From Collinsella ihumii (GTDB taxonomy: Bacteria > Actinomycetota > Coriobacteriia > Coriobacteriales > Coriobacteriaceae), in NCBI RefSeq assembly GCF_900046475.1, contig NZ_FCOU01000003.1, positions 283,713 to 347,712 on the forward strand: 64,000 bases of DNA. Reading direction: 5' to 3'. Position 1 is the first letter of the stretch; each line of letters begins with the position of its first letter. Positions 1 through 64,000 of this stretch are shown one piece after another. Both the position numbers and the translations under genes were made by a program. The notes beneath the pieces were generated by a model. That model made no database searches and was not told where the DNA came from. It worked only from the letters and a program-made list of their open reading frames with translations.

Positions 1-687
1 GCCCGTCTCATTGAAGAGAAGGTGCGCGAACTCATGGACGAGGGTAAAGAGCTGGGCCGATCTTGCGTCCTGGGTATTGAGGAAGATGATAGGCGCGTAA
101 TCATCCGCCAGCACGAAGCCTCGGAACTCGTTCACGTCGTAGGGTCTGCTGCCATGATGAAAGAAGCTGCCGGCGCACGTGTACACCCCGGTGGATTCAA
201 TCTTCCTGCGCAGAAGCCTCACCGTCTCGTCCGCCTTTAGGAAACGTGCCCAACCGTCCTCAAGGGAGAGGATGGAGCGAATCATAGACACGGCTCTCTT
301 GGCATCTCGATCGCCAGCGCATGTTCCCATGAAGCTCACCGGCTCGTTGCCGGAGTCTTCCAGATACGCACTGAGCCAGTCCTGTCGGGACTGCATGAGA
401 TTGATGGTATCGTAGAGCTCGGGGCTCGGCTCTTCCGCACTGCCGGAATAGGTGGTGCGATAGTCCGGTATCTGCAGGGACATGCTCGGAACAGTGTCAT
501 CGTAGAAGTACGCAAGCGGCACATGCGTTTTCCCCGCCAACTTCTGCATCTGCTTTACGGTCGGAACCTTCTCGCCGGTAACCCATTGCTCCGCGCACTT
601 GCTGATGCCAATGAAATCGCGCGGCTCTTTGCGGACGCGCTCCATTGCCCAAGCAATTACCTCGGGATTAGGGATAATCCTCGTCAA
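1..687 (-). CDS. XRE / ImmA-IrrE family metallopeptidase, 3' end missing
   Basis: This 229-codon open frame runs off the left edge of the window. The first ~60 residues contain a helix-turn-helix-like stretch (around GISKCAEQWVTGEKVPTVKQ), and the last visible residues contain HEFAH, the zinc-binding HExxH of ImmA/IrrE peptidases, inside TLVHEFAHLLFNETG. Proteins of this layout act as regulators that cleave partner repressors, or as antitoxins of addiction modules; which applies here cannot be told because the end and any partner are outside the window. The start is a TTG at 685-687, chosen because GAGGGGAGG lies eight bases upstream and no ATG fits. It is the outermost gene seen of an accessory region. 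Confidence 0.8.
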   Translation of the reverse strand, partial: MTRIIPNPEVIAWAMERVRKEPRDFIGISKCAEQWVTGEKVPTVKQMQKLAGKTHVPLAYFYDDTVPSMSLQIPDYRTTYSGSAEEPSPELYDTINLMQSRQDWLSAYLEDSGNEPVSFMGTCAGDRDAKRAVSMIRSILSLEDGWARFLKADETVRLLRRKIESTGVYTCAGSFFHHGSRPYDVNEFRGFVLADDYAPIIFLNTQDARSAQLFTLVHEFAHLLFNETG

Positions 688-792
688 TTTGAGCGCCTCC
701 CCTCGTGCCTGATCGCAATGGACCCATCTGACCGCTTCCATTGTATCAGCCGATTGCTCGGGTAAGGACAGGATAGACGCATCGCGGGGCTC

Positions 793-1317
793 ATGCCTCT
801 TCGTGACTTGATTTGCAGGTTGAGAGAGGGGGCCGGGATTGCCAGAAAGGGGAAGGCGCCGGCGGAGAGGTCTTACGCAAGCCTCGTCCGCGGCGACAGG
901 CGCGGGGAGGCGATGCGCCAGCTCGGCTCGGCGGTCCCCCTGTCGGCGAGGATCGAGTGCGAGATGCAGTCGTCCGTCGGGTCGGCGGCCGCGGCCCTCG
1001 GCATGGAGGTGGCGAGGAGCTACTCCGGGGAGCGGAGGCCCGACCCCCTCAACGCGGTGCACGGCGCGATGAAGGGGTTCCTCGCCCGGTTCAGGGGGCT
1101 CTCGTCGCGCAGGGCGCAGCTCTACCTCGACTGGTTCTCCTGGCACTCGGGGTTCCGGGGCCCGGGGGCGGCGCGGGAGCGGCTGTCGGCGCTGATCGCG
1201 CTCGTCGCCGTCGGGAGGTGGGGCGGGTCGCGCTCCCGGCTGTTCGGGGAGCCCTATCCCGTCGAGGAGCGGGAGGCGGCGAAGGCGGAGGCGGCGGCAT
1301 GCTCGCGGGGGCGCATG
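793..1317 (+). pseudogene. IS1595-type (ISXO2-like) transposase, C-terminal relic
   Basis: The frame encodes a segment ending in LNAVHGAMKGFLARFRG followed by YLDWFSWHSGF, the characteristic end of ISXO2/IS1595-class transposases (family pattern: lNsvHs.lk.fl.rFrG...YLdnYl.Wf.w). The N-terminal zinc ribbon and the first catalytic residues are absent, and the frame continues past about 1317 into unrelated sequence. It differs in sequence from the complete IS1595 element at 35-36 kb, so it is the relic of a separate insertion. The base composition is extremely GC-rich compared with the genes on either side. Confidence 0.6.
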
Positions 1318-1505
1318 AAAAAGCACCAGAACGGATTAGCACGACCACATCGCCAAACTGCTCGAACTCTTCGGATGCAAAGTTCTCATCCAGGTCTTTG
1401 TGTACGGCACGCTTATGAAAACGGCATCAAGGCATCGGGTTGCTGGGATAATCTTCTGACGAAGGAGCAACCTGTCCCCAACATCCGACGAGAGAAGGGA
1501 TTGCG

Positions 1506-2315
1506 ATGTCCATAGCGCCCGCACCGACCTCGGCCCAAGTGGAGCAAATATGCAAAGTTCTCGGCGATACACACAACGGCCTCACTGGATCTGAAATTGG
1601 AAGAATGCTTTCCGTACTAAGTATCGCGGATACAGACCCTTCCAATACGAAATGGAAGAGACTGTACAATGCGCTCGCCGACAGAGCGAACGGCACCGGA
1701 AAGACCACTGCCGTGTATGGCCTCGTACAATATTGTTTCGATCCTGCGCGTGGCATCGACAACGGCACGCGATACAGATGGATGATGAACGAAGTGAATC
1801 AAGTCCTCATGCTTTTAGGCATCGAAGTGCGCGATGACGGCAAGTTGCACAAAGTCCAAGTGGCGAAAACGCTGAATGAAGTTGGGCGCCGAACTAAAAA
1901 CCTCAGGAAAGCGCTTGTCGCAGCCGGTGCCCATTCTGAGGTCCTGAATTGCTGCCGCGAAGAACTTCTCGTTGATGACTACTTCCATGCCGTCCTAGAA
2001 GCGTCGAAGAGCCTTTGCGCCCGTATAAAAGCAATGTCCACGCTCGACCTCGATGGATCAAGACTGTTTGACAAAGCGCTGAACGTCAAGGATCCGTATA
2101 TAGCCTTGAACACTCTGCGGACTGAATCGGAACGTAATCAGCAAAATGGCCTCAGGGAAATGCTCAACGGCGTGATGCACCTGTTTCGCAACCCAACGGC
2201 ACACGAGCTTAGAATCCATTGGGACATCAATGAGCGGGACGCCGTCGAAGTCCTCAACCTGATCTCCCTTCTCCATAAGCTGCTTGATGGCTGTACCATT
2301 GTACCAAGGCCTTAA
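1506..2315 (+). CDS. TIGR02391 family protein (HEPN-like)
   Basis: A 269-aa soluble protein. Residues ~150-260 match the TIGR02391 pattern: YFHAVLEASKSLCARIK, then DGSRLFDKAL, then GLREMLNGVMHLFRNPTAHE. The closing RNPTAH is an R-x4-H motif typical of HEPN nucleases. The N-terminal ~140 residues are helical and unrecognised. The family is scattered in defence islands, often beside restriction-modification or abortive-infection genes, as here. AGAAGGG precedes the ATG. The molecular role is unknown; RNase activity is an inference from the HEPN motif only. Confidence 0.7.
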   Translation: MSIAPAPTSAQVEQICKVLGDTHNGLTGSEIGRMLSVLSIADTDPSNTKWKRLYNALADRANGTGKTTAVYGLVQYCFDPARGIDNGTRYRWMMNEVNQVLMLLGIEVRDDGKLHKVQVAKTLNEVGRRTKNLRKALVAAGAHSEVLNCCREELLVDDYFHAVLEASKSLCARIKAMSTLDLDGSRLFDKALNVKDPYIALNTLRTESERNQQNGLREMLNGVMHLFRNPTAHELRIHWDINERDAVEVLNLISLLHKLLDGCTIVPRP

Positions 2316-2785
2316 TAGCCCATCTTTGAATCAGCACCGACGCGATAGACGCCCTCCTCATCGTCGACGTACCCGAGCGCACACTCGACCTCTTCGGAAC
2401 CACTGGGCCCGAGAAATCCGATTTGAGATGGTAAGAAGGTTCCTTCACCTCGCAAACGGCATGACCGGCTTGACTCGACCGCAGCGCGTAGCGGTGGCAC
2501 CGGGATTCTTGGCCTAATTCTCTCCTTGACCAAGGGGCACTCTGCAACGCCGTTTTCTCACAGCATCCGGGTCTGAGACTCAGCCTTCTCCAAGATCTTT
2601 TCGGAGCCCTTCAGCAGCGCTTTGCCTACTAGACGCAGCCACGGACGAGGAGTTGACCTCGCGCCTCGCGTCGGGGGACCTCAAGTGAGAGCCATCATAG
2701 GGGCGCTCGCCGACAAGTAGCAGCGGTCACCCTCCAACGTCCCTAGAATGGTTGACGACGACAATTCGCCATATCAGGAGGAGCA
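2316..2785. other. intergenic, degraded sequence
   Basis: No convincing gene. A minus-strand stretch (about 2316-2450) reads GFLGPSGSEEVECALGYVDD, which has protein-like composition and could be the C-terminal remnant of an unidentified gene. The last bases hold AGGAGGAGC, the ribosome binding site of the next gene. Confidence 0.4.
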
Positions 2786-4612
2786 ATGCATCCCGCGGTC
2801 ACGGAATCTGGGCGATTCATCGGATACTACAGTATCGAGGAGGCCGAGCGCCTCTTCGCCGGGCACATGTGCATCGACCTCCCGCAGATCCTCGTCGAAG
2901 ACGAAGTGGCTGCCGACATGACCGTCGAAAACGGCTGGAGGTACATAAGGAACACGGACGGCACCTACAGTCTCTGGGACGGCGAGTCCTTCGAACGCGA
3001 GTTCGGGGTCGAGCTCGACTCGACCATCCGCCGCCGCGAGGACATCAGATGGGCACGGAAGCGCCAGCTTCAGTCGCGATTCCAACGACTCGTCACCGGA
3101 TCCGAATCCCCAACATGGAACGATGTCGAGCGAGAGACCGTCAGGGAACGCCCCTCTCAGATGCGGAACGAACAAAGCCGAGGGACCAGTTCTACCTCCA
3201 CGCTGGGAGACCCTAGCAAGCAGCCCAGCCTTAAGAGGTCACGTCGGCGTCAGCTGAGCGAAAGCGAGCTCAAAGCGCTGGAGAAGCGAGAGCGGGCGAG
3301 CGAAGAGCTGCGCGCCGAGATGGAGCGCGAGCGCCAGGAGATCCTTGCGCGCCGTCGCGAACAAAAGGCGAAAAAAACCGGTGATAGCCAGCAGGAGACG
3401 GTGCGCGCCCAACGCACCGGTACTGCCCGCAAGGAACCCCGTCAGGAGAAGCGGCCCGCTCCCATGAATGGCCAGTGGAGGGAAGTCAACTCCCAAGGGG
3501 CGATGCAGGAGGCCCGCAAGCGCGAGCTGAAGCAGAAGGAAAAGCAGCGGGCACAGCGCGAGAAGAGAATCAGGCAGCTCCACCCAGAGGCAACCCCGCA
3601 AAGCCCCACCGTCTCTTCGCCCGCCGTTGATGGCCCCGTCCCCTTTGTCAAAAAAGAGTCTCGCAAGGACGCTAGGCTCCGCGATGAAGAGCTGCTCGCC
3701 CACGTCACGGAGCGCCACGAGGAGGGTGCCTGCGCACAGGTTGCAGAGCTTCTGAAAAGAAAAACCATGGAGGGAGTTGTGCTTAGGGTGATGACCGTCG
3801 CCGGGCTCCAACCGGGGCTCACCCTTCCGAGGGGGTTCTCCCCCGATGCCGACCCCGCCCGCTTGAGAAACTTCTACTGCCAAAGCAATTTCATTCGCAC
3901 GTTTTGCTTCGACTTCCTAGCGGGCCTGATCGAGCGCGCAGGGGACATGGGCGCAACCTACGGGACGGAACCGCTCACTTGGGCCCTCGACCACTGCGAG
4001 GACACTGCGGGCCCCAAGCGTCACGCGGCACGTTGCATCCTCGCGGAGAGCGAGCATACCCTCGTCTTCTCCGAGTCGTGCATAGATGAGGCGGCAGCCT
4101 GTGAGGATCCGCTCACCTATATCCCTTATAAAACCACACTCGTCCGCATACCCGGCCACGAAGGCGAGAGCTGGGGGGTCGCCGCGCTGCAGGACGGGGA
4201 CGAGATCATCCTCGTCACCATCGGCAGCAGAGGACTTACCGACATCGCGCGCAACATGCTCGCCTACGTCGAGAACCTCTGCAGGCCGCGCCCGCACGAC
4301 GACGGGACGACGGATTACAGGAGCCTGCCGCAAAGGAACGGTGCTCCGCACGGTCAGAGCACCAAGTCGAGCGACCGGGTGCACAGGGTCGCGAGCGGCA
4401 CCGTTAGCGGCACGGCTGCCCCATCGACGCGCTTGCACCGAGGCGAATCGATAAGCGCCCCCTACACACGGCGCGCTCACACCAGAAGGCAGCACTACGG
4501 AGCCGGTAACCGTCTCGTAAAAATCGTCACTATCCGCGAGACGCTCGTCACGGGCAGATGCAAGGACCCCGGCAAGCTGCCCAAGGGCATGAGAGTCCAT
4601 TATGTTAGCTAG
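2786..4612 (+). CDS. hypothetical 608-aa protein with central charged helix
   Basis: I do not recognise this family. Residues 1-100 form a compact domain (GRFIGYYSIEEAERLFAGH, YSLWDGESFEREFG). About 100-290 are low-complexity and highly charged (ELKALEKRERASEELRAEME), predicted long helix or coiled coil. About 295-500 form a second globular region with five or more cysteines (YCQSNFIRTFCFDFL, ESCIDEAAACEDP) ending in WGVAALQDGDEIILVTIGSR. The last ~90 residues are basic and low-complexity. AGGAGGAGCA directly precedes the ATG. There are no membrane segments or signal peptide. It sits between a HEPN protein and hsdR, so a mobile-element or defence role is plausible but unproven. Confidence 0.6.
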   Translation: MHPAVTESGRFIGYYSIEEAERLFAGHMCIDLPQILVEDEVAADMTVENGWRYIRNTDGTYSLWDGESFEREFGVELDSTIRRREDIRWARKRQLQSRFQRLVTGSESPTWNDVERETVRERPSQMRNEQSRGTSSTSTLGDPSKQPSLKRSRRRQLSESELKALEKRERASEELRAEMERERQEILARRREQKAKKTGDSQQETVRAQRTGTARKEPRQEKRPAPMNGQWREVNSQGAMQEARKRELKQKEKQRAQREKRIRQLHPEATPQSPTVSSPAVDGPVPFVKKESRKDARLRDEELLAHVTERHEEGACAQVAELLKRKTMEGVVLRVMTVAGLQPGLTLPRGFSPDADPARLRNFYCQSNFIRTFCFDFLAGLIERAGDMGATYGTEPLTWALDHCEDTAGPKRHAARCILAESEHTLVFSESCIDEAAACEDPLTYIPYKTTLVRIPGHEGESWGVAALQDGDEIILVTIGSRGLTDIARNMLAYVENLCRPRPHDDGTTDYRSLPQRNGAPHGQSTKSSDRVHRVASGTVSGTAAPSTRLHRGESISAPYTRRAHTRRQHYGAGNRLVKIVTIRETLVTGRCKDPGKLPKGMRVHYVS

Positions 4613-4684
4613 GCAGGCACCCCGCTTGCAGCCGCAACGGATTAGCTAAGACCCAATGGACTCGCTGCGCTTCCATCGAGGCCC

Positions 4685-7600
4685 CTAGTCTACACCCAAA
4701 TTGCAAAAGCGCTCGTAAAAGACCTTGAGGCGATCGACGACACGCGCTTTCATCGTCGCGTAGGCGTTCTGCGGAGCGAATCGGGACGGCTTCTTCGTCA
4801 TGAGGTTTGCGATAGCGGTCCCCGTCTCCGGAACGCCACCATCCTTGAACGCGCGCGCCATGAGTTCGCGCGTTTCGTCCGGCTTGAGCTTCTCCTCTTC
4901 GATAATGTTAGCGATCTCGCTGTCGTATTCCACAGCGATGTAACTATGCCATTCGGCGGTCATATCTACGCTCGCGTCGAGGCTCTCGATGAAGCGCTCG
5001 ATGAGGTCACGCTTGTCGCGCAGCTCGAGGCTCGACATGATGCTGCGCTCGATGTCGGCGGCGATCGTCTTGTCGGTCCCGTTTGAGTCGTGGTACTTCT
5101 GCACGAGCATGAGGATGTAGTCGATGTTGATGTCGACCTGCTTGAGCAGCTCGACCTCGAAGACGAGGTCGTCGTTGATGATGGTGGACTCGACGTCGGT
5201 CACGCGGTACTTCTGGTAGAGGTCGGCGTACTCGCTGCGGTAGTCCTGCTCGTCGCGCGGCGTCATGGGGTCGTCGGCCTGGAAGTCGTCGAACGCCGTG
5301 AGGATGTTGCGCAGGCGCAGGATGGCGCCGAACAGGGCGATGAACGCCTTTTCCGCACCCTCGCCCTCAATGATCTGGCCGAGCGGGAACTCCTCGTAGA
5401 GCTGGTTCACCTTCTCGGTGTACTCGACGAGGTACTCCGCGTAGGGGCGCAGCAGCACGACGCCGCCGGCGTCCTTGTCGCCGAACAGGGCGATGGCGCG
5501 GTTGACCTCGTCCTCGAGGTTTCTGAAGCACACGATGTTGCCGTAGGACTTCACCTTGTTCAGGATGCGGTTCGTGCGGCTGAAGGCCTGGATGAGGCCA
5601 TGGTTCCTGAGGTCCTTGTCGACCCACAGCGTGTTCAGGGTCGTGGCGTCGAAGCCGGTGAGGAACATGTTGACCACGATGGTCATGTCCACCTGGCGCG
5701 ACTTCATGCGGTCGGAGAGGTCCTTGTAGTAGTTCTGGAAGCCCTCCGAAGACGTGTCGTAGTTCGTGCTGAACATGGCGTTGTAGTCGCCGATGGCGGC
5801 CTCGAGGAAGTCGCGGCTCGGCGTGTCGAGGCTCTCGGTGTCGAACGACTCGTCGGGAAGGCCGCATCCGTCGTCGGCCTCGTTGGGGCCGAAGCTGTAG
5901 ATGAGCGCGATCTTGAGCGGTTCGCCGCCGCGCTCAGCCATGATGCGCTTGAAGGCCGAGTAGTAGATCTTGGCCATGTCGATCGAGGCGCACGCGAAGA
6001 TGGAGTTGAAGCCCATGACGCGGTTGCCCTTGAAGACGTAGCTGCGGTTGCGCTTGGTCTTCTGGTCGTAGCGGTCGAGCACGTAGTTCACGACGGCGTC
6101 GACGCGCTCTGACGCCTTGAGGGCGCCCTCGCGGTAGATGTCGTAGACCTTCTGGTCGGGGAAGTCGTCGCGCTCGCGGATGGTCTTGATGTAGTCGATG
6201 CGGAACGGCAGGACGTTCTCGTCGCGGATGGCATCCACGATGGTGTAGGTGTGCAGCTTGTCGCCGAACGCCTGCTCGGTGGTGCGCAGCTGCGGGTTGC
6301 CGCCGCTGCCGGCGTTCTGCGCGAAGATGGGCGTGCCGGTGAATCCGAACAGGTGGTAGTTCTTGAAGTGCTTGGTGATGGCCATGTGCATCTCGCCGAA
6401 CTGGCTGCGGTGGCACTCGTCGAAGATGATGACGACGTGCGCCTGGTAGACGGGGTGCTTGGCGTTGCGCTTGATGAAGTTCGAGAGCTTCTGGATCGTG
6501 GTCACTATGATGCGGCTCTCGGGGTCGGAGAGCTGTCGGGTGAGCACCGCCGTGGAGGTGTTGCTGTCCACAGCACCCTTCTCGAAGCGGTCGTACTCCC
6601 TCATGGTCTGGTAGTCGAGGTCCTTGCGGTCCACGACGAACAGGACCTTGTCCACGCCCTCCATGCCGCTCGCGAGCTGGGCGGTCTTGAAGCTGGTGAG
6701 CGTCTTGCCGCTGCCCGTAGTGTGCCAGACGTAGCCGCCGGCGCGCAGGGTGCCGAGCATCTTCTTGTCGTTCTCGCTGATGAGGATGCGGTTCAGGATG
6801 CGCTCGGTGGCGACGATCTGGTACGGGCGCATGACGAGCAGGTTCTCGTCGACGTCGAACACGCAGTACTTCGTGAGGATGTTCAGCAGCGCGTGCTTGG
6901 AGAAGAACGTCGAGGTGAACGGGACGAGGTCGCGGATGGGCAGGTTGTCGGCGTCCGCCCACCAGCTGGTGAACTTGAAGCTGTTCGACGACTTCTTGCC
7001 GGAGCGGGCGCGCCCCGCCATCTCGGCGATGTGGTTGGAGCGTGTGGTGTTGGAGTAGTACTTGGTGTGCGTGCCGTTGCTGATGACGAAGATCTGCACG
7101 TACTCGTAGAGGCCACAGCCGCTCCAGAAGCTGTCGCGCTGGTAGCGCTCGATCTGGTTGAAGGCCTCCTCGATGGGCTTGCCGCGGCGCTTGAGCTCCA
7201 CGTGCACGAGCGGCAGGCCGTTGACGAGGACCGTCACGTCATAGCGGTTCTCGTAGGAGCCCAGCTGCGTGTACTGGTTCATGACCTGCAGGCGGTTGTT
7301 GTGGATGTTGCGCTTGTCGATGAGGCGGACGTTCTTGACCGAGCCGTCGTCGCGGTGCAGGACCTGGACGTGGTCGCGCTGGATGCGGCGGGTCTTCTGG
7401 GTGATGCCGTCGCCCTCCGAGGCGATGACGCCGCGGAAGAAGCCGCGCCACTCGCCGTCGGTGAAGGTGATGCCGTTGAGGGCCTCGAGCTGAGCGCGCA
7501 GGTTCGCGACGAGGTCGCCCTCGGTCTGAGGGGTGAAGCGCTCGTAGCCCTGGCGGGTCAGCTGCGCGATGAACGCCTTCTCGAGCGCGGCCTCGGACTG

Positions 7601-7738
7601 GTAGGCCGACGATCGTGGTCCCTCCGCCGGCTGGGCGGCGCACACCGTGGCCTGCCCGCCGAAGGCCATGACGTCGAACCTGACCGATCCGGGCAGGTCG
7701 TCTGCGAGGGGCGTTGTGTACTCGGGGCCTATGCTCAT
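4685..7738 (-). CDS. hsdR: type I restriction enzyme, endonuclease/translocase subunit HsdR
   Basis: A 1017-aa motor and nuclease subunit of the type I restriction complex; with HsdM and HsdS it translocates and cuts unmodified foreign DNA. The N-terminal nuclease domain shows VNGLPLVHVELKRRG (the ExK of the PD-(D/E)xK fold). The helicase core has Walker A TTGSGKT, the DEAD-box variant DECHRSQFG, and FTGTP. The C-terminal helical part (VFEVELLKQVDINIDYILML) fits the HsdM-contact domain. Length is normal and the frame intact. It is last in the operon hsdM-DUF4145-hsdS-GIY-YIG-hsdR and is separated from the preceding gene by 95 bases, so it may also have its own promoter. Confidence 0.97.
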   Translation of the reverse strand: MSIGPEYTTPLADDLPGSVRFDVMAFGGQATVCAAQPAEGPRSSAYQSEAALEKAFIAQLTRQGYERFTPQTEGDLVANLRAQLEALNGITFTDGEWRGFFRGVIASEGDGITQKTRRIQRDHVQVLHRDDGSVKNVRLIDKRNIHNNRLQVMNQYTQLGSYENRYDVTVLVNGLPLVHVELKRRGKPIEEAFNQIERYQRDSFWSGCGLYEYVQIFVISNGTHTKYYSNTTRSNHIAEMAGRARSGKKSSNSFKFTSWWADADNLPIRDLVPFTSTFFSKHALLNILTKYCVFDVDENLLVMRPYQIVATERILNRILISENDKKMLGTLRAGGYVWHTTGSGKTLTSFKTAQLASGMEGVDKVLFVVDRKDLDYQTMREYDRFEKGAVDSNTSTAVLTRQLSDPESRIIVTTIQKLSNFIKRNAKHPVYQAHVVIIFDECHRSQFGEMHMAITKHFKNYHLFGFTGTPIFAQNAGSGGNPQLRTTEQAFGDKLHTYTIVDAIRDENVLPFRIDYIKTIRERDDFPDQKVYDIYREGALKASERVDAVVNYVLDRYDQKTKRNRSYVFKGNRVMGFNSIFACASIDMAKIYYSAFKRIMAERGGEPLKIALIYSFGPNEADDGCGLPDESFDTESLDTPSRDFLEAAIGDYNAMFSTNYDTSSEGFQNYYKDLSDRMKSRQVDMTIVVNMFLTGFDATTLNTLWVDKDLRNHGLIQAFSRTNRILNKVKSYGNIVCFRNLEDEVNRAIALFGDKDAGGVVLLRPYAEYLVEYTEKVNQLYEEFPLGQIIEGEGAEKAFIALFGAILRLRNILTAFDDFQADDPMTPRDEQDYRSEYADLYQKYRVTDVESTIINDDLVFEVELLKQVDINIDYILMLVQKYHDSNGTDKTIAADIERSIMSSLELRDKRDLIERFIESLDASVDMTAEWHSYIAVEYDSEIANIIEEEKLKPDETRELMARAFKDGGVPETGTAIANLMTKKPSRFAPQNAYATMKARVVDRLKVFYERFCNLGVD

Positions 7739-7833
7739 GATTCTCTACGCTGCTTTCATCTTAGATGCTGGTACTGTCGTCATGATAACTGTGGGGCGGG
7801 CGCCGGCGGTCTCACGGGATAGCCGGTGGTCGC

Positions 7834-8502
7834 CTAGCGGTCCGCGTCACGCTCCATGCGGTCGCGCCTTTCAGAAAGGCGCTCGCCGCCGTAGGTGAAG
7901 TGGAGCGGGCCCTGAACGCCGCATTTGCGGCCAAGGAGCTCCTTGGCGAGCGCCGAGAGCGAGGTGGTCACGCCTTTGTATTCGACGCGGGTATCGTCGA
8001 CCACGGTCGCGACCTTGGACGGATCGTTGGCGAAGGCCACTGTCTCGCCGGGCTTGATGCCGACCATGGAGAAACGGAAACGGGTACGCCTGCCCGTTGC
8101 GGCGTCCTGGCGCGCCTCTTCTGCCTCGCGCTCCTCCTCGATCTGCTCGCCCGTGGGCGTGACGCGGTGGAGCCTGTCCTCGGTGCCCGAGATGCGGGCT
8201 ATCGCCTCGAGGATGGCGTAGGCGTCCTCGGGCGCCATCTCGAAGAACTCCTTGGTGCGCTTCTGGCCGTTGAACGTCTCGATGGTACGCAGGTCGGGGT
8301 TCAGCTGGTCGATGAGCTCGTGGAGGGCCTTGTCGGTCAGCTTGTGGTCGACGTCGTAGGTCGCGTAGGCGCGGAAGGCGTACGGCAGGGCTTCTGAGCG
8401 GTTGAGCTCGCGAAGGCGCCGCTGCAGGTCGGACGCGTAGCCGATCTTGACGTACTGCGGGAAGCTGGGGTTCGTGAGGATGTAGATGACGCCCTTGGAC
8501 AT
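7834..8502 (-). CDS. GIY-YIG nuclease-fold protein with C-terminal RAMA-like domain
   Basis: 222 aa. Residues 1-90 are a GIY-YIG-type domain (GVIYILTNPSFPQYVKIGYA, where the second motif is VKIGY). Residues ~145-215 (FSMVGIKPGETVAFANDP, then VEYKGVTTSLSALAKELLG, then FTYGGERLSERRD) match the RAMA/DUF4357-like domain found fused to restriction and modification proteins and thought to read modified DNA. It lies six bases downstream of the hsdS stop, inside the type I operon, so it is likely co-translated with hsdS. Role inferred: an accessory endonuclease or modification reader of this system. Catalytic competence cannot be judged by eye. Confidence 0.75.
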   Translation of the reverse strand: MSKGVIYILTNPSFPQYVKIGYASDLQRRLRELNRSEALPYAFRAYATYDVDHKLTDKALHELIDQLNPDLRTIETFNGQKRTKEFFEMAPEDAYAILEAIARISGTEDRLHRVTPTGEQIEEEREAEEARQDAATGRRTRFRFSMVGIKPGETVAFANDPSKVATVVDDTRVEYKGVTTSLSALAKELLGRKCGVQGPLHFTYGGERLSERRDRMERDADR

Positions 8503-8508
8503 GACGCT

Positions 8509-9693
8509 TTACGCCTCCTTGCGGGGGAAGTCGAGGAGCTTGTCGCGGTAGTACTCGTACTGCTTGCGGCGCGCCTCGATCTCGGCGGGGAGGCCGTCGG
8601 CGAGGGAGGTCGTGAGCGCGTCGAAGCGGTCGAGGATGTCGGCGACCTGCTGCTGGACGTGGAGGGGCGGAAGCGGGATTTCGACTTTCGATAGGCTTTT
8701 GCCATTCGTAAGGGCTCTTGTTGTGAAGCTGCTGTACCTGACTATCTGACTTCTTACAGAAAACGATGAGAAACAGTAGGCACAATACTCTGGAAGCAAG
8801 CGATTATCTTTCGGCCTGCCCCGCAAGACGAATCCGCTGAACACGCCTTCTGGGACGTCCTCCAATGCAACGGAGGCGATGCCGACCTCTTCTTGTGTTT
8901 CCGATGTTCTGGTAAAGAATACGTCGCCCCTTTTGACATCGTATCTGTTGCGTTCTGCCTCATTTGCATCCACTAGACCCTTTAGGCAATCTCGGGTAAT
9001 TGCATTGCGCTTGTATACGTCAACGTAATTGACTATTGGTACGCCGCGTCCAAAAAACTCTTTGTTTTTGTTGATTCCGTTCTTGAATTCAAACAGCTCT
9101 CCAACTTTGCAAAGAGCGACTTCACTTCCTGCCATCTGCTCGAGGCTCTCGCGGGACAGCAACTCGTCGCGGTAGTGGGCGTACTGGGCCTTGCGCGCCT
9201 CCAGCTCCGCCTCCAGCTCCGCCTCCAGCTCCGCGAAGGCGTCTAACATACGAACGATTTCGCTTTGAACTTCTAGAGGTGGTACTGGAATCAGCACTTT
9301 ATACAGCGCACTCTGGGTGAGCGAAGGGCGAGCCGCGCTGCCTGTAGCAAGGTTCTCAATATGCTCATTAAGCATTACGTGATAGAAGAACCTCGGCAGC
9401 ATTTTTGATTCATCTATCTCGGTATAAAACACCGTATCAACGTTCCAAATTGGCCCGTCAACATAGAAAATGTTGCTTACTGATCCCTTTCGGGGAAGCA
9501 GAACGGTCGGACCCACATGTGATGCGGAGTCGACGAACTTGTCCATGGGGCCTCCGCTGCCGTAAACAGGGACCTTGCCCTCGCCGAGACCTTTGTAATC
9601 CTTTCCGTTTTTGATTGCCGCTATATCTCTGATAGAGCGGTACTCTATCCCATCCGGGCAGAGACTGCTGATTATCTCATCGATTCGACTCAT
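8509..9693 (-). CDS. hsdS: type I restriction enzyme specificity subunit HsdS
   Basis: 394 aa, two target-recognition domains (about 1-150 and 215-345), each followed by a conserved helix: PPLEVQSEIVRMLDAF...ARKAQYAHYRDELLS in the middle and PPLHVQQQVADILDRFDAL...RRKQYEYYRDKLLDF at the end. The middle helix contains ELEA repeated three times, encoded by three perfect 12-bp repeats. The start is the ATG at 9691-9693 (MSRIDEIISSLCPDG, the usual HsdS opening) with GGGAGGAA seven bases upstream, although the frame stays open further upstream. It overlaps the stop of the preceding DUF4145 gene by 17 bases. HsdS dictates the split DNA target of both methylation and cleavage. Confidence 0.95.
   Translation of the reverse strand: MSRIDEIISSLCPDGIEYRSIRDIAAIKNGKDYKGLGEGKVPVYGSGGPMDKFVDSASHVGPTVLLPRKGSVSNIFYVDGPIWNVDTVFYTEIDESKMLPRFFYHVMLNEHIENLATGSAARPSLTQSALYKVLIPVPPLEVQSEIVRMLDAFAELEAELEAELEARKAQYAHYRDELLSRESLEQMAGSEVALCKVGELFEFKNGINKNKEFFGRGVPIVNYVDVYKRNAITRDCLKGLVDANEAERNRYDVKRGDVFFTRTSETQEEVGIASVALEDVPEGVFSGFVLRGRPKDNRLLPEYCAYCFSSFSVRSQIVRYSSFTTRALTNGKSLSKVEIPLPPLHVQQQVADILDRFDALTTSLADGLPAEIEARRKQYEYYRDKLLDFPRKEA
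9197..9232 (-). repeat. three tandem 12-bp repeats in hsdS spacer helix
   Basis: GCCTCCAGCTCC occurs three times without a mismatch at 9197-9208, 9209-9220 and 9221-9232 (plus-strand reading), each encoding the tetrapeptide ELEA in the helix that separates the two target-recognition domains. Confidence 0.95.
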
Positions 9694-10396
9694 TGTGTTC
9701 CTCCCGCTGCGCTTTCTTCCGTCTTTCAGCGTAAGCCATTGCCTGTGAAACGAGGGATGGGTTTGAGTACAGGTCATCGATTATGGAATCAAGGATCTGG
9801 ATTACGATTTCTGTGTACTCCCTATCGACCGGCTCGAGCACGTTGTGCACGTAATCGTTGCCGCAGAGACGTATGGCTGTTGCCGCCTCCGCCGTGCGTG
9901 ACGTAATCTTTCCCGCCTTCTTTAGGTCCTCTATGCGTTCGTACAGTTTTTTCTTGGATGGCATCTCCTCTTGATCGGCAACGATGCCTTCAACGGCGCT
10001 TCTCGCAAGTATCACTGCTGCACGATTTGCTCCAATTTCCCGGCATTTGTGAACCTCGTTCGCTATTGAGGCGATACCATCGGGCACATTTGGATAGTCT
10101 TTGCCCATAGGTTCGATTGGAAGCCAGCGAACGATGTGGTCCTCTGGGTCGTAACTACTTCTCGCTTCTTCTAGTGTCACACGGACTTCGGCGATGTTTG
10201 GGAATCCACAGTTAACGCAGGAGTAGATGAATAATCCCTCGAATGGGCTGAACTCGTCATCTTTTGCAAAACGGGGATCGGGAAACAAGATGGGCATATC
10301 GTAGGAGCTCATTAATGCACGCATCGAGTCTGCCCCGTTTCTTGGTGCAACCATCTGGGCGCGCTCATGGCAGTGCCAACAAATCGTCGATGCCAT
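9677..10396 (-). CDS. DUF4145 domain-containing protein
   Basis: 239 aa, ATG at 10394-10396, four bases after the hsdM stop, so it is a true operon member. N-terminal CWHC and, ~45 residues later, CVNC form a probable zinc knuckle. Residues ~125-220 (IGANRAAVILARSAVEGIVAD then AIRLCGNDYVHNV) are the helical DUF4145 domain, a frequent passenger in restriction-modification operons. The frame is open upstream into hsdM, but that extension is the shadow of hsdM and is not used. Function in the complex is not known. Confidence 0.8.
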   Translation of the reverse strand: MASTICWHCHERAQMVAPRNGADSMRALMSSYDMPILFPDPRFAKDDEFSPFEGLFIYSCVNCGFPNIAEVRVTLEEARSSYDPEDHIVRWLPIEPMGKDYPNVPDGIASIANEVHKCREIGANRAAVILARSAVEGIVADQEEMPSKKKLYERIEDLKKAGKITSRTAEAATAIRLCGNDYVHNVLEPVDREYTEIVIQILDSIIDDLYSNPSLVSQAMAYAERRKKAQREEHNESNR

Positions 10397-10400
10397 AGCC

Positions 10401-11981
10401 TCACGCCTCCAGTTCCGCCACGATGGCGTCAATCTGCTCGCGGAGCTCCTGCTCGCGGGCGACGATTCCCTTGATACGGGCATTGAGCTCCGCGATGTCG
10501 ATCTTCTCGCGGGTGTCGGGCTTCTCGACGTAAGTTCCGATGGAAAGGTTGGCTTCGTTGGCAAGCACCTCGTCGTTGGCAACCAGTTTGGAGAAATACT
10601 CCTCTTCCTTACGGAAGAGCACGGTTTCTGCGACGTGGTCGATGTGCTCGGGCATGAGCTTGTTCTTCGAGTCCTGGCGGGCGAACTCACAGCTTGCGTC
10701 GACGAACAGGATGTCGCTCGTCGTCTTCGACTTCTTGAGGACGAGCACGCAGGTGGCGATGCTCGTGCCGAAGAAGAGGTCGGCGGGCAGCTGGATGACG
10801 GCGTCGACGTAGTTGTTCCTGACGAGGTACTCGCGGATCTTCTTTTCTGCTCTGCCTCGATACAAAACACCTGGAAACTCGACGATGGCCGCGGTCCCTT
10901 CTGTGGAGAGCCAGGACAGCATGTGCATGGTGAAGGCGAGATCGGCAAAACCTTCGGGCGCAAGAACGCCCGCCGGGCTGAAGCGCGGGTCGTTGATGTT
11001 CAGCGGGTTGCTCTTGCCCTCCCACTTCGTGGAGTAGGGCGGGTTGGAGACGATGGCGTCGAACGGCTCGTCGTCCCAGTGGGCGGGATGCACGAGCGTG
11101 TCGCCGTAGGCGATGTCGAACTTGTCGAAGTTGACGTCGTGCAGGAACATGTTGATGCGGGCGAGGTTGTAGGTGGTGAGGTTCTTCTCCTGACCGAAGA
11201 AGCCCGTTCGGACGTTGTCCGCGCCGAGCACCTTGGCGAACTTGAGCATGAGGCCGCCCGACCCGCAGCAGGGGTCGTAGACCTTGTTCACGCTCGAACG
11301 GCCCGCCGCGGCGATGCGCGCGAGGAGCTCGCCGACCTCCTGCGGGGTGAAGAACTCGCCGCCCGACTTGCCGGCGCCGCTCGCGTACATGGTCATGAGG
11401 AACTCGTAGGCGTCGCCGAAGGCATCGATCTCGTTGTCCTTGAGGCCGCCGCCGAAGTCGAGGCCGCCGATCTTGTTGACGAGCTTGACGAGCTTCTTGT
11501 TGCGCTCCTCGAGCGTGGTGCCGAGCTTGGGACTGTTGACGTCGACGTCGTCGAACAGGCCCTTGAGGGCGAATTCGCTGTCGGTGCCTACGGCTGACCC
11601 CTCAATACTCTTGAAGACGCGTGCGAGGCTTTCATTGATGTCTTCGCCGTCCTCCTTGAGTTTCATACCGTCTTTGTCGACAGTCTCGAGGACGCGAGAG
11701 AACAACTCGCTCGGAAGGATGAAGAAGCCCTTTTCCTTAACGGTGTCCTCACGCCCCCATTCGGCGTCTTCGTCCGAAAGCGCCGCGTAATCGAAGTCGG
11801 GGTCGTCCTCCTGCTCGGCAAGATAGTCGCAAAGGTTCTCGCTAATGAAGCGGTAGAACAACATGCCGAGTACATACTGTTTGAAGTCCCATCCGTCGAT
11901 ACTGCCTCGCAAATCTTCGGCGATGCTCCAGATGGTCTTGTGCAGCTCGGAGCGCTGCTGCTCTTTGGTGGTATCTGCCAC
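10401..11981 (-). CDS. hsdM: type I DNA adenine methyltransferase subunit HsdM
   Basis: 526 aa, first gene of the type I operon. N-terminal helical domain (TIWSIAEDLRGSIDGWDFKQYVLGMLFYRF, split here by family convention) precedes a Rossmann methyltransferase with the SAM motif VYDPCCGSGGLML and catalytic motif IV SNPPYS, diagnostic of N6-adenine methylases. The C-terminal coiled helix (EQELREQIDAIVAELEA) contacts HsdS. GGAGTGAGCC lies upstream of the ATG. Together with HsdS it forms the modification enzyme that protects host DNA. Confidence 0.97.
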   Translation of the reverse strand: MADTTKEQQRSELHKTIWSIAEDLRGSIDGWDFKQYVLGMLFYRFISENLCDYLAEQEDDPDFDYAALSDEDAEWGREDTVKEKGFFILPSELFSRVLETVDKDGMKLKEDGEDINESLARVFKSIEGSAVGTDSEFALKGLFDDVDVNSPKLGTTLEERNKKLVKLVNKIGGLDFGGGLKDNEIDAFGDAYEFLMTMYASGAGKSGGEFFTPQEVGELLARIAAAGRSSVNKVYDPCCGSGGLMLKFAKVLGADNVRTGFFGQEKNLTTYNLARINMFLHDVNFDKFDIAYGDTLVHPAHWDDEPFDAIVSNPPYSTKWEGKSNPLNINDPRFSPAGVLAPEGFADLAFTMHMLSWLSTEGTAAIVEFPGVLYRGRAEKKIREYLVRNNYVDAVIQLPADLFFGTSIATCVLVLKKSKTTSDILFVDASCEFARQDSKNKLMPEHIDHVAETVLFRKEEEYFSKLVANDEVLANEANLSIGTYVEKPDTREKIDIAELNARIKGIVAREQELREQIDAIVAELEA

Positions 11982-12170
11982 GGAGGCTCACTCCTTGTCT
12001 GTGCGGGAAGACCGGGCGTAAGCCCGGATTCCCCTTGATTATCCCAGTGCCGCTTCGCTACAGGAAGGGCGGCGTTGCGCTTGATGTGAATCGGGTTTGT
12101 CCTTGCCGCCGATTATGTCCGCACGTCCGGGCCCGTGCAGGCGGAGATAGCCGGATATGGGTGCGAATGG

Positions 12171-12704
12171 TTAGCACCAGGCGGTCTCGAGCTCGATGAG
12201 GCCGCGCTTGAAGCTGTTGCTCGAGATCTTGAGCGCGCCGGGACGACCGAGCCTGATGAGTATGGGGTAGTCCTGCGGGTTGCGCTCCACCCTGGCGATG
12301 AAGCTGCTTGCCTCTGCGGTGCCCGGGGTGCTATGGGGTATGGGTCCCGCGAGGATGGCCGCATACCCCATGCTGCCCCTGATCTTCCCGAAATCGAAGT
12401 GCTTGAGCCGCTCGTACTCGAGGCGAAACTCGAAGCGGTCGGGGTCGAAGCCCCTCCTCCTCGCGATGCTGCGGAGCTTGTCCTCCGGCACCATGCTCTG
12501 CCCGATCACGATGATGCGTCCCGCGGCGTCCGCATCGTCGCGGTCGCCCCTGTCGAGGAGGTCGTCCATGCCGAGCGAGGCAAGCAGGCCCTCGAGCTCG
12601 CCCGTGCGGTTCGCTATGGTGAGTGCAGGGAGCAGCTCGTCCTCCATCCGCTCGAGCATGGCGGACGCAAGATCATCGAGCTCCTGTTTCGTCAGCGGCG
12701 GCAT
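12171..12704 (-). CDS. small conserved partner of the adjacent methylase, function unknown
   Basis: 177 aa, ATG at 12702-12704, one base after the stop of the methylase gene upstream, so translation is coupled. Residues 1-55 are helical (LTKQELDDLASAMLERMED). Residues ~65-175 look like a small Rossmann-like domain: GRIIVIGQSMVPEDKLRSIA (beta strand plus glycine turn), FDFGKIRGSMGYAAILAGP, GPIPHSTPG, ending LKISSNSFKRGLIEL. I believe similar small proteins occur elsewhere in defence loci, but I have no name for the family. A link to the methylase is inferred from coupling only. Confidence 0.65.
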   Translation of the reverse strand: MPPLTKQELDDLASAMLERMEDELLPALTIANRTGELEGLLASLGMDDLLDRGDRDDADAAGRIIVIGQSMVPEDKLRSIARRRGFDPDRFEFRLEYERLKHFDFGKIRGSMGYAAILAGPIPHSTPGTAEASSFIARVERNPQDYPILIRLGRPGALKISSNSFKRGLIELETAWC

Positions 12705-12705
12705 G

Positions 12706-14433
12706 CTAGGCCTCCATGTCGAACAGGTCGGTGATTTCTGCCCGCGCGCGCTCGAGACGCATCTTGAGGATGCCGATCTCGTCGAGCTTCGCACGGTATG
12801 CGGTCCCCACGCGCCTCTGGGCATCGAGGTCCACGAGAGGGACCGGCATGCCCCTAAGCGCGCCGAGCGAGAGCGCCCGGAGCGTGGTCCCCCGCGAAGC
12901 GGCTTCGAGCAGCCTCGCCCCCCGCGGGCTGCTGAGGAAGGAGGCCACGTAGTAGGGGTCGGCGCGCTGCGCATCGAGCCTGATGATGAAGAAGTTTCCG
13001 CTGGCGATCAGCTTGCGGCCATCCGCCACCTCCGCGACGGCGATTCTAAAGGGAGAGCCGCTCTTGGACACGAGCAGGTCGCCGGTGGCGACATACCCCT
13101 TCTCCAGCCCGCCGTCGAGCTTGCCGATATGCTGCAGCTCCCCCTCGATGGCACCGTCGGCTACGTTCGAGAGGTTGAGGTAGTCGACACCCGTATCCTC
13201 GGTGCAGGAGATGGCGTCCAGCGCGGAGGCGCCGATGCCGGCGCCCCTCCGGATGTCGAGGGCCAGGCTCCCGAGCTCCACCGCGTTCTCGATCTCGATG
13301 GCCTCCTCGAAATACTGGGACACGAGGAGGGAGTAGCCGTGTCCGGCGAGTTCGGAGATGCTGACGCTGGAGCTCCTCTCCCCGTCGTTCTCGAGCCTGC
13401 GGATGATCTCGTCGATCGCGTCCTCCCCGAGCGTTGACCCCCTGCGCTCCTTGGTGCCGAGGTCGGTCGCGTCGACAAGCCTGACCGCGGAGGTGCTTCC
13501 GCCTCCGAAGACGATGAGCGCCGTTCCGATGTTGGTCCAAGGGAAGAAGAGTCCCTCGGGGAGCGCGACGACGGCACGGATCCAGCCGTTCTCGATGAAG
13601 TACTTCCGAATCCTCGCGTCGGCCCCGTTGAACAGCGCGCCGTTCGATGAGATGCCGACCGCGGTCCCCGCCGCAGGGTCGATGGAGTCGACCAGCAGGC
13701 GGTTGAACACCCAGTCCGAGGAGACTGGGCGTCCGTACTCGGGCAGGCCTTGGAGCGCCCTGCCCACGAACCCGGAGTCGCTCCTGAGCTTCTTGGTGCG
13801 CATGCCCCACGGGTAGTTGGAGAAGACCTTGTCCGCGCCGCGCGTGCCGACGCTGTCCTCGTAGTAGGAAAACATGTCCCCCTCGCTGTAGGCGACCTGA
13901 GATCCGGTGATTCGCGCCCGCACGCGGGCGGCGGCGACGAAGCTCGGTACGATCTCAACGCCCTCGGAGTGCGTTCCCGCGCCCAGTTCGGCGGCACGCT
14001 CTAGAAAGCCTCCAGCCCCGCACCCGTAATCGACGAGCTTGTCGCCGGGCTTGACATCCAGGATGCGAAGCGCGAGATCCGTGATGCAGTCAGGCGTGAA
14101 GTGCGCCCCGTTCATCGCCGAGCCCGGCTTGAGCCCGGCTGCGAGAAATGCCTCCAGCGCGCCAGCGTCGATCCTGCCCAGCATCTCCTCGATACCCTCG
14201 CTGTCGATACCGGCGGTTGCCTTCCGGAGGGCGGATTCGATGAGGTCGTCGCCGTCTGCCGCGCAGGCTATCGCATCCTCCGGCGTCGTGAACCTGCGAG
14301 ATCTACTTTTGATGGTGTGCACGAGATAGGCGCACAGGTAGGTTTGCACCTCGTCACGGGTGTCGAAAGACCTGTGAATGATGTTGGCGACTCCGGAGAT
14401 GGCGCGGTCGTTCATTTTGTTCCCGAAAATCAA
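12706..14433 (-). CDS. N6-adenine DNA methylase with fused target-recognition domain
   Basis: 575 aa combining M and S functions. After a helical N-terminus, residues ~125-300 are a class I methyltransferase: LKPGSAMNGAHFTPDCITDL, SAM motif KLVDYGCGAGGFLERA, and FSNYPWGM in place of the usual NPPY/F. Residues ~400-570 resemble one HsdS half (YLNLSNVADGAIEGE, DLLVSKSGSPFRIAVAE, PYYVASFLSSPRGARLLEAA, ending in a helical tail LDEIGILKMRLERARAEI). A TTG at 14431-14433 is the probable start because AAAGGAG lies six bases upstream; an ATG six codons later lacks a site. No nuclease gene is linked except the downstream 177-aa protein and the nearby type I operon. Confidence 0.85.
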   Translation of the reverse strand: MIFGNKMNDRAISGVANIIHRSFDTRDEVQTYLCAYLVHTIKSRSRRFTTPEDAIACAADGDDLIESALRKATAGIDSEGIEEMLGRIDAGALEAFLAAGLKPGSAMNGAHFTPDCITDLALRILDVKPGDKLVDYGCGAGGFLERAAELGAGTHSEGVEIVPSFVAAARVRARITGSQVAYSEGDMFSYYEDSVGTRGADKVFSNYPWGMRTKKLRSDSGFVGRALQGLPEYGRPVSSDWVFNRLLVDSIDPAAGTAVGISSNGALFNGADARIRKYFIENGWIRAVVALPEGLFFPWTNIGTALIVFGGGSTSAVRLVDATDLGTKERRGSTLGEDAIDEIIRRLENDGERSSSVSISELAGHGYSLLVSQYFEEAIEIENAVELGSLALDIRRGAGIGASALDAISCTEDTGVDYLNLSNVADGAIEGELQHIGKLDGGLEKGYVATGDLLVSKSGSPFRIAVAEVADGRKLIASGNFFIIRLDAQRADPYYVASFLSSPRGARLLEAASRGTTLRALSLGALRGMPVPLVDLDAQRRVGTAYRAKLDEIGILKMRLERARAEITDLFDMEA

Positions 14434-14453
14434 TGTCGGCTCCTTTCAAACAA

Positions 14454-14533
14454 TGGTTATTGATAACCAACTTGAGATAAGGATAGCAGAAGTTTGGTTA
14501 TCCGCAACCATGATTTTGGTTTTTACTAACCAA
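14454..14533. promoter_or_regulatory. three operator-like palindromes upstream of the methylase
   Basis: TGGTTATTGATAACCA (about 14454-14469), TGGTTATCCGCAACCA (14495-14510) and TTGGTTTTTACTAACCAA (14516-14533) share the pattern TGGTT-N6-AACCA. Their centres are about 41 and 22 bp apart, close to whole helical turns. They sit immediately upstream of the methylase ribosome binding site in AT-rich DNA, as expected of a repressor-bound promoter. Confidence 0.6.
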
Positions 14534-14571
14534 CTATTCGATTTCCACCTTGTGACGCGCCCGCCCGACCT

Positions 14572-14979
14572 GCGGGAGGACCCAAGCCGAAGAAGCAGGT
14601 GGCCGGCACCGAGGTGCCGGAGCAACAGGAGGAAAACCAGCAGCAGACGAATACCGGCCGGGCGTCGACAGCCCCGGACGCCGAGGCGGCGTACGAGGCC
14701 GCGCTCGCCGAGCGCAGCGTGCGAATCGCGGAGCTCGAGGCGGGAAACGCCGCGGCGACACGCGCCGCTGAGGGCGCCGGCGACGAGGAGCGTGTGGGCT
14801 TAGAGCTGCAGTATTCCATGAATACTCCGAGCGCTACCGCAGCAACGACAATAGCTAGCTCCGCGCCACATCGATACGAGCGAGTGGCAGAGCTATGCGA
14901 ATCTGTATCAACCCGAGAAGCCACTGGCGTTCAAGAAATATCGGCTGGGGGATGCGCGCATAACCACAAGAGCACATAA
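14572..14979 (+). pseudogene. remnant of a mobile-element coiled-coil protein
   Basis: The frame reads PKPKKQVAGTEVPEQQEE, then DAEAAYEAALAERSVRIAEL and GAGDEERVGLELQ. This resembles the N-terminal coiled-coil of phage/ICE scaffold-like proteins of Coriobacteriia, then degenerates. No start codon with a ribosome site precedes it, so it is probably a decayed fragment. The assignment rests on recollection of similar coiled-coil proteins and is weak. Confidence 0.35.
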
Positions 14980-15109
14980 CTGGCGATATCCCAATCAACA
15001 ACTACTTGACCAATGCCGCGTGCATCGCGATTTCGAACGATACGCCGCTGGTATATGGACCCAGCGTCCCATGCGCATACAATTCTTTAAAAGTGGCTAG
15101 GGGGCGAAC

Positions 15110-15874
15110 ATGGGACAGTATTTCAACTGGGTCAACTTTGACAAGAACGAAATCATCGAGGACTGGCCGTGGTCGAACGGCAACAAGCTACATGAAAGCG
15201 CATACCTAGGCTGCGAGGAGACCGACGCCGCTCTCACCATGCTTGCCGGTGACTGGGCGGGGGATTTCGTCGCGTTCCTCGGCGACTATGCCAAATTCGA
15301 GAACGAGACACATCCGAAGAGGCGCGAGGCGGAGCTCCGCCTAGACGGGACATGCTGCGAGGATTACATCTATAGCTGCACCGACATCTGCGGTCGCTTT
15401 GATTACACGCGCGACCATCCGGAGATCAGACATCCCGTTTACGAAGATGACAGCATATACGAGACCTGGGTTCCTTATGACGGGCCCTTCGATGTCGTCA
15501 TCCGTTGCTACCGCTACGTGGTGAACGAAACGAAAAAGGAGTTCGTGGACCGCTTTTGCACTGCGGTGCGACATATCGACGAGAGCACAGGCGAAATTGT
15601 CCGCTATGACCCTTTTCCTGAGCTCATGTGCTCGCAGACGGGTTGGCTGGATGACCCTGAAAATGAGATCGAGGGGCGCTGGTTCGGCGATACGGTACGC
15701 CCTTCAGATGAGCACCCGGGAGACGGCTACACAGCCGTGGCGCAAAACTATAGCTACTGGGCGCCGCCGTCAATCACTTGCTCTGATGAAGAGATCGTGC
15801 GGATCATCGCAGAGTACGGGCTGGATATCACAAACGAAGACATCCTGGCGCAAATAGGAGCCAGGCTCCCCTGA
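15110..15874 (+). CDS. hypothetical protein (MGQYFNWVN type)
   Basis: 254 aa. It opens MGQYFNWVNFDKNEIIED and continues LTMLAGDWAGDFVAFLGDYA. This N-terminus recurs in small cytosolic proteins of Firmicutes and Actinobacteria with no assigned function. The remainder is acidic, rich in aromatic residues (TDICGRFDYTRDHPEIRHP, YSYWAPPS), with no membrane segments or recognised catalytic motif. GGGGCGAAC precedes the ATG at normal distance. It stands alone between degraded sequences, so its neighbours give no hint. Confidence 0.6.
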   Translation: MGQYFNWVNFDKNEIIEDWPWSNGNKLHESAYLGCEETDAALTMLAGDWAGDFVAFLGDYAKFENETHPKRREAELRLDGTCCEDYIYSCTDICGRFDYTRDHPEIRHPVYEDDSIYETWVPYDGPFDVVIRCYRYVVNETKKEFVDRFCTAVRHIDESTGEIVRYDPFPELMCSQTGWLDDPENEIEGRWFGDTVRPSDEHPGDGYTAVAQNYSYWAPPSITCSDEEIVRIIAEYGLDITNEDILAQIGARLP

Positions 15875-16504
15875 GTCAACAGCTGCCCTCTGCCAGACGA
15901 CGCGACCACAGAGGCATTTTCGGCAATAGCGGAGCGATGCCGAAATCCTCCAACTGTAGAGGGCGGCACGTCAACCCGCAAAATCGCCATACAGGCCTCT
16001 CACCAGGCCTCTATACTCCTTTTGCGATAGAGACCCTCCCAGGCCGACCTTGCCCACTTAGCGGACCCGGCGACGGGAACCACCTCGAACTGCTCGGGCA
16101 TCCCGTAAATGGCGCCCTCGACTTCTCGGTGAGTAAACGCGGATGCCCCCTACCGACTAGGAAGGGGGCATCCTCATGCTCAGGAAAAGCGATCGAATGT
16201 AGGAGCTAGACTCCTAATACTCACTCCCACTCAGTGACTGATCCTGTACGGGTGCTGCAGATGCGAGTCGCGTCGTACCGCCTAAGGGCCGATTCGCGCG
16301 CAACTTGGGCGAATCAGCCCCTTGATTCGCGATTTCGGGAATGACTCAATTGATTCGCGAAACCGCAGGTCGCTCCTTTAATCACTCCCTGGTTTCCGCC
16401 GGGGTTCGTAGCGGGTGGCGTGAAAAGGGGTGATTCAAAGGGTCGGAGAGATGCCTATAGCGCAATCGTCTGGTATTGGCGCGGTGGGGGACTTCTCGCC
16501 TCCA

Positions 16505-16735
16505 TCAGTCCAAATCGTCAAGCTCCGAAAGCCTTGCGAGCTCGATGGCCGAATCGACCGCCTCTTCGAAATCGACGCCTTCCGCATAGGGCGATGCCGA
16601 GACGTAAGAGGACCAGATGCCCCGCATCATATCGGATCTTCTGACCTCGCCGAGCACGGCCTCGTAGTCGCCCATCTTGCCGAGTGAACCGCGCCTGGAG
16701 GCGGTAGCGACAACGGCTTCGTGCAGGGAATCCCG
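16505..16735 (-). pseudogene. possible AbiEii-type nucleotidyltransferase toxin, C-terminal relic
   Basis: The minus frame ending with TGA at 16505-16507 reads GWRDSLHEAVVATASRRGSL, later SDMMRGIWSSYVSASPYAEG and VDFEEAVDSAIELARL. A tryptophan-aromatic block followed by a phenylalanine-acidic helix resembles the C-terminus of AbiEii/AbiGii toxins. A stop codon blocks the frame just upstream (about 16737), and no start or N-terminal domain is present, so it is a dead fragment. The family call is tentative. Confidence 0.35.
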
Positions 16736-16969
16736 CCAGCCACATTAACCCGTCGCCCGCGAAAGACGTCGAGCTAGAGAAAAGGACCTATTTCCCGTCA
16801 TGGATTGGGTTTACCAGCATGATTAGAGCCCTGGTGTAATTGGCTGGATCACCGTTCCGGGAACCAGTATCGACCTACCTGTCCGCCAAGCTCCTTCTTC
16901 AGCTCCAGCCTAGCATCTGACTCGCGCCGTTATAAGCGAAAACCGAAGAGATGCGTCTTTGCCAAGAAA

Positions 16970-17026
16970 ATAAGGTTAGCCTTATCTCACTGCATGATTC
17001 GCGTGTTATTGTTAGATAACTCTAAC
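16970..17026 (+). promoter_or_regulatory. two palindromes, first resembling a DtxR/IdeR-type metal box
   Basis: ATAAGGTTAGCCTTAT (16970-16985) has six-base arms and shares AGGTTAGCCT with the DtxR-family consensus; GTTAGATAACTCTAAC (17011-17026) is a second inverted repeat. Both lie directly upstream of the methyltransferase gene start at 17045. Metal-dependent regulation is an inference from sequence similarity. Confidence 0.45.
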
Positions 17027-17044
17027 TGATTGGGGGCGATAGCC

Positions 17045-17674
17045 ATGCACGAACGCAAGGGCTTCTGGGACAAGAATGCCGGTCGGTACGACCGTTTCAT
17101 GCGAAAGGACCGGGCGGCGTATGAGAAGATGTATGGGCTGATCCGGCCGGTGGTGAAAGCAAAAACCGTGCTGGAGGTTGCCACCGGCACGGGGCTTATC
17201 GCAAAGAGCATCGTGGATGCGGCGGCGCACATCGAGGCTACGAACGCCTCTGCAAAGATGATCCTTGAAGCAGAGCGGGGCAATCAATCCGCGAAGCTGC
17301 ACTTTTCCGTACAAGATATGTTCCGCCTGCCCTATGCACAGAAGTCCTTCGAAGTGGTGATCGCGTCCAACGCGCTTCACATAGTGCCGCATCCGGAAAA
17401 GGCCCTACGAGAAATCAGGCGGGTGCTGAAGGACGACGGCGTGCTCATCGCGCCAACCTTCACCCACGCGGGGAACTCGGTTTCCGGCAAGGCAAAAGCC
17501 TTTTTCATGAGCATGGGCGGATTTCCCCTCCACAGCAGGTGGACAAGCGAGGAACACCTGCGTTTCCCGCGTCAAAACGGCTGGGCGGTGCAGAAAAGCG
17601 CGGTGCTGAAGGCCTCGTTCCCGTTGACCTATGCGGAATGCACGAAATCGGAGGGGCCGGATGTCGTTCTTTGA
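17045..17674 (+). CDS. class I SAM-dependent methyltransferase (first of three)
   Basis: 209 aa. MHERKGFWDKNAGRYDRFM opens the protein; TVLEVATGTGLIAKSIV is SAM motif I; later FEVVIASNALHIVPHP and ALREIRRVLKDDGVLIAPT are motifs IV-VI of the Methyltransf_11 fold. The ATG at 17045 with GGGGG eight bases upstream is preferred over an in-frame TTG at 17030. It overlaps the next methyltransferase by 14 bases. The substrate is unknown; such proteins include small-molecule and quinone methyltransferases. Its close pairing with two other methyltransferases suggests a dedicated pathway. Confidence 0.8.
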   Translation: MHERKGFWDKNAGRYDRFMRKDRAAYEKMYGLIRPVVKAKTVLEVATGTGLIAKSIVDAAAHIEATNASAKMILEAERGNQSAKLHFSVQDMFRLPYAQKSFEVVIASNALHIVPHPEKALREIRRVLKDDGVLIAPTFTHAGNSVSGKAKAFFMSMGGFPLHSRWTSEEHLRFPRQNGWAVQKSAVLKASFPLTYAECTKSEGPDVVL

Positions 17675-18266
17675 AAACACCCGCAAGCCCGTGGGCCTCG
17701 GCGGAAAACTTATGGTTGCCATGATGAACCTGGGCCACAGCCCTGTGGCGCGGTGGGGACTTCGATTTCTACGACTCGCGCCAAACGCCAAGGTGCTGGA
17801 TTGCGGCTGCGGCGGCGGGGCGAACATAAAACGGCTGCTGGAAAAATGCCCGCATGGCGTCGTCAAGGGCGTCGATTATTCGCCCGTCAGCGTGGAGAAG
17901 GCCAGGAAGCTCAACCGAACTGCAATTCAGGAGGGGCGTTGCGCCGTTCTGCAAGGCAGTGTGGCGGATATGGCGTTTGAGGATAGCTGCTTCGACGCTG
18001 CCACGGCCTTCGAGACCGTCTATTTCTGGCCTGATTTGCCCCGATGCTTCCGTGAGGTCTGGCGGACGCTGAAGCCAGGCGGGACAATTCTTATCTGCAA
18101 CGAGAGCAATGGCGATACGGACAAGGACGAGAGGTGGACGCGGATCATCGGCGGCATGACCATCTACAAGGACATTGAATTGAAGGCGTGCCTGGAGCAG
18201 GCGGGTTTTCACGAGGTGCAGATACGCAAAAAGAAAAAGTGGCTCTGCGTCACGGCGCGGAAGTAA
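17661..18266 (+). CDS. class I SAM-dependent methyltransferase (second of three)
   Basis: 201 aa, ATG at 17661 within the end of the previous gene, with GGAGGGG upstream. KVLDCGCGGGANIKRLLE is SAM motif I, VVKGVDYSPVSVEKAR carries the acidic ribose-binding position, and CFREVWRTLKPGGTILI is the post-motif region. The C-terminus (LEQAGFHEVQIRKKKKWLCV) is complete. Distinct in sequence from its neighbour, so not a tandem duplication. Substrate unknown. Confidence 0.8.
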   Translation: MSFFENTRKPVGLGGKLMVAMMNLGHSPVARWGLRFLRLAPNAKVLDCGCGGGANIKRLLEKCPHGVVKGVDYSPVSVEKARKLNRTAIQEGRCAVLQGSVADMAFEDSCFDAATAFETVYFWPDLPRCFREVWRTLKPGGTILICNESNGDTDKDERWTRIIGGMTIYKDIELKACLEQAGFHEVQIRKKKKWLCVTARK

Positions 18267-18381
18267 GGGCATCGAGCACGGGCATTTTTGCATCCATCCT
18301 GCACATGGCGATAGGCATGACGGTCATAGCGGCTGTGCTGGCGGCAATTACGACAGTTTTAATTCACTGAGGAAGGAGCCT
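18267..18381 (+). other. short spacer with a hydrophobic micro-frame
   Basis: A 21-codon frame at 18306-18371 reads MAIGMTVIAAVLAAITTVLI, a single membrane-helix-like peptide, without a strong ribosome site. It could be a tiny membrane protein or a remnant; it is not called as a gene. AGGAAGGAG at 18371-18379 is the ribosome site of the next gene. Confidence 0.3.
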
Positions 18382-19212
18382 ATGAAATGCAAAATTGAGA
18401 AAAACACCGTGCAGGAGACGCTGATCCTCCCGCTGTATTCCCGGAAGCTGTGTACGGAGCTGTACCCGAACCTTTACAGGGATGAAACAGCGGTTCGTCT
18501 GCTCGACCAGATCGACTACGACTTTTCAGAGGCAGAGAAAAACTCCCGCAGCCTGATGCAGCGCTTTGGTGCGCTGGAGGTGGCCATGCGGCAGGGTGAT
18601 CTTGCTTTCGAGGTGCGGGATTACCTGAAAGGCCACCCCGATGCGGCGGTGGTCAATCTGGGCTGCGGGCTGGACAACACCGGCAGAACCTGCGACAACG
18701 GTAGATGCAAGATCTACAATCTGGACTTCCCGGATGTGATTGCCTTGCGGCAGCAGCTACTGCCCGCCGGGGATCGGGAGCAAAATATCCCCTGCGACCT
18801 GAAAGACACCGCATGGTTCGGCAGAATCGATGCCTCCGGCGGGGCGGTGTTCTTTGCCTCCGGGGTGTTCTATTACTTTCTGGCTCAGCAGGTCCGGGAA
18901 CTGGTGCGGGGGATGGCGGACGCTTTCCCCGGCGGTGTGCTGGTCTTTGATGCTGCCAATCGGACGGCAGTGAAGATGATCGCAAAAACATGGCTTAAGA
19001 CTGCAAAAATCAAGGATGTGGGGGCATATTTTGCGGTTTCGGATGCCGTCAAGGAAATCGGCACGTGGGACAGCCGTCTGCAGGTCACGAGTCGCGGCTA
19101 TATGCTGGGCTACAACGATTTGAGGGACCCTTCTGTCGGCGGCTTTTTCCGGTTTCTCGCAAGGGTCGGTGACAACGGGATGAAAATGCAAATCGTGAAA
19201 ATAAGATTTTGA
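18382..19212 (+). CDS. leucine carboxyl methyltransferase-family protein (third of three)
   Basis: 276 aa. The order of motifs fits the LCM/Ppm1/Tcmp family: an N-terminal helical lid (ILPLYSRKLCTELYPNLYRD, DETAVRLLDQIDYDF), VVNLGCGLDNTGRTCDNG as motif I with the family's GCGLDT-like sequence, IYNLDFPDVIALRQQL, and GGAVFFASGVFYYFLAQQ. Bacterial members methylate carboxyl groups or act in polyketide and tetracycline-like pathways; the substrate here is unknown. It ends the methyltransferase cluster, in the same orientation. Confidence 0.75.
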   Translation: MKCKIEKNTVQETLILPLYSRKLCTELYPNLYRDETAVRLLDQIDYDFSEAEKNSRSLMQRFGALEVAMRQGDLAFEVRDYLKGHPDAAVVNLGCGLDNTGRTCDNGRCKIYNLDFPDVIALRQQLLPAGDREQNIPCDLKDTAWFGRIDASGGAVFFASGVFYYFLAQQVRELVRGMADAFPGGVLVFDAANRTAVKMIAKTWLKTAKIKDVGAYFAVSDAVKEIGTWDSRLQVTSRGYMLGYNDLRDPSVGGFFRFLARVGDNGMKMQIVKIRF

Positions 19213-19221
19213 GAGGCGAAA

Positions 19222-19338
19222 ACGAAGCGCATTCACTTTAACGTTGAAGAAGACGGCTTTTACGGCGCATATTGGGTGTGCAAGGACGCACATACAGCAG
19301 CGGGCACGGATTCGATTGAAACCGTGCCCGCTATCTGA
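19222..19338 (+). pseudogene. N-terminal relic of an alpha/beta hydrolase
   Basis: TKRIHFNVEEDGFYGAYWVC followed by KDAHTA looks like the opening of acyl-CoA thioesterase/dienelactone-type hydrolases, normally starting with methionine. Here the start codon reads ACG and the frame ends after 38 codons in the hairpin at 19300-19331. It is a decayed fragment marking the end of the acquired methyltransferase block. Confidence 0.4.
19300..19335 (+). terminator. hairpin GCGGGCACGG/CCGTGCCCGC
   Basis: A ten-base perfect stem (19300-19309 with 19322-19331) and a 12-base loop between convergent genes. No strong T-run, so termination is probable rather than certain. Confidence 0.5.
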
Positions 19339-19366
19339 TACTATATTATTATATCGAACATCTGTT

Positions 19367-20350
19367 CTATTCCCACTCGATGGTTCCCACCGGCTTGGGC
19401 GTCAGATCGTACACCACGCGACAGATGCCCGGGACCTCGGCCAGGATGCGATCGGTGATCTTCTTGAGCAGCGCCCAATCGAGCTCCGGAACGGTGGCGG
19501 TCATGGCGTCCACGGTGTTGACGGCGCGGATGATGGCAGGCCAGTCGTAGGCGCGCTTGCCGTCGCGCACGCCGGTGGCGCGGAAGTCGGGCACCACGAC
19601 GAAGTACTGCCAGACCTTGCCGGCAAGCCCAGCGTTACCGAACTCCTCGCGCAGGATGGCGTCGGCCTCGCGCAGGGCCTCGAGGCGGTCGCGCGTGATG
19701 GCGCCCAGGCAGCGCACGCCCAGACCGGGACCCGGGAACGGCTGGCGCTCTACCATGGACTCAGGCAGGCCAAGCTCGCGGCCCACGACGCGCACCTCGT
19801 CCTTGAACAGCAGCTTCACCGGCTCGCAGAGCTCGAACTGCAGGTCATCGGGCAGACCGCCCACGTTGTGGTGCGCCTTGACGCCATCGGACTCGAGGAT
19901 GTCGGGATAGATGGTGCCCTGCGCCAGGAAGCTCACGTCGCCTGCGACCTTGCGCGCCTCCTCCTCGAACACGCGGATGAACTCGGCGCCGATGATCTTG
20001 CGCTTCTTCTCCGGCTCGGAGACGCCGGCGAGCAGATCGAGGAAGCGGTCGGTCGCGTCGACATACACCAGGTTCGCATCCATCTGGTTCTTGAACACGT
20101 CGATTACCTGCTCGGACTCGCCCTTGCGCATGAGCCCGTGGTTGACGTGCACACAGATGAGCTGCTTGCCCACGGCCTTGATCAACAGCGCCGCCACGAC
20201 CGACGAGTCGACGCCGCCGGAAAGCGCAAGCAGCACGTTCTTGTCGCCGATCTGCTCGCGGCAGGTGGCAACCTGCTGGTCGATAAACGCACGTGCCTGC
20301 TCAGGTGTGGTGATGCGCTCCATATCGTCGGGACGCTTGTTGGGATCCAT
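19367..20350 (-). CDS. guaA: GMP synthase, ATP pyrophosphatase and dimerisation domains only
   Basis: 327 aa. It makes GMP from XMP using ATP and ammonia. LLALSGGVDSSVVAALL near residue 45 is the PP-loop; QGTIYPDILESD, HHNVGGLP, RQPFPGPGLGVRCLG and the terminal CRVVYDLTPKPVGTIEWE are GuaA C-terminal signatures. The N-terminal glutamine amidotransferase domain (~190 residues) of standard GuaA is absent: the ATG at 20350 has AGGAGG six bases upstream, and the sequence further upstream codes nothing. The protein therefore needs ammonia or a separate amidotransferase subunit, as in the two-subunit enzymes of archaea. No such gene lies in the window. Confidence 0.9.
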   Translation of the reverse strand: MDPNKRPDDMERITTPEQARAFIDQQVATCREQIGDKNVLLALSGGVDSSVVAALLIKAVGKQLICVHVNHGLMRKGESEQVIDVFKNQMDANLVYVDATDRFLDLLAGVSEPEKKRKIIGAEFIRVFEEEARKVAGDVSFLAQGTIYPDILESDGVKAHHNVGGLPDDLQFELCEPVKLLFKDEVRVVGRELGLPESMVERQPFPGPGLGVRCLGAITRDRLEALREADAILREEFGNAGLAGKVWQYFVVVPDFRATGVRDGKRAYDWPAIIRAVNTVDAMTATVPELDWALLKKITDRILAEVPGICRVVYDLTPKPVGTIEWE

Positions 20351-20583
20351 AGACTCCTCCTTGCTGCCATGGGACCTATACCTCGGATTGTATCCAAGCC
20401 CATCCCAGGGCAGGTCAACAGAGCGGCAAGGGGTACGCTCCCGCCCCCGGATGGCCCGAGGGGCAAAAGACGCTTCGCCCCAATAACCGGCGCCCCGTTC
20501 CCTCATGAAGACAAACGCCCCCGCGCGGTATACACTGCAACCGTAAGGACGACCGAGACATCGTCGCATCAAGGAGACACACC

Positions 20584-20745
20584 GTGAGCGAACCCACCAT
20601 CAAGCCCGACGACCAGCAACAGAACGAGCAGGCGCAGACCGCCGAAGCCACCGACGACAAGCGCAAGCTGACGCCGGAGGAGCTCGACGACGTGACGGGC
20701 GGCGTCCGTCTTCCCAGCCGCCACCCCGTCAGCCCGTACCTGTAA
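20584..20745 (+). CDS. 53-aa peptide with double-glycine leader motif
   Basis: GTG start with AAGGAGA seven bases upstream. The N-terminal part is acidic and glutamine-rich (EPTIKPDDQQQNEQAQTAEA), then KLTPEELDDVTGG, the LxxxELxxVxGG motif of bacteriocin/RiPP leader peptides cleaved by C39-type transporters. The 13 residues after GG (VRLPSRHPVSPYL) would be the core. No maturase, ABC-C39 transporter or immunity gene is adjacent. It could instead be a small cytosolic protein that merely shares the motif, as occurs in gut Actinobacteria and Clostridia. A good hairpin terminator follows. Confidence 0.6.
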   Translation: MSEPTIKPDDQQQNEQAQTAEATDDKRKLTPEELDDVTGGVRLPSRHPVSPYL

Positions 20746-20802
20746 CGCGCTGAGGCAACACCTGCGCAGACCCATTGCGCAGGCCCATCGCCCAGACACG
20801 CC

Positions 20803-20838
20803 GGGGGCGGAGCGCTCGATGCGCTCTGCCCCCTTCTT
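20803..20838 (+). terminator. rho-independent terminator after the 53-aa peptide gene
   Basis: GGGGGCGGAGCGC pairs with GCGCTCTGCCCCC (one G-T pair) around a five-base loop, followed by TTCTT. Confidence 0.7.
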
Positions 20839-20878
20839 AGCGCGCATGGGAACAGCTCGCCGTCCCCTGCCGCCGTGC

Positions 20879-22714
20879 CTATTCGGTCTCGGCGGCACCG
20901 GCCCCGTTTTCCGAAACGTCGACGGCCTCAGCGGTCTCGTCCACCTCGACCACGGCCTCCTCCGCCTCGAGCTCGACCTCGACCGCTTCCTCTGCCTGCT
21001 CGGCCTCCGCTGCGGCGCGGGCCTCCTTGAACTTCTCCTGCATGGTCTTGTTGCCCCACGTGAGCTTGCGGATGGTGAGCCCTTGGGCCTTGTCGTTCGC
21101 CAGGCGCAGGTTGTTCTCAGACGAGATCAGGTTGTCCTTCACCTTCTGCAGATGCTTGATCGTGGTATCGATCTCATTGATCGCGTCGTTGAACTTACGG
21201 CTCGCGCGCTCGAAATTCTGTGAGAATCCGTTTTGGAACTTGCCGAGCTTCTCCTCGAAGTTGGTGACGTCGATGTTCTGCTGGCGCACCACCGCGAGCT
21301 CCTGCTTGTAGGTCAGCGCGTTCATGGCGGCGTTGCGCAGCAGCGTGATGATGGGGATGAAGAACTGCGGGCGGATGACATACATCTTGGGATACCGGTA
21401 GCTCACGTCGACGATGCCCGCGTTGTACAGCTCGCTTTCCGGCTCCAGCAGGCTCACCAGGATTGCGTACTCGCACCCCTTCTTGGTGCGGTCGACGTCG
21501 AGCTTCTTGAAGAAGTCCTCGTTGACGTGCTTGCGCGCCGTGTCCTCGTTCTCGTTTTTCATCTCGAACATGATCGAGATGATCTCGTTGCCCTCCTCGT
21601 CGCACTCGCGGAAGATGAAGTCCCCCTTCGAGCCCTCTGAGGCATCGTTGTCCTTCTCGAAGTACGCGCGAGGGAACGCCGTCATGCGCAGGCGGTTGAA
21701 CTCGTTTTCGCAATGCTGCTCGAGCGACTCGCCCACCATCTTGGTGGACAGGCGGATCTTCATGTCCTTCAGGCGCTCGATCTCGTCGTCCTTGTAGCGC
21801 AGCAGCTCGTCGGCGTTTCTGCGGACCTGGTCGAGCTCAAGGGTGTGGGCGGTCTCAAGCTGCTGGCGCTCGGCATCGCGCACCGCCTGCTCGCGGCTGA
21901 GCTCGGCGCGCGCCTCGTCGCGCTCGCGCTCCGCCTCCGCAACGGCGCGGGTGACCGCAAGCTCGCGCTCGGTCTCGCCCGCCTCGAGTTTTTGCCGCAG
22001 GGTCGCGATCTCGCCATCCTTCGATGCGAGGTCGCGCTGCAGCTCGGCGCGAACGCTCTCCTTCGCCGCATCGAGGGCGCTTTGCTGCTGGGCGAGCTGG
22101 ATGCGCAGGTCTTCGGCCTCCTTGCGGGCCGCCTCGACGGCCTCCTGCAGCTTTGCCTGGGACTCCGCCTCAGATGCCTGGAGCTTCTCGCGCGCCTCCG
22201 CTTCCGCCTTTTGCACCGCAAGGCCCTGGGCGCGCTCGGCGGCATCGAGCTGCGCTTTGAGCTGAGCGATCTGCGTGTCGCGCTCGGCCACGTCCTGCTC
22301 CAGCGTGCGGCGGATGGCCCCCTCGTTGATGACCGACGCGTCCTCCTGCTGCTTGAGCTTGGCCTGCAGCCTATCGACTTCGCGCTGCAGGTCGGTCGCG
22401 GTCCTGTTCGCCTCCTCGCGCGCCTCCGATGCCGCCTGCTTTGCCGCGAGCTCGCGCTCGTGGTTCGCCGCCTCCAGCTTTGCCGTCAGCTCTGCGATCT
22501 GGGCGTCGCGCTCCGCCGCGAGCTTCTGCAGCGCACTGCTCGATTCGGCGCGGGCCATCTCGACCGCATGGTCGCGGTCGCGCCTCATAGCCTCCTCGCG
22601 CTCCTGGACCTCCGAGGCAAACTGCTCGTCGCGCACCTGGCGCACGATGCTTGCGTAGTCGCTCTCATCAACCTGGATAACGGTTCCGCAGTTGGGGCAT
22701 TTGATCTCGTTCAT
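20879..22714 (-). CDS. DUF2130 domain-containing protein (RmuC-like)
   Basis: 611 aa. [20 protein letters not shown] is an N-terminal zinc-ribbon-like start; residues ~40-330 are a long alanine/glutamate-rich coiled coil ([20 protein letters not shown]); ~330-530 are the DUF2130 core ([52 protein letters not shown]), related to PD-(D/E)xK nucleases with the acidic-D...ExK pattern; the tail is acidic. ATG 22712-22714 has GAAGGAGA upstream; an earlier in-frame start at 22735 lacks one. Role unknown; related RmuC proteins limit DNA rearrangement. Confidence 0.85.
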
Positions 22715-22735
22715 GCGGCTTTCTCCTTCAAACAT

Positions 22736-23134
22736 GCACCGCCGCTGACGGGCTTCGTGATCTCCCTATACGATACCCCGTCGCGTGGACAGACAGTGCG
22801 CGCGACGCAAAAAGGGCCTGCGCCCATACGGCTCATGCCCTCTCGATTCGCCTCAGAGAAATTTGGTATCAACTCGTGAGATATGGTACGCGAAACATCC
22901 TCGTTCAGACAGCTGTGACCTGCGATTTTGTTCTCGGTCTCAGAACCAAAACGTCGGAAAAGCCGCTTCGCGTCCCGCGCATCGCAACGCATACCCCTCT
23001 ATACCTTTGAACTTGATACCAAATTCGACAGCAGGTCCAACTGATGCGCCCGGAAGACCCCGGCGCGCCGGTTTCGCGGTCCTCGCGCTCGGTTTTCACG
23101 CGCGGCACCTGGCCTCCATGCCATATCGGCACAG
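22736..23134. other. intergenic with a 13-bp inverted repeat
   Basis: No gene seen. AATTTGGTATCAA at 22860-22872 and its exact reverse complement at 23013-23025 face each other across ~140 bp. The region upstream of 22714 must carry the DUF2130 gene promoter, but no clear -35/-10 pair stands out. Confidence 0.5.
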
Positions 23135-23169
23135 AAAAGCCGCCGAACCCGTCAAACGGGTTCGGCGGC
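23135..23169 (-). terminator. terminator downstream of nitroreductase
   Basis: A 13-base perfect stem GCCGCCGAACCCG/CGGGTTCGGCGGC with a five-base loop, followed on the minus strand by TTTTCTG. Confidence 0.75.
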
Positions 23170-23181
23170 GATCGGTCGTGC

Positions 23182-23209
23182 GGGGATGGGTTGGAATGAA
23201 CCCGTCCCC
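23182..23209. repeat. dispersed palindrome, family A
   Basis: GGGGATGGGTT...AACCCGTCCCC. Related copies occur at 39576-39599 and 56795-56819. Confidence 0.6.
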
Positions 23210-23239
23210 ACATGACCCATTGGCAATGGGCAGCGCTCC

Positions 23240-23770
23240 CTAGAACACGCCCCAATGGACCTTGCTCGTATCCGCCTCATCAAGGACGTGCGGCGCCGGG
23301 GCGGAATCGTCGGGAACGCCGACGGACAGCACGGCCTCCATCTCATAGCCCTCCGGGACACCGAGCAGCTCGCGGCAGAAATCGCTGGTGGAACGACCGT
23401 CCTCGGCTTCACGCAGGCGCCCTTGGATCCAGCAGCTGCCCAACCCCATGGAATCGGCCATGAGGTGCATGTTGGCCATGGCGGCCGAGCAATCCTCGCA
23501 CCACACGTCGGAGGCGCCCGTGTCACCGAACACAAAGATGGCGGCAGCCGCGCGCGTCAGCATCTTCATGGAGCCACCCTTGCGGCCCTCGGCGAACTGC
23601 TTGAGCTTCTCGCGGTCGTCGACCACCACGAACTCCCACGATTTGAGGTTCTTGCCGGTGGGCGACGTCAGGCCGGCATGCAGGATCTGTTCGACCTGCT
23701 CCCGGGACACCGGGTCATCGGTATAGCTGCGGACGCTGCGACGATGCAGCATGGCCTCGAGCATGGACAT
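23240..23770 (-). CDS. nitroreductase family FMN oxidoreductase
   Basis: 176 aa. The family opening LEAMLHRRSVRSYTDDPVS binds FMN phosphate; SPTGKNLKSWEFVVVDD and MADSMGLGSCWIQGRL are the other FMN-contact segments; the C-terminal LSVGVPDD is typical. The ATG at 23768-23770 gives the expected family length; upstream in-frame starts would add a basic, non-conserved extension. It probably reduces nitro-aromatic or quinone-like compounds with NAD(P)H as a dimer in the cytosol; the native substrate is unknown. Confidence 0.9.
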   Translation of the reverse strand: MSMLEAMLHRRSVRSYTDDPVSREQVEQILHAGLTSPTGKNLKSWEFVVVDDREKLKQFAEGRKGGSMKMLTRAAAAIFVFGDTGASDVWCEDCSAAMANMHLMADSMGLGSCWIQGRLREAEDGRSTSDFCRELLGVPEGYEMEAVLSVGVPDDSAPAPHVLDEADTSKVHWGVF

Positions 23771-23972
23771 AGAGCGCTCCTTTGCACGTGCGGATACCGT
23801 TGCGCGCCGTCTGCGAAGGCGCGCACCAATCAACGTACCCCTTTGCGTCTCCCCTTTTGGCACCATGGGAAACTCCGAGCAAAGTTTGTCCCCGCCTGTA
23901 AAGCTTCACGCCCGAAGCTTGCCCGCTCGAGATAAGCACGGTGTCGTGCGCGATGGGCCGGCGCTCAGCGCA

Positions 23973-25367
23973 TCACGCGGCGTCGCCCGCACGCAGCTCA
24001 TGCGCACCGATCACCTGCATCCACGCGATGTAGACGTTGGGATAATGACCGTAGAGGACCTGCATGGGGTCGATATCCGCGGCGACGTCGTGCACAAGCG
24101 ACGCCAGCCCTCCCGCAGAAGCAAGGTCTCGAGCCGTGGGGATATGGGCGGCGAGCTCGTCGACCAAGGCGTCGACGCGCTCACGGTCCTCGGGAACATA
24201 CGGGCACGGCGCGCCCACGTTTTCCTCGAACGCCGCGCGCATCTCGTCGTAATGCGCGTCGAACGCCTCGTCGCCGTATCCGGGAAGCCACAGGTCGCGA
24301 CCGTAGCGCGCGTATCCCCACGACGCGAGGGGAAGACGCGGCACCAGGTCGCTCGGGTTCATGATGTTGAAGATGTTGTCGTACAGCTCGTCGCGGACGT
24401 TGCCGAACTCGGTGACCTCGGGTGTGGCGAACGTGTAGCAGTAGATGCTGTCGAGCGGCGCGAGCGCGCGCAGGCCCGTCGTCATGTCGTCGGCGTACGA
24501 CGCGGCGAGGTTCGCCGTCGCGGCGCCACGCGAGTGACCGCAGAACAGCAGCGCGACCTCGTCGCTGCCACCGTCTTCGGACAAGCGACCGGCCAGGTCG
24601 TCCACGATCTCGCTCGCCGCGCGCATGAAGCCCTCGTGGTCGATGGCCTCCATGTCGTAATCGGACGCATCGCCCATATTGAAGTCGCTCAGCCACTCCG
24701 ATCCGTAGCTGCCGCGAATGGACACCAGGTAGAGGGTCTTCTCCCGCCCGTCGGCGTGCCTGAGGTGCTTGGTGGCCACCGAATAGGCCACGACGTCATC
24801 CGTCCCGGCAAGGAAGTCGACGATCTCGTCGAAGATCTCGCTGCGGTACCGATAGGACGCGGTCGAGATATCCTGGAATCCGAGCTTGGCGAGCGCGTCC
24901 TCCATATAGGCAGGCGCATTGGATCCCGCCTGGTAGTACCCGGATTCCGAGTTGGCGATGGCGGAGAGGACCGAGCACGTGGTCGCAAGCTCATGGTTGT
25001 AGACGGTGGGGTCCTGGAAAAACCAGCTGTCATCCCAGACGATGTCGGTCGCCACCCGCTGGCCGTCGGTTGCGGCCATGCTCGTGTACTCGACATGCGC
25101 CGTGAAGGCGCCGGTGCGCTCGGTCGAGCCCTCGAGCCTCACGGGCGCACTCGGCGGCTCGACGGCTCCGAGCCCCAAGCGCTCCTGCTCCTGACGGTTA
25201 TGCACCGCGACGGCAAGCGCAACGCCGATGCCCACGGCGGCGATCAAGACGGCAGCCGAGATACGGACGAACCAAGGATGACGACGATAAAACGGCGCGC
25301 GATCGGGTGCCGAGGCCCCTGCCGCCGTCTCCTCGTCGTGACGTCCCCGCTGTCCATCCCGTGCCAT
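23973..25367 (-). CDS. membrane-anchored lipase family protein
   Basis: 464 aa. A basic cytoplasmic N-terminus is followed by one membrane segment (residues ~36-53, ISAAVLIAAVGIGVALAV), placing the rest outside the cell. The lipase core has LLFCGHSRGAATANLAA, the GxSxG nucleophile elbow (Ser in GHSRG), and FATPEVTEFGN with NIMNPSDLVPRLPL supplying the likely Asp; a C-terminal histidine (HYPNV or HELRAG) would complete the triad. This resembles lipase_3-like proteins of gut Actinobacteria and Firmicutes. Monocistronic, with its own intergenic regions. Substrate unknown. Confidence 0.8.
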   Translation of the reverse strand: MARDGQRGRHDEETAAGASAPDRAPFYRRHPWFVRISAAVLIAAVGIGVALAVAVHNRQEQERLGLGAVEPPSAPVRLEGSTERTGAFTAHVEYTSMAATDGQRVATDIVWDDSWFFQDPTVYNHELATTCSVLSAIANSESGYYQAGSNAPAYMEDALAKLGFQDISTASYRYRSEIFDEIVDFLAGTDDVVAYSVATKHLRHADGREKTLYLVSIRGSYGSEWLSDFNMGDASDYDMEAIDHEGFMRAASEIVDDLAGRLSEDGGSDEVALLFCGHSRGAATANLAASYADDMTTGLRALAPLDSIYCYTFATPEVTEFGNVRDELYDNIFNIMNPSDLVPRLPLASWGYARYGRDLWLPGYGDEAFDAHYDEMRAAFEENVGAPCPYVPEDRERVDALVDELAAHIPTARDLASAGGLASLVHDVAADIDPMQVLYGHYPNVYIAWMQVIGAHELRAGDAA

Positions 25368-26132
25368 GGCGCCATCCCTTCCGCAACGCTCGTACGGCGG
25401 AAGTATAGCGTGGGCGCCGCACGTTCACGCAGGACAACGGGGTTATCCCCTCCAACACGCCCCCTGCGGGCGCGTTCCTCAACCTTGCGTTGAGGCCAGC
25501 CGACGCGACGGGGGCCGAGCGCCAAACCAGCTCGCGAGAGGAGGCCCTAGCGATTCCTCGGCCGATTGCGCACGTGGGTGGCAATGGCGAAGCGGCTCGC
25601 AGGTGCTCGAACGGCACTATTGTGGCATAACGACCCGCGGCGAAAGGTCAGCTCCCGGCAGACGGGGCTGCATATAGCGAGGTTGCGGAACGTTTGGAAC
25701 CTCGCGCGCCTGTCCCTTAGGCCTCGCCCGGATGATGAGAAAAGGCTTTTGCAGCGACAGCCCCACAAGCCGCTCTGTCACAGAGACGCTTTGAGAGACA
25801 ACGCACGGGCAAACAGCCCCAGCGGAAGTTTCGGCACAGACTTTTGCTGAAAAATCGACCTTTTGAGTGGCTCGGATCGAGACCCCGGGAAAGCGCACCC
25901 GTCGCAAAGGGCGCCACCTGCGGAAACGTCGGTCCCGGAGGTGCCGTTTTATGCCGTCTCGAATCCAACTCGCTCACAAGGTTGATTTTTCAGCGACTCC
26001 GGTCCTTAAAACCTCCGCTGGACGTCCTCCCAAGGCAAGGGCATGGGTCGCTCTTAGGCAGTCCGCGCGAAGCGCTCTTGCCGACGTTTCTCGTGAGGTC
26101 TCGAAAGGCTTTCGGAGTACTCCTTTTCTCCC
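25368..26132. other. 765-bp intergenic region with inverted repeats
   Basis: No gene is convincing on either strand. It contains GCTGAAAAATCGACC (25846-25860) facing GGTTGATTTTTCAGC (25980-25994). The similarity extends outward from each copy to a shared CCGCTGG about 25 bases further. There is also a CGAGGTT/AACCTCG hairpin near 25678-25706. The promoters of the lipase gene at one end and the 3' flank of the ferredoxin gene at the other must lie here. Confidence 0.5.
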
Positions 26133-26936
26133 CTACGCCATAACGTAGGACTCGACGCGCTGCGCCAAGCGCTCGGTGAACGCGGCGCGCTGGGCCGCGA
26201 GGGCGTCGCCGCCGGTCAGCGAGCGGGCGCCAGCGGGGCAGACGGAGATGCAGCGCATGCACGTGACGCACGCGTCGGCGTCGGTCTGCGCGGGGTTCGC
26301 CGGGTCGATCGCGGCCGCCGGGCATTGACGGGCGCAGGCTCCGCAGCCGATGCAGACGCCGGGATCGGCCTGCGCGCGAAACGGCACGCCGTTGAAATCT
26401 CGATACGGACGATTGCCGGGAATATCCAGGAGCCCCGCATCACGCGCCGTCGGCGCCTGAGCCAGCTTGTCGAGCGCGCCCTGGGCGAGGCGATCGACCG
26501 CAGCGAGGTCGGTCGCGTCGGGGCGACCCTGAGCGACGTCGATCATCAGCGAATGGTGCGCGACGATGGCGCCCAGCGCGACCGGCACGAAACCGTGCTC
26601 GCGCACGGTGTCCGCAAGCTCGAGAAACGTATCGTCCACCGCCCGGTTGCCGAAGGTGACGATGGGCACGGCGGGCGTATCGCGCCCCTCGCAGCGCGCG
26701 ATCTGCTCGAGCGCCGGCGCCGGCACGCGCCCGCCATAGGAGGGAACGGCGAAGACGGCCAGGTCGTCGGACCCGAACGCGGGGACCTCGGAGCCATGCG
26801 GCGTGATGTCGACGGCGCCCGCGGAGACGCCGGCCTTCTCGACAGCAGCGGCGAAGCGCTCAGAGACGACGCGCGTCGTCCCAGCGCCCGTGAAATACGC
26901 AACGGTGCAGGTGGTAGGGGTCATAGTTGGCGCCAT
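26133..26936 (-). CDS. EFR1 family ferredoxin (flavodoxin plus two 4Fe-4S clusters)
   Basis: 267 aa. The N-terminal half is a flavodoxin fold (CTVAYFTGAGTTRVVSERF for FMN phosphate binding, FAVPSYGGRVPAPALE). The C-terminal half has two complete 4Fe-4S motifs, CIGCGACARQCPAAAID and CVTCMRCISVCPAGARS, typical of low-potential ferredoxins. EFR1 proteins are common in anaerobic Clostridia and Coriobacteriia as intracellular electron carriers. A palindrome TTCATGAA lies at about 26993-27000 in its upstream region, just before the IS3 element, whose insertion ends only ~80 bp upstream and may affect expression. Confidence 0.88.
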   Translation of the reverse strand: MAPTMTPTTCTVAYFTGAGTTRVVSERFAAAVEKAGVSAGAVDITPHGSEVPAFGSDDLAVFAVPSYGGRVPAPALEQIARCEGRDTPAVPIVTFGNRAVDDTFLELADTVREHGFVPVALGAIVAHHSLMIDVAQGRPDATDLAAVDRLAQGALDKLAQAPTARDAGLLDIPGNRPYRDFNGVPFRAQADPGVCIGCGACARQCPAAAIDPANPAQTDADACVTCMRCISVCPAGARSLTGGDALAAQRAAFTERLAQRVESYVMA

Positions 26937-27014
26937 TCTCGAGTTGCCGCCTAGAACGCTACCACGGATCGCGTCTTTCTACCCTGCACTTTTTCATGAA
27001 TGAGAAGATCTCGT

Positions 27015-27047
27015 GGGGGTGCGGCAGGAATCCTGGAGCGCCGGGGC
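27015..27047. repeat. IS3 left terminal inverted repeat
   Basis: 33 bp, identical in reverse complement to 28426-28458. Confidence 0.95.
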
Positions 27048-27057
27048 AAACATCGGG

Positions 27058-28411
27058 CTAGGCCGCGAGGCCCAGCGACTCCCGGTACCGCTTCGGGCTC
27101 ATCCAGCCCAGGGACTCCTTGATGCGGACCTCGTTATAGTACCTCAGCCACGCGTCCAGCCTCCGCATGAACTCCTCCGCGCCCACGCCCCGCCAGTCAC
27201 GGCCGTGGAAGAACTCGTTCTTGAGCCTGCCGAAGAAGCCCTCGCAGGCCGCGTTGTCCGGGCTGCAGCCCTTCCTCGACATCGACCTGGTCAGCCCGCG
27301 CTCCTCGCAGATCGAGATCCAGCCGGGCCACCGGTAGTGCCCGCCCCGGTCGCTGTGGACCACGGGCGCCTCGCCGTCGGCGAGCCCCTCGCACGCGCGC
27401 TCCAGGCTGGAGTTCGCCAGCTCGGCGTTCGGGGAGGTGCCGATGGACCAGGACGCCAGCATCCCGTCGAAGCAGTCGACGACGGGCGAGAGGTACACCT
27501 TCGGCTCGCCCGCGTCCGGCAGCGCGAACTCGGTGATGTCGGTCAGCCAGAGCCTGTTGGGGGCCTCGGCGCGGAACGACCTCTCCACGAGGTTGGGCGG
27601 GGCCTCGGAGACCTCCCCCGCGTAGGAGCTCCACCTCTTCGGCCGCCTCAGGTACACGACGACGCAGCCCTCCTCGGCCATGGCTCGCGTCGCTCATCGC
27701 GAGGGCTATCCCGAGCTCGGCGAGGCGCCGGTGGACGTAGCGGTAGCCGCGCGAGCGCCCGGCGCCCTCGAACTCCTCGACGACCGCCGCGCGCGCCTCG
27801 GCCCACTTGTCGGGCGCGGCGGCCGCGGCCCGGGCGTAGTGGTAGCTGGACGCGGCGATGCCGAGCCTAGAGGCCAAACAGCTCAGAGAATACGTCCCCC
27901 TCATCGCGTCGATCACCTGGGCCTTCTCCCTGTTCGAGAGGCGCGTCGGGTCGACGCAGGGGTCTTTTTTTACGAGCTCGACCACCTGCCGCATGAGGTC
28001 GTTCTCGAGCTGGAGCTCGAGGACCATCCGCTTGAGCTCCCCCGCGTCGTCGGGCAGCGCGCCCGCGTCCGCGCGCGGCCCCGGCGCGACCACGTCCCCC
28101 TTGGCCATGAGTGCCCCGATCCCTCCCTCTGCATAGGCGTCCCGCCAGCGCAGGACCGCCGAGGCGGAGGCCCCGACGTCGGCGGCGACGGCGGCGCAGC
28201 TCTCCCCGGACAGGACGCGCCTGGCGGCCGCCGCCTTCTCCTGCGCGGGGTATCTTACCGCACGCGGACGGGTGCAGGCGCCGTCCCGGCGGGCGATCCA
28301 GCCGTAGAGGCAGCGCTCGCTGGGGTAGCCGAGCTCGGCGACCACGGCGGGGACGCTCCCGAGCCTGTCGTAGAGCCCGAGCGCCGCCTCCCTCTCCTCG
28401 GGTGTGAACAT
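27058..28411 (-). pseudogene. IS3 family transposase, frameshifted
   Basis: ATG at 28409-28411 (MFTPEEREAALGLYDRL), an N-terminal helix-turn-helix (ASASAVLRWRDAYAEGGI), a leucine-zipper-like helix (VLELQLENDLMRQVV), the HTH_21-like region (YRYVHRRLAELGI) and the rve/DDE domain with LTDITEF, VVHSDRGGHY and DNAACEGFFGRLKNEFF as the three catalytic blocks. The halves are in different frames: the break falls in a ~25-nt stretch at 27680-27710 that belongs to a 40-bp sequence identical to part of the rubrerythrin gene (39166-39205). The expected residues between LGI and MAEEG are replaced. There is no slippery heptamer there, so this copy is probably inactive. Confidence 0.85.
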
Positions 28412-28425
28412 CGCAGTTCCTTCCC

Positions 28426-28458
28426 GCCCCGGCGCTCCAGGATTCCTGCCGCACCCCC
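28426..28458. repeat. IS3 right terminal inverted repeat
   Basis: 33 bp, identical in reverse complement to 27015-27047. Confidence 0.95.
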
Positions 28459-28483
28459 TGATCCCGTGCATTTTCATGAAAAA

Positions 28484-28521
28484 CCTCCGTCAGGCCCGCA
28501 TCCACGGCGGCCTGACGGAGG
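28484..28521 (-). terminator. terminator of the radical SAM/DndD-like cassette
   Basis: CCTCCGTCAGGC and GCCTGACGGAGG form a 12-base perfect stem with a 14-base loop; on the minus strand the stem is followed by TTTTTC. It lies 56 bases after the last gene of the cassette. Confidence 0.8.
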
Positions 28522-28577
28522 CTTGGCCTTTTGCAAGACGGGGCGGGCAGAGGAGCCGCCGACAAACAAATAAGGAG

Positions 28578-29024
28578 TTATTGAGTTGGATTCCTTTTGA
28601 GAAGGTCATACTTCTTATCAAGTTCGGCAAGCAGTTGATTTGCGTACGTTTCAGATGTCGGGTTCCTCTCGAGATCGCCAGCAATCATCTGAAACCCTCC
28701 ATTGGCGCACCTCTCCGCTTCCCCAAAAGCCTCAGCCTGGTTGCAAACAACATCAGGGTTCGCTTCTCCAGCAAGCGCAACGTGACGCGCATTGATCACC
28801 GAAGTAAACTTCCCGGAAAAGGACTCGGTTCGCGCAAAGCCGCCACTATGCATGTGAGCAATAGGGACTTCCATTCCATGGGCTGCGCCCAAAGCAAAAG
28901 CGTAAAGAAGCAGCTCGGAATTATTGGCATTCTTGAAGAAGTCAAATTCCTTCATACGCGGTACGACATCCGAAAATACTTGTTCGTCAACGCCCATTAC
29001 CGCTGGCATCTTACTGCTTTCCAT
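28578..29024 (-). CDS. protein resembling DNA phosphorothioation-associated protein 4
   Basis: 148 aa. ELLLYAFALGAAHGMEVP and the later EAFGEAERCANGGFQMIAGD resemble the small Dnd-associated protein 4 family (pattern: vl.lAa.lG...gr followed by .EEYAngGl..l). It is the last gene of the cassette: its ATG lies inside the end of the DndD-like gene (14-base overlap), so the two are translationally coupled. The role in phosphorothioation-type systems is not established; it is a probable regulatory or structural partner of the SMC ATPase. Family assignment is by eye only. Confidence 0.5.
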   Translation of the reverse strand: MESSKMPAVMGVDEQVFSDVVPRMKEFDFFKNANNSELLLYAFALGAAHGMEVPIAHMHSGGFARTESFSGKFTSVINARHVALAGEANPDVVCNQAEAFGEAERCANGGFQMIAGDLERNPTSETYANQLLAELDKKYDLLKRNPTQ

Positions 29025-31011
29025 GGCGCTTCTCCTCCCTTACAACGACATGCTTTTCCTGGTCGTCCAGCTCGAGCCTAATGTACGCAGAAAGAGCAGG
29101 CTCGAACTCGCGCGATATCATCTCGGAATACTCATCAGGGGTAAATGCCAAAATGAGCTGCTTGGATTCGCTGATCCCAACAAGCGTTCGCGCAAAATTC
29201 TCCCTGTTTTCTCCCGAGGCTCGCGCAATAGGCGTATCGATGAACAAGGGGGATTCAAATCCTGACACCTCATGCATTGCCAAGGTGAATGACAGAGCAA
29301 GAAGCGACCTCTCTGCTGCAGAGCACGTCCCCGCACAAGAATATCCGGCTTTATCGTACAGAGAAATCTGATACTGGTCCGATAGCGAAATGTGGTCGCA
29401 CTTTGAATTCTTCCACACCAGCCCACGAAAGAGTTCTTCCGTCCGTCGTTCCATCTCCTTGCGGACTTCGCCGACAATCGACGCTTCAACCTGTTTCAAG
29501 ATCTTAAGCGCGCGTTCACCAAATCGAGCTTCATTCTGAAATCCACTCGCTTTTGCGTTGTTTGCCAAGGCAGAAGCCAACCTCTTTTTAAACTTGGCGA
29601 GATCCGGCTCAAGCCTATTTACAGTGCCCCTCCGTATGCCGATCTGTTGATCCAGCTCGCTCCTTTGCTGCTGGTACAACCGACGATCATCGTATAGTTT
29701 TTTGATTTCCCCACTCGTACCGGAATACTTTGACAATCTCGTCTCGATCGAACTCAGCTCATCGGCAAGGTCCTTCTGGCGCGCGTCAATAGACGACAGG
29801 CGCTTAATTTGCCTCTCCCTCTCAGTAGGATAGGATTTAACGCTGTCAATAATGCGAGACAGCTCGTACTTGATCGACGATAAGATTGTCGATGTTTCGG
29901 TTCCCACACGAAACGTATCCAATAGCTTCTGAATGCGCTCTCTGTCTTCATCATCCAGTCGATGCCCGCAAACTTTGCATTCTCCAACAGCCAGCATTTC
30001 ATCAAGATACTGCTTATCAATTTGAGGCGGTAGCTGCCCCTCGTCTTCCATCTTGCGAATCAAACGGTAGACAACATGCGCTACAGAATAGAGGTTGAAA
30101 TCGATCGTCTTATTGCGAACGAAAGAGTAATACTCGGCAAGAGTATCTTGGCGCTCACTCTGCAGCCCATCGAGCTGCCGCTGCAGTCCTTCCTTCTCTT
30201 TTTCCAGAGCACCGACATTTGGTGTATCTCTCAGCCTATCGTCTATCTGCTCGATGCGCTGGTCGAGATCGGCTATCTCGTTTTCCCACTTCTCGATATA
30301 TTTCCGGCAGCCCGCAAGCGTCTGCTCGATATCCTCCATCTTCTTCTGGTAGTCGTCGGCTTTGGGGTCCAACTTGCTGGCATTCTTGCGCGCACTCTTA
30401 ACCACGCGATCTAAGCGAGAGATCATCCGTACAAACACATCGATCTGAGAAATCTGATAGACGGCATCTTTCACCCGATCGCCATGACCCTCTTTGAAAT
30501 AAGTATTCAATTGTTCGCCGTCAAAGAAGAAATACTCGCGAATCGAACGGGGCAGAAACCTATTGACATAATCAGTGGCGCGCCAGTTCTCGTAGATTTC
30601 ACAGGCACCGGAATCACCAAACACGCGAACAACGCGACGGGCCTCCGCCTTCTTTTCAAGGACCTTGCCGTTTTTCAAAATGACAATAGGCATCGAATAC
30701 GACACTTCGAAACGAGACCGTCCAGCATTGGAAAAGCCAATTTTTACCGATACGGTCTCCTGGGAGTGCCCTTTAGCCTGCGCCTCTTCGATTGCCTCTT
30801 TATTAAGGATAGGCTCGCCCACATACTTATCCGTCAGCCCAAGATGCGGCTCTTCACCATAGAGGCACCAGGTGCACGCGTTCAAAAGATTTGTTTTCCC
30901 AACACCGTTGTCCGCAATAATGATCTGCAGATCATGAGCTGAACGCGGAAACGTTATTTCGGCATTGCGGTACTGCCTGTAGTTGCTTATCTTGATGTAA
31001 TCAAAGCGCAT
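29011..31011 (-). CDS. DndD-like SMC/Rad50-type ATPase
   Basis: 666 aa. MRFDYIKISNYRQYRNAEIT and IIIADNGVGKTNLLNACTWC form the Walker A start of DndD/RecF-type ATPases; FFFDGEQLNTYF is a DndD-typical block; long coiled-coil arms flank a zinc hook CKVCGHRL at residue ~335. The second half has the ABC signature SAAERSLLALSFTLAM and Walker B ESPLFIDTPIARASGE. DndD supplies ATPase activity to DNA phosphorothioation; related SMC ATPases serve many other defence systems. It overlaps the 59-aa gene upstream by 11 bases and the 148-aa gene downstream by 14 bases. Confidence 0.8.
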   Translation of the reverse strand: MRFDYIKISNYRQYRNAEITFPRSAHDLQIIIADNGVGKTNLLNACTWCLYGEEPHLGLTDKYVGEPILNKEAIEEAQAKGHSQETVSVKIGFSNAGRSRFEVSYSMPIVILKNGKVLEKKAEARRVVRVFGDSGACEIYENWRATDYVNRFLPRSIREYFFFDGEQLNTYFKEGHGDRVKDAVYQISQIDVFVRMISRLDRVVKSARKNASKLDPKADDYQKKMEDIEQTLAGCRKYIEKWENEIADLDQRIEQIDDRLRDTPNVGALEKEKEGLQRQLDGLQSERQDTLAEYYSFVRNKTIDFNLYSVAHVVYRLIRKMEDEGQLPPQIDKQYLDEMLAVGECKVCGHRLDDEDRERIQKLLDTFRVGTETSTILSSIKYELSRIIDSVKSYPTERERQIKRLSSIDARQKDLADELSSIETRLSKYSGTSGEIKKLYDDRRLYQQQRSELDQQIGIRRGTVNRLEPDLAKFKKRLASALANNAKASGFQNEARFGERALKILKQVEASIVGEVRKEMERRTEELFRGLVWKNSKCDHISLSDQYQISLYDKAGYSCAGTCSAAERSLLALSFTLAMHEVSGFESPLFIDTPIARASGENRENFARTLVGISESKQLILAFTPDEYSEMISREFEPALSAYIRLELDDQEKHVVVREEKRHGKQ

Positions 31012-31180
31012 GCTTCTCTACCCCCTTTGCATGCTCCTTAACCAAACGCTCGTATTCAGCCGTGTACTGACTAGGTTCATTTACTTCGTAAATCAATAGA
31101 TTGCGTAAGAAATCACACATGTTCTTATCGTCTTGACATGCTTCCTCGATTTTCTCCAAAGCTCTCCTATTGATCGCCAT
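31001..31180 (-). CDS. 59-aa overlapping small protein, cassette member
   Basis: ATG at 31178-31180, stop TGA at 31001-31003. Sequence begins MAINRRALEKIEEACQDDKN and continues DFLRNLLIYEVNEPSQYTAE. The start lies 14 bases inside the helicase gene and the end 11 bases inside the DndD-like gene, with GGGGAGGGC seven bases upstream of the ATG, so it is almost certainly translated. It is predicted all-helical and charged. I do not recognise the family; small middle components are known in ABC-ATPase conflict systems. Confidence 0.75.
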   Translation of the reverse strand: MAINRRALEKIEEACQDDKNMCDFLRNLLIYEVNEPSQYTAEYERLVKEHAKGVEKHAL

Positions 31181-33281
31181 AAGCCCTCCCCAATCGCTCT
31201 CGAATCGTTATCAGGACTTCCGTAGAGTTCAGTGCGTTTTTCCGCATATCCTCGACACGTCGCATTTCCTGCTCAAAGAGCCTCTTCTCCTCTTGAAGGT
31301 CACCGACTTCTCGCAGCCTGTTCCAATCGGGCTCGACCACGAAGTCATATATGTCTGCAACCTCCTTGCCGGGCGACTGTCGAATGACCCGACCGATGCG
31401 CTGGACATACTCACGCGGGTTGGTGCTACTGGACAGCAACACGGCAACACGCGCTTCAGGGATATCAATCCCCTCATCGAGGCACTTCATCGCGATGAGC
31501 ATCTCGTAATCGCCCTGCCTGAACAGCTTGAGAATGTATTCTCGCTCGCTCAAGCCTCCAAACTCAGCCTTACGAACCGTGCCCTGTTTGCTCGTATAGC
31601 GATGAGCCGCGATTCCGCAACGTCCCAGCATGGACTCCACCTCGCCGATATGCTTGGGAGACGTGAAGACGATGCCCCCGGCCAAGTTTTCCGAATCGAT
31701 CAGATGTCTAAATACAAACAGCTTGTTCTCTGCGTCCTTTTTTACCCGCGCTCGCTCCAACAGAAGCTTCTCGAGTCTATCTTGGTTGTCAGGATCGTCG
31801 CTATGCGAAAGCTGCGCAATCCTTCGAGATAAAGCGCAATACTTCTCTGATTCCTCATCGGTCAACGAAGTAAATACTAGATGATATCTATAAGGGCACA
31901 GAAACGACTTTCCCGTCAAAGGGTTGATAGTATTCTGCGCGCTCCGAATCGAGAAAACGAAAGAATCGCCGAAGAAGCTGCGGATCAAGCTGGTTCCTGA
32001 CTCGTCAAACCATCTACTTGGTGTGGCCGAAAGGCCAATCCGATAATCGTAGCGCCCAGATAAAGCCTGCTTTTGCTTCGCAGCCCCAAGCCCGTGCACC
32101 TCGTCAGCGATCAAGCATGTCGATACGGAGCTGGGCAACGACTCAATTTCGCCCACTAGTTCTGAGGAACAGGCGCTCGCATGCGTCGTGAAAACGATAA
32201 GCGAATTTGATCTTCCGATCAGAATTCGGCTGATATTCTCCTGAAGCTCCCTTGCCCACTCGGTGCTCGTGCCGGTAGAGGAGTCGGCAAATATGGTGGA
32301 ATCACAACGTATCGAAAGCGCTCTTAACTCGCGCTCCCATTGCCTCGAAAGCGTGCTTTGCGGGGTTGCGATGACGCAAACGACCCTTCGTTCCTTCTGC
32401 AGCACCTCGTTTAGACAGGCAAGGGCGGTCCTTGTCTTCCCCGTACCCGTAGCCATTTCAAAAAGAAGCCTGCCGTCGCATTCACGCCACTTCTGAACCG
32501 CTTCTTCCTGATATGGGAACAAAGAGACGCGGTTCGCTTTCGATTGGACGCCATACCGACCGAGCGAGTTGTACTCTATATCGAAGTTTTTTCCCTCATT
32601 TACGAGGTACTCGCAGAAAGCGCCACGAGGCTCGAACACCCTAACCAGAGATCGCCGGTTATTCCAAATCTCCTCGAACTTCTTCTCATCGGACTGGAAA
32701 AAAGTCATCTGACCGCTCTCCCAGTTCTTGAAAACCTTAAATTCCTCGGAGTTATACAGCCATCCAGAAGCCGTTTCATTTATAGAACCGCTGAATGAAA
32801 CGGCCATCCCGTCGGCATCGCGCAGTATGCCCACCTTCTGGTGGAACAGCTGGTCTCCTTTTATATTTCCATCCCCGTCGACTACGCATGCAATCCGCAA
32901 ATCGAGATAGCCGCTTCTGAGCATCCAACCAAGAGCCCGCACATGATCGCGTTCGATTTCATCGGCGAGCGTCTCGACGTCCATCATTGCAGCGCTCATG
33001 GCCTCTTCTACTGCGTCGTCCCTGTCCTTGTCAGCATCTTGAATAGCCTTGAGGTCTGCCTCGGAAAAGTGCGGGCTCACGACAAGCCGCATCCTTCCTT
33101 CATTCTTGATAAGACCAGCAATTCCCCTTGCTGCGAGTGCAAGGCTCGCAGATGAAAAGAAGCCTACGCTGCGGTCATACTCCATCGACTCCGCCAACGC
33201 GGGTATATAGAACTCGGATACAGGGTCGCAGTCTCCCAGCGTTTCATAGGAAGGCCGAATATCCAAATCACTTAATCCCAT
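31167..33281 (-). CDS. PLD-nuclease/SF2 helicase, Dnd-restriction-enzyme-like
   Basis: 704 aa from the ATG at 33279-33281 (GAGGGGG upstream); 10-base overlap with the preceding frame. Residues 1-200 are a phospholipase D-like domain (FYIPALAESMEYDRSVGFFS, MRLVVSPHFSEADLKAIQ, FHQKVGILRD, FSGSINETASGW: the HxK...GSxN signature). The helicase follows: LLFEMATGTGKTRTAL, ADEVHGLG, IGLSATPSR, then IAMKCLDEGIDIPEARVAVL and YVQRIGRVIRQSPGK (motif VI). Proteins of this architecture have been annotated as restriction enzymes of DNA phosphorothioation systems. It would be the effector of the cassette. Confidence 0.82.
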   Translation of the reverse strand: MGLSDLDIRPSYETLGDCDPVSEFYIPALAESMEYDRSVGFFSSASLALAARGIAGLIKNEGRMRLVVSPHFSEADLKAIQDADKDRDDAVEEAMSAAMMDVETLADEIERDHVRALGWMLRSGYLDLRIACVVDGDGNIKGDQLFHQKVGILRDADGMAVSFSGSINETASGWLYNSEEFKVFKNWESGQMTFFQSDEKKFEEIWNNRRSLVRVFEPRGAFCEYLVNEGKNFDIEYNSLGRYGVQSKANRVSLFPYQEEAVQKWRECDGRLLFEMATGTGKTRTALACLNEVLQKERRVVCVIATPQSTLSRQWERELRALSIRCDSTIFADSSTGTSTEWARELQENISRILIGRSNSLIVFTTHASACSSELVGEIESLPSSVSTCLIADEVHGLGAAKQKQALSGRYDYRIGLSATPSRWFDESGTSLIRSFFGDSFVFSIRSAQNTINPLTGKSFLCPYRYHLVFTSLTDEESEKYCALSRRIAQLSHSDDPDNQDRLEKLLLERARVKKDAENKLFVFRHLIDSENLAGGIVFTSPKHIGEVESMLGRCGIAAHRYTSKQGTVRKAEFGGLSEREYILKLFRQGDYEMLIAMKCLDEGIDIPEARVAVLLSSSTNPREYVQRIGRVIRQSPGKEVADIYDFVVEPDWNRLREVGDLQEEKRLFEQEMRRVEDMRKNALNSTEVLITIRERLGRAYGDQ

Positions 33282-33943
33282 TGCAGCCCCCTCACATTGC
33301 GCAGGGAAGCAATAAGCTTGACGTCCGCCTCGCCCGTGCAAGAGCCGATGAGATTCAGTAGCGACCGAACATTGGGGAGTCTCCGCTTCTTTGTGCTTTC
33401 GGAAAACGGCTTAAGGTAATCGGCTATGCAGACTTCACCGGACGCAGCGTCGATGAGGACGCGCTGCACCACAGGTATGCGGAAAGCCAAACGTGCCGCG
33501 ACCCTCATTTTTTCATCGTCGCTCAGCATGCAAAACAGATTTCCAAAACACGTCTCAGAAACTTGCATGGTGTGCGACGAGGAAATCTCGACAAGGTCGA
33601 GAAGAGTGGCGAGCTTCGCGTGGTTTTCGCCGTACTTTTTGTTTGCCGTCGCCTTTTTGTCCATCTCATAATCGAGATAGATGCCAAGCGCCTCAAAGGT
33701 CTGAACATCTTGAAGTGCATTCAGCAACCCAGGAATCTGGAAAGCTGCCTCTAGTTTGCTGAACTGAGGAACGTTGGATGTGGTAACAAGTTCGGGCTCG
33801 TCTATGGCTAACACCGCATGATAAATGTCGTCCAAAGATGCTTCTTTAATGACAGAGAATAGGTCTTCGACAGACCCCCCCCCCGCCCAACTTTCCGGAC
33901 TCCCGCAGCATGCTCCCGCACACGATATCAAGGCGCTTTCCAT
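33272..33943 (-). CDS. unrecognised helical protein, probably C-terminal part of the radical SAM protein
   Basis: The coding part from about 33874 down (SVEDLFSVIKEASLDDIYHA ... LFCMLSDDEKMRVAARLAFR ... RRLPNVRSLLNLIGS) is a ~200-residue mostly helical region I cannot assign. The frame formally opens at an ATG at 33943 inside the radical SAM gene, but without a ribosome site and with an N-terminus that is merely the radical SAM gene read out of frame. A G10 tract (33875-33884) separates the frames; loss of one G would fuse this region to the radical SAM protein. Its stop overlaps the helicase start. Confidence 0.55.
   Translation of the reverse strand: MESALISCAGACCGSPESWAGGGSVEDLFSVIKEASLDDIYHAVLAIDEPELVTTSNVPQFSKLEAAFQIPGLLNALQDVQTFEALGIYLDYEMDKKATANKKYGENHAKLATLLDLVEISSSHTMQVSETCFGNLFCMLSDDEKMRVAARLAFRIPVVQRVLIDAASGEVCIADYLKPFSESTKKRRLPNVRSLLNLIGSCTGEADVKLIASLRNVRGLQWD
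33875..33884 (-). repeat. homopolymer tract G10 (C10 on the plus strand)
   Basis: Ten consecutive C on the given strand at the 3' end of the radical SAM frame. With nine G the radical SAM frame would read on into SVEDLFSVIKEASL without a stop. Confidence 0.9.
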
Positions 33944-35037
33944 AGTATGCAGTTAGCGCAGACTGGCGGTCCAACTCCCCCGATGCGAATTGTGACCATA
34001 CTGACAGCTGGCGATTCATCTCATCGGCAGAGGGCGTGTTGAAGAAGGGACGTCCAAAACGCCTCAAAATGCTCACCTCCTCGAAACGCAGGTCAAAGTA
34101 CTTTGCTGCTATGTCAGGGAATCTGCTCTCAAAATCAGTCATTGCTTTGTATGCAGAACACATCGTTTCTTTGTTCTTGTGGTAAGCCTGATTTGCTTCG
34201 CAGAATTCTCGGAAAGACTTCTTCTTGAAGAATTGCGGCTGATTGCACCAACGGGCAATATTGACGTACAGAGGACGCCAGTAGCTATCTTTATAGCTTT
34301 CATATCTCATAATGTATGGGATACAATCATATTTCATGAGCGTGGCGATGCGAACGAACACCGACTCTATGTCGTGCTCATCTTGGGAATCATATGCACT
34401 CAAAACGTATAATCTCGTACCCTTATCTGCCCAAGTCCTCCATACGAGCAGCTTCTTTTCGATCAGTTCTTTATCCTCAACGTGATCGAACGCAAAGATA
34501 AAGTCGCCATGGTAGCGGCAGCGCGACAGGACCCGAGCCTTCTCGTCGGTCATAAGACGGATATCGAGCCCCTGTCGAAACTGAAAAGGACGGCCGGTCT
34601 CCTGCAGCTCTTCCAGCACCTCACGCCAGCGCGGAAAAGCCAGGAAGTTATCATCCCACAGATATATGAACGGACGGCTAGGATCGTAAAACTCGTTTAC
34701 ATGCGCATGGAAGTGGACCTTATCGTACTTCTTATTGACGCAGAATGAGCACTTCCTGAAGCACCCCCTTGTCGTAAAACCAATGGAGTAGTCAAGATAG
34801 TCGGACAGGACGCTCCTGCGCCTGCCCAAGTCCAGCTCACGATTGACATAGGGATCATACAGCGTGTAATCGGGACAGGAGTGTTCGACCTCAAACGGAA
34901 GATCTTCACCCCCGTCAGGAAATATGCCCGTGCCGCCGTAGAAGACGTTTGGCATCTTCAAGATCGCCTCGTTCACCTTCGTGAACGAGAAGACGCATGA
35001 CAGAAACACGGCGTCGTATTTCTCCAGGCCTTCGTAA

Positions 35038-35045
35038 TCGAGCAA
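35038..35045. repeat. 8-bp target site duplication of IS1595 (left copy)
   Basis: TCGAGCAA, repeated exactly at 36281-36288. Confidence 0.9.
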
Positions 35046-36280
35046 CAATGCTCTTTTGCACAGTGTGGATAGATTTGACTCCATATATGCCGCCTAGCTG
35101 CGGCCTCCTCCATAGAAGTCCCGGTACCTCAGCGTACCGGGGCACTCCATGGCGCGACCGAGCACCATCGCGGCCTTCTCCATGGCGCCTGACGGCGGGT
35201 TGGCGATGACGCTGAACAGGTCGAGCCATCCCTTCAGGTCGGCGCGGTCGAAGCCCTTGTGGGCGTCCAGGAACGACTTCAGCAGGAAGTGCAGCCGGTT
35301 CACGTCCGCCAGCGGGTTCTCCCGGTCGGGCAGGCCCTTCAGCCGCCTCGAGTCGTACTCGACGCTGGCGAGCCCGAGCTCGCGGACCAGGGCGCGGTGG
35401 GACTTCTCCTTGTCGTGCAGGAGCGTCGAGCCCCGCGCGACGTGGCCCGAGTAGGCCGCGAGCGCCCTCCGCGCGCTCGGCTTGCCCCGTCCGCACGGCT
35501 CGAAGGCGGACCGGCCCCGGCCGTCGGTCGCGACCGCGATGCACAGCTTGTTGCGCGACAGGCCCCGCTTGAGGGAGCCGTCGGCGTTGCGCTCGGCCTC
35601 CGCCGCGGGGACCGGGTAGTACGTCTCGTCAATCTGGACGCGCCCGGAGAGGACGGTGCCGTCCTGGATCCCGTCGAGCACGAGGAAGAGCTTGGCGAGC
35701 CACCAGGGCGGGGTGGTCGGCGACCTGCGGTTCGAGCGGGCTATCTCGCGGACGCTGTCGAAGGAGAGCAGCTGGATGACGAACTCGCACCAATCCGAGA
35801 CCGGCACCTTGCGCCCCTCGAAGATGGTCCCCGTGGCGGGCGTGAACGTCCTGCCGCAGGACCGGCAGGCCCAGCGCCTGACGCCGCGCGAGTCGAAACC
35901 GTCGCGCACGATGTCGGGCGACGCGCACCGCGGGCAGGATGCCCGCTCGTACCCGTTGAGGAACTCCGCGTCCCCGGCGGTCGGGGCGTGCCTGGCGGCG
36001 TAGGCCTCGCGGTGGGCCCGGGCGACGAGCGCCTGGGCGGGCGTGACGTCCGATTCGGGGACGCCGTCCCACGGCGTCGCGGACGCCGAGGGCATCTTCT
36101 TCCTTGCGCGCATGGTGGTGGTCCGATCCCGTCCCGCGGGATGCCGCGCGATCCGGACCACCACGTCGCGAGAGCGCGGCACCCCGCGGGACGCTCTCGC
36201 GGGCGTGCTATGTCATCTCGGATTATACGACCGAGGCAGTCGGGACGGCGAATCTATCCACACTGTGCAAAAGATCATTT
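35046..36280 (-). mobile_element. IS1595 family insertion sequence, 1235 bp
   Basis: Bounded by 30-bp imperfect inverted repeats with two mismatches (35046-35075 and 36251-36280; shared core TTTTGCACAGTGTGGATAGA) and an 8-bp duplication TCGAGCAA, the length typical of IS1595. It interrupts the radical SAM gene; exact removal restores the reading frame, so insertion is recent. Confidence 0.93.
35094..36113 (-). CDS. IS1595 family transposase
   Basis: 339 aa from the ATG at 36111-36113 (MRARKKMPSASATPW); the frame is open to 36182 but that part lies in a hairpin. Zinc ribbon CPRCASPDIVRDGFDSRG ... WACRSCGRTF, then VSDWCEFVIQLLSFDSVREI, and the DDE_Tnp_IS1595 core: VQIDETYYPV, STLLHDKEKSHRALV and NRLHFLLKSFLDAHKGF. 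The frame is intact, so the element may be active. Two strong hairpins (about 36114-36164 and 36165-36202) sit at its 5' end and could block read-through expression. Confidence 0.9.
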   Translation of the reverse strand: MRARKKMPSASATPWDGVPESDVTPAQALVARAHREAYAARHAPTAGDAEFLNGYERASCPRCASPDIVRDGFDSRGVRRWACRSCGRTFTPATGTIFEGRKVPVSDWCEFVIQLLSFDSVREIARSNRRSPTTPPWWLAKLFLVLDGIQDGTVLSGRVQIDETYYPVPAAEAERNADGSLKRGLSRNKLCIAVATDGRGRSAFEPCGRGKPSARRALAAYSGHVARGSTLLHDKEKSHRALVRELGLASVEYDSRRLKGLPDRENPLADVNRLHFLLKSFLDAHKGFDRADLKGWLDLFSVIANPPSGAMEKAAMVLGRAMECPGTLRYRDFYGGGRS

Positions 36281-36288
36281 TCGAGCAA
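36281..36288. repeat. 8-bp target site duplication of IS1595 (right copy)
   Basis: TCGAGCAA, identical to 35038-35045. Confidence 0.9.
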
Positions 36289-36441
36289 AAGCTCTACCTC
36301 GTGCCCGTGCGACTTGCAGTAGGAACTTATTTTTAGAAGAGCGAGGTTGGGATGTCGCGTACCGTGATCAACGAGATCTGCATCGATTATGCCAATGCAC
36401 AAGCCGGCCTCTTTTTGCAGCCGTTGATAAACCTCTTGCAT
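36281..36441 (-). pseudogene. radical SAM protein, N-terminal fragment cut off by IS1595
   Basis: Starts at ATG 36439-36441 (MQEVYQRLQKEAGLCIGIID) and continues PNLALLKISSYCKSHGHEVE before the IS. The motif IGIID...NLALLKIS is the usual opening of the phage-type radical SAM family and joins in frame to DYEGLEKYDAVFLS at 35039. Confidence 0.75.
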
Positions 36442-37067
36442 CCCAAGCCCCAATAAGTGACACCTATGGTTAATTCGATCCGATCTTACTCGATCGGCTC
36501 CACTAAACGCCGACCAGTCGCCCACCATTCTGTGAGCGTTGCGTTTCGCGCCCGGACCTTCAAAGCGCTTCGATAGGATTAACGCATGCCAGAAATGGAA
36601 ACATGGCCCCTGCTTTACGTATAATCGCGGGCTTTCGACCTACATGGCTGCATAAGCGGTGTCGAGCCCTGCATAAAGCATGGGCGAAGTGCCGAGATAG
36701 ACGGGATTTCACAACATAATATATGTATTACAATAATCACAGCGTCTTTTATATTGTCTCTTAAACGGACATGGGACTTTTGGGTACACTGATCTGGACC
36801 GGCCCGGAAGCCCACTCTATTAATATAGTAATATATTTATTACTAATTGTTCTATATTGTTAACAAGTGCGTCTACCTAGCGGTCCGGGAAACCAGTACC
36901 CAAAAGTCGCTTTTCCATTTCGTTGCCGGAGCCCACTTGCTGCGTGGACATGTCTGCTGCTAGCGCTAGAGTCATGCACCGAATCGAAGCCCGATGGCCG
37001 TTCTTCCCGGCTAAAGGATGGTAAGCTCGAAGCGAAACCAAAGCCTCGTCCTCGTCCAAGGAGCCCC
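36442..37067. other. AT-rich upstream region of the cassette
   Basis: No gene. It contains the likely promoter of the radical SAM cassette (minus strand) and of the deformylase-like gene (plus strand). A strongly AT-rich stretch at 36815-36865 is flanked by the inverted pair GACTTTTGGGTAC (36775-36787) and its exact complement (36896-36908). Confidence 0.5.
36775..36908. repeat. 134-bp AT-rich segment with 13-bp inverted ends
   Basis: GACTTTTGGGTAC at 36775-36787 is exactly repeated in reverse complement at 36896-36908; the interior is much more AT-rich than the surroundings and encodes nothing. MITE-like, but no target duplication is evident. Confidence 0.45.
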
Positions 37068-37478
37068 ATGATCCGACCCATCGTCACCTCCCCTCTCATG
37101 CTGCGTATGCCGAGCGTCGACGCGACACCGAACGATGCCTCCATCGGGCAGGATCTGTTGGACACGCTTGCAGCCCATGCGCATGAATGCGTGGGCATGG
37201 CGGCGAACATGATCGGGCAGCGAAAGCGCGTCATCGTCGTGCAGGACGGCCCGCGTGCGCGCCTCATGTACAACCCGGTTATCGTCGACTGTGCCAACGA
37301 GTACCAGACGGAAGAGGGATGCCTGTCGCTCTCCGGCACGCGCCCGGCCGTGCGCTGGCGCCGCATCCGCGTAAGCTACCTCGACGAGGACTTCGCCCCG
37401 CGCACCGAGACATTCACCGGGTACACCGCCCAGATCATCCAGCACGAGATCGATCACTACAACGGGATTCTTATCTAG
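37068..37478 (+). CDS. peptide deformylase-like protein
   Basis: 136 aa, ATG at 37068 with AAGGAG six bases upstream. The three deformylase motifs are present: CVGMAANMIGQ (motif 1, GxAAN type), EEGCLSLSG (motif 2, metal-binding Cys), and QHEIDHYNGILI (motif 3, HExxH-like QHEIDH). This short, motif-1-variant form is common in Firmicutes and Coriobacteriia beside a standard Def. It would remove formyl groups from nascent proteins in the cytosol or act as an antibiotic-tolerant second copy. An upstream frame extension has no ribosome site. Confidence 0.88.
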   Translation: MIRPIVTSPLMLRMPSVDATPNDASIGQDLLDTLAAHAHECVGMAANMIGQRKRVIVVQDGPRARLMYNPVIVDCANEYQTEEGCLSLSGTRPAVRWRRIRVSYLDEDFAPRTETFTGYTAQIIQHEIDHYNGILI

Positions 37479-37805
37479 AAACGTCAATCGATTGCTATCG
37501 CGCCGAACGCACGGCACGAGGCGCACGGCACGGGACGAGCCGGTCGGCGGTCCCCCGATCCCAGGCCTTCACTAATTCATGAATTACCGGAGGCATTTTC
37601 GGCGTTTGCCCAGGATTCATCTGTTTGACACCGTACTAATTCATGAATTAACAGGCAGACGAGAGATGCGTCAGGAATCCTGGAGCACGATGACACAAGC
37701 ACTGTCAAAAAGGTGCTTGCCAGCCATAGCAGAACACACGGCATGTCCGTGCAATCGGGTACCATCGATACCGCACATCCCGCCACGTGCGAAAGGAGGC
37801 AACCC
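37479..37805. other. intergenic with duplicated palindrome and an IS3-end relic
   Basis: TAATTCATGAATTA, a perfect 14-bp palindrome, occurs at 37573-37586 and 37637-37650. At 37667-37686 TGCGTCAGGAATCCTGGAGC matches the IS3 terminal repeat (27020-27039) at 19 of 20 positions. AAAGGAGG at 37791-37798 serves the next gene. Confidence 0.6.
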
Positions 37806-38693
37806 GTGCACGACATATGGAACCCCTGGCACGGCTGCACGCGCGTGAGCGAGGGGTGCGACAACTGCTACATGTACTACAACGACGAGCGGCGCGGCCT
37901 GGACGCCTCGCAGATCGCGCGCACCAAGAACTTCGACTACCCCCTGCAGCGGACGCGCGACGGGTCGTACAGAATACGGCCCGGCGAGCTGATCCGCGTC
38001 TGCATGACGTCGGACTTCCTGGTACCCGAGGCCGATCCATGGCGCGAGAAGGCATGGGACATCATCCGCGAGCGTCCCGACGTGCGCTTCTTCATCCTCA
38101 CCAAGCGGCCCGAGCGCTTTGCCGGCCGCCTTCCGGCAGACTGGGGCGACGGCTGGGACAACGTCATGCTGAACGTTACATGCGAAAACCAGCGTCGCGC
38201 TGACGAGCGCATCCCCACGCTGCTCGCCACGCCCGCCAAACACCGCGGCATCATGTGCGCTCCGTTTATCGGACCGGTCTCCATAGAGCACGTCGTTCCG
38301 GGAAGTCTCGGTCCGCACGGAATAGAGCAGGTCATATGCGGCGGCGAGAACTATGGCGGAGCGCGCCCCTGCGACTTCGATTGGGTTCGCGCCCTGCGTA
38401 GCGAATGCGTCGCGGCGCATGTCACCTTCGCCTTCATCGAGACGGGCAGCGTCTTTATCAAAGACGGACGCACCTACCACCTACGCGGCAAGAAGCTTCA
38501 AAGCCAGCAGGCCTGGAAGTCCGGGATGGGCTACCAGGGACGCCCGATCGCCTGGCGCCTTACCGACCGGCTGGGGCTCGAGATCCCCGATCGGGATTTG
38601 TTCCAGCCCGACTACCACGAGCAATGCGCCCAATGCGGCAGCCTCCTCATCTGCAACGGCTGCGGTTCATGCACCACATGCTGGATGCGGTAG
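37806..38693 (+). CDS. DUF5131 family protein (phage Gp37/Gp68-like)
   Basis: 295 aa. GTG start at 37806 with AAAGGAGG seven bases upstream; longer in-frame starts give non-conserved sequence. IWNPWHGCTRVSEGCDNCYM is the family signature, with cysteines arranged like a radical-SAM cluster (C-x6-C-x2-C); FFILTKRPERFAGRLP, LNVTCENQRRADERIPTLLA and GIMCAPFIGPVSIEHVV are also conserved. The end has a cysteine cluster CAQCGSLLICNGCGSCTTC. Known from phages and chromosomes; the reaction is not established. No other phage gene is near. Confidence 0.85.
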   Translation: MHDIWNPWHGCTRVSEGCDNCYMYYNDERRGLDASQIARTKNFDYPLQRTRDGSYRIRPGELIRVCMTSDFLVPEADPWREKAWDIIRERPDVRFFILTKRPERFAGRLPADWGDGWDNVMLNVTCENQRRADERIPTLLATPAKHRGIMCAPFIGPVSIEHVVPGSLGPHGIEQVICGGENYGGARPCDFDWVRALRSECVAAHVTFAFIETGSVFIKDGRTYHLRGKKLQSQQAWKSGMGYQGRPIAWRLTDRLGLEIPDRDLFQPDYHEQCAQCGSLLICNGCGSCTTCWMR

Positions 38694-38920
38694 AGCGGTG
38701 CCGGTCGGCCCGTTCCGCGCCATAACGACGCGTTCGTTCAACCCACTGAGTTAGCTATATTAAACATACTGTGAAGGTCCTTTGAACTTCTAGGAATCAG
38801 TCTCAATATGGGCCTATAGCGCCAACATTTGGTCATAATCCTAAATGTACGGCGCGGTCATCCCGGAGAGGGTCCGAAGGGACCGGGAATCGCGCAATCG
38901 CCTATGATCGGAGGAAGATC

Positions 38921-39481
38921 ATGAAGTTCGTTTGCCCCGTTTGCGGTTACGTTGAGGAGTTCGACGGCGATCAGCTGCCCGAGGATTTCAAGTGCCCCCA
39001 GTGCGGCGTCTCCGGTGACCGCTTCATCAAGCAGAGCGAGACCGAGATGAGCTGGGCTGCCGAGCACGTCGTGGGCGTTGGCAAGCTGCCCGAGGTCCCC
39101 GAGGACATCGTCGCCGATCTGCGCGCCAACTTCGAGGGCGAGTGCACCGAGGTCGGTATGTACCTGGCCATGGCTCGCGTCGCTCATCGCGAGGGCTATC
39201 CCGAGATCGGCCTGTACTGGGAGAAGGCCGCTCACGAGGAGGCCGAGCATGCCGCCAAGTTCGCCGAGCTCCTCGGCGAGGTCGTGACCGACTCCACCAA
39301 GAAGAACCTCGAGATGCGCGTCGAGGCCGAGAACGGCGCCACCGCCGGCAAGACCGACCTTGCCAAGCGCGCCAAGGCCGCTAACCTGGACGCCATCCAC
39401 GACACCGTGCACGAGATGGCTCGTGACGAGGCCCGTCACGGCAAGGCCTTCGCTGGCCTGCTCAAGCGCTACTTCGGCTAA
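38921..39481 (+). CDS. rubrerythrin with N-terminal rubredoxin domain (reverse rubrerythrin)
   Basis: 186 aa. Rubredoxin-like cysteines CPVCGYVEE and CPQCGVSGD come first; the ferritin-like di-iron domain follows with ExxH-type helices [38 protein letters not shown] and [16 protein letters not shown]. It reduces hydrogen peroxide or oxygen, protecting an anaerobe. GGAGGAAGATC precedes the ATG. It has its own terminator. A 40-bp stretch (39166-39205) is also found inside the IS3 transposase. Confidence 0.93.
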
Positions 39482-39508
39482 GCCGAACCCTGCGTAACTG
39501 CGCACCAG

Positions 39509-39545
39509 ACGCGCCCCCGGTTCTCCGGGGGCGCGTCTTTCTTTT
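39509..39545 (+). terminator. rubrerythrin terminator
   Basis: ACGCGCCCCCGG/CCGGGGGCGCGT, 12-base stem, four-base loop, then CTTTCTTTT. Confidence 0.9.
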
Positions 39546-39575
39546 GCCCCAGGCCGGTTTGGGATAGGTTGTTTG

Positions 39576-39599
39576 GGGACGGGTTCGCTTCAACCCGTC
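39576..39599. repeat. dispersed palindrome, family A
   Basis: GACGGGTTCGCTTCAACCCGTC within a GGGG-flanked context; related to 23182-23209 and 56795-56819. Confidence 0.6.
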
Positions 39600-39611
39600 A
39601 CAAGGGGGTCA

Positions 39612-39677
39612 TGCAAATCGGGGGACGTACCTGTTGCGTGCATAAATGCACGCAACAGGTACGTCCCCCGATTTGCA
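39612..39677. repeat. 66-bp near-perfect palindrome, family B
   Basis: Two 32-bp arms starting TGCAAATCGGGGGACGTACC and a two-base centre. A second copy lies at 54646-54710. Placed just beyond the 3' end of a minus-strand gene. Confidence 0.9.
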
Positions 39678-39694
39678 CAAGCGTACCGTAGCTC

Positions 39695-39949
39695 CTATGC
39701 GCGCTTTCCCGACCGCATCGCACGCGCGATGCACGCCCCCACGGGATATGCAACAAACGCTGCAACGAACACAACCCGGGAGGCCGCAAACAGCGCGCCC
39801 GTCGCGTCGCCGACGGACAATGCGAGCGCCTCGATGAACTGGCTTGCGATCACCAGCGCATAGGTGCACCCCGTGTACTTGAGCAACGTCCCCTTCAGTC
39901 CCGTGAACTCGCTTTCACGCTCGGGAACAAACCCACTCATCGCATCCAT
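39695..39949 (-). CDS. small membrane protein, unknown
   Basis: 84 aa, ATG at 39947-39949 with GGAGAGGG upstream. After a hydrophilic start (MDAMSGFVPERESEFTGLKG) two hydrophobic segments follow (YALVIASQFIEALALSVGDA and FAASRVVFVAAFVAYPVGAC). No family recognised. It precedes the long family B palindrome, which probably acts as its terminator. Confidence 0.5.
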   Translation of the reverse strand: MDAMSGFVPERESEFTGLKGTLLKYTGCTYALVIASQFIEALALSVGDATGALFAASRVVFVAAFVAYPVGACIARAMRSGKRA

Positions 39950-40233
39950 ACGGCACCCTCTCCTCATCGGACGGTCGGCATGCAGACCGCGCATGCCTTA
40001 CCAAGTACTAACGTAATCGCCGATTGGCAACGTTGCGTGAGGGGGCTGTCATATTCGTGTAAGGATACGCAAGGAGACGGCGAAAGCGCCCTGCCCGCTA
40101 TCTGTGCGCCCCTTTCTTTTCAAGTGGTTTCAACTGTTCGTTTACCGCAGCTCAAAATCAATGCTTTTTCGTGCTCTGACCTGCATAATTAACGAGTTTG
40201 AAATATAGATTTGCTCTTGAAACAGGAGGGAAG

Positions 40234-41091
40234 ATGCACGTCATCACAAGGAGGCAGTTTGGCGCGCTGGCGCTGGGCACCGTCGCCTGTGCGCTCGCCG
40301 GGTTGACCGGATGCACGGATTCCGGCACGGCCGCCGGCAGCTCGGCGACGACCACGTCCCGCTCCGACGGGAACACGCTGCGCGTCGGCGTCCGCTCGGA
40401 CATCGTCGGCTTCGGCTACCTCAACGATCGGACCGGCAAGTACTACGGACTGGAAATCGACATCGCCCAGGAGATGGCGGACCGCATGGGCAAGTCGAAC
40501 GTCGAGTTCACGACCGTCACGCCCGATGACCGCAAGGAGATGCTGCTCGACGGCCAGATCGACTGCATCATCGCCTGCTACTCCATCGCCGATTCGCGCA
40601 AGGAGAACTTCGACTTCTCCCCCGCCTACTACGATGACCAGGTCATCGCGGTCGTCCAGAACAGCTCCATGTTCGACAGCATCGACGATATGAAGGGCAT
40701 GACGTTCGGCACCATGTCCGGCGCCAACGCCGCTCCGCTGCTGACGAACAAGTTCGCCGAGATGGACTTCTCGAAAGAGATCAAGCAGGTCGTGAAAGAT
40801 GACAACAGCCATGTCATCTTCGATACCTGGACGCTGCTGCAGTATCCCTCCTACCAGGAGCTTTCCGACGCGCTTGAGGAGGGAACGGTCGACGCCATGG
40901 TGCTCGACGGCGCCATCGCCAAGACCTATATGAACTACAAGCGCTCGATCCTTCCCGGCTTCGTGGTCGCCGAGCAGTCCTTCGGCGTCGCCACGCAGAA
41001 GGGCTCCGACCTCTCCGCCCCCGTTTCCGACGCCATCCAGGCCATGCTCGATGACGGCACCATCGAGACCCTGATCGACAAGTGGGACTAG
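40234..41091 (+). CDS. solute-binding lipoprotein, family 3 (amino-acid type)
   Basis: 285 aa. Signal peptide with twin arginine-like TRRQFGALALGTVACALAGL and lipobox LTGC, so it is anchored outside the membrane. The SBP_bac_3 fold shows LRVGVRSDIVGFGYLNDRTG, YYGLEIDIAQEMADRMGKSN, DCIIACYSIADSRKENFDFS and a C-terminal IQAMLDDGTIETLIDKW. ATG 40234 with AGGAGGGAA upstream. The neighbouring gene, 11 bases downstream, is not an ABC permease but a Cache-MscS protein, so this binding protein may be a sensor subunit rather than a transporter component. Confidence 0.9.
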   Translation: MHVITRRQFGALALGTVACALAGLTGCTDSGTAAGSSATTTSRSDGNTLRVGVRSDIVGFGYLNDRTGKYYGLEIDIAQEMADRMGKSNVEFTTVTPDDRKEMLLDGQIDCIIACYSIADSRKENFDFSPAYYDDQVIAVVQNSSMFDSIDDMKGMTFGTMSGANAAPLLTNKFAEMDFSKEIKQVVKDDNSHVIFDTWTLLQYPSYQELSDALEEGTVDAMVLDGAIAKTYMNYKRSILPGFVVAEQSFGVATQKGSDLSAPVSDAIQAMLDDGTIETLIDKWD

Positions 41092-41102
41092 GAGGCCGCC
41101 CG

Positions 41103-44100
41103 ATGAAGATGACACGCAACCTGAAGATCAAGATCGCAGCGATCATCGTCGCTGCGATCGCCAGCATCGTCGTCATGGGCGTCCTGCTGTTCAACATGCA
41201 GAACACCCTTACGCAGAGCAACTACGCCTCCGAGATGATCGCCGAGGCGGAGCAGCTCGACACGCTGCTGGCCGACGCCGCCTCCGAGGCCGACCAGAAC
41301 AAGGAGACGTTCGACGCCATCTACCAGTCCAAGGCGCAAAGCATCGCCTTCATGGCCAACAACAACACCGGCTACGAGGCAACCGACGCCAAGATGCGCG
41401 AGTACCAGGAGCTCCTCGGCGTCGATAACGTGCTGATCGTGAAGCGCGACGGCTCCGTCGTCGCGTGCGCCCAGAAGACCGAGGCCGATTTCTCCCACGC
41501 GCGCTTCAACTACCTGCGCGAATCCCTGAACACGGGAGAGCCCAGCCGTGCCGTGGAGATCGATCTGCCCGACCGCGAGTGGCTGTACCGCTACTACGCC
41601 GCCAAGATCGACAACGACACCATGGCCGTCATCGAGCAGAGCCCCGTCGAACTCGACGAGCTCGACGCCGCGACGAGCTCCACCGCGAGCGTGCTCAGAA
41701 ACATCACGGTCGGCCAGGACGGCTACGTGTTCGCCCTGTCCGCCCAGACCTACCTGATCGAGTACCATCCCGATGAGAACCTCGTCGGCACCGACGCGAT
41801 CGACGCGGGCATCGAGGTCGCCAAGCTCGAGGATGGCACGACGAGCTGGATGACCCTGGACGGCGACTCCCTGTACTGCCACGTCAGCCTGATCGACGAC
41901 ATGTACTACATCCAGGCCGTCCCCGCCTCCGACATGAACGCCTCGACCATGGTGACCGTGGGCGTCATCCTGTTCGCCTTCACCGCCGTCGTGGCCGCCG
42001 TCGCCCTGTACGGCATCTTCGTCCTGCGCGACGACGAGCGCCGCGGCGAGACGGAGCAGGATGGGTCCAAGGCAGGCGGCCTGCGCATCAACCGCCGCAT
42101 CGCCAAGAAGGCTGCCGTGCTCTCGGCCGTCGGCTTTATCGGCATCATCGTGATCTCGTTCTACATGCAGACGCTGTTCGCGCTGTCCTCGCAGTCGCTG
42201 ACCATGACCGAGCGCGTCGAGCAGATCACCCAGGCCATCCAGACCAGCCAGGACCGCGCCTCCGACCTCGAGGACCAGTACAACGAGCGCTACCTCTCCA
42301 AGGCTCAGGTCGCGGCCTACATCCTCGACCGCAACCCCGAGCTCGCCACGCGCGAGAAGCTCCAGGAGCTCGCAGACGCGCTGCAGATCCAGTATCTGTT
42401 CAAGTTCGATTCCTCTGGCCGCGTGACCGCCACGAACTCCACGTTCACGAACTTCGTGCTGTCCGAGGATTCCGCCGACCAGTCCTATGAGTTCCGCAAG
42501 CTGCTGCAGGGCGTCGAGTCCTACGTCCAGCCCGCCGGCCCCGACGAGGTCTCCGGCGAGCTGCGCCAGTACATCGGCGTCGTGACGCACAACGCCGACG
42601 GCATCATCGACGGCTTCGTCCAGCTCGGCATCCGCCCGACGCGCCTGGAGTCCCTGCTCGAGTCCGTCCAGATCGACCATGTGCTCGACGGCGTGCACGT
42701 GGGCGCCGACGGCTTTGCGTTCGCCATCGACAAGAGCGACGGGACGTTTGCCTATTACCCGGACGCCAACACGGTGGGCAAGGCGGCCACCGCATGCGGC
42801 ATGACCGAAAACCAGCTGATCGACGGCTACAGCGATTACATCACCGTCAACGGCGAGCAGTACTTCGCCACCTCCGCCGAGACGTCGGACTACTACGTCT
42901 ACGCCGTCGGATCCGACGGTGCCCTCATGGCCGAGCGCGTGCCGCTGACCATCGCGACCGCGGGCATCGCGCTCGTGTGCCTGGCCGTCATCTTCTGCCT
43001 CATGGTCGTCGAGCCCAAGCCCGGCGCCGACCAGGCCGTCGCATCCGCACGCAAAGAGTCCGATGACGACCCGCGCATGGTCGACGTCACCGTGGGCGGT
43101 CGCACCATGAAGACCGAGAGCGCCGCGAGCCGCTGGCTCAACCGCGCCTTCAGCTGGGACGAGATGACCCCCGAGCAGAAGCTCGGCACCGTGCTCCGCT
43201 GGCTCATGGGCGTCGCCGTGATCCTGGTGTGCCTCGCCGTCATCTTCAAGGACGCCATCTTCGGCACCGACTCCATCTTCGCCTACATCCTCGGCGGCTC
43301 CTGGCAGCACGGCCCGAACATCTTCGCCATCACGGCCAGCCTCATGTCCGCCTGCGTCATCATGACCGTCGCGACGATCCTGCAGAAGATCTTCATGTTG
43401 ATCGCCCAGGTCGTGGAAGCCCGCGGCGTCACCATGTGCCGTCTGGCCGCGAGCATCGTCAAGTACGCGGCGATGATCGGCATGCTGTACTGGTGCCTTG
43501 CGCTGCTGGGCGTGGACACCGCGACGCTGCTCGCCTCCGCCGGCCTGCTGACGCTCGCGATCTCGCTCGGCGCCAAGGACCTCGTGGCCGACATCATCGC
43601 CGGCCTGTTCATCATCTTCGAGGGCGAGTTCCGCGTCGGCGACATCATCCAGGTCGGCGGCAGCAAGGGCACCGTCATGGAGATCGGCGTGCGCACCACC
43701 AAGATCAACGACGGCTCCGGCAACATCCTCGTACTGCGCAACTCCGGCATCTCCAACGTGGTCAACATGACCAAGGAGCATTCGTTCGCCGCCGTCGAGG
43801 TCGGCATCGAGTACGGCGAGAGCCTGGAGCGCGTGGAGAACATCCTCTCCAAGGAGCTGCCGAACATCAGGAAGCGCCTGCCCGCCATCATCGACGGCCC
43901 GTTCTACCGCGGCGTCACGATGCTCGCCGACAACTCGGTCAACATCAAGATCGTGGCAGAGTGCAACGAGAAGGACCGTGGCGGCCTGACGAACGACCTG
44001 AATCGCGAGATGAAGCTGCTGTTCGACAAGTACAGGATCTCCATCCCCTTCCCGCAGGTCGTGGTCAACCAGCCGACCGTCTTCAAGAAGGCGACGGCCG

Positions 44101-44210
44101 CCGAGAAGCGCGCCGCCGACGCCTTCAATGCGGAGCAGAAGGAGGCGTTCAAGAACTTCGTGGACGAGAACGAGGACTTCGACGAGTTCAACGATTCCCA
44201 TCGCCACTGA
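41103..44210 (+). CDS. double-Cache sensor fused to MscS-type channel
   Basis: 1035 aa, ATG 41103 with AGGAGG seven bases upstream. Membrane segment ~11-32, extracellular Cache-like domain ~35-280 (DREWLYRYYAAKIDNDTMAV, VGQDGYVFALSAQTYLIEYH), membrane ~283-305; then a second unit: membrane ~340-360, Cache-like ~365-640 (HVGADGFAFAIDKSDGTFAY), membrane ~648-670. From ~715 on, three or more membrane helices and the MscS core (LLASAGLLTLAISLGAKDLV, GLFIIFEGEFRVGDIIQVGG) with a beta/alpha C-terminal domain. MscS gates under membrane tension; the sensor domains suggest ligand gating. Ends in an acidic tail DENEDFDEFNDSHRH. Confidence 0.88.
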   Translation: MKMTRNLKIKIAAIIVAAIASIVVMGVLLFNMQNTLTQSNYASEMIAEAEQLDTLLADAASEADQNKETFDAIYQSKAQSIAFMANNNTGYEATDAKMREYQELLGVDNVLIVKRDGSVVACAQKTEADFSHARFNYLRESLNTGEPSRAVEIDLPDREWLYRYYAAKIDNDTMAVIEQSPVELDELDAATSSTASVLRNITVGQDGYVFALSAQTYLIEYHPDENLVGTDAIDAGIEVAKLEDGTTSWMTLDGDSLYCHVSLIDDMYYIQAVPASDMNASTMVTVGVILFAFTAVVAAVALYGIFVLRDDERRGETEQDGSKAGGLRINRRIAKKAAVLSAVGFIGIIVISFYMQTLFALSSQSLTMTERVEQITQAIQTSQDRASDLEDQYNERYLSKAQVAAYILDRNPELATREKLQELADALQIQYLFKFDSSGRVTATNSTFTNFVLSEDSADQSYEFRKLLQGVESYVQPAGPDEVSGELRQYIGVVTHNADGIIDGFVQLGIRPTRLESLLESVQIDHVLDGVHVGADGFAFAIDKSDGTFAYYPDANTVGKAATACGMTENQLIDGYSDYITVNGEQYFATSAETSDYYVYAVGSDGALMAERVPLTIATAGIALVCLAVIFCLMVVEPKPGADQAVASARKESDDDPRMVDVTVGGRTMKTESAASRWLNRAFSWDEMTPEQKLGTVLRWLMGVAVILVCLAVIFKDAIFGTDSIFAYILGGSWQHGPNIFAITASLMSACVIMTVATILQKIFMLIAQVVEARGVTMCRLAASIVKYAAMIGMLYWCLALLGVDTATLLASAGLLTLAISLGAKDLVADIIAGLFIIFEGEFRVGDIIQVGGSKGTVMEIGVRTTKINDGSGNILVLRNSGISNVVNMTKEHSFAAVEVGIEYGESLERVENILSKELPNIRKRLPAIIDGPFYRGVTMLADNSVNIKIVAECNEKDRGGLTNDLNREMKLLFDKYRISIPFPQVVVNQPTVFKKATAAEKRAADAFNAEQKEAFKNFVDENEDFDEFNDSHRH

Positions 44211-44234
44211 TAGCTGCGAGAAGCGGTAACGCAA

Positions 44235-44272
44235 ACGGCCTGGAAGCACGCGCTTCCAGGCCGTTTTCTTTT
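44235..44272 (+). terminator. terminator of the SBP-MscS operon
   Basis: ACGGCCTGGAAGC/GCTTCCAGGCCGT, 13-base stem and four-base loop, followed by TTTCTTTT. Confidence 0.9.
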
Positions 44273-44294
44273 GCACCTGCCATGTCGGATGCCT

Positions 44295-45215
44295 TTACGT
44301 ACTCGAGAGCACGCGTTTCATGAACGGGAACTCGTTGCGGACGAATCGGTTGAGGCGATCGATCGCGTCGCTCTGGCGGCCCTTCAGCGTCACCATGCAT
44401 ATCGGCACGGGCGGCGCATCTGAAGGGTCCACGCGATGCATGATGGCGAGCGGCTTGATATCGAGCGCCTTCAGGTGGATGCCCAGGACATACCCGTCTT
44501 TCTGCTCGAGAAACTCCGCGACCCCTTCATCGGTGTCGACGCTTATCAGCGGCGAGGCGAGCCCGCGCTTGCGGCATGAGGAGAGGATCGTCTCGTTGAA
44601 CGAATCGATCTCCTCGTTGTAGAGCACCGGATACCGCTCGAGATCGGCGAACGTCAGCAGGCGCTTGCGGCGTAGCGGATGGTTCTTGCCCATAAACGCG
44701 CCGACCGATACGGTACCGAGCACCAGGCAGCTGCAGCGGGGATCGGAGAAGGCGCCGATGGTGATCATCGCATCGATGTTCCCCGCGCGCAGATCCGCAA
44801 GCGCCTGGGTCCCCATGGCGAGCTCGAGCTGCGTCTTGATTCCCGCCATATGGGAGATGAGCTGGGAAAACGCGTTGCATACAAGCTCATGCTTGGCAAA
44901 GGGCGGAGAGATCAGCGCCAGGCGCACATCGGCCTGCTTCTTACCGGTCTCCGCCTGCGTGCGCAATTCGACCGCCCGGCCGAACGCGTCGAAACTCGCC
45001 ACGGCCTCACGGGCGGGACCGACCAGGGATTTTCCCAACGGCGTGAGCTTCACGGTCCTTCCCCCGCGCACGAACAAAGGGGCGCCCACCTCTTCCTCGA
45101 GGTCGAGCATCGCCTTGGACACCGCTTGGACCGAGACGTTCTCCGCACGGGCCGCCTCGGAAAAACTCCCGCAGCATGCGGCAAGATAGAAATATTGAAG
45201 CTGTCGTATGTTCAC
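44295..45215 (-). CDS. LysR family transcriptional regulator
   Basis: 306 aa if started at the GTG at 45213-45215 (VNIRQLQYFYLAACCGSFSE), the usual family opening, with GGGG nine bases upstream; an in-frame GTG at 45233 adds six residues. Helix-turn-helix SFSEAARAENVSVQAVSKAM; effector domain from ~90 (DVRLALISPPFAKHELVCNA, IDAMITIGAFSDPRCSCLV). It is convergent with the SBP-MscS operon. The target is not identifiable; it may regulate the divergent region at 45.3-46 kb. Confidence 0.85.
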   Translation of the reverse strand: MNIRQLQYFYLAACCGSFSEAARAENVSVQAVSKAMLDLEEEVGAPLFVRGGRTVKLTPLGKSLVGPAREAVASFDAFGRAVELRTQAETGKKQADVRLALISPPFAKHELVCNAFSQLISHMAGIKTQLELAMGTQALADLRAGNIDAMITIGAFSDPRCSCLVLGTVSVGAFMGKNHPLRRKRLLTFADLERYPVLYNEEIDSFNETILSSCRKRGLASPLISVDTDEGVAEFLEQKDGYVLGIHLKALDIKPLAIMHRVDPSDAPPVPICMVTLKGRQSDAIDRLNRFVRNEFPFMKRVLSST

Positions 45216-45385
45216 AATCACGCCCCACAACACCGCTCGGCAGCAGACATCCCCGGCCCATACGCGGGAACGCTCTCCACCCGGCGCGATGGCCCATCAG
45301 AATAGAATACGTCTCGCACTTCCCCGCGCGGAGAAATCCATCCCGCATCAACGAAGAGTTGAGCATGCAGCTTGACGCGCGGCAT

Positions 45386-45417
45386 GAAAAAGCCCGCCTG
45401 CTCATGCAGGCGGGCTT
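45386..45417 (-). terminator. terminator on the minus strand
   Basis: AAGCCCGCCTG/CAGGCGGGCTT with a six-base loop; on the minus strand followed by a run of T (45386-45390). Confidence 0.8.
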
Positions 45418-45507
45418 GAAAGCATGGTTCGATGTTTCCCGCAGGCGCCGATTGATGCGCCCCGCGCCGTGCACACCCGTGGCAGGCGGGGCGAAGCAAG
45501 AAATCGG

Positions 45508-45618
45508 CGGTACGCTATAGGCACGCCGTCCCATCCACAGTACGCTATAGGCACGTTTTCGGGCGAAAACCGTGCCTATAGCGTACTGTCAACAGAGTGA
45601 CGTGCCTATAGCGTACCG
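45508..45618. repeat. nested palindromes, four copies of an 18-mer
   Basis: CGGTACGCTATAGGCACG at 45508-45525 and CAGTACGCTATAGGCACG at 45538-45555 face CGTGCCTATAGCGTACTG at 45571-45588 and CGTGCCTATAGCGTACCG at 45601-45618. The inner pair with TTTTCG/CGAAAA forms one hairpin; the outer pair encloses it. Confidence 0.92.
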
Positions 45619-45683
45619 TCGATGCGGACGACGCCGCAACGCAGGCCCCGGCTGACGTCGGCCAGCACATCGGTCAGCGTTCC

Positions 45684-46097
45684 CTAGTTCACGCCCTCGT
45701 TCTTCATGGCGCGGGAGGCGAACACGATGCCGGCGAACGCGGTCGCCGCGTACACGAGATACATGTAGACCGAACCGCCGCCATTCATGAAGGTGTGAGC
45801 GGTCTCGGCGAGGTTGACCACGACCATGAAGGCGCACAGATAGACATAGGGCTTGAGCAGCGAATGCTTCTTGGCGGCACGGATGCCGACGAAGCCGGTC
45901 ACGAACTCGAAGAGGCCGATGAGGGCCATGATGACCGCGTAGAGCTGGGCGATCTGGGTGCCATCCTCCATGTTGAGATCGACGTGGGGAGCGCCGAAGA
46001 ACATGAGGGCGGCGACGGCGATGGCCGCGATGCCGAACACCAAGAAGAAGACGCTGATGCCCTTGACGATCGCGCACTCCTTAGACTGACTTGCCAT
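45684..46097 (-). CDS. four-helix membrane protein, unknown
   Basis: 137 aa with four hydrophobic segments: VFFLVFGIAAIAVAALMFFG, LYAVIMALIGLFEFVTGFVG, YVYLCAFMVVVNLAETA and YLVYAATAFAGIVFASRAM. GAAAGGACG precedes the ATG. No family I can name. It stands alone between terminators; the function is unknown. Confidence 0.65.
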   Translation of the reverse strand: MASQSKECAIVKGISVFFLVFGIAAIAVAALMFFGAPHVDLNMEDGTQIAQLYAVIMALIGLFEFVTGFVGIRAAKKHSLLKPYVYLCAFMVVVNLAETAHTFMNGGGSVYMYLVYAATAFAGIVFASRAMKNEGVN

Positions 46098-46383
46098 GGT
46101 TTCGTCCTTTCACATCGATCGCCGCCGCATGCCGGCCACACGGAAGGCGACATATAGCTGGCAGTAACAAACTGGGCGATTATATTGAGTAGCGATCTGG
46201 GGCGTCAATAAGCGGGGCATCGCATCAACCGTTCTTTGAAGGGTGGCCCGACACCACCCGTATCCTGCTGCGCCGCAGCGCATAGGCTATGATTTTGCTG
46301 TATTGCGCATGCCCGGAATGCACGCTGCAGCTCGGCGCATCCCCGGCATGGCCCATCCGTCAACGCGACCAAAAGGGACATCC

Positions 46384-47661
46384 ATGGCACAAACCGCACT
46401 CGATCAGCACGGCGTCTTCCCACCTGAGCCCCAAGCAGATAAGAAGATTCCGCTCATCCTCAAGGTATACGGCTTCCTCTGCATGGCAGACGGCATCTTC
46501 ACGGTCTTCTCCGTGCTGGTCTTCGGCCTGCTGCTCCTGTTCGCCCTGCAGACCGACCCGAGCGCTATCATCGTCGGCACCGACCCGACGCTGCCGGTCA
46601 TCCTGCTGGTCATCTCGCTGGTCACCACGTTCGGCAACGCCATCGGCCTCATCGTGTTCGGCCGCTCCCTGTTGAAGAACCGCCGCCGCCATGCCGCGCG
46701 ATGGTCCTACGCGCTGATCGCCACGACGCTCGTCCAGATCATCCTGCGCATCATGCTCGATGGCGTCAGCACGAGCCTCATCCCCGACACCATCCAGCTG
46801 GTCATCCTGCTGACGCTGTCGGTCACCGTCGATCCCTCGCTGCGCCACGAGCGCCATCTCGAGCGCACCGCCCGCGACCTGTCGGATCGCGAGGCCGCGC
46901 GCATCGGCATGCTCGGCCGCGACCTCAAGGGCGAGGGCTACATCCAGCTCAACTTCTTCAACCTGTTCTGGGTCTTCGTGGTCTGCTGCGTGCTCGGCCT
47001 CATCATCGAGACCATCTATCACATGGTGATCGTGGAGCCCGGCGTCTACCAGGACCGCGCCGGCATGCTGTTCGGCCCGTTCTCCCCCATCTACGGATTC
47101 GGCGCCGTGCTCATGACGGTGGCGCTCAACCGCTTCTACCGCTCGAACCCCGTCATCATCTTCGTGGTGTCCGCCGTCATCGGCGGCCTGTTCGAGGCGG
47201 CGGTCAGCTGGTTCATGCAGACGGGCTTCGGCGCCGTCGCATGGGACTATTCCGGCTCGACCATCTTCGGCCTGTTCCCCGATCCAATCGCCGTGCTGTT
47301 CGGCGGCAGAACCAGCACGCTGTTCATGTGCATGTGGGGCGCCCTCGGATTCGTATGGATCAAGCTCTGCCTACCGTGGCTGCTCAAGCTCATCAACATC
47401 ATTCCCTGGAAGCTCCGCTACTCGTTCACCGCGTTGTGCACGGTGCTTATGGTTGTCAACGGCGTCATGACCCTGCAGGCGCTCGACTGCTGGTTCGAGC
47501 GCCTCTCCGGCGTGGCGGGCGCGACGCCGGTCGAGCAGTTCTACGCCGAGCACTTCGACAACGACTACATGGAGCATCGCTTCGAGAGCATGACGATCAC
47601 GCCCGAGGACTCCGGACGTATCGACGGAGGAGCCGCGTCCGACACCGTCACAACTGCGTAA
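46384..47661 (+). CDS. putative ABC-transporter type IV (CmpB-like) membrane protein
   Basis: 425 aa from ATG 46384 (MAQTALDQHGVFPPEPQ). N-terminal half: about four membrane helices (FLCMADGIFTVFSVLVFGLL, AIGLIVFGRSLL). C-terminal half has the PF06541-type domain: WVFVVCCVLGLIIETIYHMV, GMLFGPFSPIYGFGAVLMTV and GGLFEAAVSWFMQTGFGAVA. This domain is common in Firmicutes and Coriobacteriia as a stand-alone membrane protein; transport has not been shown. Followed by a terminator. Confidence 0.75.
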   Translation: MAQTALDQHGVFPPEPQADKKIPLILKVYGFLCMADGIFTVFSVLVFGLLLLFALQTDPSAIIVGTDPTLPVILLVISLVTTFGNAIGLIVFGRSLLKNRRRHAARWSYALIATTLVQIILRIMLDGVSTSLIPDTIQLVILLTLSVTVDPSLRHERHLERTARDLSDREAARIGMLGRDLKGEGYIQLNFFNLFWVFVVCCVLGLIIETIYHMVIVEPGVYQDRAGMLFGPFSPIYGFGAVLMTVALNRFYRSNPVIIFVVSAVIGGLFEAAVSWFMQTGFGAVAWDYSGSTIFGLFPDPIAVLFGGRTSTLFMCMWGALGFVWIKLCLPWLLKLINIIPWKLRYSFTALCTVLMVVNGVMTLQALDCWFERLSGVAGATPVEQFYAEHFDNDYMEHRFESMTITPEDSGRIDGGAASDTVTTA

Positions 47662-47691
47662 GGACGATCCTCGATTCCAACGGGTGGCGAA

Positions 47692-47722
47692 AGGCCCCGA
47701 CGGCGCGTCGTCGGGGCCTCTC
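47692..47722 (+). terminator. terminator after CmpB-like gene
   Basis: AGGCCCCGACG/CGTCGGGGCCT stem with a short loop, then CTCTCCT. Confidence 0.7.
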
Positions 47723-47761
47723 CTATGCGCAGGCCTCGGCAAGCCCGCCGAGACCGGCAAC

Positions 47762-47799
47762 AAAAAAGCCCTTGGCGGACGAGAAGACCGCCAAGGGCT
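47762..47799 (-). terminator. terminator of the MarR-like gene
   Basis: AGCCCTTGGCGG/CCGCCAAGGGCT, 12-base stem, nine-base loop; on the minus strand followed by TTTTTT. Confidence 0.9.
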
Positions 47800-47820
47800 C
47801 ATGCATATATGCCGTATCGC

Positions 47821-48577
47821 TTAGAAGCGACCGCCGCGATGGTTGCCGCTGAAGCCGCCACGACCGCCGCGGTCGTCACGGCCGCCGCGGTCGTCACGGC
47901 CGCCACGGCCGGTCGTCACGACCGCCGCGCGGGCCGCGGTCGGAGTCGAGACCCATGGCGACCAGCGGCTCGACGACCTGGTCGAGCATCTCGATCAGGC
48001 TCTCGGCCGTCGCAGCGGACAGCTGCGGAACGAGCTTCTTGCGCTTGTTGCCCAGGGCGGCGATGAGCTCCTCGGCGTCCTCGCTGGCGATGACGACGAT
48101 CTTGCGCATATCCTCCTCTTCGGGCTCGATGCGCGCGACGATGTCGTTCTTCTCCGCCTCGGCCAGGATGCCGTCGAGCTCGCGCAGGCGCATGCCCATG
48201 AGCTCGGCCATCTCCTTCTGCTCCATGCGAGGCTTAAGCTCCAGGAGCTTGAGCGCACGCATGAGGTCGTTCATGCGCTTGGCGTCCTCCTCGGCCTCCT
48301 CGCGCATCATATCGCGACGACCGCGCAGCAGACGGGCTGCACGGTTCACCTTGTCAAACAGTTCATCATCCAGATTCTCGGGCGCAATCTTGGAATCCTC
48401 GGCGTCCTCTTCCTTCTCGACGTCAGCCTCGGACTCAACGACGGTCTCGGCCACGGGCTCCTCGGCCTCGACCTCAGCCGTCACGTCAGCGGACACGGCG
48501 TCCGCTTCGGCCGTCTTCTCGACGGCGATCTCATCGTTCTCGGTCATGGTCACATCGTTTTCGCTGTACTCAGACAT
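47821..48577 (-). CDS. MarR-like protein with RGG-repeat tail, tail out of frame
   Basis: The open frame ends at 47894 after 227 aa. An acidic, alanine/valine-rich N-terminus (residues 1-65) is followed by a winged-helix-like domain (LMRALKLLELKPRMEQKEMA, ELDGILAEAEKNDIVARIEP). The C-terminus reads DSDRGPRGGRDDRPWRP then stops, but the next frame continues GRDDRGGRDDRGGRGGFSGN and HRGGRF to a stop at 47821-47823. A single inserted base near 47893-47906 would join them. The natural product is probably a MarR-like DNA or RNA-binding protein with an arginine-glycine tail; the shift may be real or a sequencing error in GC-rich repeats. Confidence 0.65.
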
Positions 48578-48779
48578 GCGTTCCTCCTGCGCCCTCGGCG
48601 CTCAACAGGCGGCCTCTTTTTTGGACCGCAATCACATACAGGCCTTCCGGCCGTCAGCTAGTGTAGAGTTTCCGCAGGCAACAGATGTAGAGAATCAATG
48701 TCTGCACAAAAAAGCAGCGACACCGAGGTGCCGCTGCCTTGCCGAGTCGATGTGTGGGGGCCGTCTGCGGGCACCATGA

Positions 48780-50357
48780 CTAGCGCTGGCGATAGTGCTC
48801 CAGGAAGTCCGCCAGATCCTCGACGGCCTCCTGCAGCACGCCCATGCGCGGCAGGAAGACGATGCGGAAGTGGTCGGGCTCCGGCCAGGCGAAGCCGCCG
48901 CCGCGGGTGATCAGGATGCGCTTCTCGTGGAGCAGGTCGAGCGCGAACTGCTCGTCGCTGGTGATGTTGAACTTCTCGACGTCGAGCTTGGGGAAGATGT
49001 AGAAGGCCGCCTTGGGCTTGACCGCGGTGACGCCGTCGATGGCGTTGAGGGCCTCGTAGATGTAGTTGCGCTGCTCGTAGATGCGCCCACCGGGAACGAT
49101 GTAGCTGTTGACGCTCTGGTGGCCGCCGAGCGCGGTCTGCACGATGGACTGGCCGGGGACGTTGGAGCACAGGCGCATGTTCGACAGCATGTTGACGCCG
49201 TACATGAAGTCCTTCATGCAGCGCTTGTTGCCCGAAAGCACCATCCAGCCGATGCGGAAGCCGCAGACCATGTGCGACTTCGAGAGGCCGGAGAAGGTGA
49301 CGCACGGCAGGTCGGGGGCGAGCGTCGCGGTGGAAACGTGCTCGAACCCGTCCATGACCAGGCGGTCGTAGATCTCGTCGGAGAAGATCATGAGCTGGTG
49401 CTTGCGCGCGATCTCGACGATCTGCTCGAGGACCTCGCGCGGGTACACGGCGCCCGTGGGGTTGTTGGGGTTGATGATGACGATCGCCTTAGTGCACGGG
49501 GTGATCTTGGACTCGATGTCGGCGACATCGGGGTTCCACTCGGCCTGCTCGTCGCACACGTAGTGCACCGGGGTGCCGCCGGCGAGCGTGGCGCAGGCGG
49601 TCCACAGCGGGTAGTCGGGCATGGGGATCAGAATCTCGTCGCCGTTGTTGAGCAGCGCGTTCATGCACAGCTGGATGAGCTCCGAGACGCCGTTGCCGGT
49701 GTAGATGCCGTCCATGCTCACGTTGGGGATGCCCTTGAGCTGCGCGTACTGCATGATCGCCTTGCGGGCGCTAAACAGGCCGCGCGCCTCGGAGTAGCCC
49801 TCGCAGTCGGTCAGCTGCAGGCGCATGTCCTCGATGACCTCGTCGGGGGTGCGGAACCCGAACGGCGCCGTGTTGCCGATGTTCAGCTTGAGGATGCGCT
49901 GGCCCTCGGCCTCCATGCGGGCCGCTTCGTCGGTGATGGGGCCGCGGACGTCGTACAGGACGTTATCGAGCTTGCTTGACTTATTGAACTCGCGCATTGA
50001 AGTGCTCCTTTGCGTTGGTGCGTCATGTTGACGGTCGGAATCGGAAGGTTGGTCGGCGGCCTCATGCCGCGCGCTAGCTCGCTCGTCGCTCGGTATGACG
50101 GGCGCGTTCGGTTCCGCCTGCAGGGAAGCGGCGCCTTCAAGCCAGCCCTCGTCGACGTCGAGGATGCGGGCCAGCAGGGCGACCACGTCGCGGCGGGGAA
50201 CGGTCTTGCCGCTCACATACTGGCTGACCTGGCTTTTTCCCAACTTGCTGCCGAGTTCGGACGCCGCACGGATCATATCGCTCTGCTTGAGGCCGCGATG
50301 CGCCATGGCCGTCTTGAGACGGTCGGCAAACGACTCGTGCTCGGTGTTCTGCGCCAT
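48780..50357 (-). CDS. aminotransferase with N-terminal XRE helix-turn-helix (AlaA-like)
   Basis: 525 aa. Residues 10-70 are a Cro/C1 domain (HRGLKQSDMIRAASELGSKL, KSQVSQYVSGKTVPRRDVV); ~70-120 a linker; ~121-525 a class I aminotransferase (IGNTAPFGFRTPDEVIEDM, NPNNPTGAVYPREVLEQIVE, SDEIYDRL, and PLP lysine in FSGLSKSHMVCGFRIGWM). Such fusions are known in Bifidobacteria and Coriobacteriia; the enzyme part resembles alanine aminotransferases. An internal ATG at 49995-49997 (MREFNKSSKLDNVLYD) has AAAGGAG eight bases upstream and could give the enzyme without the DNA-binding part. Operator-like repeats lie just upstream. Confidence 0.9.
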   Translation of the reverse strand: MAQNTEHESFADRLKTAMAHRGLKQSDMIRAASELGSKLGKSQVSQYVSGKTVPRRDVVALLARILDVDEGWLEGAASLQAEPNAPVIPSDERASARHEAADQPSDSDRQHDAPTQRSTSMREFNKSSKLDNVLYDVRGPITDEAARMEAEGQRILKLNIGNTAPFGFRTPDEVIEDMRLQLTDCEGYSEARGLFSARKAIMQYAQLKGIPNVSMDGIYTGNGVSELIQLCMNALLNNGDEILIPMPDYPLWTACATLAGGTPVHYVCDEQAEWNPDVADIESKITPCTKAIVIINPNNPTGAVYPREVLEQIVEIARKHQLMIFSDEIYDRLVMDGFEHVSTATLAPDLPCVTFSGLSKSHMVCGFRIGWMVLSGNKRCMKDFMYGVNMLSNMRLCSNVPGQSIVQTALGGHQSVNSYIVPGGRIYEQRNYIYEALNAIDGVTAVKPKAAFYIFPKLDVEKFNITSDEQFALDLLHEKRILITRGGGFAWPEPDHFRIVFLPRMGVLQEAVEDLADFLEHYRQR

Positions 50358-50570
50358 CTCGCCTCCAATAGTTCAATTTCGAATCAGAATTGAACTTTTT
50401 TGCTTGCGATATGTGCAATCAGGTTCAAAGTTCAATTTATGGGCAGTCTACCACAGAAAGAAATTGAACTTGCCGAGAATTCCCGGATAGTTCGTCGGCG
50501 CGGTATCATCATGGTCTCAACACGAACGCCGTGAAGGGCGCTCGCCAGCCGCTGACGAAAGGACACCATC
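50358..50570. promoter_or_regulatory. four TTCAATT/AATTGAA half-sites between divergent genes
   Basis: AGTTCAATT (50370-50378) pairs with AATTGAACT (50388-50396); a second pair lies at 50429-50437 and 50462-50470. The sites cover the promoter region of the XRE-aminotransferase gene (minus) and the upstream region of the hydrolase gene (plus). Autoregulation by the XRE domain is inferred. Confidence 0.65.
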
Positions 50571-51101
50571 ATGGCCAACAACTACCTGATCGTCGTCGAC
50601 ATGCAGCACGATTTCGTATCCGGCGCGCTCGGAACGCCCGAGGCGCAGGCGATCGTTGCGGACGCGGCCGCCTACGCGCGCGATTTCAAGGGGACCGTCG
50701 TGTTCACCAAAGACACCCACGAGGAGGGCTACCTCGAGACGCAGGAGGGACGCAACCTGCCGGTCGTCCACTGCGTGCGCGACACCCCGGGCTGGGAGCT
50801 CGTGCCCGAACTCGAGGAGGTTCGCACCGAGCGCGGCGCCCTCGTGTTCGAGAAGCCCACGTTCGGCTCCGTGCAGCTCGTCTGGTGGCTCGCCGAGGAA
50901 AACGACGCCGAGCCGATCGACTCCATCGAGCTCATCGGCCTGTGCACCGATATCTGCGTGGTGAGCAACGCCCTGCTCATCAAGGCGCACTTCCCCGAGA
51001 TCCCCGTGCGCGTCAACTCGGCGCTCTGCGCCGGCGTCACCCCCGCCTCGCACGACGCGGCGCTGACGACCATGAAGAGCTGCCAGGTCGAAGTGCGCTA
51101 A
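50571..51101 (+). CDS. isochorismatase-like cysteine hydrolase (nicotinamidase-type)
   Basis: 176 aa. YLIVVDMQHDFVSGALGTPE carries the catalytic Asp; EKPTFGSVQLVWWL the Lys region; ELIGLCTDICVVSNALLIKA the nucleophilic Cys with the preceding cis-peptide. This matches nicotinamidase/PncA-like hydrolases that deamidate small amides; zinc-site histidines (DTHEEGY) are present. GAAAGGACACC precedes the ATG. Nicotinamidase activity is likely but not certain. It ends in a long palindrome shared with the convergent FeoAB gene. Confidence 0.85.
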   Translation: MANNYLIVVDMQHDFVSGALGTPEAQAIVADAAAYARDFKGTVVFTKDTHEEGYLETQEGRNLPVVHCVRDTPGWELVPELEEVRTERGALVFEKPTFGSVQLVWWLAEENDAEPIDSIELIGLCTDICVVSNALLIKAHFPEIPVRVNSALCAGVTPASHDAALTTMKSCQVEVR

Positions 51102-51110
51102 ATATGGGGA

Positions 51111-51164
51111 GGGGCCATTTCCGTCCATGGCGGCGCAGTGCCTGCCATGGGTGGAAATGGCCCC
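51111..51164. repeat. long palindrome between convergent genes
   Basis: GGGGCCATTTCC...CCATGG arms (51111-51131 with 51144-51164), one interruption; probably serves as bidirectional terminator. Confidence 0.75.
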
Positions 51165-51207
51165 GTCCCTAAATGGCCCGTCCTCCATGAAGTGGCGAGA
51201 CGTGCCG

Positions 51208-53565
51208 CTATCCCAATCCGACAGCCATGCCGATCAGGTGCACCGCAAACGATGCGATCCAGGCGACGCCGCACTGCAGGCCGACCACGGCCCACATCAT
51301 GCGGGTCCCCAGCTCGCTGCGCACGGTCGACACGGCCGCGACGCACGGCGTGTAGAGCAGCGTGAACGTCAGGAAGCAAAACGCCGTCAGCGGGGTGAAC
51401 AGCGTCGAGAGGGCCGACACGTCGCCGCCCAAAAGCACGGTCAGCGTGGAGACGACGCTCTCCTTCGCCGCAAAGCCCGCAGCGAGCGCCGTGGAGGCGC
51501 GCCAGTCGCCAAAGCCGAGCGGCGCGAAGATGGGCGCCAGCACCTGGCCCACGCCGGCAAGCAGGCTCTGGGACTGATCGGTGACCACGTTGAAGCGGAT
51601 GTCGAACGTCTGCAGGAACCAGATGATGATGGTCGCGACGAACACGATCGTGAACGCCTTGCGCACGAAGCCCTTGCCCTTGTCCCACGCGAGGCGCGCC
51701 ACCGTCCCCGCGCTCGGCAGACGGTAGTTCGGCAGCTCCATGACGAAGGGCACCGGATCGCCCCGAAACGCGCTGCGCTTGAGCACGAGCGCCACGAGGA
51801 TGCCGACCAGGATGCCCATGAGGTACATGGCGGCCATGACCAGCCCTCCGTAGCGCGGGAAGAACGCCGCGGTCAGCAGGCCGTAGACCGGCAGCTTGGC
51901 CGAACAGCTCATGAACGGCGTGAGCATCACGGTCATGCGGCGGTCATGGTCGGACGGAAGCGTTCGGGTCGCCATGATCGCCGGCACGCTGCAGCCGAAG
52001 CCGATCAGCATCGGCACGATGCTGCGGCCGGAAAGGCCGATTCTGCGCAGCAGCTTGTCCATCACGAAGGCGACGCGGGCCATGTAGCCGGAGTCCTCGA
52101 GAATGGAGAGCAGCAAAAACAGCACGACGATGATGGGCAGAAACGACAGCACGCTGCCCACGCCGGCAAAGATGCCGTCGATCACGAGCGAATGGACCAC
52201 CGGGTTCACGCCGAAGTCGGTAAGCCATGCGTCCACCACGCCGGTGAACGACTCGATCCCCAGCTCAAGCAGGTCGGACAGGCGCTGGCCGATCAGATCG
52301 AACGTCAGCCAGAACACCGCCAGCATGATGAGGATGAACACGGGGATGGCCGTATAGCGGCCCGTCAGGATACGGTCGACGGCGACCGAGCGCATGTGCT
52401 CGCGGCTCTCATGCGGCTTCACGACGCTCGCCGAGCAGACCTCCTCGATGAAGGTGAAGCGCATGTCGGCCAAGGCGGAAAGGCGGTCGGAACCCGATTC
52501 GTCCTCCATCTGCACGATGATGTGCTCGAGCGCGTCGAGCTCGTTTTGGTCCAGCGCGAGCGCCGCGATCACGCGCGCATCGCCCTCGATAAGCTTGGTG
52601 GCGGCAAAGCGCAGCGGAAGACCGGCCGACGCCGCGTGGTCCTCGATAAGCTGGCAGATGCCGTGGATGCAGCGGTGCAGCGCGCCGCCGTCCGGTCCAT
52701 CCTGCGCGCAGAAGTCGAGGCGGCCCGGATGCTCGCGGTAGCGCGCCACGTGCATGGCATGCTCCACCAGCTCGCCGATGCCCTCGCCCTTTGCCGCGGA
52801 GATGGGCACCACGGGGATGCCGAGCAGCTCCTCGAGCCGGTTGACGTCCACGGTGCCGCCGTTGGCCGCGACCTCGTCCATCATGTTGAGCGCGAGCACC
52901 ATGGGCCGGTCGAGCTCCATGAGCTGCAGCGTAAGGTAGAGGTTGCGCTCGATGTTGGTCGCGTCCACGATATCGATGATGCCGTCGGGCTGCTCGTTCA
53001 GGATGAACTCGCGCGAGACGATCTCCTCGCTCGTGTAGGGCGACAGCGAGTAGATGCCCGGCAGGTCGGTCACCGTCGCCTCGGGATGGCCCTTGATCTG
53101 GCCGTCCTTGCGGTCGACCGTGACGCCCGGGAAGTTGCCCACGTGCTGGTTGGAGCCGGTGAGCTGGTTGAACAGCGTGGTCTTGCCGCAGTTCTGGTTG
53201 CCCGCCAGCGCAAAGGTCAGCGCCTGCCCCTCGGGGATGGGCCTGCCGCCGGAGCGGGGGCGCGCCGCGTTCTCGCCGAGCGCCGGATGCGCCGTGGTGC
53301 CCGTGCGCACGTCGGCGCGCTTGAGCGCATGCGCATCGTGGATGTCGCGCAGCTCGATGCGGGCGGCGTCATCCTTGCGCAACGTCAGCTCGTACCCGCG
53401 CAGGCGGATCTCCAGCGGATCGCCCATGGGGGCGTACTTCATCATGGTGACCTCGGTGCCAGGCGTGAGGCCCATGTCCAAAATATGCTGCCTGAGCGCA
53501 GCGTCATCAGAATCGACCGACGCGATGATCGCGTCCTTGCCGATCTCGAGCGTGTCTAGTCTCAT
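51208..53565 (-). CDS. feoB: ferrous iron transporter, FeoA-FeoB fusion
   Basis: 785 aa, ATG at 53563-53565. Residues 1-75 are a FeoA (SH3-like) domain (ILDMGLTPGTEVTMMKYAPM, DPLEIRLRGYELTLRKDDAA). FeoB G-domain follows: G1 LAGNQNCGKTTLFNQLTG, G2/G3 FPGVTVDRKDG and VTDLPGIYSLSPYTSEE, G4 NMMDE. Then the membrane part with two Gate motifs (SILEDSGYMARVAFVMDKLL, GFGCSVPAIMATRTL, AAGFAAKESVVSTL, CAAVSTVRSELG-like YTPCVAAVSTVRSE). It imports Fe2+ under anaerobic conditions. Upstream lies a LysR gene in the same orientation, 127 bases away. Confidence 0.96.
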   Translation of the reverse strand: MRLDTLEIGKDAIIASVDSDDAALRQHILDMGLTPGTEVTMMKYAPMGDPLEIRLRGYELTLRKDDAARIELRDIHDAHALKRADVRTGTTAHPALGENAARPRSGGRPIPEGQALTFALAGNQNCGKTTLFNQLTGSNQHVGNFPGVTVDRKDGQIKGHPEATVTDLPGIYSLSPYTSEEIVSREFILNEQPDGIIDIVDATNIERNLYLTLQLMELDRPMVLALNMMDEVAANGGTVDVNRLEELLGIPVVPISAAKGEGIGELVEHAMHVARYREHPGRLDFCAQDGPDGGALHRCIHGICQLIEDHAASAGLPLRFAATKLIEGDARVIAALALDQNELDALEHIIVQMEDESGSDRLSALADMRFTFIEEVCSASVVKPHESREHMRSVAVDRILTGRYTAIPVFILIMLAVFWLTFDLIGQRLSDLLELGIESFTGVVDAWLTDFGVNPVVHSLVIDGIFAGVGSVLSFLPIIVVLFLLLSILEDSGYMARVAFVMDKLLRRIGLSGRSIVPMLIGFGCSVPAIMATRTLPSDHDRRMTVMLTPFMSCSAKLPVYGLLTAAFFPRYGGLVMAAMYLMGILVGILVALVLKRSAFRGDPVPFVMELPNYRLPSAGTVARLAWDKGKGFVRKAFTIVFVATIIIWFLQTFDIRFNVVTDQSQSLLAGVGQVLAPIFAPLGFGDWRASTALAAGFAAKESVVSTLTVLLGGDVSALSTLFTPLTAFCFLTFTLLYTPCVAAVSTVRSELGTRMMWAVVGLQCGVAWIASFAVHLIGMAVGLG

Positions 53566-53692
53566 GCGTACCGTTCTTCCCCTCTGAATCGCCGTACATG
53601 CATGACGTTCCAAGACATGATAGCGTGGAGCCGAACGGTCTGAGGTGGTTTCTCAATCTTCATCTGAACATTCGAGCATATATTCAAATGGT

Positions 53693-54595
53693 TCATTCGG
53701 GCACGGCGGGCCGCAGCACCGCCCCCTCGGAGATCGCCACATCCTCCTGCACGTAACGGATGAAGCTCTCCACGTGGGCGGGCAGCGCCGCCTTCGGGCA
53801 GACGCACCATGTGCGCCTCACGAGCGGAGACCCGTCCGCCCAGGTCAAAGGCGTCAAGCAGAGGCCGCGCTCGTTTTCGAACTTCGACGAGACGAAGCAC
53901 AGCGCATAGCCGCGCCCCTGCGCCACGAGCTCCCAGACGAAGTCGATGTACCCGACGCTCATCCCCGGGACCATCTTCGATCCATAGCGCTCGAGCCACC
54001 ACCGTTCGAGCAGCTCGGTCGACTGGGCGTTCGTCCTGAAATCGATGCGCGGCAGGGTCGGCAGATTATCGATGTCGACGGGTTCGCGACTCATGAGGTA
54101 CGCCTGGTTGCAGTCGACGAGGGTCCGCCGAACCGGGCCCTCGTAGTCGCCGCGCACGAACGCGAGGTCGAGCTTGCCGTCCAGCACCATGCGAAACAGC
54201 GCGTCGCTCTGGTCGTTCACGACGGTGAAGCGCACCTCGGGATCGCCGGCCTCGGCGTACCCGCCCAGCACGTCCCATAGGTTGTACTTGTTGAAGGTGT
54301 AGGAGGAGCCGACCGTGATCATCTTGCTCGCCGTTTGGCGAAGCTCCTCAAGGCCGCGATGCGTCTGCTCGACGAACTCCTTGTGCTCGGCGGCGCGCTT
54401 CGCCAGATACTCGCCTTCGGGCGTGAAGGCGAGGCCCTTCGGGGTGCGCTCGGCGATGCGCACGCCCAGCTCCCGCTCGATATGCTGCAGGCGCTTGGTG
54501 AGCGTGGGCTGGGTCATATAGAGAGCGGCGGCGGCACGCGACACATTCGGGTTGCGGTGCAGCTCGTCGATAATCTCCCAATCGAAGTCCCTCAC
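53693..54595 (-). CDS. LysR family transcriptional regulator
   Basis: 300 aa from the GTG at 54593-54595 (VRDFDWEIIDELHRNPNVSR), chosen because GGGAGGT lies seven bases upstream; a further upstream ATG has no site. HTH: NPNVSRAAAALYMTQPTLTK RLQ region; effector-binding domain from ~90 (KMITVGSSYTFNKYNLWDVL, LDGKLDLAFVRGDYEGPVRR). It lies between the aconitase gene and feoB; control of the tricarboxylate locus is an attractive guess. Confidence 0.87.
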   Translation of the reverse strand: MRDFDWEIIDELHRNPNVSRAAAALYMTQPTLTKRLQHIERELGVRIAERTPKGLAFTPEGEYLAKRAAEHKEFVEQTHRGLEELRQTASKMITVGSSYTFNKYNLWDVLGGYAEAGDPEVRFTVVNDQSDALFRMVLDGKLDLAFVRGDYEGPVRRTLVDCNQAYLMSREPVDIDNLPTLPRIDFRTNAQSTELLERWWLERYGSKMVPGMSVGYIDFVWELVAQGRGYALCFVSSKFENERGLCLTPLTWADGSPLVRRTWCVCPKAALPAHVESFIRYVQEDVAISEGAVLRPAVPE

Positions 54596-54645
54596 ATCGG
54601 CACCTCCCGTGCTCGCCCAACGCATGCCTCCATTATCAACCATAG

Positions 54646-54710
54646 TGCAAAATCGGGGACGTACCTGTTGCGTGCATTTTTGCACGCAACAGGTACGTCC
54701 CCGATTTGCA
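54646..54710. repeat. 65-bp palindrome, family B
   Basis: Arms of 30-31 bp beginning TGCAAAATCGGGGACGTACC; same sequence family as 39612-39677. Located 20 bases beyond the aconitase stop (minus strand), so it likely ends that transcript. Confidence 0.9.
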
Positions 54711-54730
54711 TATATGTGGCCCAGGTGAGC

Positions 54731-56689
54731 CTAGGCGTCCCGCTCGGCGAGCTTGGCCTTGAGCAGACGAAGCTGGCCGCCAGCGAGCACGACCTCCATC
54801 TCGGCATCGGAGAGGTCGAGCACGACGTTGAACTCGAAATGGCGCGTCACGTTCTTCACGCAGACGCGGCGCGTCGGAATCTGGTCGAGCAGGCCCTCGA
54901 TCTCCAGCTCGTCGCCCATCTCGATGGAGTCGTAGGCGGCGGGGTCCTCGAACAGCATGGGGATGATGCCGTGGTTGATGAGGTTGCCCTTGTGGATGCG
55001 CGCCATGCTCTTCGCGATCACGCAGCGCACGCCCAGATACATCGGGTTGATGGCGGCGTGCTCGCGGCTCGAGCCTTGGCCGTAGTTCTCGCCGGCGATG
55101 ATGATGGACTGGCCCATCTCGCGGGCACGCTCGGCAAACTCGGGATCGTAGCGCATATAGCAGTACTTGGACATCAGGGGGATGTTCGAGCGCATGCTGG
55201 AGAGCTCGGCCGAGGCAGGCGTGATGTCGTCCGTCGAGATGTTGTCGCCGCCCTTGAGCGAAACGGGAACGCGCAGGTGCTGGGTCGGCTCCTCGGGAAT
55301 CGGCAGGAACTTGATGTTCGGACCGCGCACGATCTCGACCTGCTCGGCCTCCTCGGAGGGCAGCGGCGCGATGAGCAGGCTGTCGTCGATAGGATAGGCG
55401 TCGGGCTCATGGATGGCTCCGAGCTTTTCGACGTCGACCCCCATGATGTCGCGCGCAGAGGCGAACGTGCCCATGATGGCAGTCGCCGCGGCGCTCTCCG
55501 GGCTCGCCAGGTAGATCTTCGCCGTCGGACTGCCGGCGCGACCGCGGAAGTTGCGGTTGGACGTCCGCACGGCAACGCCGTTCGTGGCGGGCACCTGACC
55601 GATGGCGCAGCACGGGCCGCACGCGAACTCGAGCAGGCGGACGCCCGCGTCGAGCAGCATGTCGATATAGCCGTCGTGCAGCAGCTGCTTGTAGACCTGC
55701 TTGGACTGGATGGCGCAGGTGCAGCTCACGTTCTCGTTCACATGATGGCCTTGCAACACGAGCGCAGCCTTGGCGATGTCGGAGTAGCTCGCGTTCGTGC
55801 AGCTGCCGATGAAGACCTGCTGGACGGGCAGCTTCTCCACCGTTTCGAGCTCGTGCACGTTGTCGGGCAGGTCGGGGCACGCCATGAGGGGCTCGAGGGC
55901 GGACAGGTCGAGCTCGATGCGCTCGTCGTAGGCGGCGTCCTCGTCGGGCAGCAGCTCGACGAACTGGTCCGCACGGTCCTGCGCCTCCATGAAGCGGCGA
56001 ACTTGCTCGTCGGCCGGGAAGATCGACGTGGTGGCGCCCATCTCGGCACCCATGTTGGCGATGCTGCAGCGCTCGGGAACCTCGAGCGTCGCGGCGCCGG
56101 GGCCCACGTATTCGAACGCGCGGCCCAAACCGCCCTTGACGCCCACCCGGCGCAGCATCTCGAGGATGACGTCCTTGGCGTTCACGCCGGGCTTGAGCGA
56201 GCCGGTCAGGTAGACCTGCACGACCTTCGGCATGACAAGGCGCATGGGCTGACCGGCCATGGCGGTCGCGACATCCATGCCGCCCACGCCGATGGAGAGC
56301 ATGCCCACCGCACCGCTGTGCGGGGTGTGCGAGTCGCCGCCGAACAGCACCTTGCCCGGCACTGCAAAGCGGGCGGTGTGGATCGCATGGCAGATGCCGT
56401 TGCCGGGGCGCGACACGTGCACGCCGAAGCGCTTGGCGGCAGACTGCAGGTAGATATGGTCGTCGGGCGTCTTGTTGTCGATATAGAGCAGGTTGTGGTC
56501 GAGATTGGAAACCGAGAGCTCGGTGCGCACACGATCAAGGCCCAGCGCCTCGAAGGCCAAGTAGGTCATGACGGCGTTGATGTCGTGCGTCAGCGTCTGG
56601 TCGACACGCAGCAAGATCTCCTCGCCGGGCTTCATGGTGCCCGAGACGAGATGCGACTCGATGATTGTATGGACAAGAGACGATCCCAT
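54731..56689 (-). CDS. aconitate hydratase (mitochondrial/IPMI-like type)
   Basis: 652 aa, ATG at 56687-56689 with AAAGGGT upstream. Interconverts citrate and isocitrate with a 4Fe-4S cluster: cluster ligands in VFIGSCTNASYSDIAKAALV and LEFACGPCCAIGQVPATNGV; substrate residues in GGDSHTPHSGAVGMLSIGVG and SNRNFRGRAGSPTAKIYLAS; the swivel domain has GENYGQGSSREHAAI. It is larger than LeuC and has the fused swivel domain, so aconitase rather than isopropylmalate isomerase. First of three aconitase-superfamily genes in 8 kb. Confidence 0.93.
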   Translation of the reverse strand: MGSSLVHTIIESHLVSGTMKPGEEILLRVDQTLTHDINAVMTYLAFEALGLDRVRTELSVSNLDHNLLYIDNKTPDDHIYLQSAAKRFGVHVSRPGNGICHAIHTARFAVPGKVLFGGDSHTPHSGAVGMLSIGVGGMDVATAMAGQPMRLVMPKVVQVYLTGSLKPGVNAKDVILEMLRRVGVKGGLGRAFEYVGPGAATLEVPERCSIANMGAEMGATTSIFPADEQVRRFMEAQDRADQFVELLPDEDAAYDERIELDLSALEPLMACPDLPDNVHELETVEKLPVQQVFIGSCTNASYSDIAKAALVLQGHHVNENVSCTCAIQSKQVYKQLLHDGYIDMLLDAGVRLLEFACGPCCAIGQVPATNGVAVRTSNRNFRGRAGSPTAKIYLASPESAAATAIMGTFASARDIMGVDVEKLGAIHEPDAYPIDDSLLIAPLPSEEAEQVEIVRGPNIKFLPIPEEPTQHLRVPVSLKGGDNISTDDITPASAELSSMRSNIPLMSKYCYMRYDPEFAERAREMGQSIIIAGENYGQGSSREHAAINPMYLGVRCVIAKSMARIHKGNLINHGIIPMLFEDPAAYDSIEMGDELEIEGLLDQIPTRRVCVKNVTRHFEFNVVLDLSDAEMEVVLAGGQLRLLKAKLAERDA

Positions 56690-56794
56690 GGTGCGTACCC
56701 TTTCTGCAGCGTGATGTACCTCATGCATATGGTGCAACGGGCAGGGCGCATTATCCAATTGAAAGCGGGCATGAAGCCCATGCCCGGACGGCAT

Positions 56795-56819
56795 GATGGG
56801 TTGGAACGAACCCGTCCCC
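56795..56819. repeat. dispersed palindrome, family A
   Basis: GATGGGTTGGAACGAACCCGTC; see 23182-23209 and 39576-39599. Confidence 0.6.
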
Positions 56820-56829
56820 GAATGATCGA

Positions 56830-56926
56830 GGGGGTCAATGACACAGAATGGGCAATTTGGCACGCTAAGAGCCCCTATTGGCCCCTCCTAGCGTGTCAAA
56901 TTGCCCATTCTGTATCATTGACCCCC
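56830..56926. repeat. 97-bp palindrome at the end of the esterase gene
   Basis: Arms of ~37 bp (GGGGGTCAATGACACAGAAT... pairing with 56890-56926), a 21-base loop and one or two mismatches. It begins at the stop codon of the esterase gene, so it is a strong terminator candidate. Confidence 0.85.
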
Positions 56927-57846
56927 TACGCCCACGTATGACACGGCGCAAGGCAACGGCGGATAAACGCGTCGTAGATGTCGACCATGCGCTCGGTGTA
57001 GAACTCCGCGACCCCATGATCGGCGCCGCGCACAAGGTACAGCTCGACGTCCTTGCCGCATTCCCGCAGACGGCGGTACAGGTCGACCGACACCTCCGTG
57101 TTGACCTTACGATCCTTGGTGCCGTGGGCGATTAGCATCGGGGGAATATCGAGCTCGGGCGTGATATAGCACGATGCGGTCGCAACGCGGCGCAACGCGG
57201 GGTCGGCGCGCATATCCGCCCCGCCCATCAGCACGCCCTCGGGACTCTCGGGTGTGTGATGATCAGATGTGATGGGAAACGCATCGTCAGGCAAAAGGCT
57301 CACCGCGCCGTAGAGGTCGATCACGCCGCGCACCCGAGAAGAAACCCCTGGATAGGCGCTACCTCCCGCGTCGTAGAACGATGCGAACACCGCCGTGTGC
57401 CCACCTGATGAATTGCCCGCAACGATGATCTTCTCGGGATCGATGCCGAACTCATCCGCATGCGCGCGCATATGGCGAACGGCGTTCTGGCAATCCTGGA
57501 TCTGCGCGGGAAACGCGGCTTGCGAGGCCGGGCGATACTCGACCTCCGCCACCACATACCCGTGCCGCGCGATCTGTGCGAGCTGCGGAATCAGCATGTA
57601 CAGCTTCTGCGTGCGCCATGCCGACCCCTTGACGAACACGATACAGGGCAAAGGGCAGGCGACGCCGTTGCGCGACGTGGGAACGAGCACCTGCAGCCGA
57701 AGCGTCGTCCCGTCGGCGCTCTGATATGCAACGTCATGCAGGTACTTGATCTCGATCTCGTCGCCCGAGGTCTCGACGATGGTGGCGCCCTCAACGTCCT
57801 GCGTGAACTCGGGCATCTCCTCGTACGTCCAGTCCTTGACTTCCAT
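56926..57846 (-). CDS. alpha/beta hydrolase (BD-FAE/HSL-type esterase)
   Basis: 306 aa, ATG at 57844-57846 with AAGGAG nine bases upstream. LPCIVFVKGSAWRTQKLYML corresponds to the HGG oxyanion region (here VKGSAW), IIVAGNSSGGHTAVFASFY holds the nucleophile Ser in GxSxG, HGTKDRKVNTEVSVDLYRRL the Asp, and RGADHGVAEFY the His. No signal peptide, so cytosolic. It lies between aconitase and a YbhJ-type hydratase in the same orientation, hinting at ester cleavage feeding tricarboxylates, which is a guess. Confidence 0.85.
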   Translation of the reverse strand: MEVKDWTYEEMPEFTQDVEGATIVETSGDEIEIKYLHDVAYQSADGTTLRLQVLVPTSRNGVACPLPCIVFVKGSAWRTQKLYMLIPQLAQIARHGYVVAEVEYRPASQAAFPAQIQDCQNAVRHMRAHADEFGIDPEKIIVAGNSSGGHTAVFASFYDAGGSAYPGVSSRVRGVIDLYGAVSLLPDDAFPITSDHHTPESPEGVLMGGADMRADPALRRVATASCYITPELDIPPMLIAHGTKDRKVNTEVSVDLYRRLRECGKDVELYLVRGADHGVAEFYTERMVDIYDAFIRRCLAPCHTWA

Positions 57847-57965
57847 GGGTATCAACTCCTTGGTAGCACTCCTGCAAACCGATAGCTCGATCATCTTCAA
57901 AGCCGGGGCATCGCCTGTGCCTGCCCGATATGAAGCATGCCATAGCGGCGCGTCGGTACAACCCC

Positions 57966-60242
57966 TCACATGCGGTTGTTGTTGATGAGACACCCGTCCA
58001 GAATGATCTGGCGCTCATCGTCGGTCAGCTCGTCGAGCAGCAGCTCGACCTTTCCCACCTGCACGTCCCCCCGAATCACATAGGCGTCTATCGCGCCCGC
58101 GCCCGCAGTAACGGCGCCGCGCACGCCGGGAACGTACAGCCAGTCCCCCACCTCGAAGCTCGGCTCTCCCTCGAGTCTGAACGGGAGCATGCCCCAGTTG
58201 ATGAGATTCGTGCGGTAGCGCTTGGTGGCGTATTGGTGGCACAGGTTGGCAAGGCCGCCCAGCACACGCTGACAGCTCGCCGCCTGCTCGCGCGCCGATC
58301 CGTCTCCGGGCCTGTTTGCATATAGCAGGCTGCCGATCTCGATATCGAAGGGCTGCACATCCGGCGTAATCGTGCACATGGCGTTCAGCACGTGGACGTA
58401 CCGGGCGGGCACGCGTCCCGACAGGCGCTCCATCTCGAACTCGCGCACCTGCCGGGCGCGCCCGACGTAGGCGGGGTCGCGACCGGACAAGGTGAACTCC
58501 GCTAGCTTGAAGGGGTCGGAACGATAGCACGACGCCTCCCCGGAAGGGATGATCTCGTCGGTATTGGTAACGGGATCCATAATCATCGTGCAGACCTGAA
58601 GCGCGATGTTTTCGGCCAGCGGCTCCAGCTCGGGCCAATCCTGGATGTTCGGGCCGTACACGAGCGGTTCATCCGGTCTTGGCTGCGCAAAGCCATTGTA
58701 GACGCGGTGCTCATACGGCTGCGGATCGAACTCGTAATCGTCGATCTCCTCCCAGCACGAAAGAGCCTCGGCGCTCGTAAGCACACCCCCGTTTGCCGCG
58801 GTCGCCGCGATGGAGCGCGCATCCATCAACGCTGCCGCCGCCATCTGGCCCTGTCCGACATACGAGCCTTCGCGATTGGGGAAGTTGCGCGTGTTATGCC
58901 GGATGGAAAGCGCCCCGTTAGCAGGCGTATCGCCGGCACCGAAGCACGGTCCGCACATGGGCGTGCGCACGACAGCGCCCGCGAGCATCAGGTCGCGCAG
59001 GATGCCGCGACGGTCGAGCACCGACATGACCGGCATAGATGCCGGATACACCGAAAGGCTGAACTCGCCGTTGCCGCATCCCTTGCCGCGCAGGGCGCAT
59101 GCTGCTTGCGCGATGTTGGTATAGGTGCCGCCCGAGCAACCGGAGATGCTCCCCTGCTGCACATGCAGCCCGGCGGCATCGACCTTTCCGCGCAGGTCGA
59201 GCGCACCGTGCCGGCGCGCGATCTCGTCGGCACGGCACTCGACTGATGCCAAGATCTCGTTCAGGTTGTCGTAAAGTTCGTCGATGGCGTAGACGTTGGA
59301 GGGATGGAACGGCAACGCGATCATGGGGCGGATGCGCGATAGGTCGATGCGCACGCACCCGTCGTAGTACGCGACCGCCGCGGGCTCGAGCTGCCGGTAC
59401 TGCTCCTCACGGCCATGCGCTGCGAGGAACCGACGCGTCGAGTCATCGGTCACCCAGATGGTGGACAGCGCGGCGGCCTCGGTCATCATGGCGTCGAGGC
59501 TGTTGCGGTAATCGCACGGCATGGTCGCCACGCCGGGGCCGACGAACTCCATGACCTTGTTCTTGACGTAGCCGTTTGCAAAGACCGCGCGGATGATGGC
59601 GAGCGCGATGTCCTGCGGCCCGACATACGGCGCCGGCCTGCCTTCCAGGAAGACGGCGATTACTTGAGGCGTCGGGATATCGTAGGTCTTTCCGAGCAGC
59701 TGCTTGACGAGCTCGCCTCCGCCCTCGCCGATAGCAAGCGTGCCGAGCGCGCCGTAGCGCGTATGCGAGTCAGATCCCAAGATCATCTTGCCGCAGCCCG
59801 CTTGCGTCTCGCGCATCACCTGATGCAGCACGCCCAGATGCGGGGGCACGAAGATGCCGCCGTAGCGCTTCGCCGCCGAAAGCCCGAATCGATGGTCGTC
59901 CTCGTTGATCGTGCCGCCCACGGCGCACAGCGTGTTGTGGCAGCAGGTAAGCGTATAAGGAAGCGGGAACTCCTTGAGCCCCGAGGCGCGCGCCGTCTGG
60001 ATGATGTTCACGAACGCGTTGTCAGGCGAAGCGAGCGCATCGAAGCGGATGCGCAGGATCTGGTCCCCATCGCCCAGGGCGTGCGCCTTGAGGATGCGCC
60101 ATGCGATGGTCCCCTGTCGCGCCACCTCGGGCGAAACGGAGTCCCCTGCCATGCCCATGACCGCATCGCGCTCATGCGCGGGAACGATGCGCTCGCCATC
60201 CACCAGATAGACGCGCTCGTCGTACAGCTTCACCGCATCCAT
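57966..60242 (-). CDS. aconitase-superfamily hydratase (YbhJ-type)
   Basis: 758 aa, ATG at 60240-60242. Same architecture as E. coli YbhJ: TCCHNTLCAVGGTINEDDHR, HQVMRETQAGCGKMILGSDS, SISGCSGGTYTNIAQAACAL and [20 protein letters not shown] for the cluster region, [15 protein letters not shown], and a C-terminal swivel domain ending [11 protein letters not shown]. The reaction of YbhJ-type proteins is not known; hydratase or isomerase activity on a tricarboxylate is probable. A closely similar paralogue lies at 62383 onward. Confidence 0.85.
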   Translation of the reverse strand: MDAVKLYDERVYLVDGERIVPAHERDAVMGMAGDSVSPEVARQGTIAWRILKAHALGDGDQILRIRFDALASPDNAFVNIIQTARASGLKEFPLPYTLTCCHNTLCAVGGTINEDDHRFGLSAAKRYGGIFVPPHLGVLHQVMRETQAGCGKMILGSDSHTRYGALGTLAIGEGGGELVKQLLGKTYDIPTPQVIAVFLEGRPAPYVGPQDIALAIIRAVFANGYVKNKVMEFVGPGVATMPCDYRNSLDAMMTEAAALSTIWVTDDSTRRFLAAHGREEQYRQLEPAAVAYYDGCVRIDLSRIRPMIALPFHPSNVYAIDELYDNLNEILASVECRADEIARRHGALDLRGKVDAAGLHVQQGSISGCSGGTYTNIAQAACALRGKGCGNGEFSLSVYPASMPVMSVLDRRGILRDLMLAGAVVRTPMCGPCFGAGDTPANGALSIRHNTRNFPNREGSYVGQGQMAAAALMDARSIAATAANGGVLTSAEALSCWEEIDDYEFDPQPYEHRVYNGFAQPRPDEPLVYGPNIQDWPELEPLAENIALQVCTMIMDPVTNTDEIIPSGEASCYRSDPFKLAEFTLSGRDPAYVGRARQVREFEMERLSGRVPARYVHVLNAMCTITPDVQPFDIEIGSLLYANRPGDGSAREQAASCQRVLGGLANLCHQYATKRYRTNLINWGMLPFRLEGEPSFEVGDWLYVPGVRGAVTAGAGAIDAYVIRGDVQVGKVELLLDELTDDERQIILDGCLINNNRM

Positions 60243-60837
60243 CGAACACCCCAATCAAACGTCGATAATCACACGTGCGCACAGCACGTCCGGCCCGAGA
60301 GATGCTTTCATCGTGCATCCCCGGACCAGGTTTGGTCCAATTGAAACGTCGCATGACCGTATGCCGCGACGGCATGGCGACGCCTCCACATGCCACAGCG
60401 GGGAATGACCCGAGCGGACGGAGCTGCCGCCAACCGTTCAGGTCAGCCCCCGCAATGGCATGCATCGATATTCGATGGTGCGTTAGCCCGTATTATCGAA
60501 TCCCCCATGCCATAGTTCAAATATAAGAATTCAATTGATCTCATAATGTTGTACCTATAGCCGAAAACCTTACAGGGATACGCTTCATCCCCGAGAAGCT
60601 TCGGTCGATTGCCCTCGCGCACCAGAGCGCCGCGATGGGATGGCGCGGAAACGCGGTGAGGAAGCCGCGGCATCGGCGCACCGAAGGTAGGCGACCCCAC
60701 GGAGCACGGAACCCGAGATCACCCGATCGGCACTCCCCTCGCATACAAGAACCCCGGCACGCTTGAGCGGGGCGTGCCGGGGCTGGAAAAGGGAAAAGAG
60801 AAGGGTGCATATTGTGAGCACACCGAGGTGCGCAAAT
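60243..60837. other. intergenic, promoter region of the hydratase and a hairpin
   Basis: No gene. A hairpin CCCCGGCACGC/GCGTGCCGGGG lies at 60752-60782. The 5' region of the hydratase gene must contain its promoter; an AT-rich patch at 60515-60555 is the likeliest place but no consensus is obvious. Confidence 0.5.
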
Positions 60838-60872
60838 GCCCGGATGCCATGCTGCCTGAACGGCATCCGGGC
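60838..60872 (-). terminator. hairpin after the citrate transporter gene
   Basis: GCCCGGATGCC/GGCATCCGGGC, 11-base stem, 13-base loop, 12 bases past the stop; weak T-run. Confidence 0.6.
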
Positions 60873-60884
60873 AAGAGGGGGCGC

Positions 60885-62255
60885 TTAGAACAGGGGGATG
60901 GCGCCCGTCAGGACTGCGACGACGCAGTAGATGGCAAACATCGGAAGGCCCCACTTGAGGATCTGCTTCTGGTGCTCGCCGAAGTCGACCTCACAGCGCT
61001 CGATCAGGATCCAGATCCACGCGATGAGCGGGGTTGCGTAGTAGGTGGCCAGCGGGATCATGGCGCCGACGCCCATAGCGGTCGCGGTGATGCCGTACTG
61101 GGCGGCAAGGCCGGCGAGAACGGGGAGGATGCCGAAGTAGTAGCCGTCGGAGGACAGGAAGATCATGCCCGGGATACCGAGGATGGCCACGAACAGCGGC
61201 AGCAGGTTCTCCATACCGGAGGGCACCAGGCTCGCGAGGAAGATCGCGATGTCGTCGCCCATGCCGGAGTTGGTGAGGATACCCATGAGGAAGCCGGACG
61301 CGACGATCATGGCCGCAGCGGGCATACCGTCCTCAAGGGCAGCAGCCAGACGATCCTTCTGCAGGTGGAAATCGAAGCCGAAGTTCACGAGCAGGGCGAG
61401 GGCGAGACCGCCGCCGAACAGGACCGCAGAGTTCGCGTAACCGCCGATGAGCAGGATCATGATGATCACGGAGAGGATCAGGTTGAACCACACGAGCTTG
61501 GGACGCTTGTACTCGGGATCGTTGTTGCGCACGATGTCGCACATCTTCTCAAGCTCTTCAGCCGTGATGTGGCTGGCGTTCGCAGGATCGTAGCCGAGGC
61601 GCTTGCGCTCCTTCTTGCCCAGGAACCAGGCGACGAAGACACAGTAGATGAGCGCGACGCCCATGCCGGGAAGCAGCAGCGGGAAGAGCTCGGTCACGTC
61701 GAGGTTCAGCGCGGAAAGCACGCGAGCGAGCGGGCCGCCCCACGGAGACATGTTGAAGACCGACGTGGGCAGGCAGATGAGCAGCGCCAGGTACGGCGTC
61801 TTGATGCCGAACTGCTTATACAGCGGAACGAAGGCCGCGGTGGTGATCAGGACCGTGGAGGTGCCGTCGCCGTCAAGGGACACGCCGGCGGCAACCAGCG
61901 TGGAAGCGACCATGATCTTCATCGGGTCGCCCTTGACGAGCTTGATCATCGCGATGACCAACGGATCGAACAGACCGACCTGCATCATGAGCGTGAAGTA
62001 GGTGCAGGCGAACAGGACCATCATCGCGGAGCGAACGGTGCCTGCGGAGACCTCGCCGTCCTCGACGGCGTAGAACACGCCGCTGTAGACCCATTCGAAT
62101 ACGTCCAAAACGTTCTGGCCGGTCAAGAGGCAGTAAATCATACCGGCGGCCAGAGGAACGACGGCAAGGCCGACATACGGGCTCAGCCAGCGCTTCATGA
62201 CGCCGATGATGAAGATGAGAATCATGATTAGGCCAACGGCCGCAGCTAGAGTCAT
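60885..62255 (-). CDS. CitMHS family citrate:proton symporter
   Basis: 456 aa with about 12 membrane segments. VSLDGDGTSTVLITTAAFVP and SVFNMSPWGGPLARVLSAL are CitMHS hallmark sequences; IFLSSDGYYFGILPVLAGLA and MIPLATYYATPLIAWIWILI follow in the second repeat. It imports metal-citrate complexes with protons at the cytoplasmic membrane. The neighbours on both sides are aconitase-superfamily hydratases, supporting a citrate or related tricarboxylate pathway. GGAGGGAATTC precedes the ATG. Confidence 0.93.
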   Translation of the reverse strand: MTLAAAVGLIMILIFIIGVMKRWLSPYVGLAVVPLAAGMIYCLLTGQNVLDVFEWVYSGVFYAVEDGEVSAGTVRSAMMVLFACTYFTLMMQVGLFDPLVIAMIKLVKGDPMKIMVASTLVAAGVSLDGDGTSTVLITTAAFVPLYKQFGIKTPYLALLICLPTSVFNMSPWGGPLARVLSALNLDVTELFPLLLPGMGVALIYCVFVAWFLGKKERKRLGYDPANASHITAEELEKMCDIVRNNDPEYKRPKLVWFNLILSVIIMILLIGGYANSAVLFGGGLALALLVNFGFDFHLQKDRLAAALEDGMPAAAMIVASGFLMGILTNSGMGDDIAIFLASLVPSGMENLLPLFVAILGIPGMIFLSSDGYYFGILPVLAGLAAQYGITATAMGVGAMIPLATYYATPLIAWIWILIERCEVDFGEHQKQILKWGLPMFAIYCVVAVLTGAIPLF

Positions 62256-62329
62256 GAATTCCCTCCTTTACCGTTGTGAGAGATTCCCCTGCGGGAATCA
62301 CCCCTTATTCCTTCCTTATATGAAGCCAA

Positions 62330-62371
62330 GTGCGCGGGCCTGCCTGGCAGCTTGAAGCTGACCCGCGCACT
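62330..62371 (-). terminator. hairpin between hydratase and citrate transporter
   Basis: AGTGCGCGGG/CCCGCGCACT with an inner CAGCTT/AAGCTG stem, 12 bases past the hydratase stop. May attenuate rather than fully end transcription into the transporter gene. Confidence 0.55.
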
Positions 62372-62382
62372 CGTGCATCACC

Positions 62383-64000
62383 CTACTTGCGACGGTTGAA
62401 GTTGATCAGGCAGCCGTCGAGGATGATCTCGCGCTCGTCGTCGGTGAGCGGCGCGGTGTAGAGGGCCATGGTGCCGGCGACCTTGCCGTCGCGGATGATG
62501 TGGCCGCTAAACTCGCTCTTGCCGGTCGCGATCGCCTCACGCACGCCGGGGACGAAGATCCAGTCGCCCGGCTCGAACGCGGGCTCGTCATCGGACTGGA
62601 AGGGCAGCATGCCCCAGTTGATGACGTTGGAGCGATACCGCTTGGTGGCGTACTGCTGGCAGATGTTCGCAAGACCGCCCAGCACGCGCTGGCAGCTTGC
62701 GGCCTGCTCGCGAGCGGAGCCGTCGCCGGGCTTGATCGCGTAGACCATGGAGCCGATCTCGGTGTTGGCGGCGTCGGCGTCGGCGCACACGCCCTGGGCG
62801 GCGGCGAAGACGTCGGCGATGTCGGCAGGAACCGTGCCCGCCTTGCGCTCGGCCTCGAGAGCGGCGGTCGCCTTGGCGCGGCCGACGTAGGCCGGATCGC
62901 GACGGGACAGCGCGAACTCCGCCAGACCCAGCGGGTTGGAGCGGAACGAGGAGGTCTCGCCGGAGGGGATGAGCTCGTCGGTGGTGGTCACCGGGTCGAG
63001 AATCTTGGAGCAGACCTGGAGCAGGACGTTCTCGCCGAGTGCCTCCATCTCAGGCCAGTCCTTGATGTTCGGACCGTAGCACAAAGGCTCTTCCTCTTCG
63101 GCCTTGGAGAAGCCGTTGAAGACGCGGTGCTCGTAGGAGGAGGCGTCGAACTCGTGCTCGGGCACGTCGCCCCAGCAGTCGAGCGTCTCGGCGGAGGTCA
63201 GCACGCCGCCGTTTGCAGCCGTGGCCGCAATGGAGCGGGCGTCCATGAGCGCCACCGCGGACATCTGGCCCTGACCGGGCTTGGAGCCCTCGCGGTTGGG
63301 GAAGTTGCGGGTGGTGTGGCGGATGGACAGCGTGTTGTTGGCGGGCGTGTCGCCGGCGCCGAAGCACGGGCCGCAGAACGCGGTGCGGATGATCGCACCG
63401 GCCTGCATGAGGTCGAAGATGGCCCCCTTCTTGACCAGGTCGGCGAAGACCGGCTGGGAGGAGGGGTAGACGGACAGGTTGAACACGCCGTCGCCGCAGC
63501 TCTTGCCGCGCAGCGCATGGGCGGCCTCGATGACGTTCGTGTAGTTGCCGCCCGCGCAGCCGGCGATGGTGCCCTGCTGGACGTGCAGGCCGGCGGCGTC
63601 GACCTTGCCGCGCAGATCCAGCGCGCCCGCACGACCGGCGATCTCGTCGGCGCGCTTCTCGACGCTCGCCAGGATGTCATCCAGGTTGGCGTTGAGCTCG
63701 TCGATGGTGTAGACGTTGGAGGGGTGGAACGGCAGCGCGATCATCGGGCGGACCTTGGAGAGGTCCACACGGACGCAGCCGTCGTAGTAGGCGATGGCCT
63801 CGGGATCGAGCTGCTTGAACTCGTCGGCGCGACCATGGTCGGCCAGGTACTTCTGCGTATCGGCGTCGGTGCGCCAAATGGAGGACAGGCAGGTGGTCTC
63901 GGTCGTCATGACGTCGACGCCGTTGCGGTAGTCGGTGGTCATGCTCGCGACACCGGGGCCCACGAACTCCATGACCTTGTTCTTGACGTAGCCGCACTCG
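62383..64000 (-). CDS. aconitase-superfamily hydratase (YbhJ-type), 5' end outside window
   Basis: At least 538 residues are visible; the frame runs off the right edge, so an ATG at 63972 ([20 protein letters not shown]) is internal, as the paralogue shows 200+ residues upstream of this point. [40 protein letters not shown] and [20 protein letters not shown] are the cluster and substrate regions; the end is [13 protein letters not shown]. It is close in sequence to the hydratase at 57966-60242 over its whole visible length, so one arose by duplication. Confidence 0.88.

Follow-up and report, generated by a model that had tools for sequence, protein, structure and literature searches.

The window analysed here, a 64-kb stretch of DNA from Collinsella ihumii, carries on its minus strand a type I restriction-modification operon whose specificity gene, hsdS, contains a short perfect tandem repeat. 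The features of the locus are as follows:

4685 to 7738, minus strand: hsdR, with an EcoR124_C domain
7834 to 8502, minus strand: T5orf172-domain gene between hsdS and hsdR (domain search; PADLOC candidate PDC-S57)
8509 to 9693, minus strand: hsdS, 394 aa, an intact specificity subunit with two domains (start placed by comparison with homologues)
8536 to 8664, minus strand: distal helical region of HsdS, residues 344-386, counterpart of the central helix and of fixed length in relatives (helix lengths and model)
8665 to 9126, minus strand: second target recognition domain, approximate, residues 190-343 (domain search and model)
9160 to 9276, minus strand: central connecting helix, residues 140-178, which holds the repeat (model and alignment to EcoR124I 7bst)
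9196 to 9234, minus strand: perfect period-12 tract of 39 bp, 3.25 copies of GAGCTGGAGGCG (ELEA), read from the sequence
9277 to 9645, minus strand: first target recognition domain, approximate, residues 17-139 (structure model and Pfam Methylase_S)
9677 to 10396, minus strand: DUF4145 gene between hsdM and hsdS, with a 17-nt overlap with the hsdS start (domain search)
10401 to 11981, minus strand: hsdM, an EcoR124-like methyltransferase (TIGR00497)

The listed open reading frame of hsdS extends to 9777, and its likely start lies at 9693 (MSRIDEIISSLCPDG), as in relatives. The hsdM, hsdS and hsdR genes are each a full-length open reading frame on the same strand, in the order M-S-R also seen at an E. 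coli plasmid locus (L115), here with the DUF4145 and T5orf172 genes inserted. The preliminary description had taken the enzyme to be of EcoR124 type, and both large subunits bear this out: HsdR carries the EcoR124_C domain (1.6e-62) and scores 809 bits against the EcoR124 HsdR chains, HsdM matches TIGR00497 (1e-203) and scores 563 bits against EcoR124 HsdM (7bst_D), and EcoR124 provides the best solved relatives of both. Judged from its sequence, the system is a complete type IC (EcoR124 family) restriction-modification system by every feature tested.

Other genes of possible defence function lie nearby. A gene adjoining the hsd operon (12706-14433, minus strand) encodes a protein of 575 aa in which an N6-MTase domain precedes a region matching type I specificity models; this protein looks like a single-chain methyltransferase-specificity fusion. 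The T5orf172 protein is a full-length match to the candidate defence model PDC-S57 (5e-99), and a Hypoth_Ymh protein (1506-2315, plus strand), about 2.4 kb past the end of hsdR, matches PADLOC PD-Lambda-3_B (1.6e-66) and is a possible further defence gene. A second hsdS, of 420 aa, is present on another contig of the same genome (G000; contig C26, 3529-4605; L003, L004), with no central-helix motif listed for it. An invertible hsdS arrangement (shufflon) was considered and rejected, as the locus holds one hsdS and the single inverted pair of at least 18 nt between 4500 and 14600 (23 nt, 83%) lies outside it.

HsdS has two Methylase_S stretches by Pfam and combines two recognition domains with a tandem tetra-residue repeat in the central helix; at the DNA level this repeat is perfect and in frame within hsdS, a feature of repeat-variable hsdS genes. 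An AlphaFold2 model of HsdS was built from a 24-sequence alignment (31 proteins requested, 24 aligned), with a mean pLDDT of 90 and a pTM of 0.64. A Foldseek search with this model returned HsdS structures, the top TM-score (0.72) belonging to EcoR124I HsdS (7bst_A, rank 5 by E-value). The repeat, residues 154-166, falls inside one unbroken model helix spanning residues 140-178, where the surrounding 10-residue blocks score 80-90, so the ELEA units are placed by the model, as had been proposed, in the helix that joins the recognition domains.

The three perfect 12-bp units described previously at 9197-9232 are present, and form part of the longer 39-bp run, which reads on the minus strand as GCG(GAGCTGGAGGCG)x3 and encodes A-ELEA-ELEA-ELEA. 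No second perfect tract that reaches 30 bp and 2.5 copies at periods of 4-30 occurs in the 64-kb window. Helices often have an ELEA composition, and glutamate is encoded here mainly by GAG (72%), both of which would fit a chance product of ordinary coiled-coil composition in a GC-rich gene, with no role in spacing. Given ELEA three times over, however, three identical 12-bp units would arise with a probability of about 0.2% (0.002) if codons were drawn as in the long open reading frames of the window, and the DNA identity therefore exceeds what the protein demands. Relatives from many phyla carry a repeat at the same helix position, and in enteric systems the AEL-x-AEL stretch of the adjacent HsdM mostly lacks such identity in DNA. 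We therefore consider chance composition very improbable. The shortness of the tract counts against a spacer-setting role.

The central helix (LDAFAELEAELEAELEARKAQYAHYRDEL) aligns by phmmer, ungapped, with a 29-residue stretch of 7bst, and the first ELEA unit aligns with non-repeated residues of EcoR124I. The PDB names the 7bst molecule EcoR124II and titles the entry EcoR124I; its sequence has two TAEL units, which PMC3874165 assigns to EcoR124I, and with the entry title this led us to treat 7bst as EcoR124I. The three ELEA copies thus match a two-TAEL helix, with a predicted gap class of 6 bp. Three ELEA copies are not equivalent here to the three-repeat form of EcoR124, as the helix length is that of EcoR124I and not that of the 7-bp form. 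The earlier proposal that repeat number probably sets the spacing of the target agrees with the established mechanism for the class, with the four-residue steps seen in relatives and with alleles differing by one unit; the gap class is corrected to a predicted 6 bp.

Helix length was compared, from the L of LD.F to a conserved R, in 67 HsdS reading frames with both helix anchors, drawn from a contig scan (best 80 of 572) and a genus search that together gave 114 loci plus the window. The central helix measures 13 residues in 3 of these, 17 in 39, 21 in 20, 25 in 2 and 29 in 1, and the remaining two frames (L042, L049) were mis-anchored and have 17 by eye. The distal helix is 21 residues long in 71 of 73 cases, the exceptions (L071, L114) also being 21 by eye. 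Among the 67 related proteins, the central helix thus varies in four-residue steps only, whereas its distal counterpart is fixed. The window HsdS has 17 residues, as do those of genus members G022 and G021 (L007, L009), each with three units, against 25 residues and five ELEA units in G028 (L006). This sole contrast within the genus is one between different specificity alleles.

Alleles that differ by exactly one unit were found among relatives. Two pairs from E. coli plasmids are identical apart from one 12-bp unit in the repeat (L119 and L120, with 0 substitutions over 1272 bp, and likewise L121 and L122), and a third (L116 and L117) differs by one substitution and one unit. In all, 15 pairs had at least 95% identity over 900 nt among all fetched hsdS genes, E. 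coli plasmids and IMG/VR contigs included; 8 of the 15, from four allele families, carry an indel, and every indel is of 12 bp. Its position is within the repeat wherever the repeat helix is visible in both members, and it was mapped there in the E. coli plasmid alleles. Substitutions beside the indel number 0-2 in three allele families and 19 in the fourth (L215/L216). Across 5,426 E. coli genomes, one hsdS allele occurs at a query coverage of at least 80% in 320; the 14 full-coverage matches among 60 rows sampled down the ranking span 1284 bp in 8 cases and 1272 bp in 6, while a second allele, at the same coverage in 6 genomes, spans 1128 bp in 2 and 1140 bp in the remaining 4, a 12-bp difference read here from match coordinates and confirmed by sequence for the plasmid loci only. 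Such recurrence of one-unit variants among E. coli plasmid systems is relevant when motifs are assigned to hsdS from a single assembly. Another E. coli plasmid, pPSS-13_1 (L123), has two units altered alike (TAGL twice), as if slippage had copied a point mutation.

These variants bear on whether the repeat sets the gap while its number is effectively fixed in the lineage, with no switchable specificity. Neither a second C. ihumii genome nor a copy of the window's hsdS allele was found in the genus (43 genomes, including its own) or the family (65), nor was a copy of the allele found in the viral contigs, plasmids or phages searched; the best relative of the first recognition domain (TRD1) is 67% identical (L055). 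The absence of variants of this allele from genus, family and viral contigs would suit a static spacer, as would the three units shared by the window, L007 and L009 as against five in L006. On the other side stand the identity of the units in DNA beyond codon bias, the one-unit variants of relatives, which in three of these four families carry few further substitutions, and the behaviour of Mycoplasma pneumoniae, where, according to PMC4537597, 7 of 10 hsdS genes contain a 12-bp repeat and 6 of them differ among strains, a few even among passages; PMC8836594 gives the same variation for other isolates. On balance, we regard a fixed unit number as possible but doubtful.

The identity of units within a gene is general among relatives. 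In 65 helices of standard length, out of the 67 frames, the same residue four positions apart has the same codon in 465 of 526 cases, where the codon use of the individual genes would predict 213. In viral contigs, a codon-neutral pattern recovered 37 genes, in 35 of which the two sampled units are identical (0.85 expected), and in two phylum-wide scans, with matches in 9 of 296 and 6 of 299 genomes, two units are identical within the gene in 15 of 15. Such within-gene identity is the signature that slippage or unequal crossing-over leaves.

Conservation between genes is a separate matter. For 64 of the 67 frames, the repeat codons for Glu, Leu and Thr agree between genes above expectation (Leu 0.47-0.50 against 0.20; Thr 0.69-0.82 against 0.33), with no such excess at the third bases of Ala, in the downstream R..QYxYYR block or in the distal helix. 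The viral-contig sample behaves similarly (Glu 0.84 against 0.52 expected, Leu 0.38-0.40 against 0.18, Thr 0.51-0.58 against 0.30), with the flank near expectation. In a pooled sample of 79 genes in 51 clusters, which required an exact AEL-x-AEL protein repeat and whose genes are not independent, Glu-Leu is written GAGCT in 45 of 50 usable clusters, where 13.1 are expected. Elsewhere in those genes the figure is 36 of 162, in neighbouring long reading frames it averages 37% (71 loci), and in AT-rich genes (GC3 <0.3) the tract still has GAGCT in 32 of 36. As a control, AEL-x-AEL spacings mostly from the enteric HsdM C-terminus have GAGCT in 31 of 56, with non-identical units in 22 of 28 tracts, one of the 28 (L104) being an HsdS helix with masked bases. 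The C-terminus of enteric type IC HsdM has an AELNAEL stretch of its own (e.g. L117, around 1351), mostly not homogenised in DNA. GAGCT is somewhat rarer in imperfect helices (17 of 24, against 139 of 161), and a plain pairwise count over all residues, uncorrected for codon degeneracy, shows a small difference between tract (0.52) and flank (0.46). In M. pneumoniae, units mostly read CCGAGCT (6 of 7), according to PMC4537597.

The 64 genes, many of them from gut Clostridia, had suggested that the whole 12-bp unit is conserved across phyla; this was rejected, as units differ between genes (GAGCTTACAGCA, GAGCTGACCGCC, GAACTTACCGCC and others) in the phylum-wide scans. Some genes of these two scans share flanking codons too, which points to transfer, and an appearance of constraint could arise if the tract itself had been transferred; given the differing units and shared flanks, we retain only the weaker statement about GAGCT. 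Hairpin folding, considered because AGCT is a palindrome, was likewise rejected, since real tracts fold no better than synonymous ones: the mean difference is +0.22 kcal/mol on one strand and 0.00 kcal/mol on the other, and the real tract is lower in 39 and 36 of 79. We tentatively propose, at a little short of even odds, that the 12-bp unit, and GAGCT in particular, is also a DNA-level element, maintained in distant bacteria by an influence on the DNA such as a requirement for recombination or slippage, while adjacent codons for residues just as conserved drift freely. No report of this codon-level conservation was found in the literature searched, which was covered in part, and the lead may be new. 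If it holds, the repeat would be an unusual case of a coding tract selected at the DNA level, linking domain shuffling with gap switching.

Our best guess for the cause of GAGCT conservation is a recombination handle, because identity switches at the tract in 3 of the 11 half-gene pairs compared. A stronger form holds that the tract is mainly a site of homologous recombination by which hsdS genes exchange N- or C-terminal recognition domains, with change in copy number a by-product. Among the 11 pairs, which we chose ourselves, L068/L035, L098/L096 and L106/L093 each share one recognition domain, show their change in DNA identity at the tract or beside it and differ in unit number, whereas identity in L077/L047 changes just downstream of the tract and in other pairs diffusely. 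We hold a principal role of this kind to be rather less than probable; it is compatible with the spacer-setting reading, the two not being exclusive.

With a probability of roughly 0.87, we interpret the tract as the spacer-setting repeat of a type IC system, in which helix length sets the distance between half-sites and unit number changes by whole-unit slippage or unequal crossing-over. Five observations carry this reading: the sequence itself, the family of the system, the position in the helix, and, in relatives, the quantised length and the one-unit variants. Each 12-bp unit would add four residues, about one helical turn, between the recognition domains, and unit number would thereby determine the spacing of the half-sites in the DNA target. 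The present number would give the EcoR124I helix length, with methylated adenines predicted to lie 7 nt apart, which in EcoR124I terms is a 6-bp gap, and each added unit would widen the gap by 1 bp. Units would remain identical in DNA through slippage or unequal crossing-over, by which they are copied and removed whole with the frame left unbroken, and unit number would presumably change in C. ihumii as well. This yields a concrete and cheap prediction, namely an EcoR124I-like separation of methylated adenines that grows by 1 bp per unit.

The mechanism given in the preliminary description is right for the class, since published accounts tie one-unit changes to 1-bp changes in gap. Two versus three TAEL units correspond to N6 versus N7, with 7 nt between methylated adenines for EcoR124I (PMC3874165), and NgoAV methylates GACN6TGC with one LEAT and GACN7TGC with two, as determined by PacBio (PMC6789123). 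The same paper includes a gonococcal strain with an intact one-repeat HsdS in which the expected motif is unmethylated, which counts against the rule. PMC10030836 names TAEL, LEAT, SEAL and TSEL among the repeats of type IC and describes Staphylococcus xylosus systems related to type IC that have no such repeats, yet whose gaps differ, so repeats are not the sole possible determinant of the gap. ELEA is one more unit sequence of an established mechanism, and ordinary in kind.

Among known systems, EcoR124I (type IC; 7bst) resembles the window in the homology of HsdM, HsdR and HsdS, in a 12-bp repeat in the first connecting helix and in helix length, both measuring 29 residues when counted from LD.F through the conserved block; it differs in its unit (TAEL, where the window has ELEA, GAGCTGGAGGCG), in its recognition domains and in lacking the two extra genes within the operon. 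EcoR124II and EcoDXXI, with three TAEL, follow the same repeat principle (PMC3874165), but their helix is one unit longer and their gap is 7 bp. In NgoAV of Neisseria gonorrhoeae (LEAT), repeat number has likewise been tied to gap length by PacBio (PMC6789123), and that system also has a homopolymer frameshift switch, whereas the window hsdS is one open frame. The M. pneumoniae HsdS family (AELS/TELS; PMC4537597) shares the 12-bp repeat in the first dimerisation helix and, unlike the window, comprises ten hsdS genes with a broken hsdR and up to tens of units.
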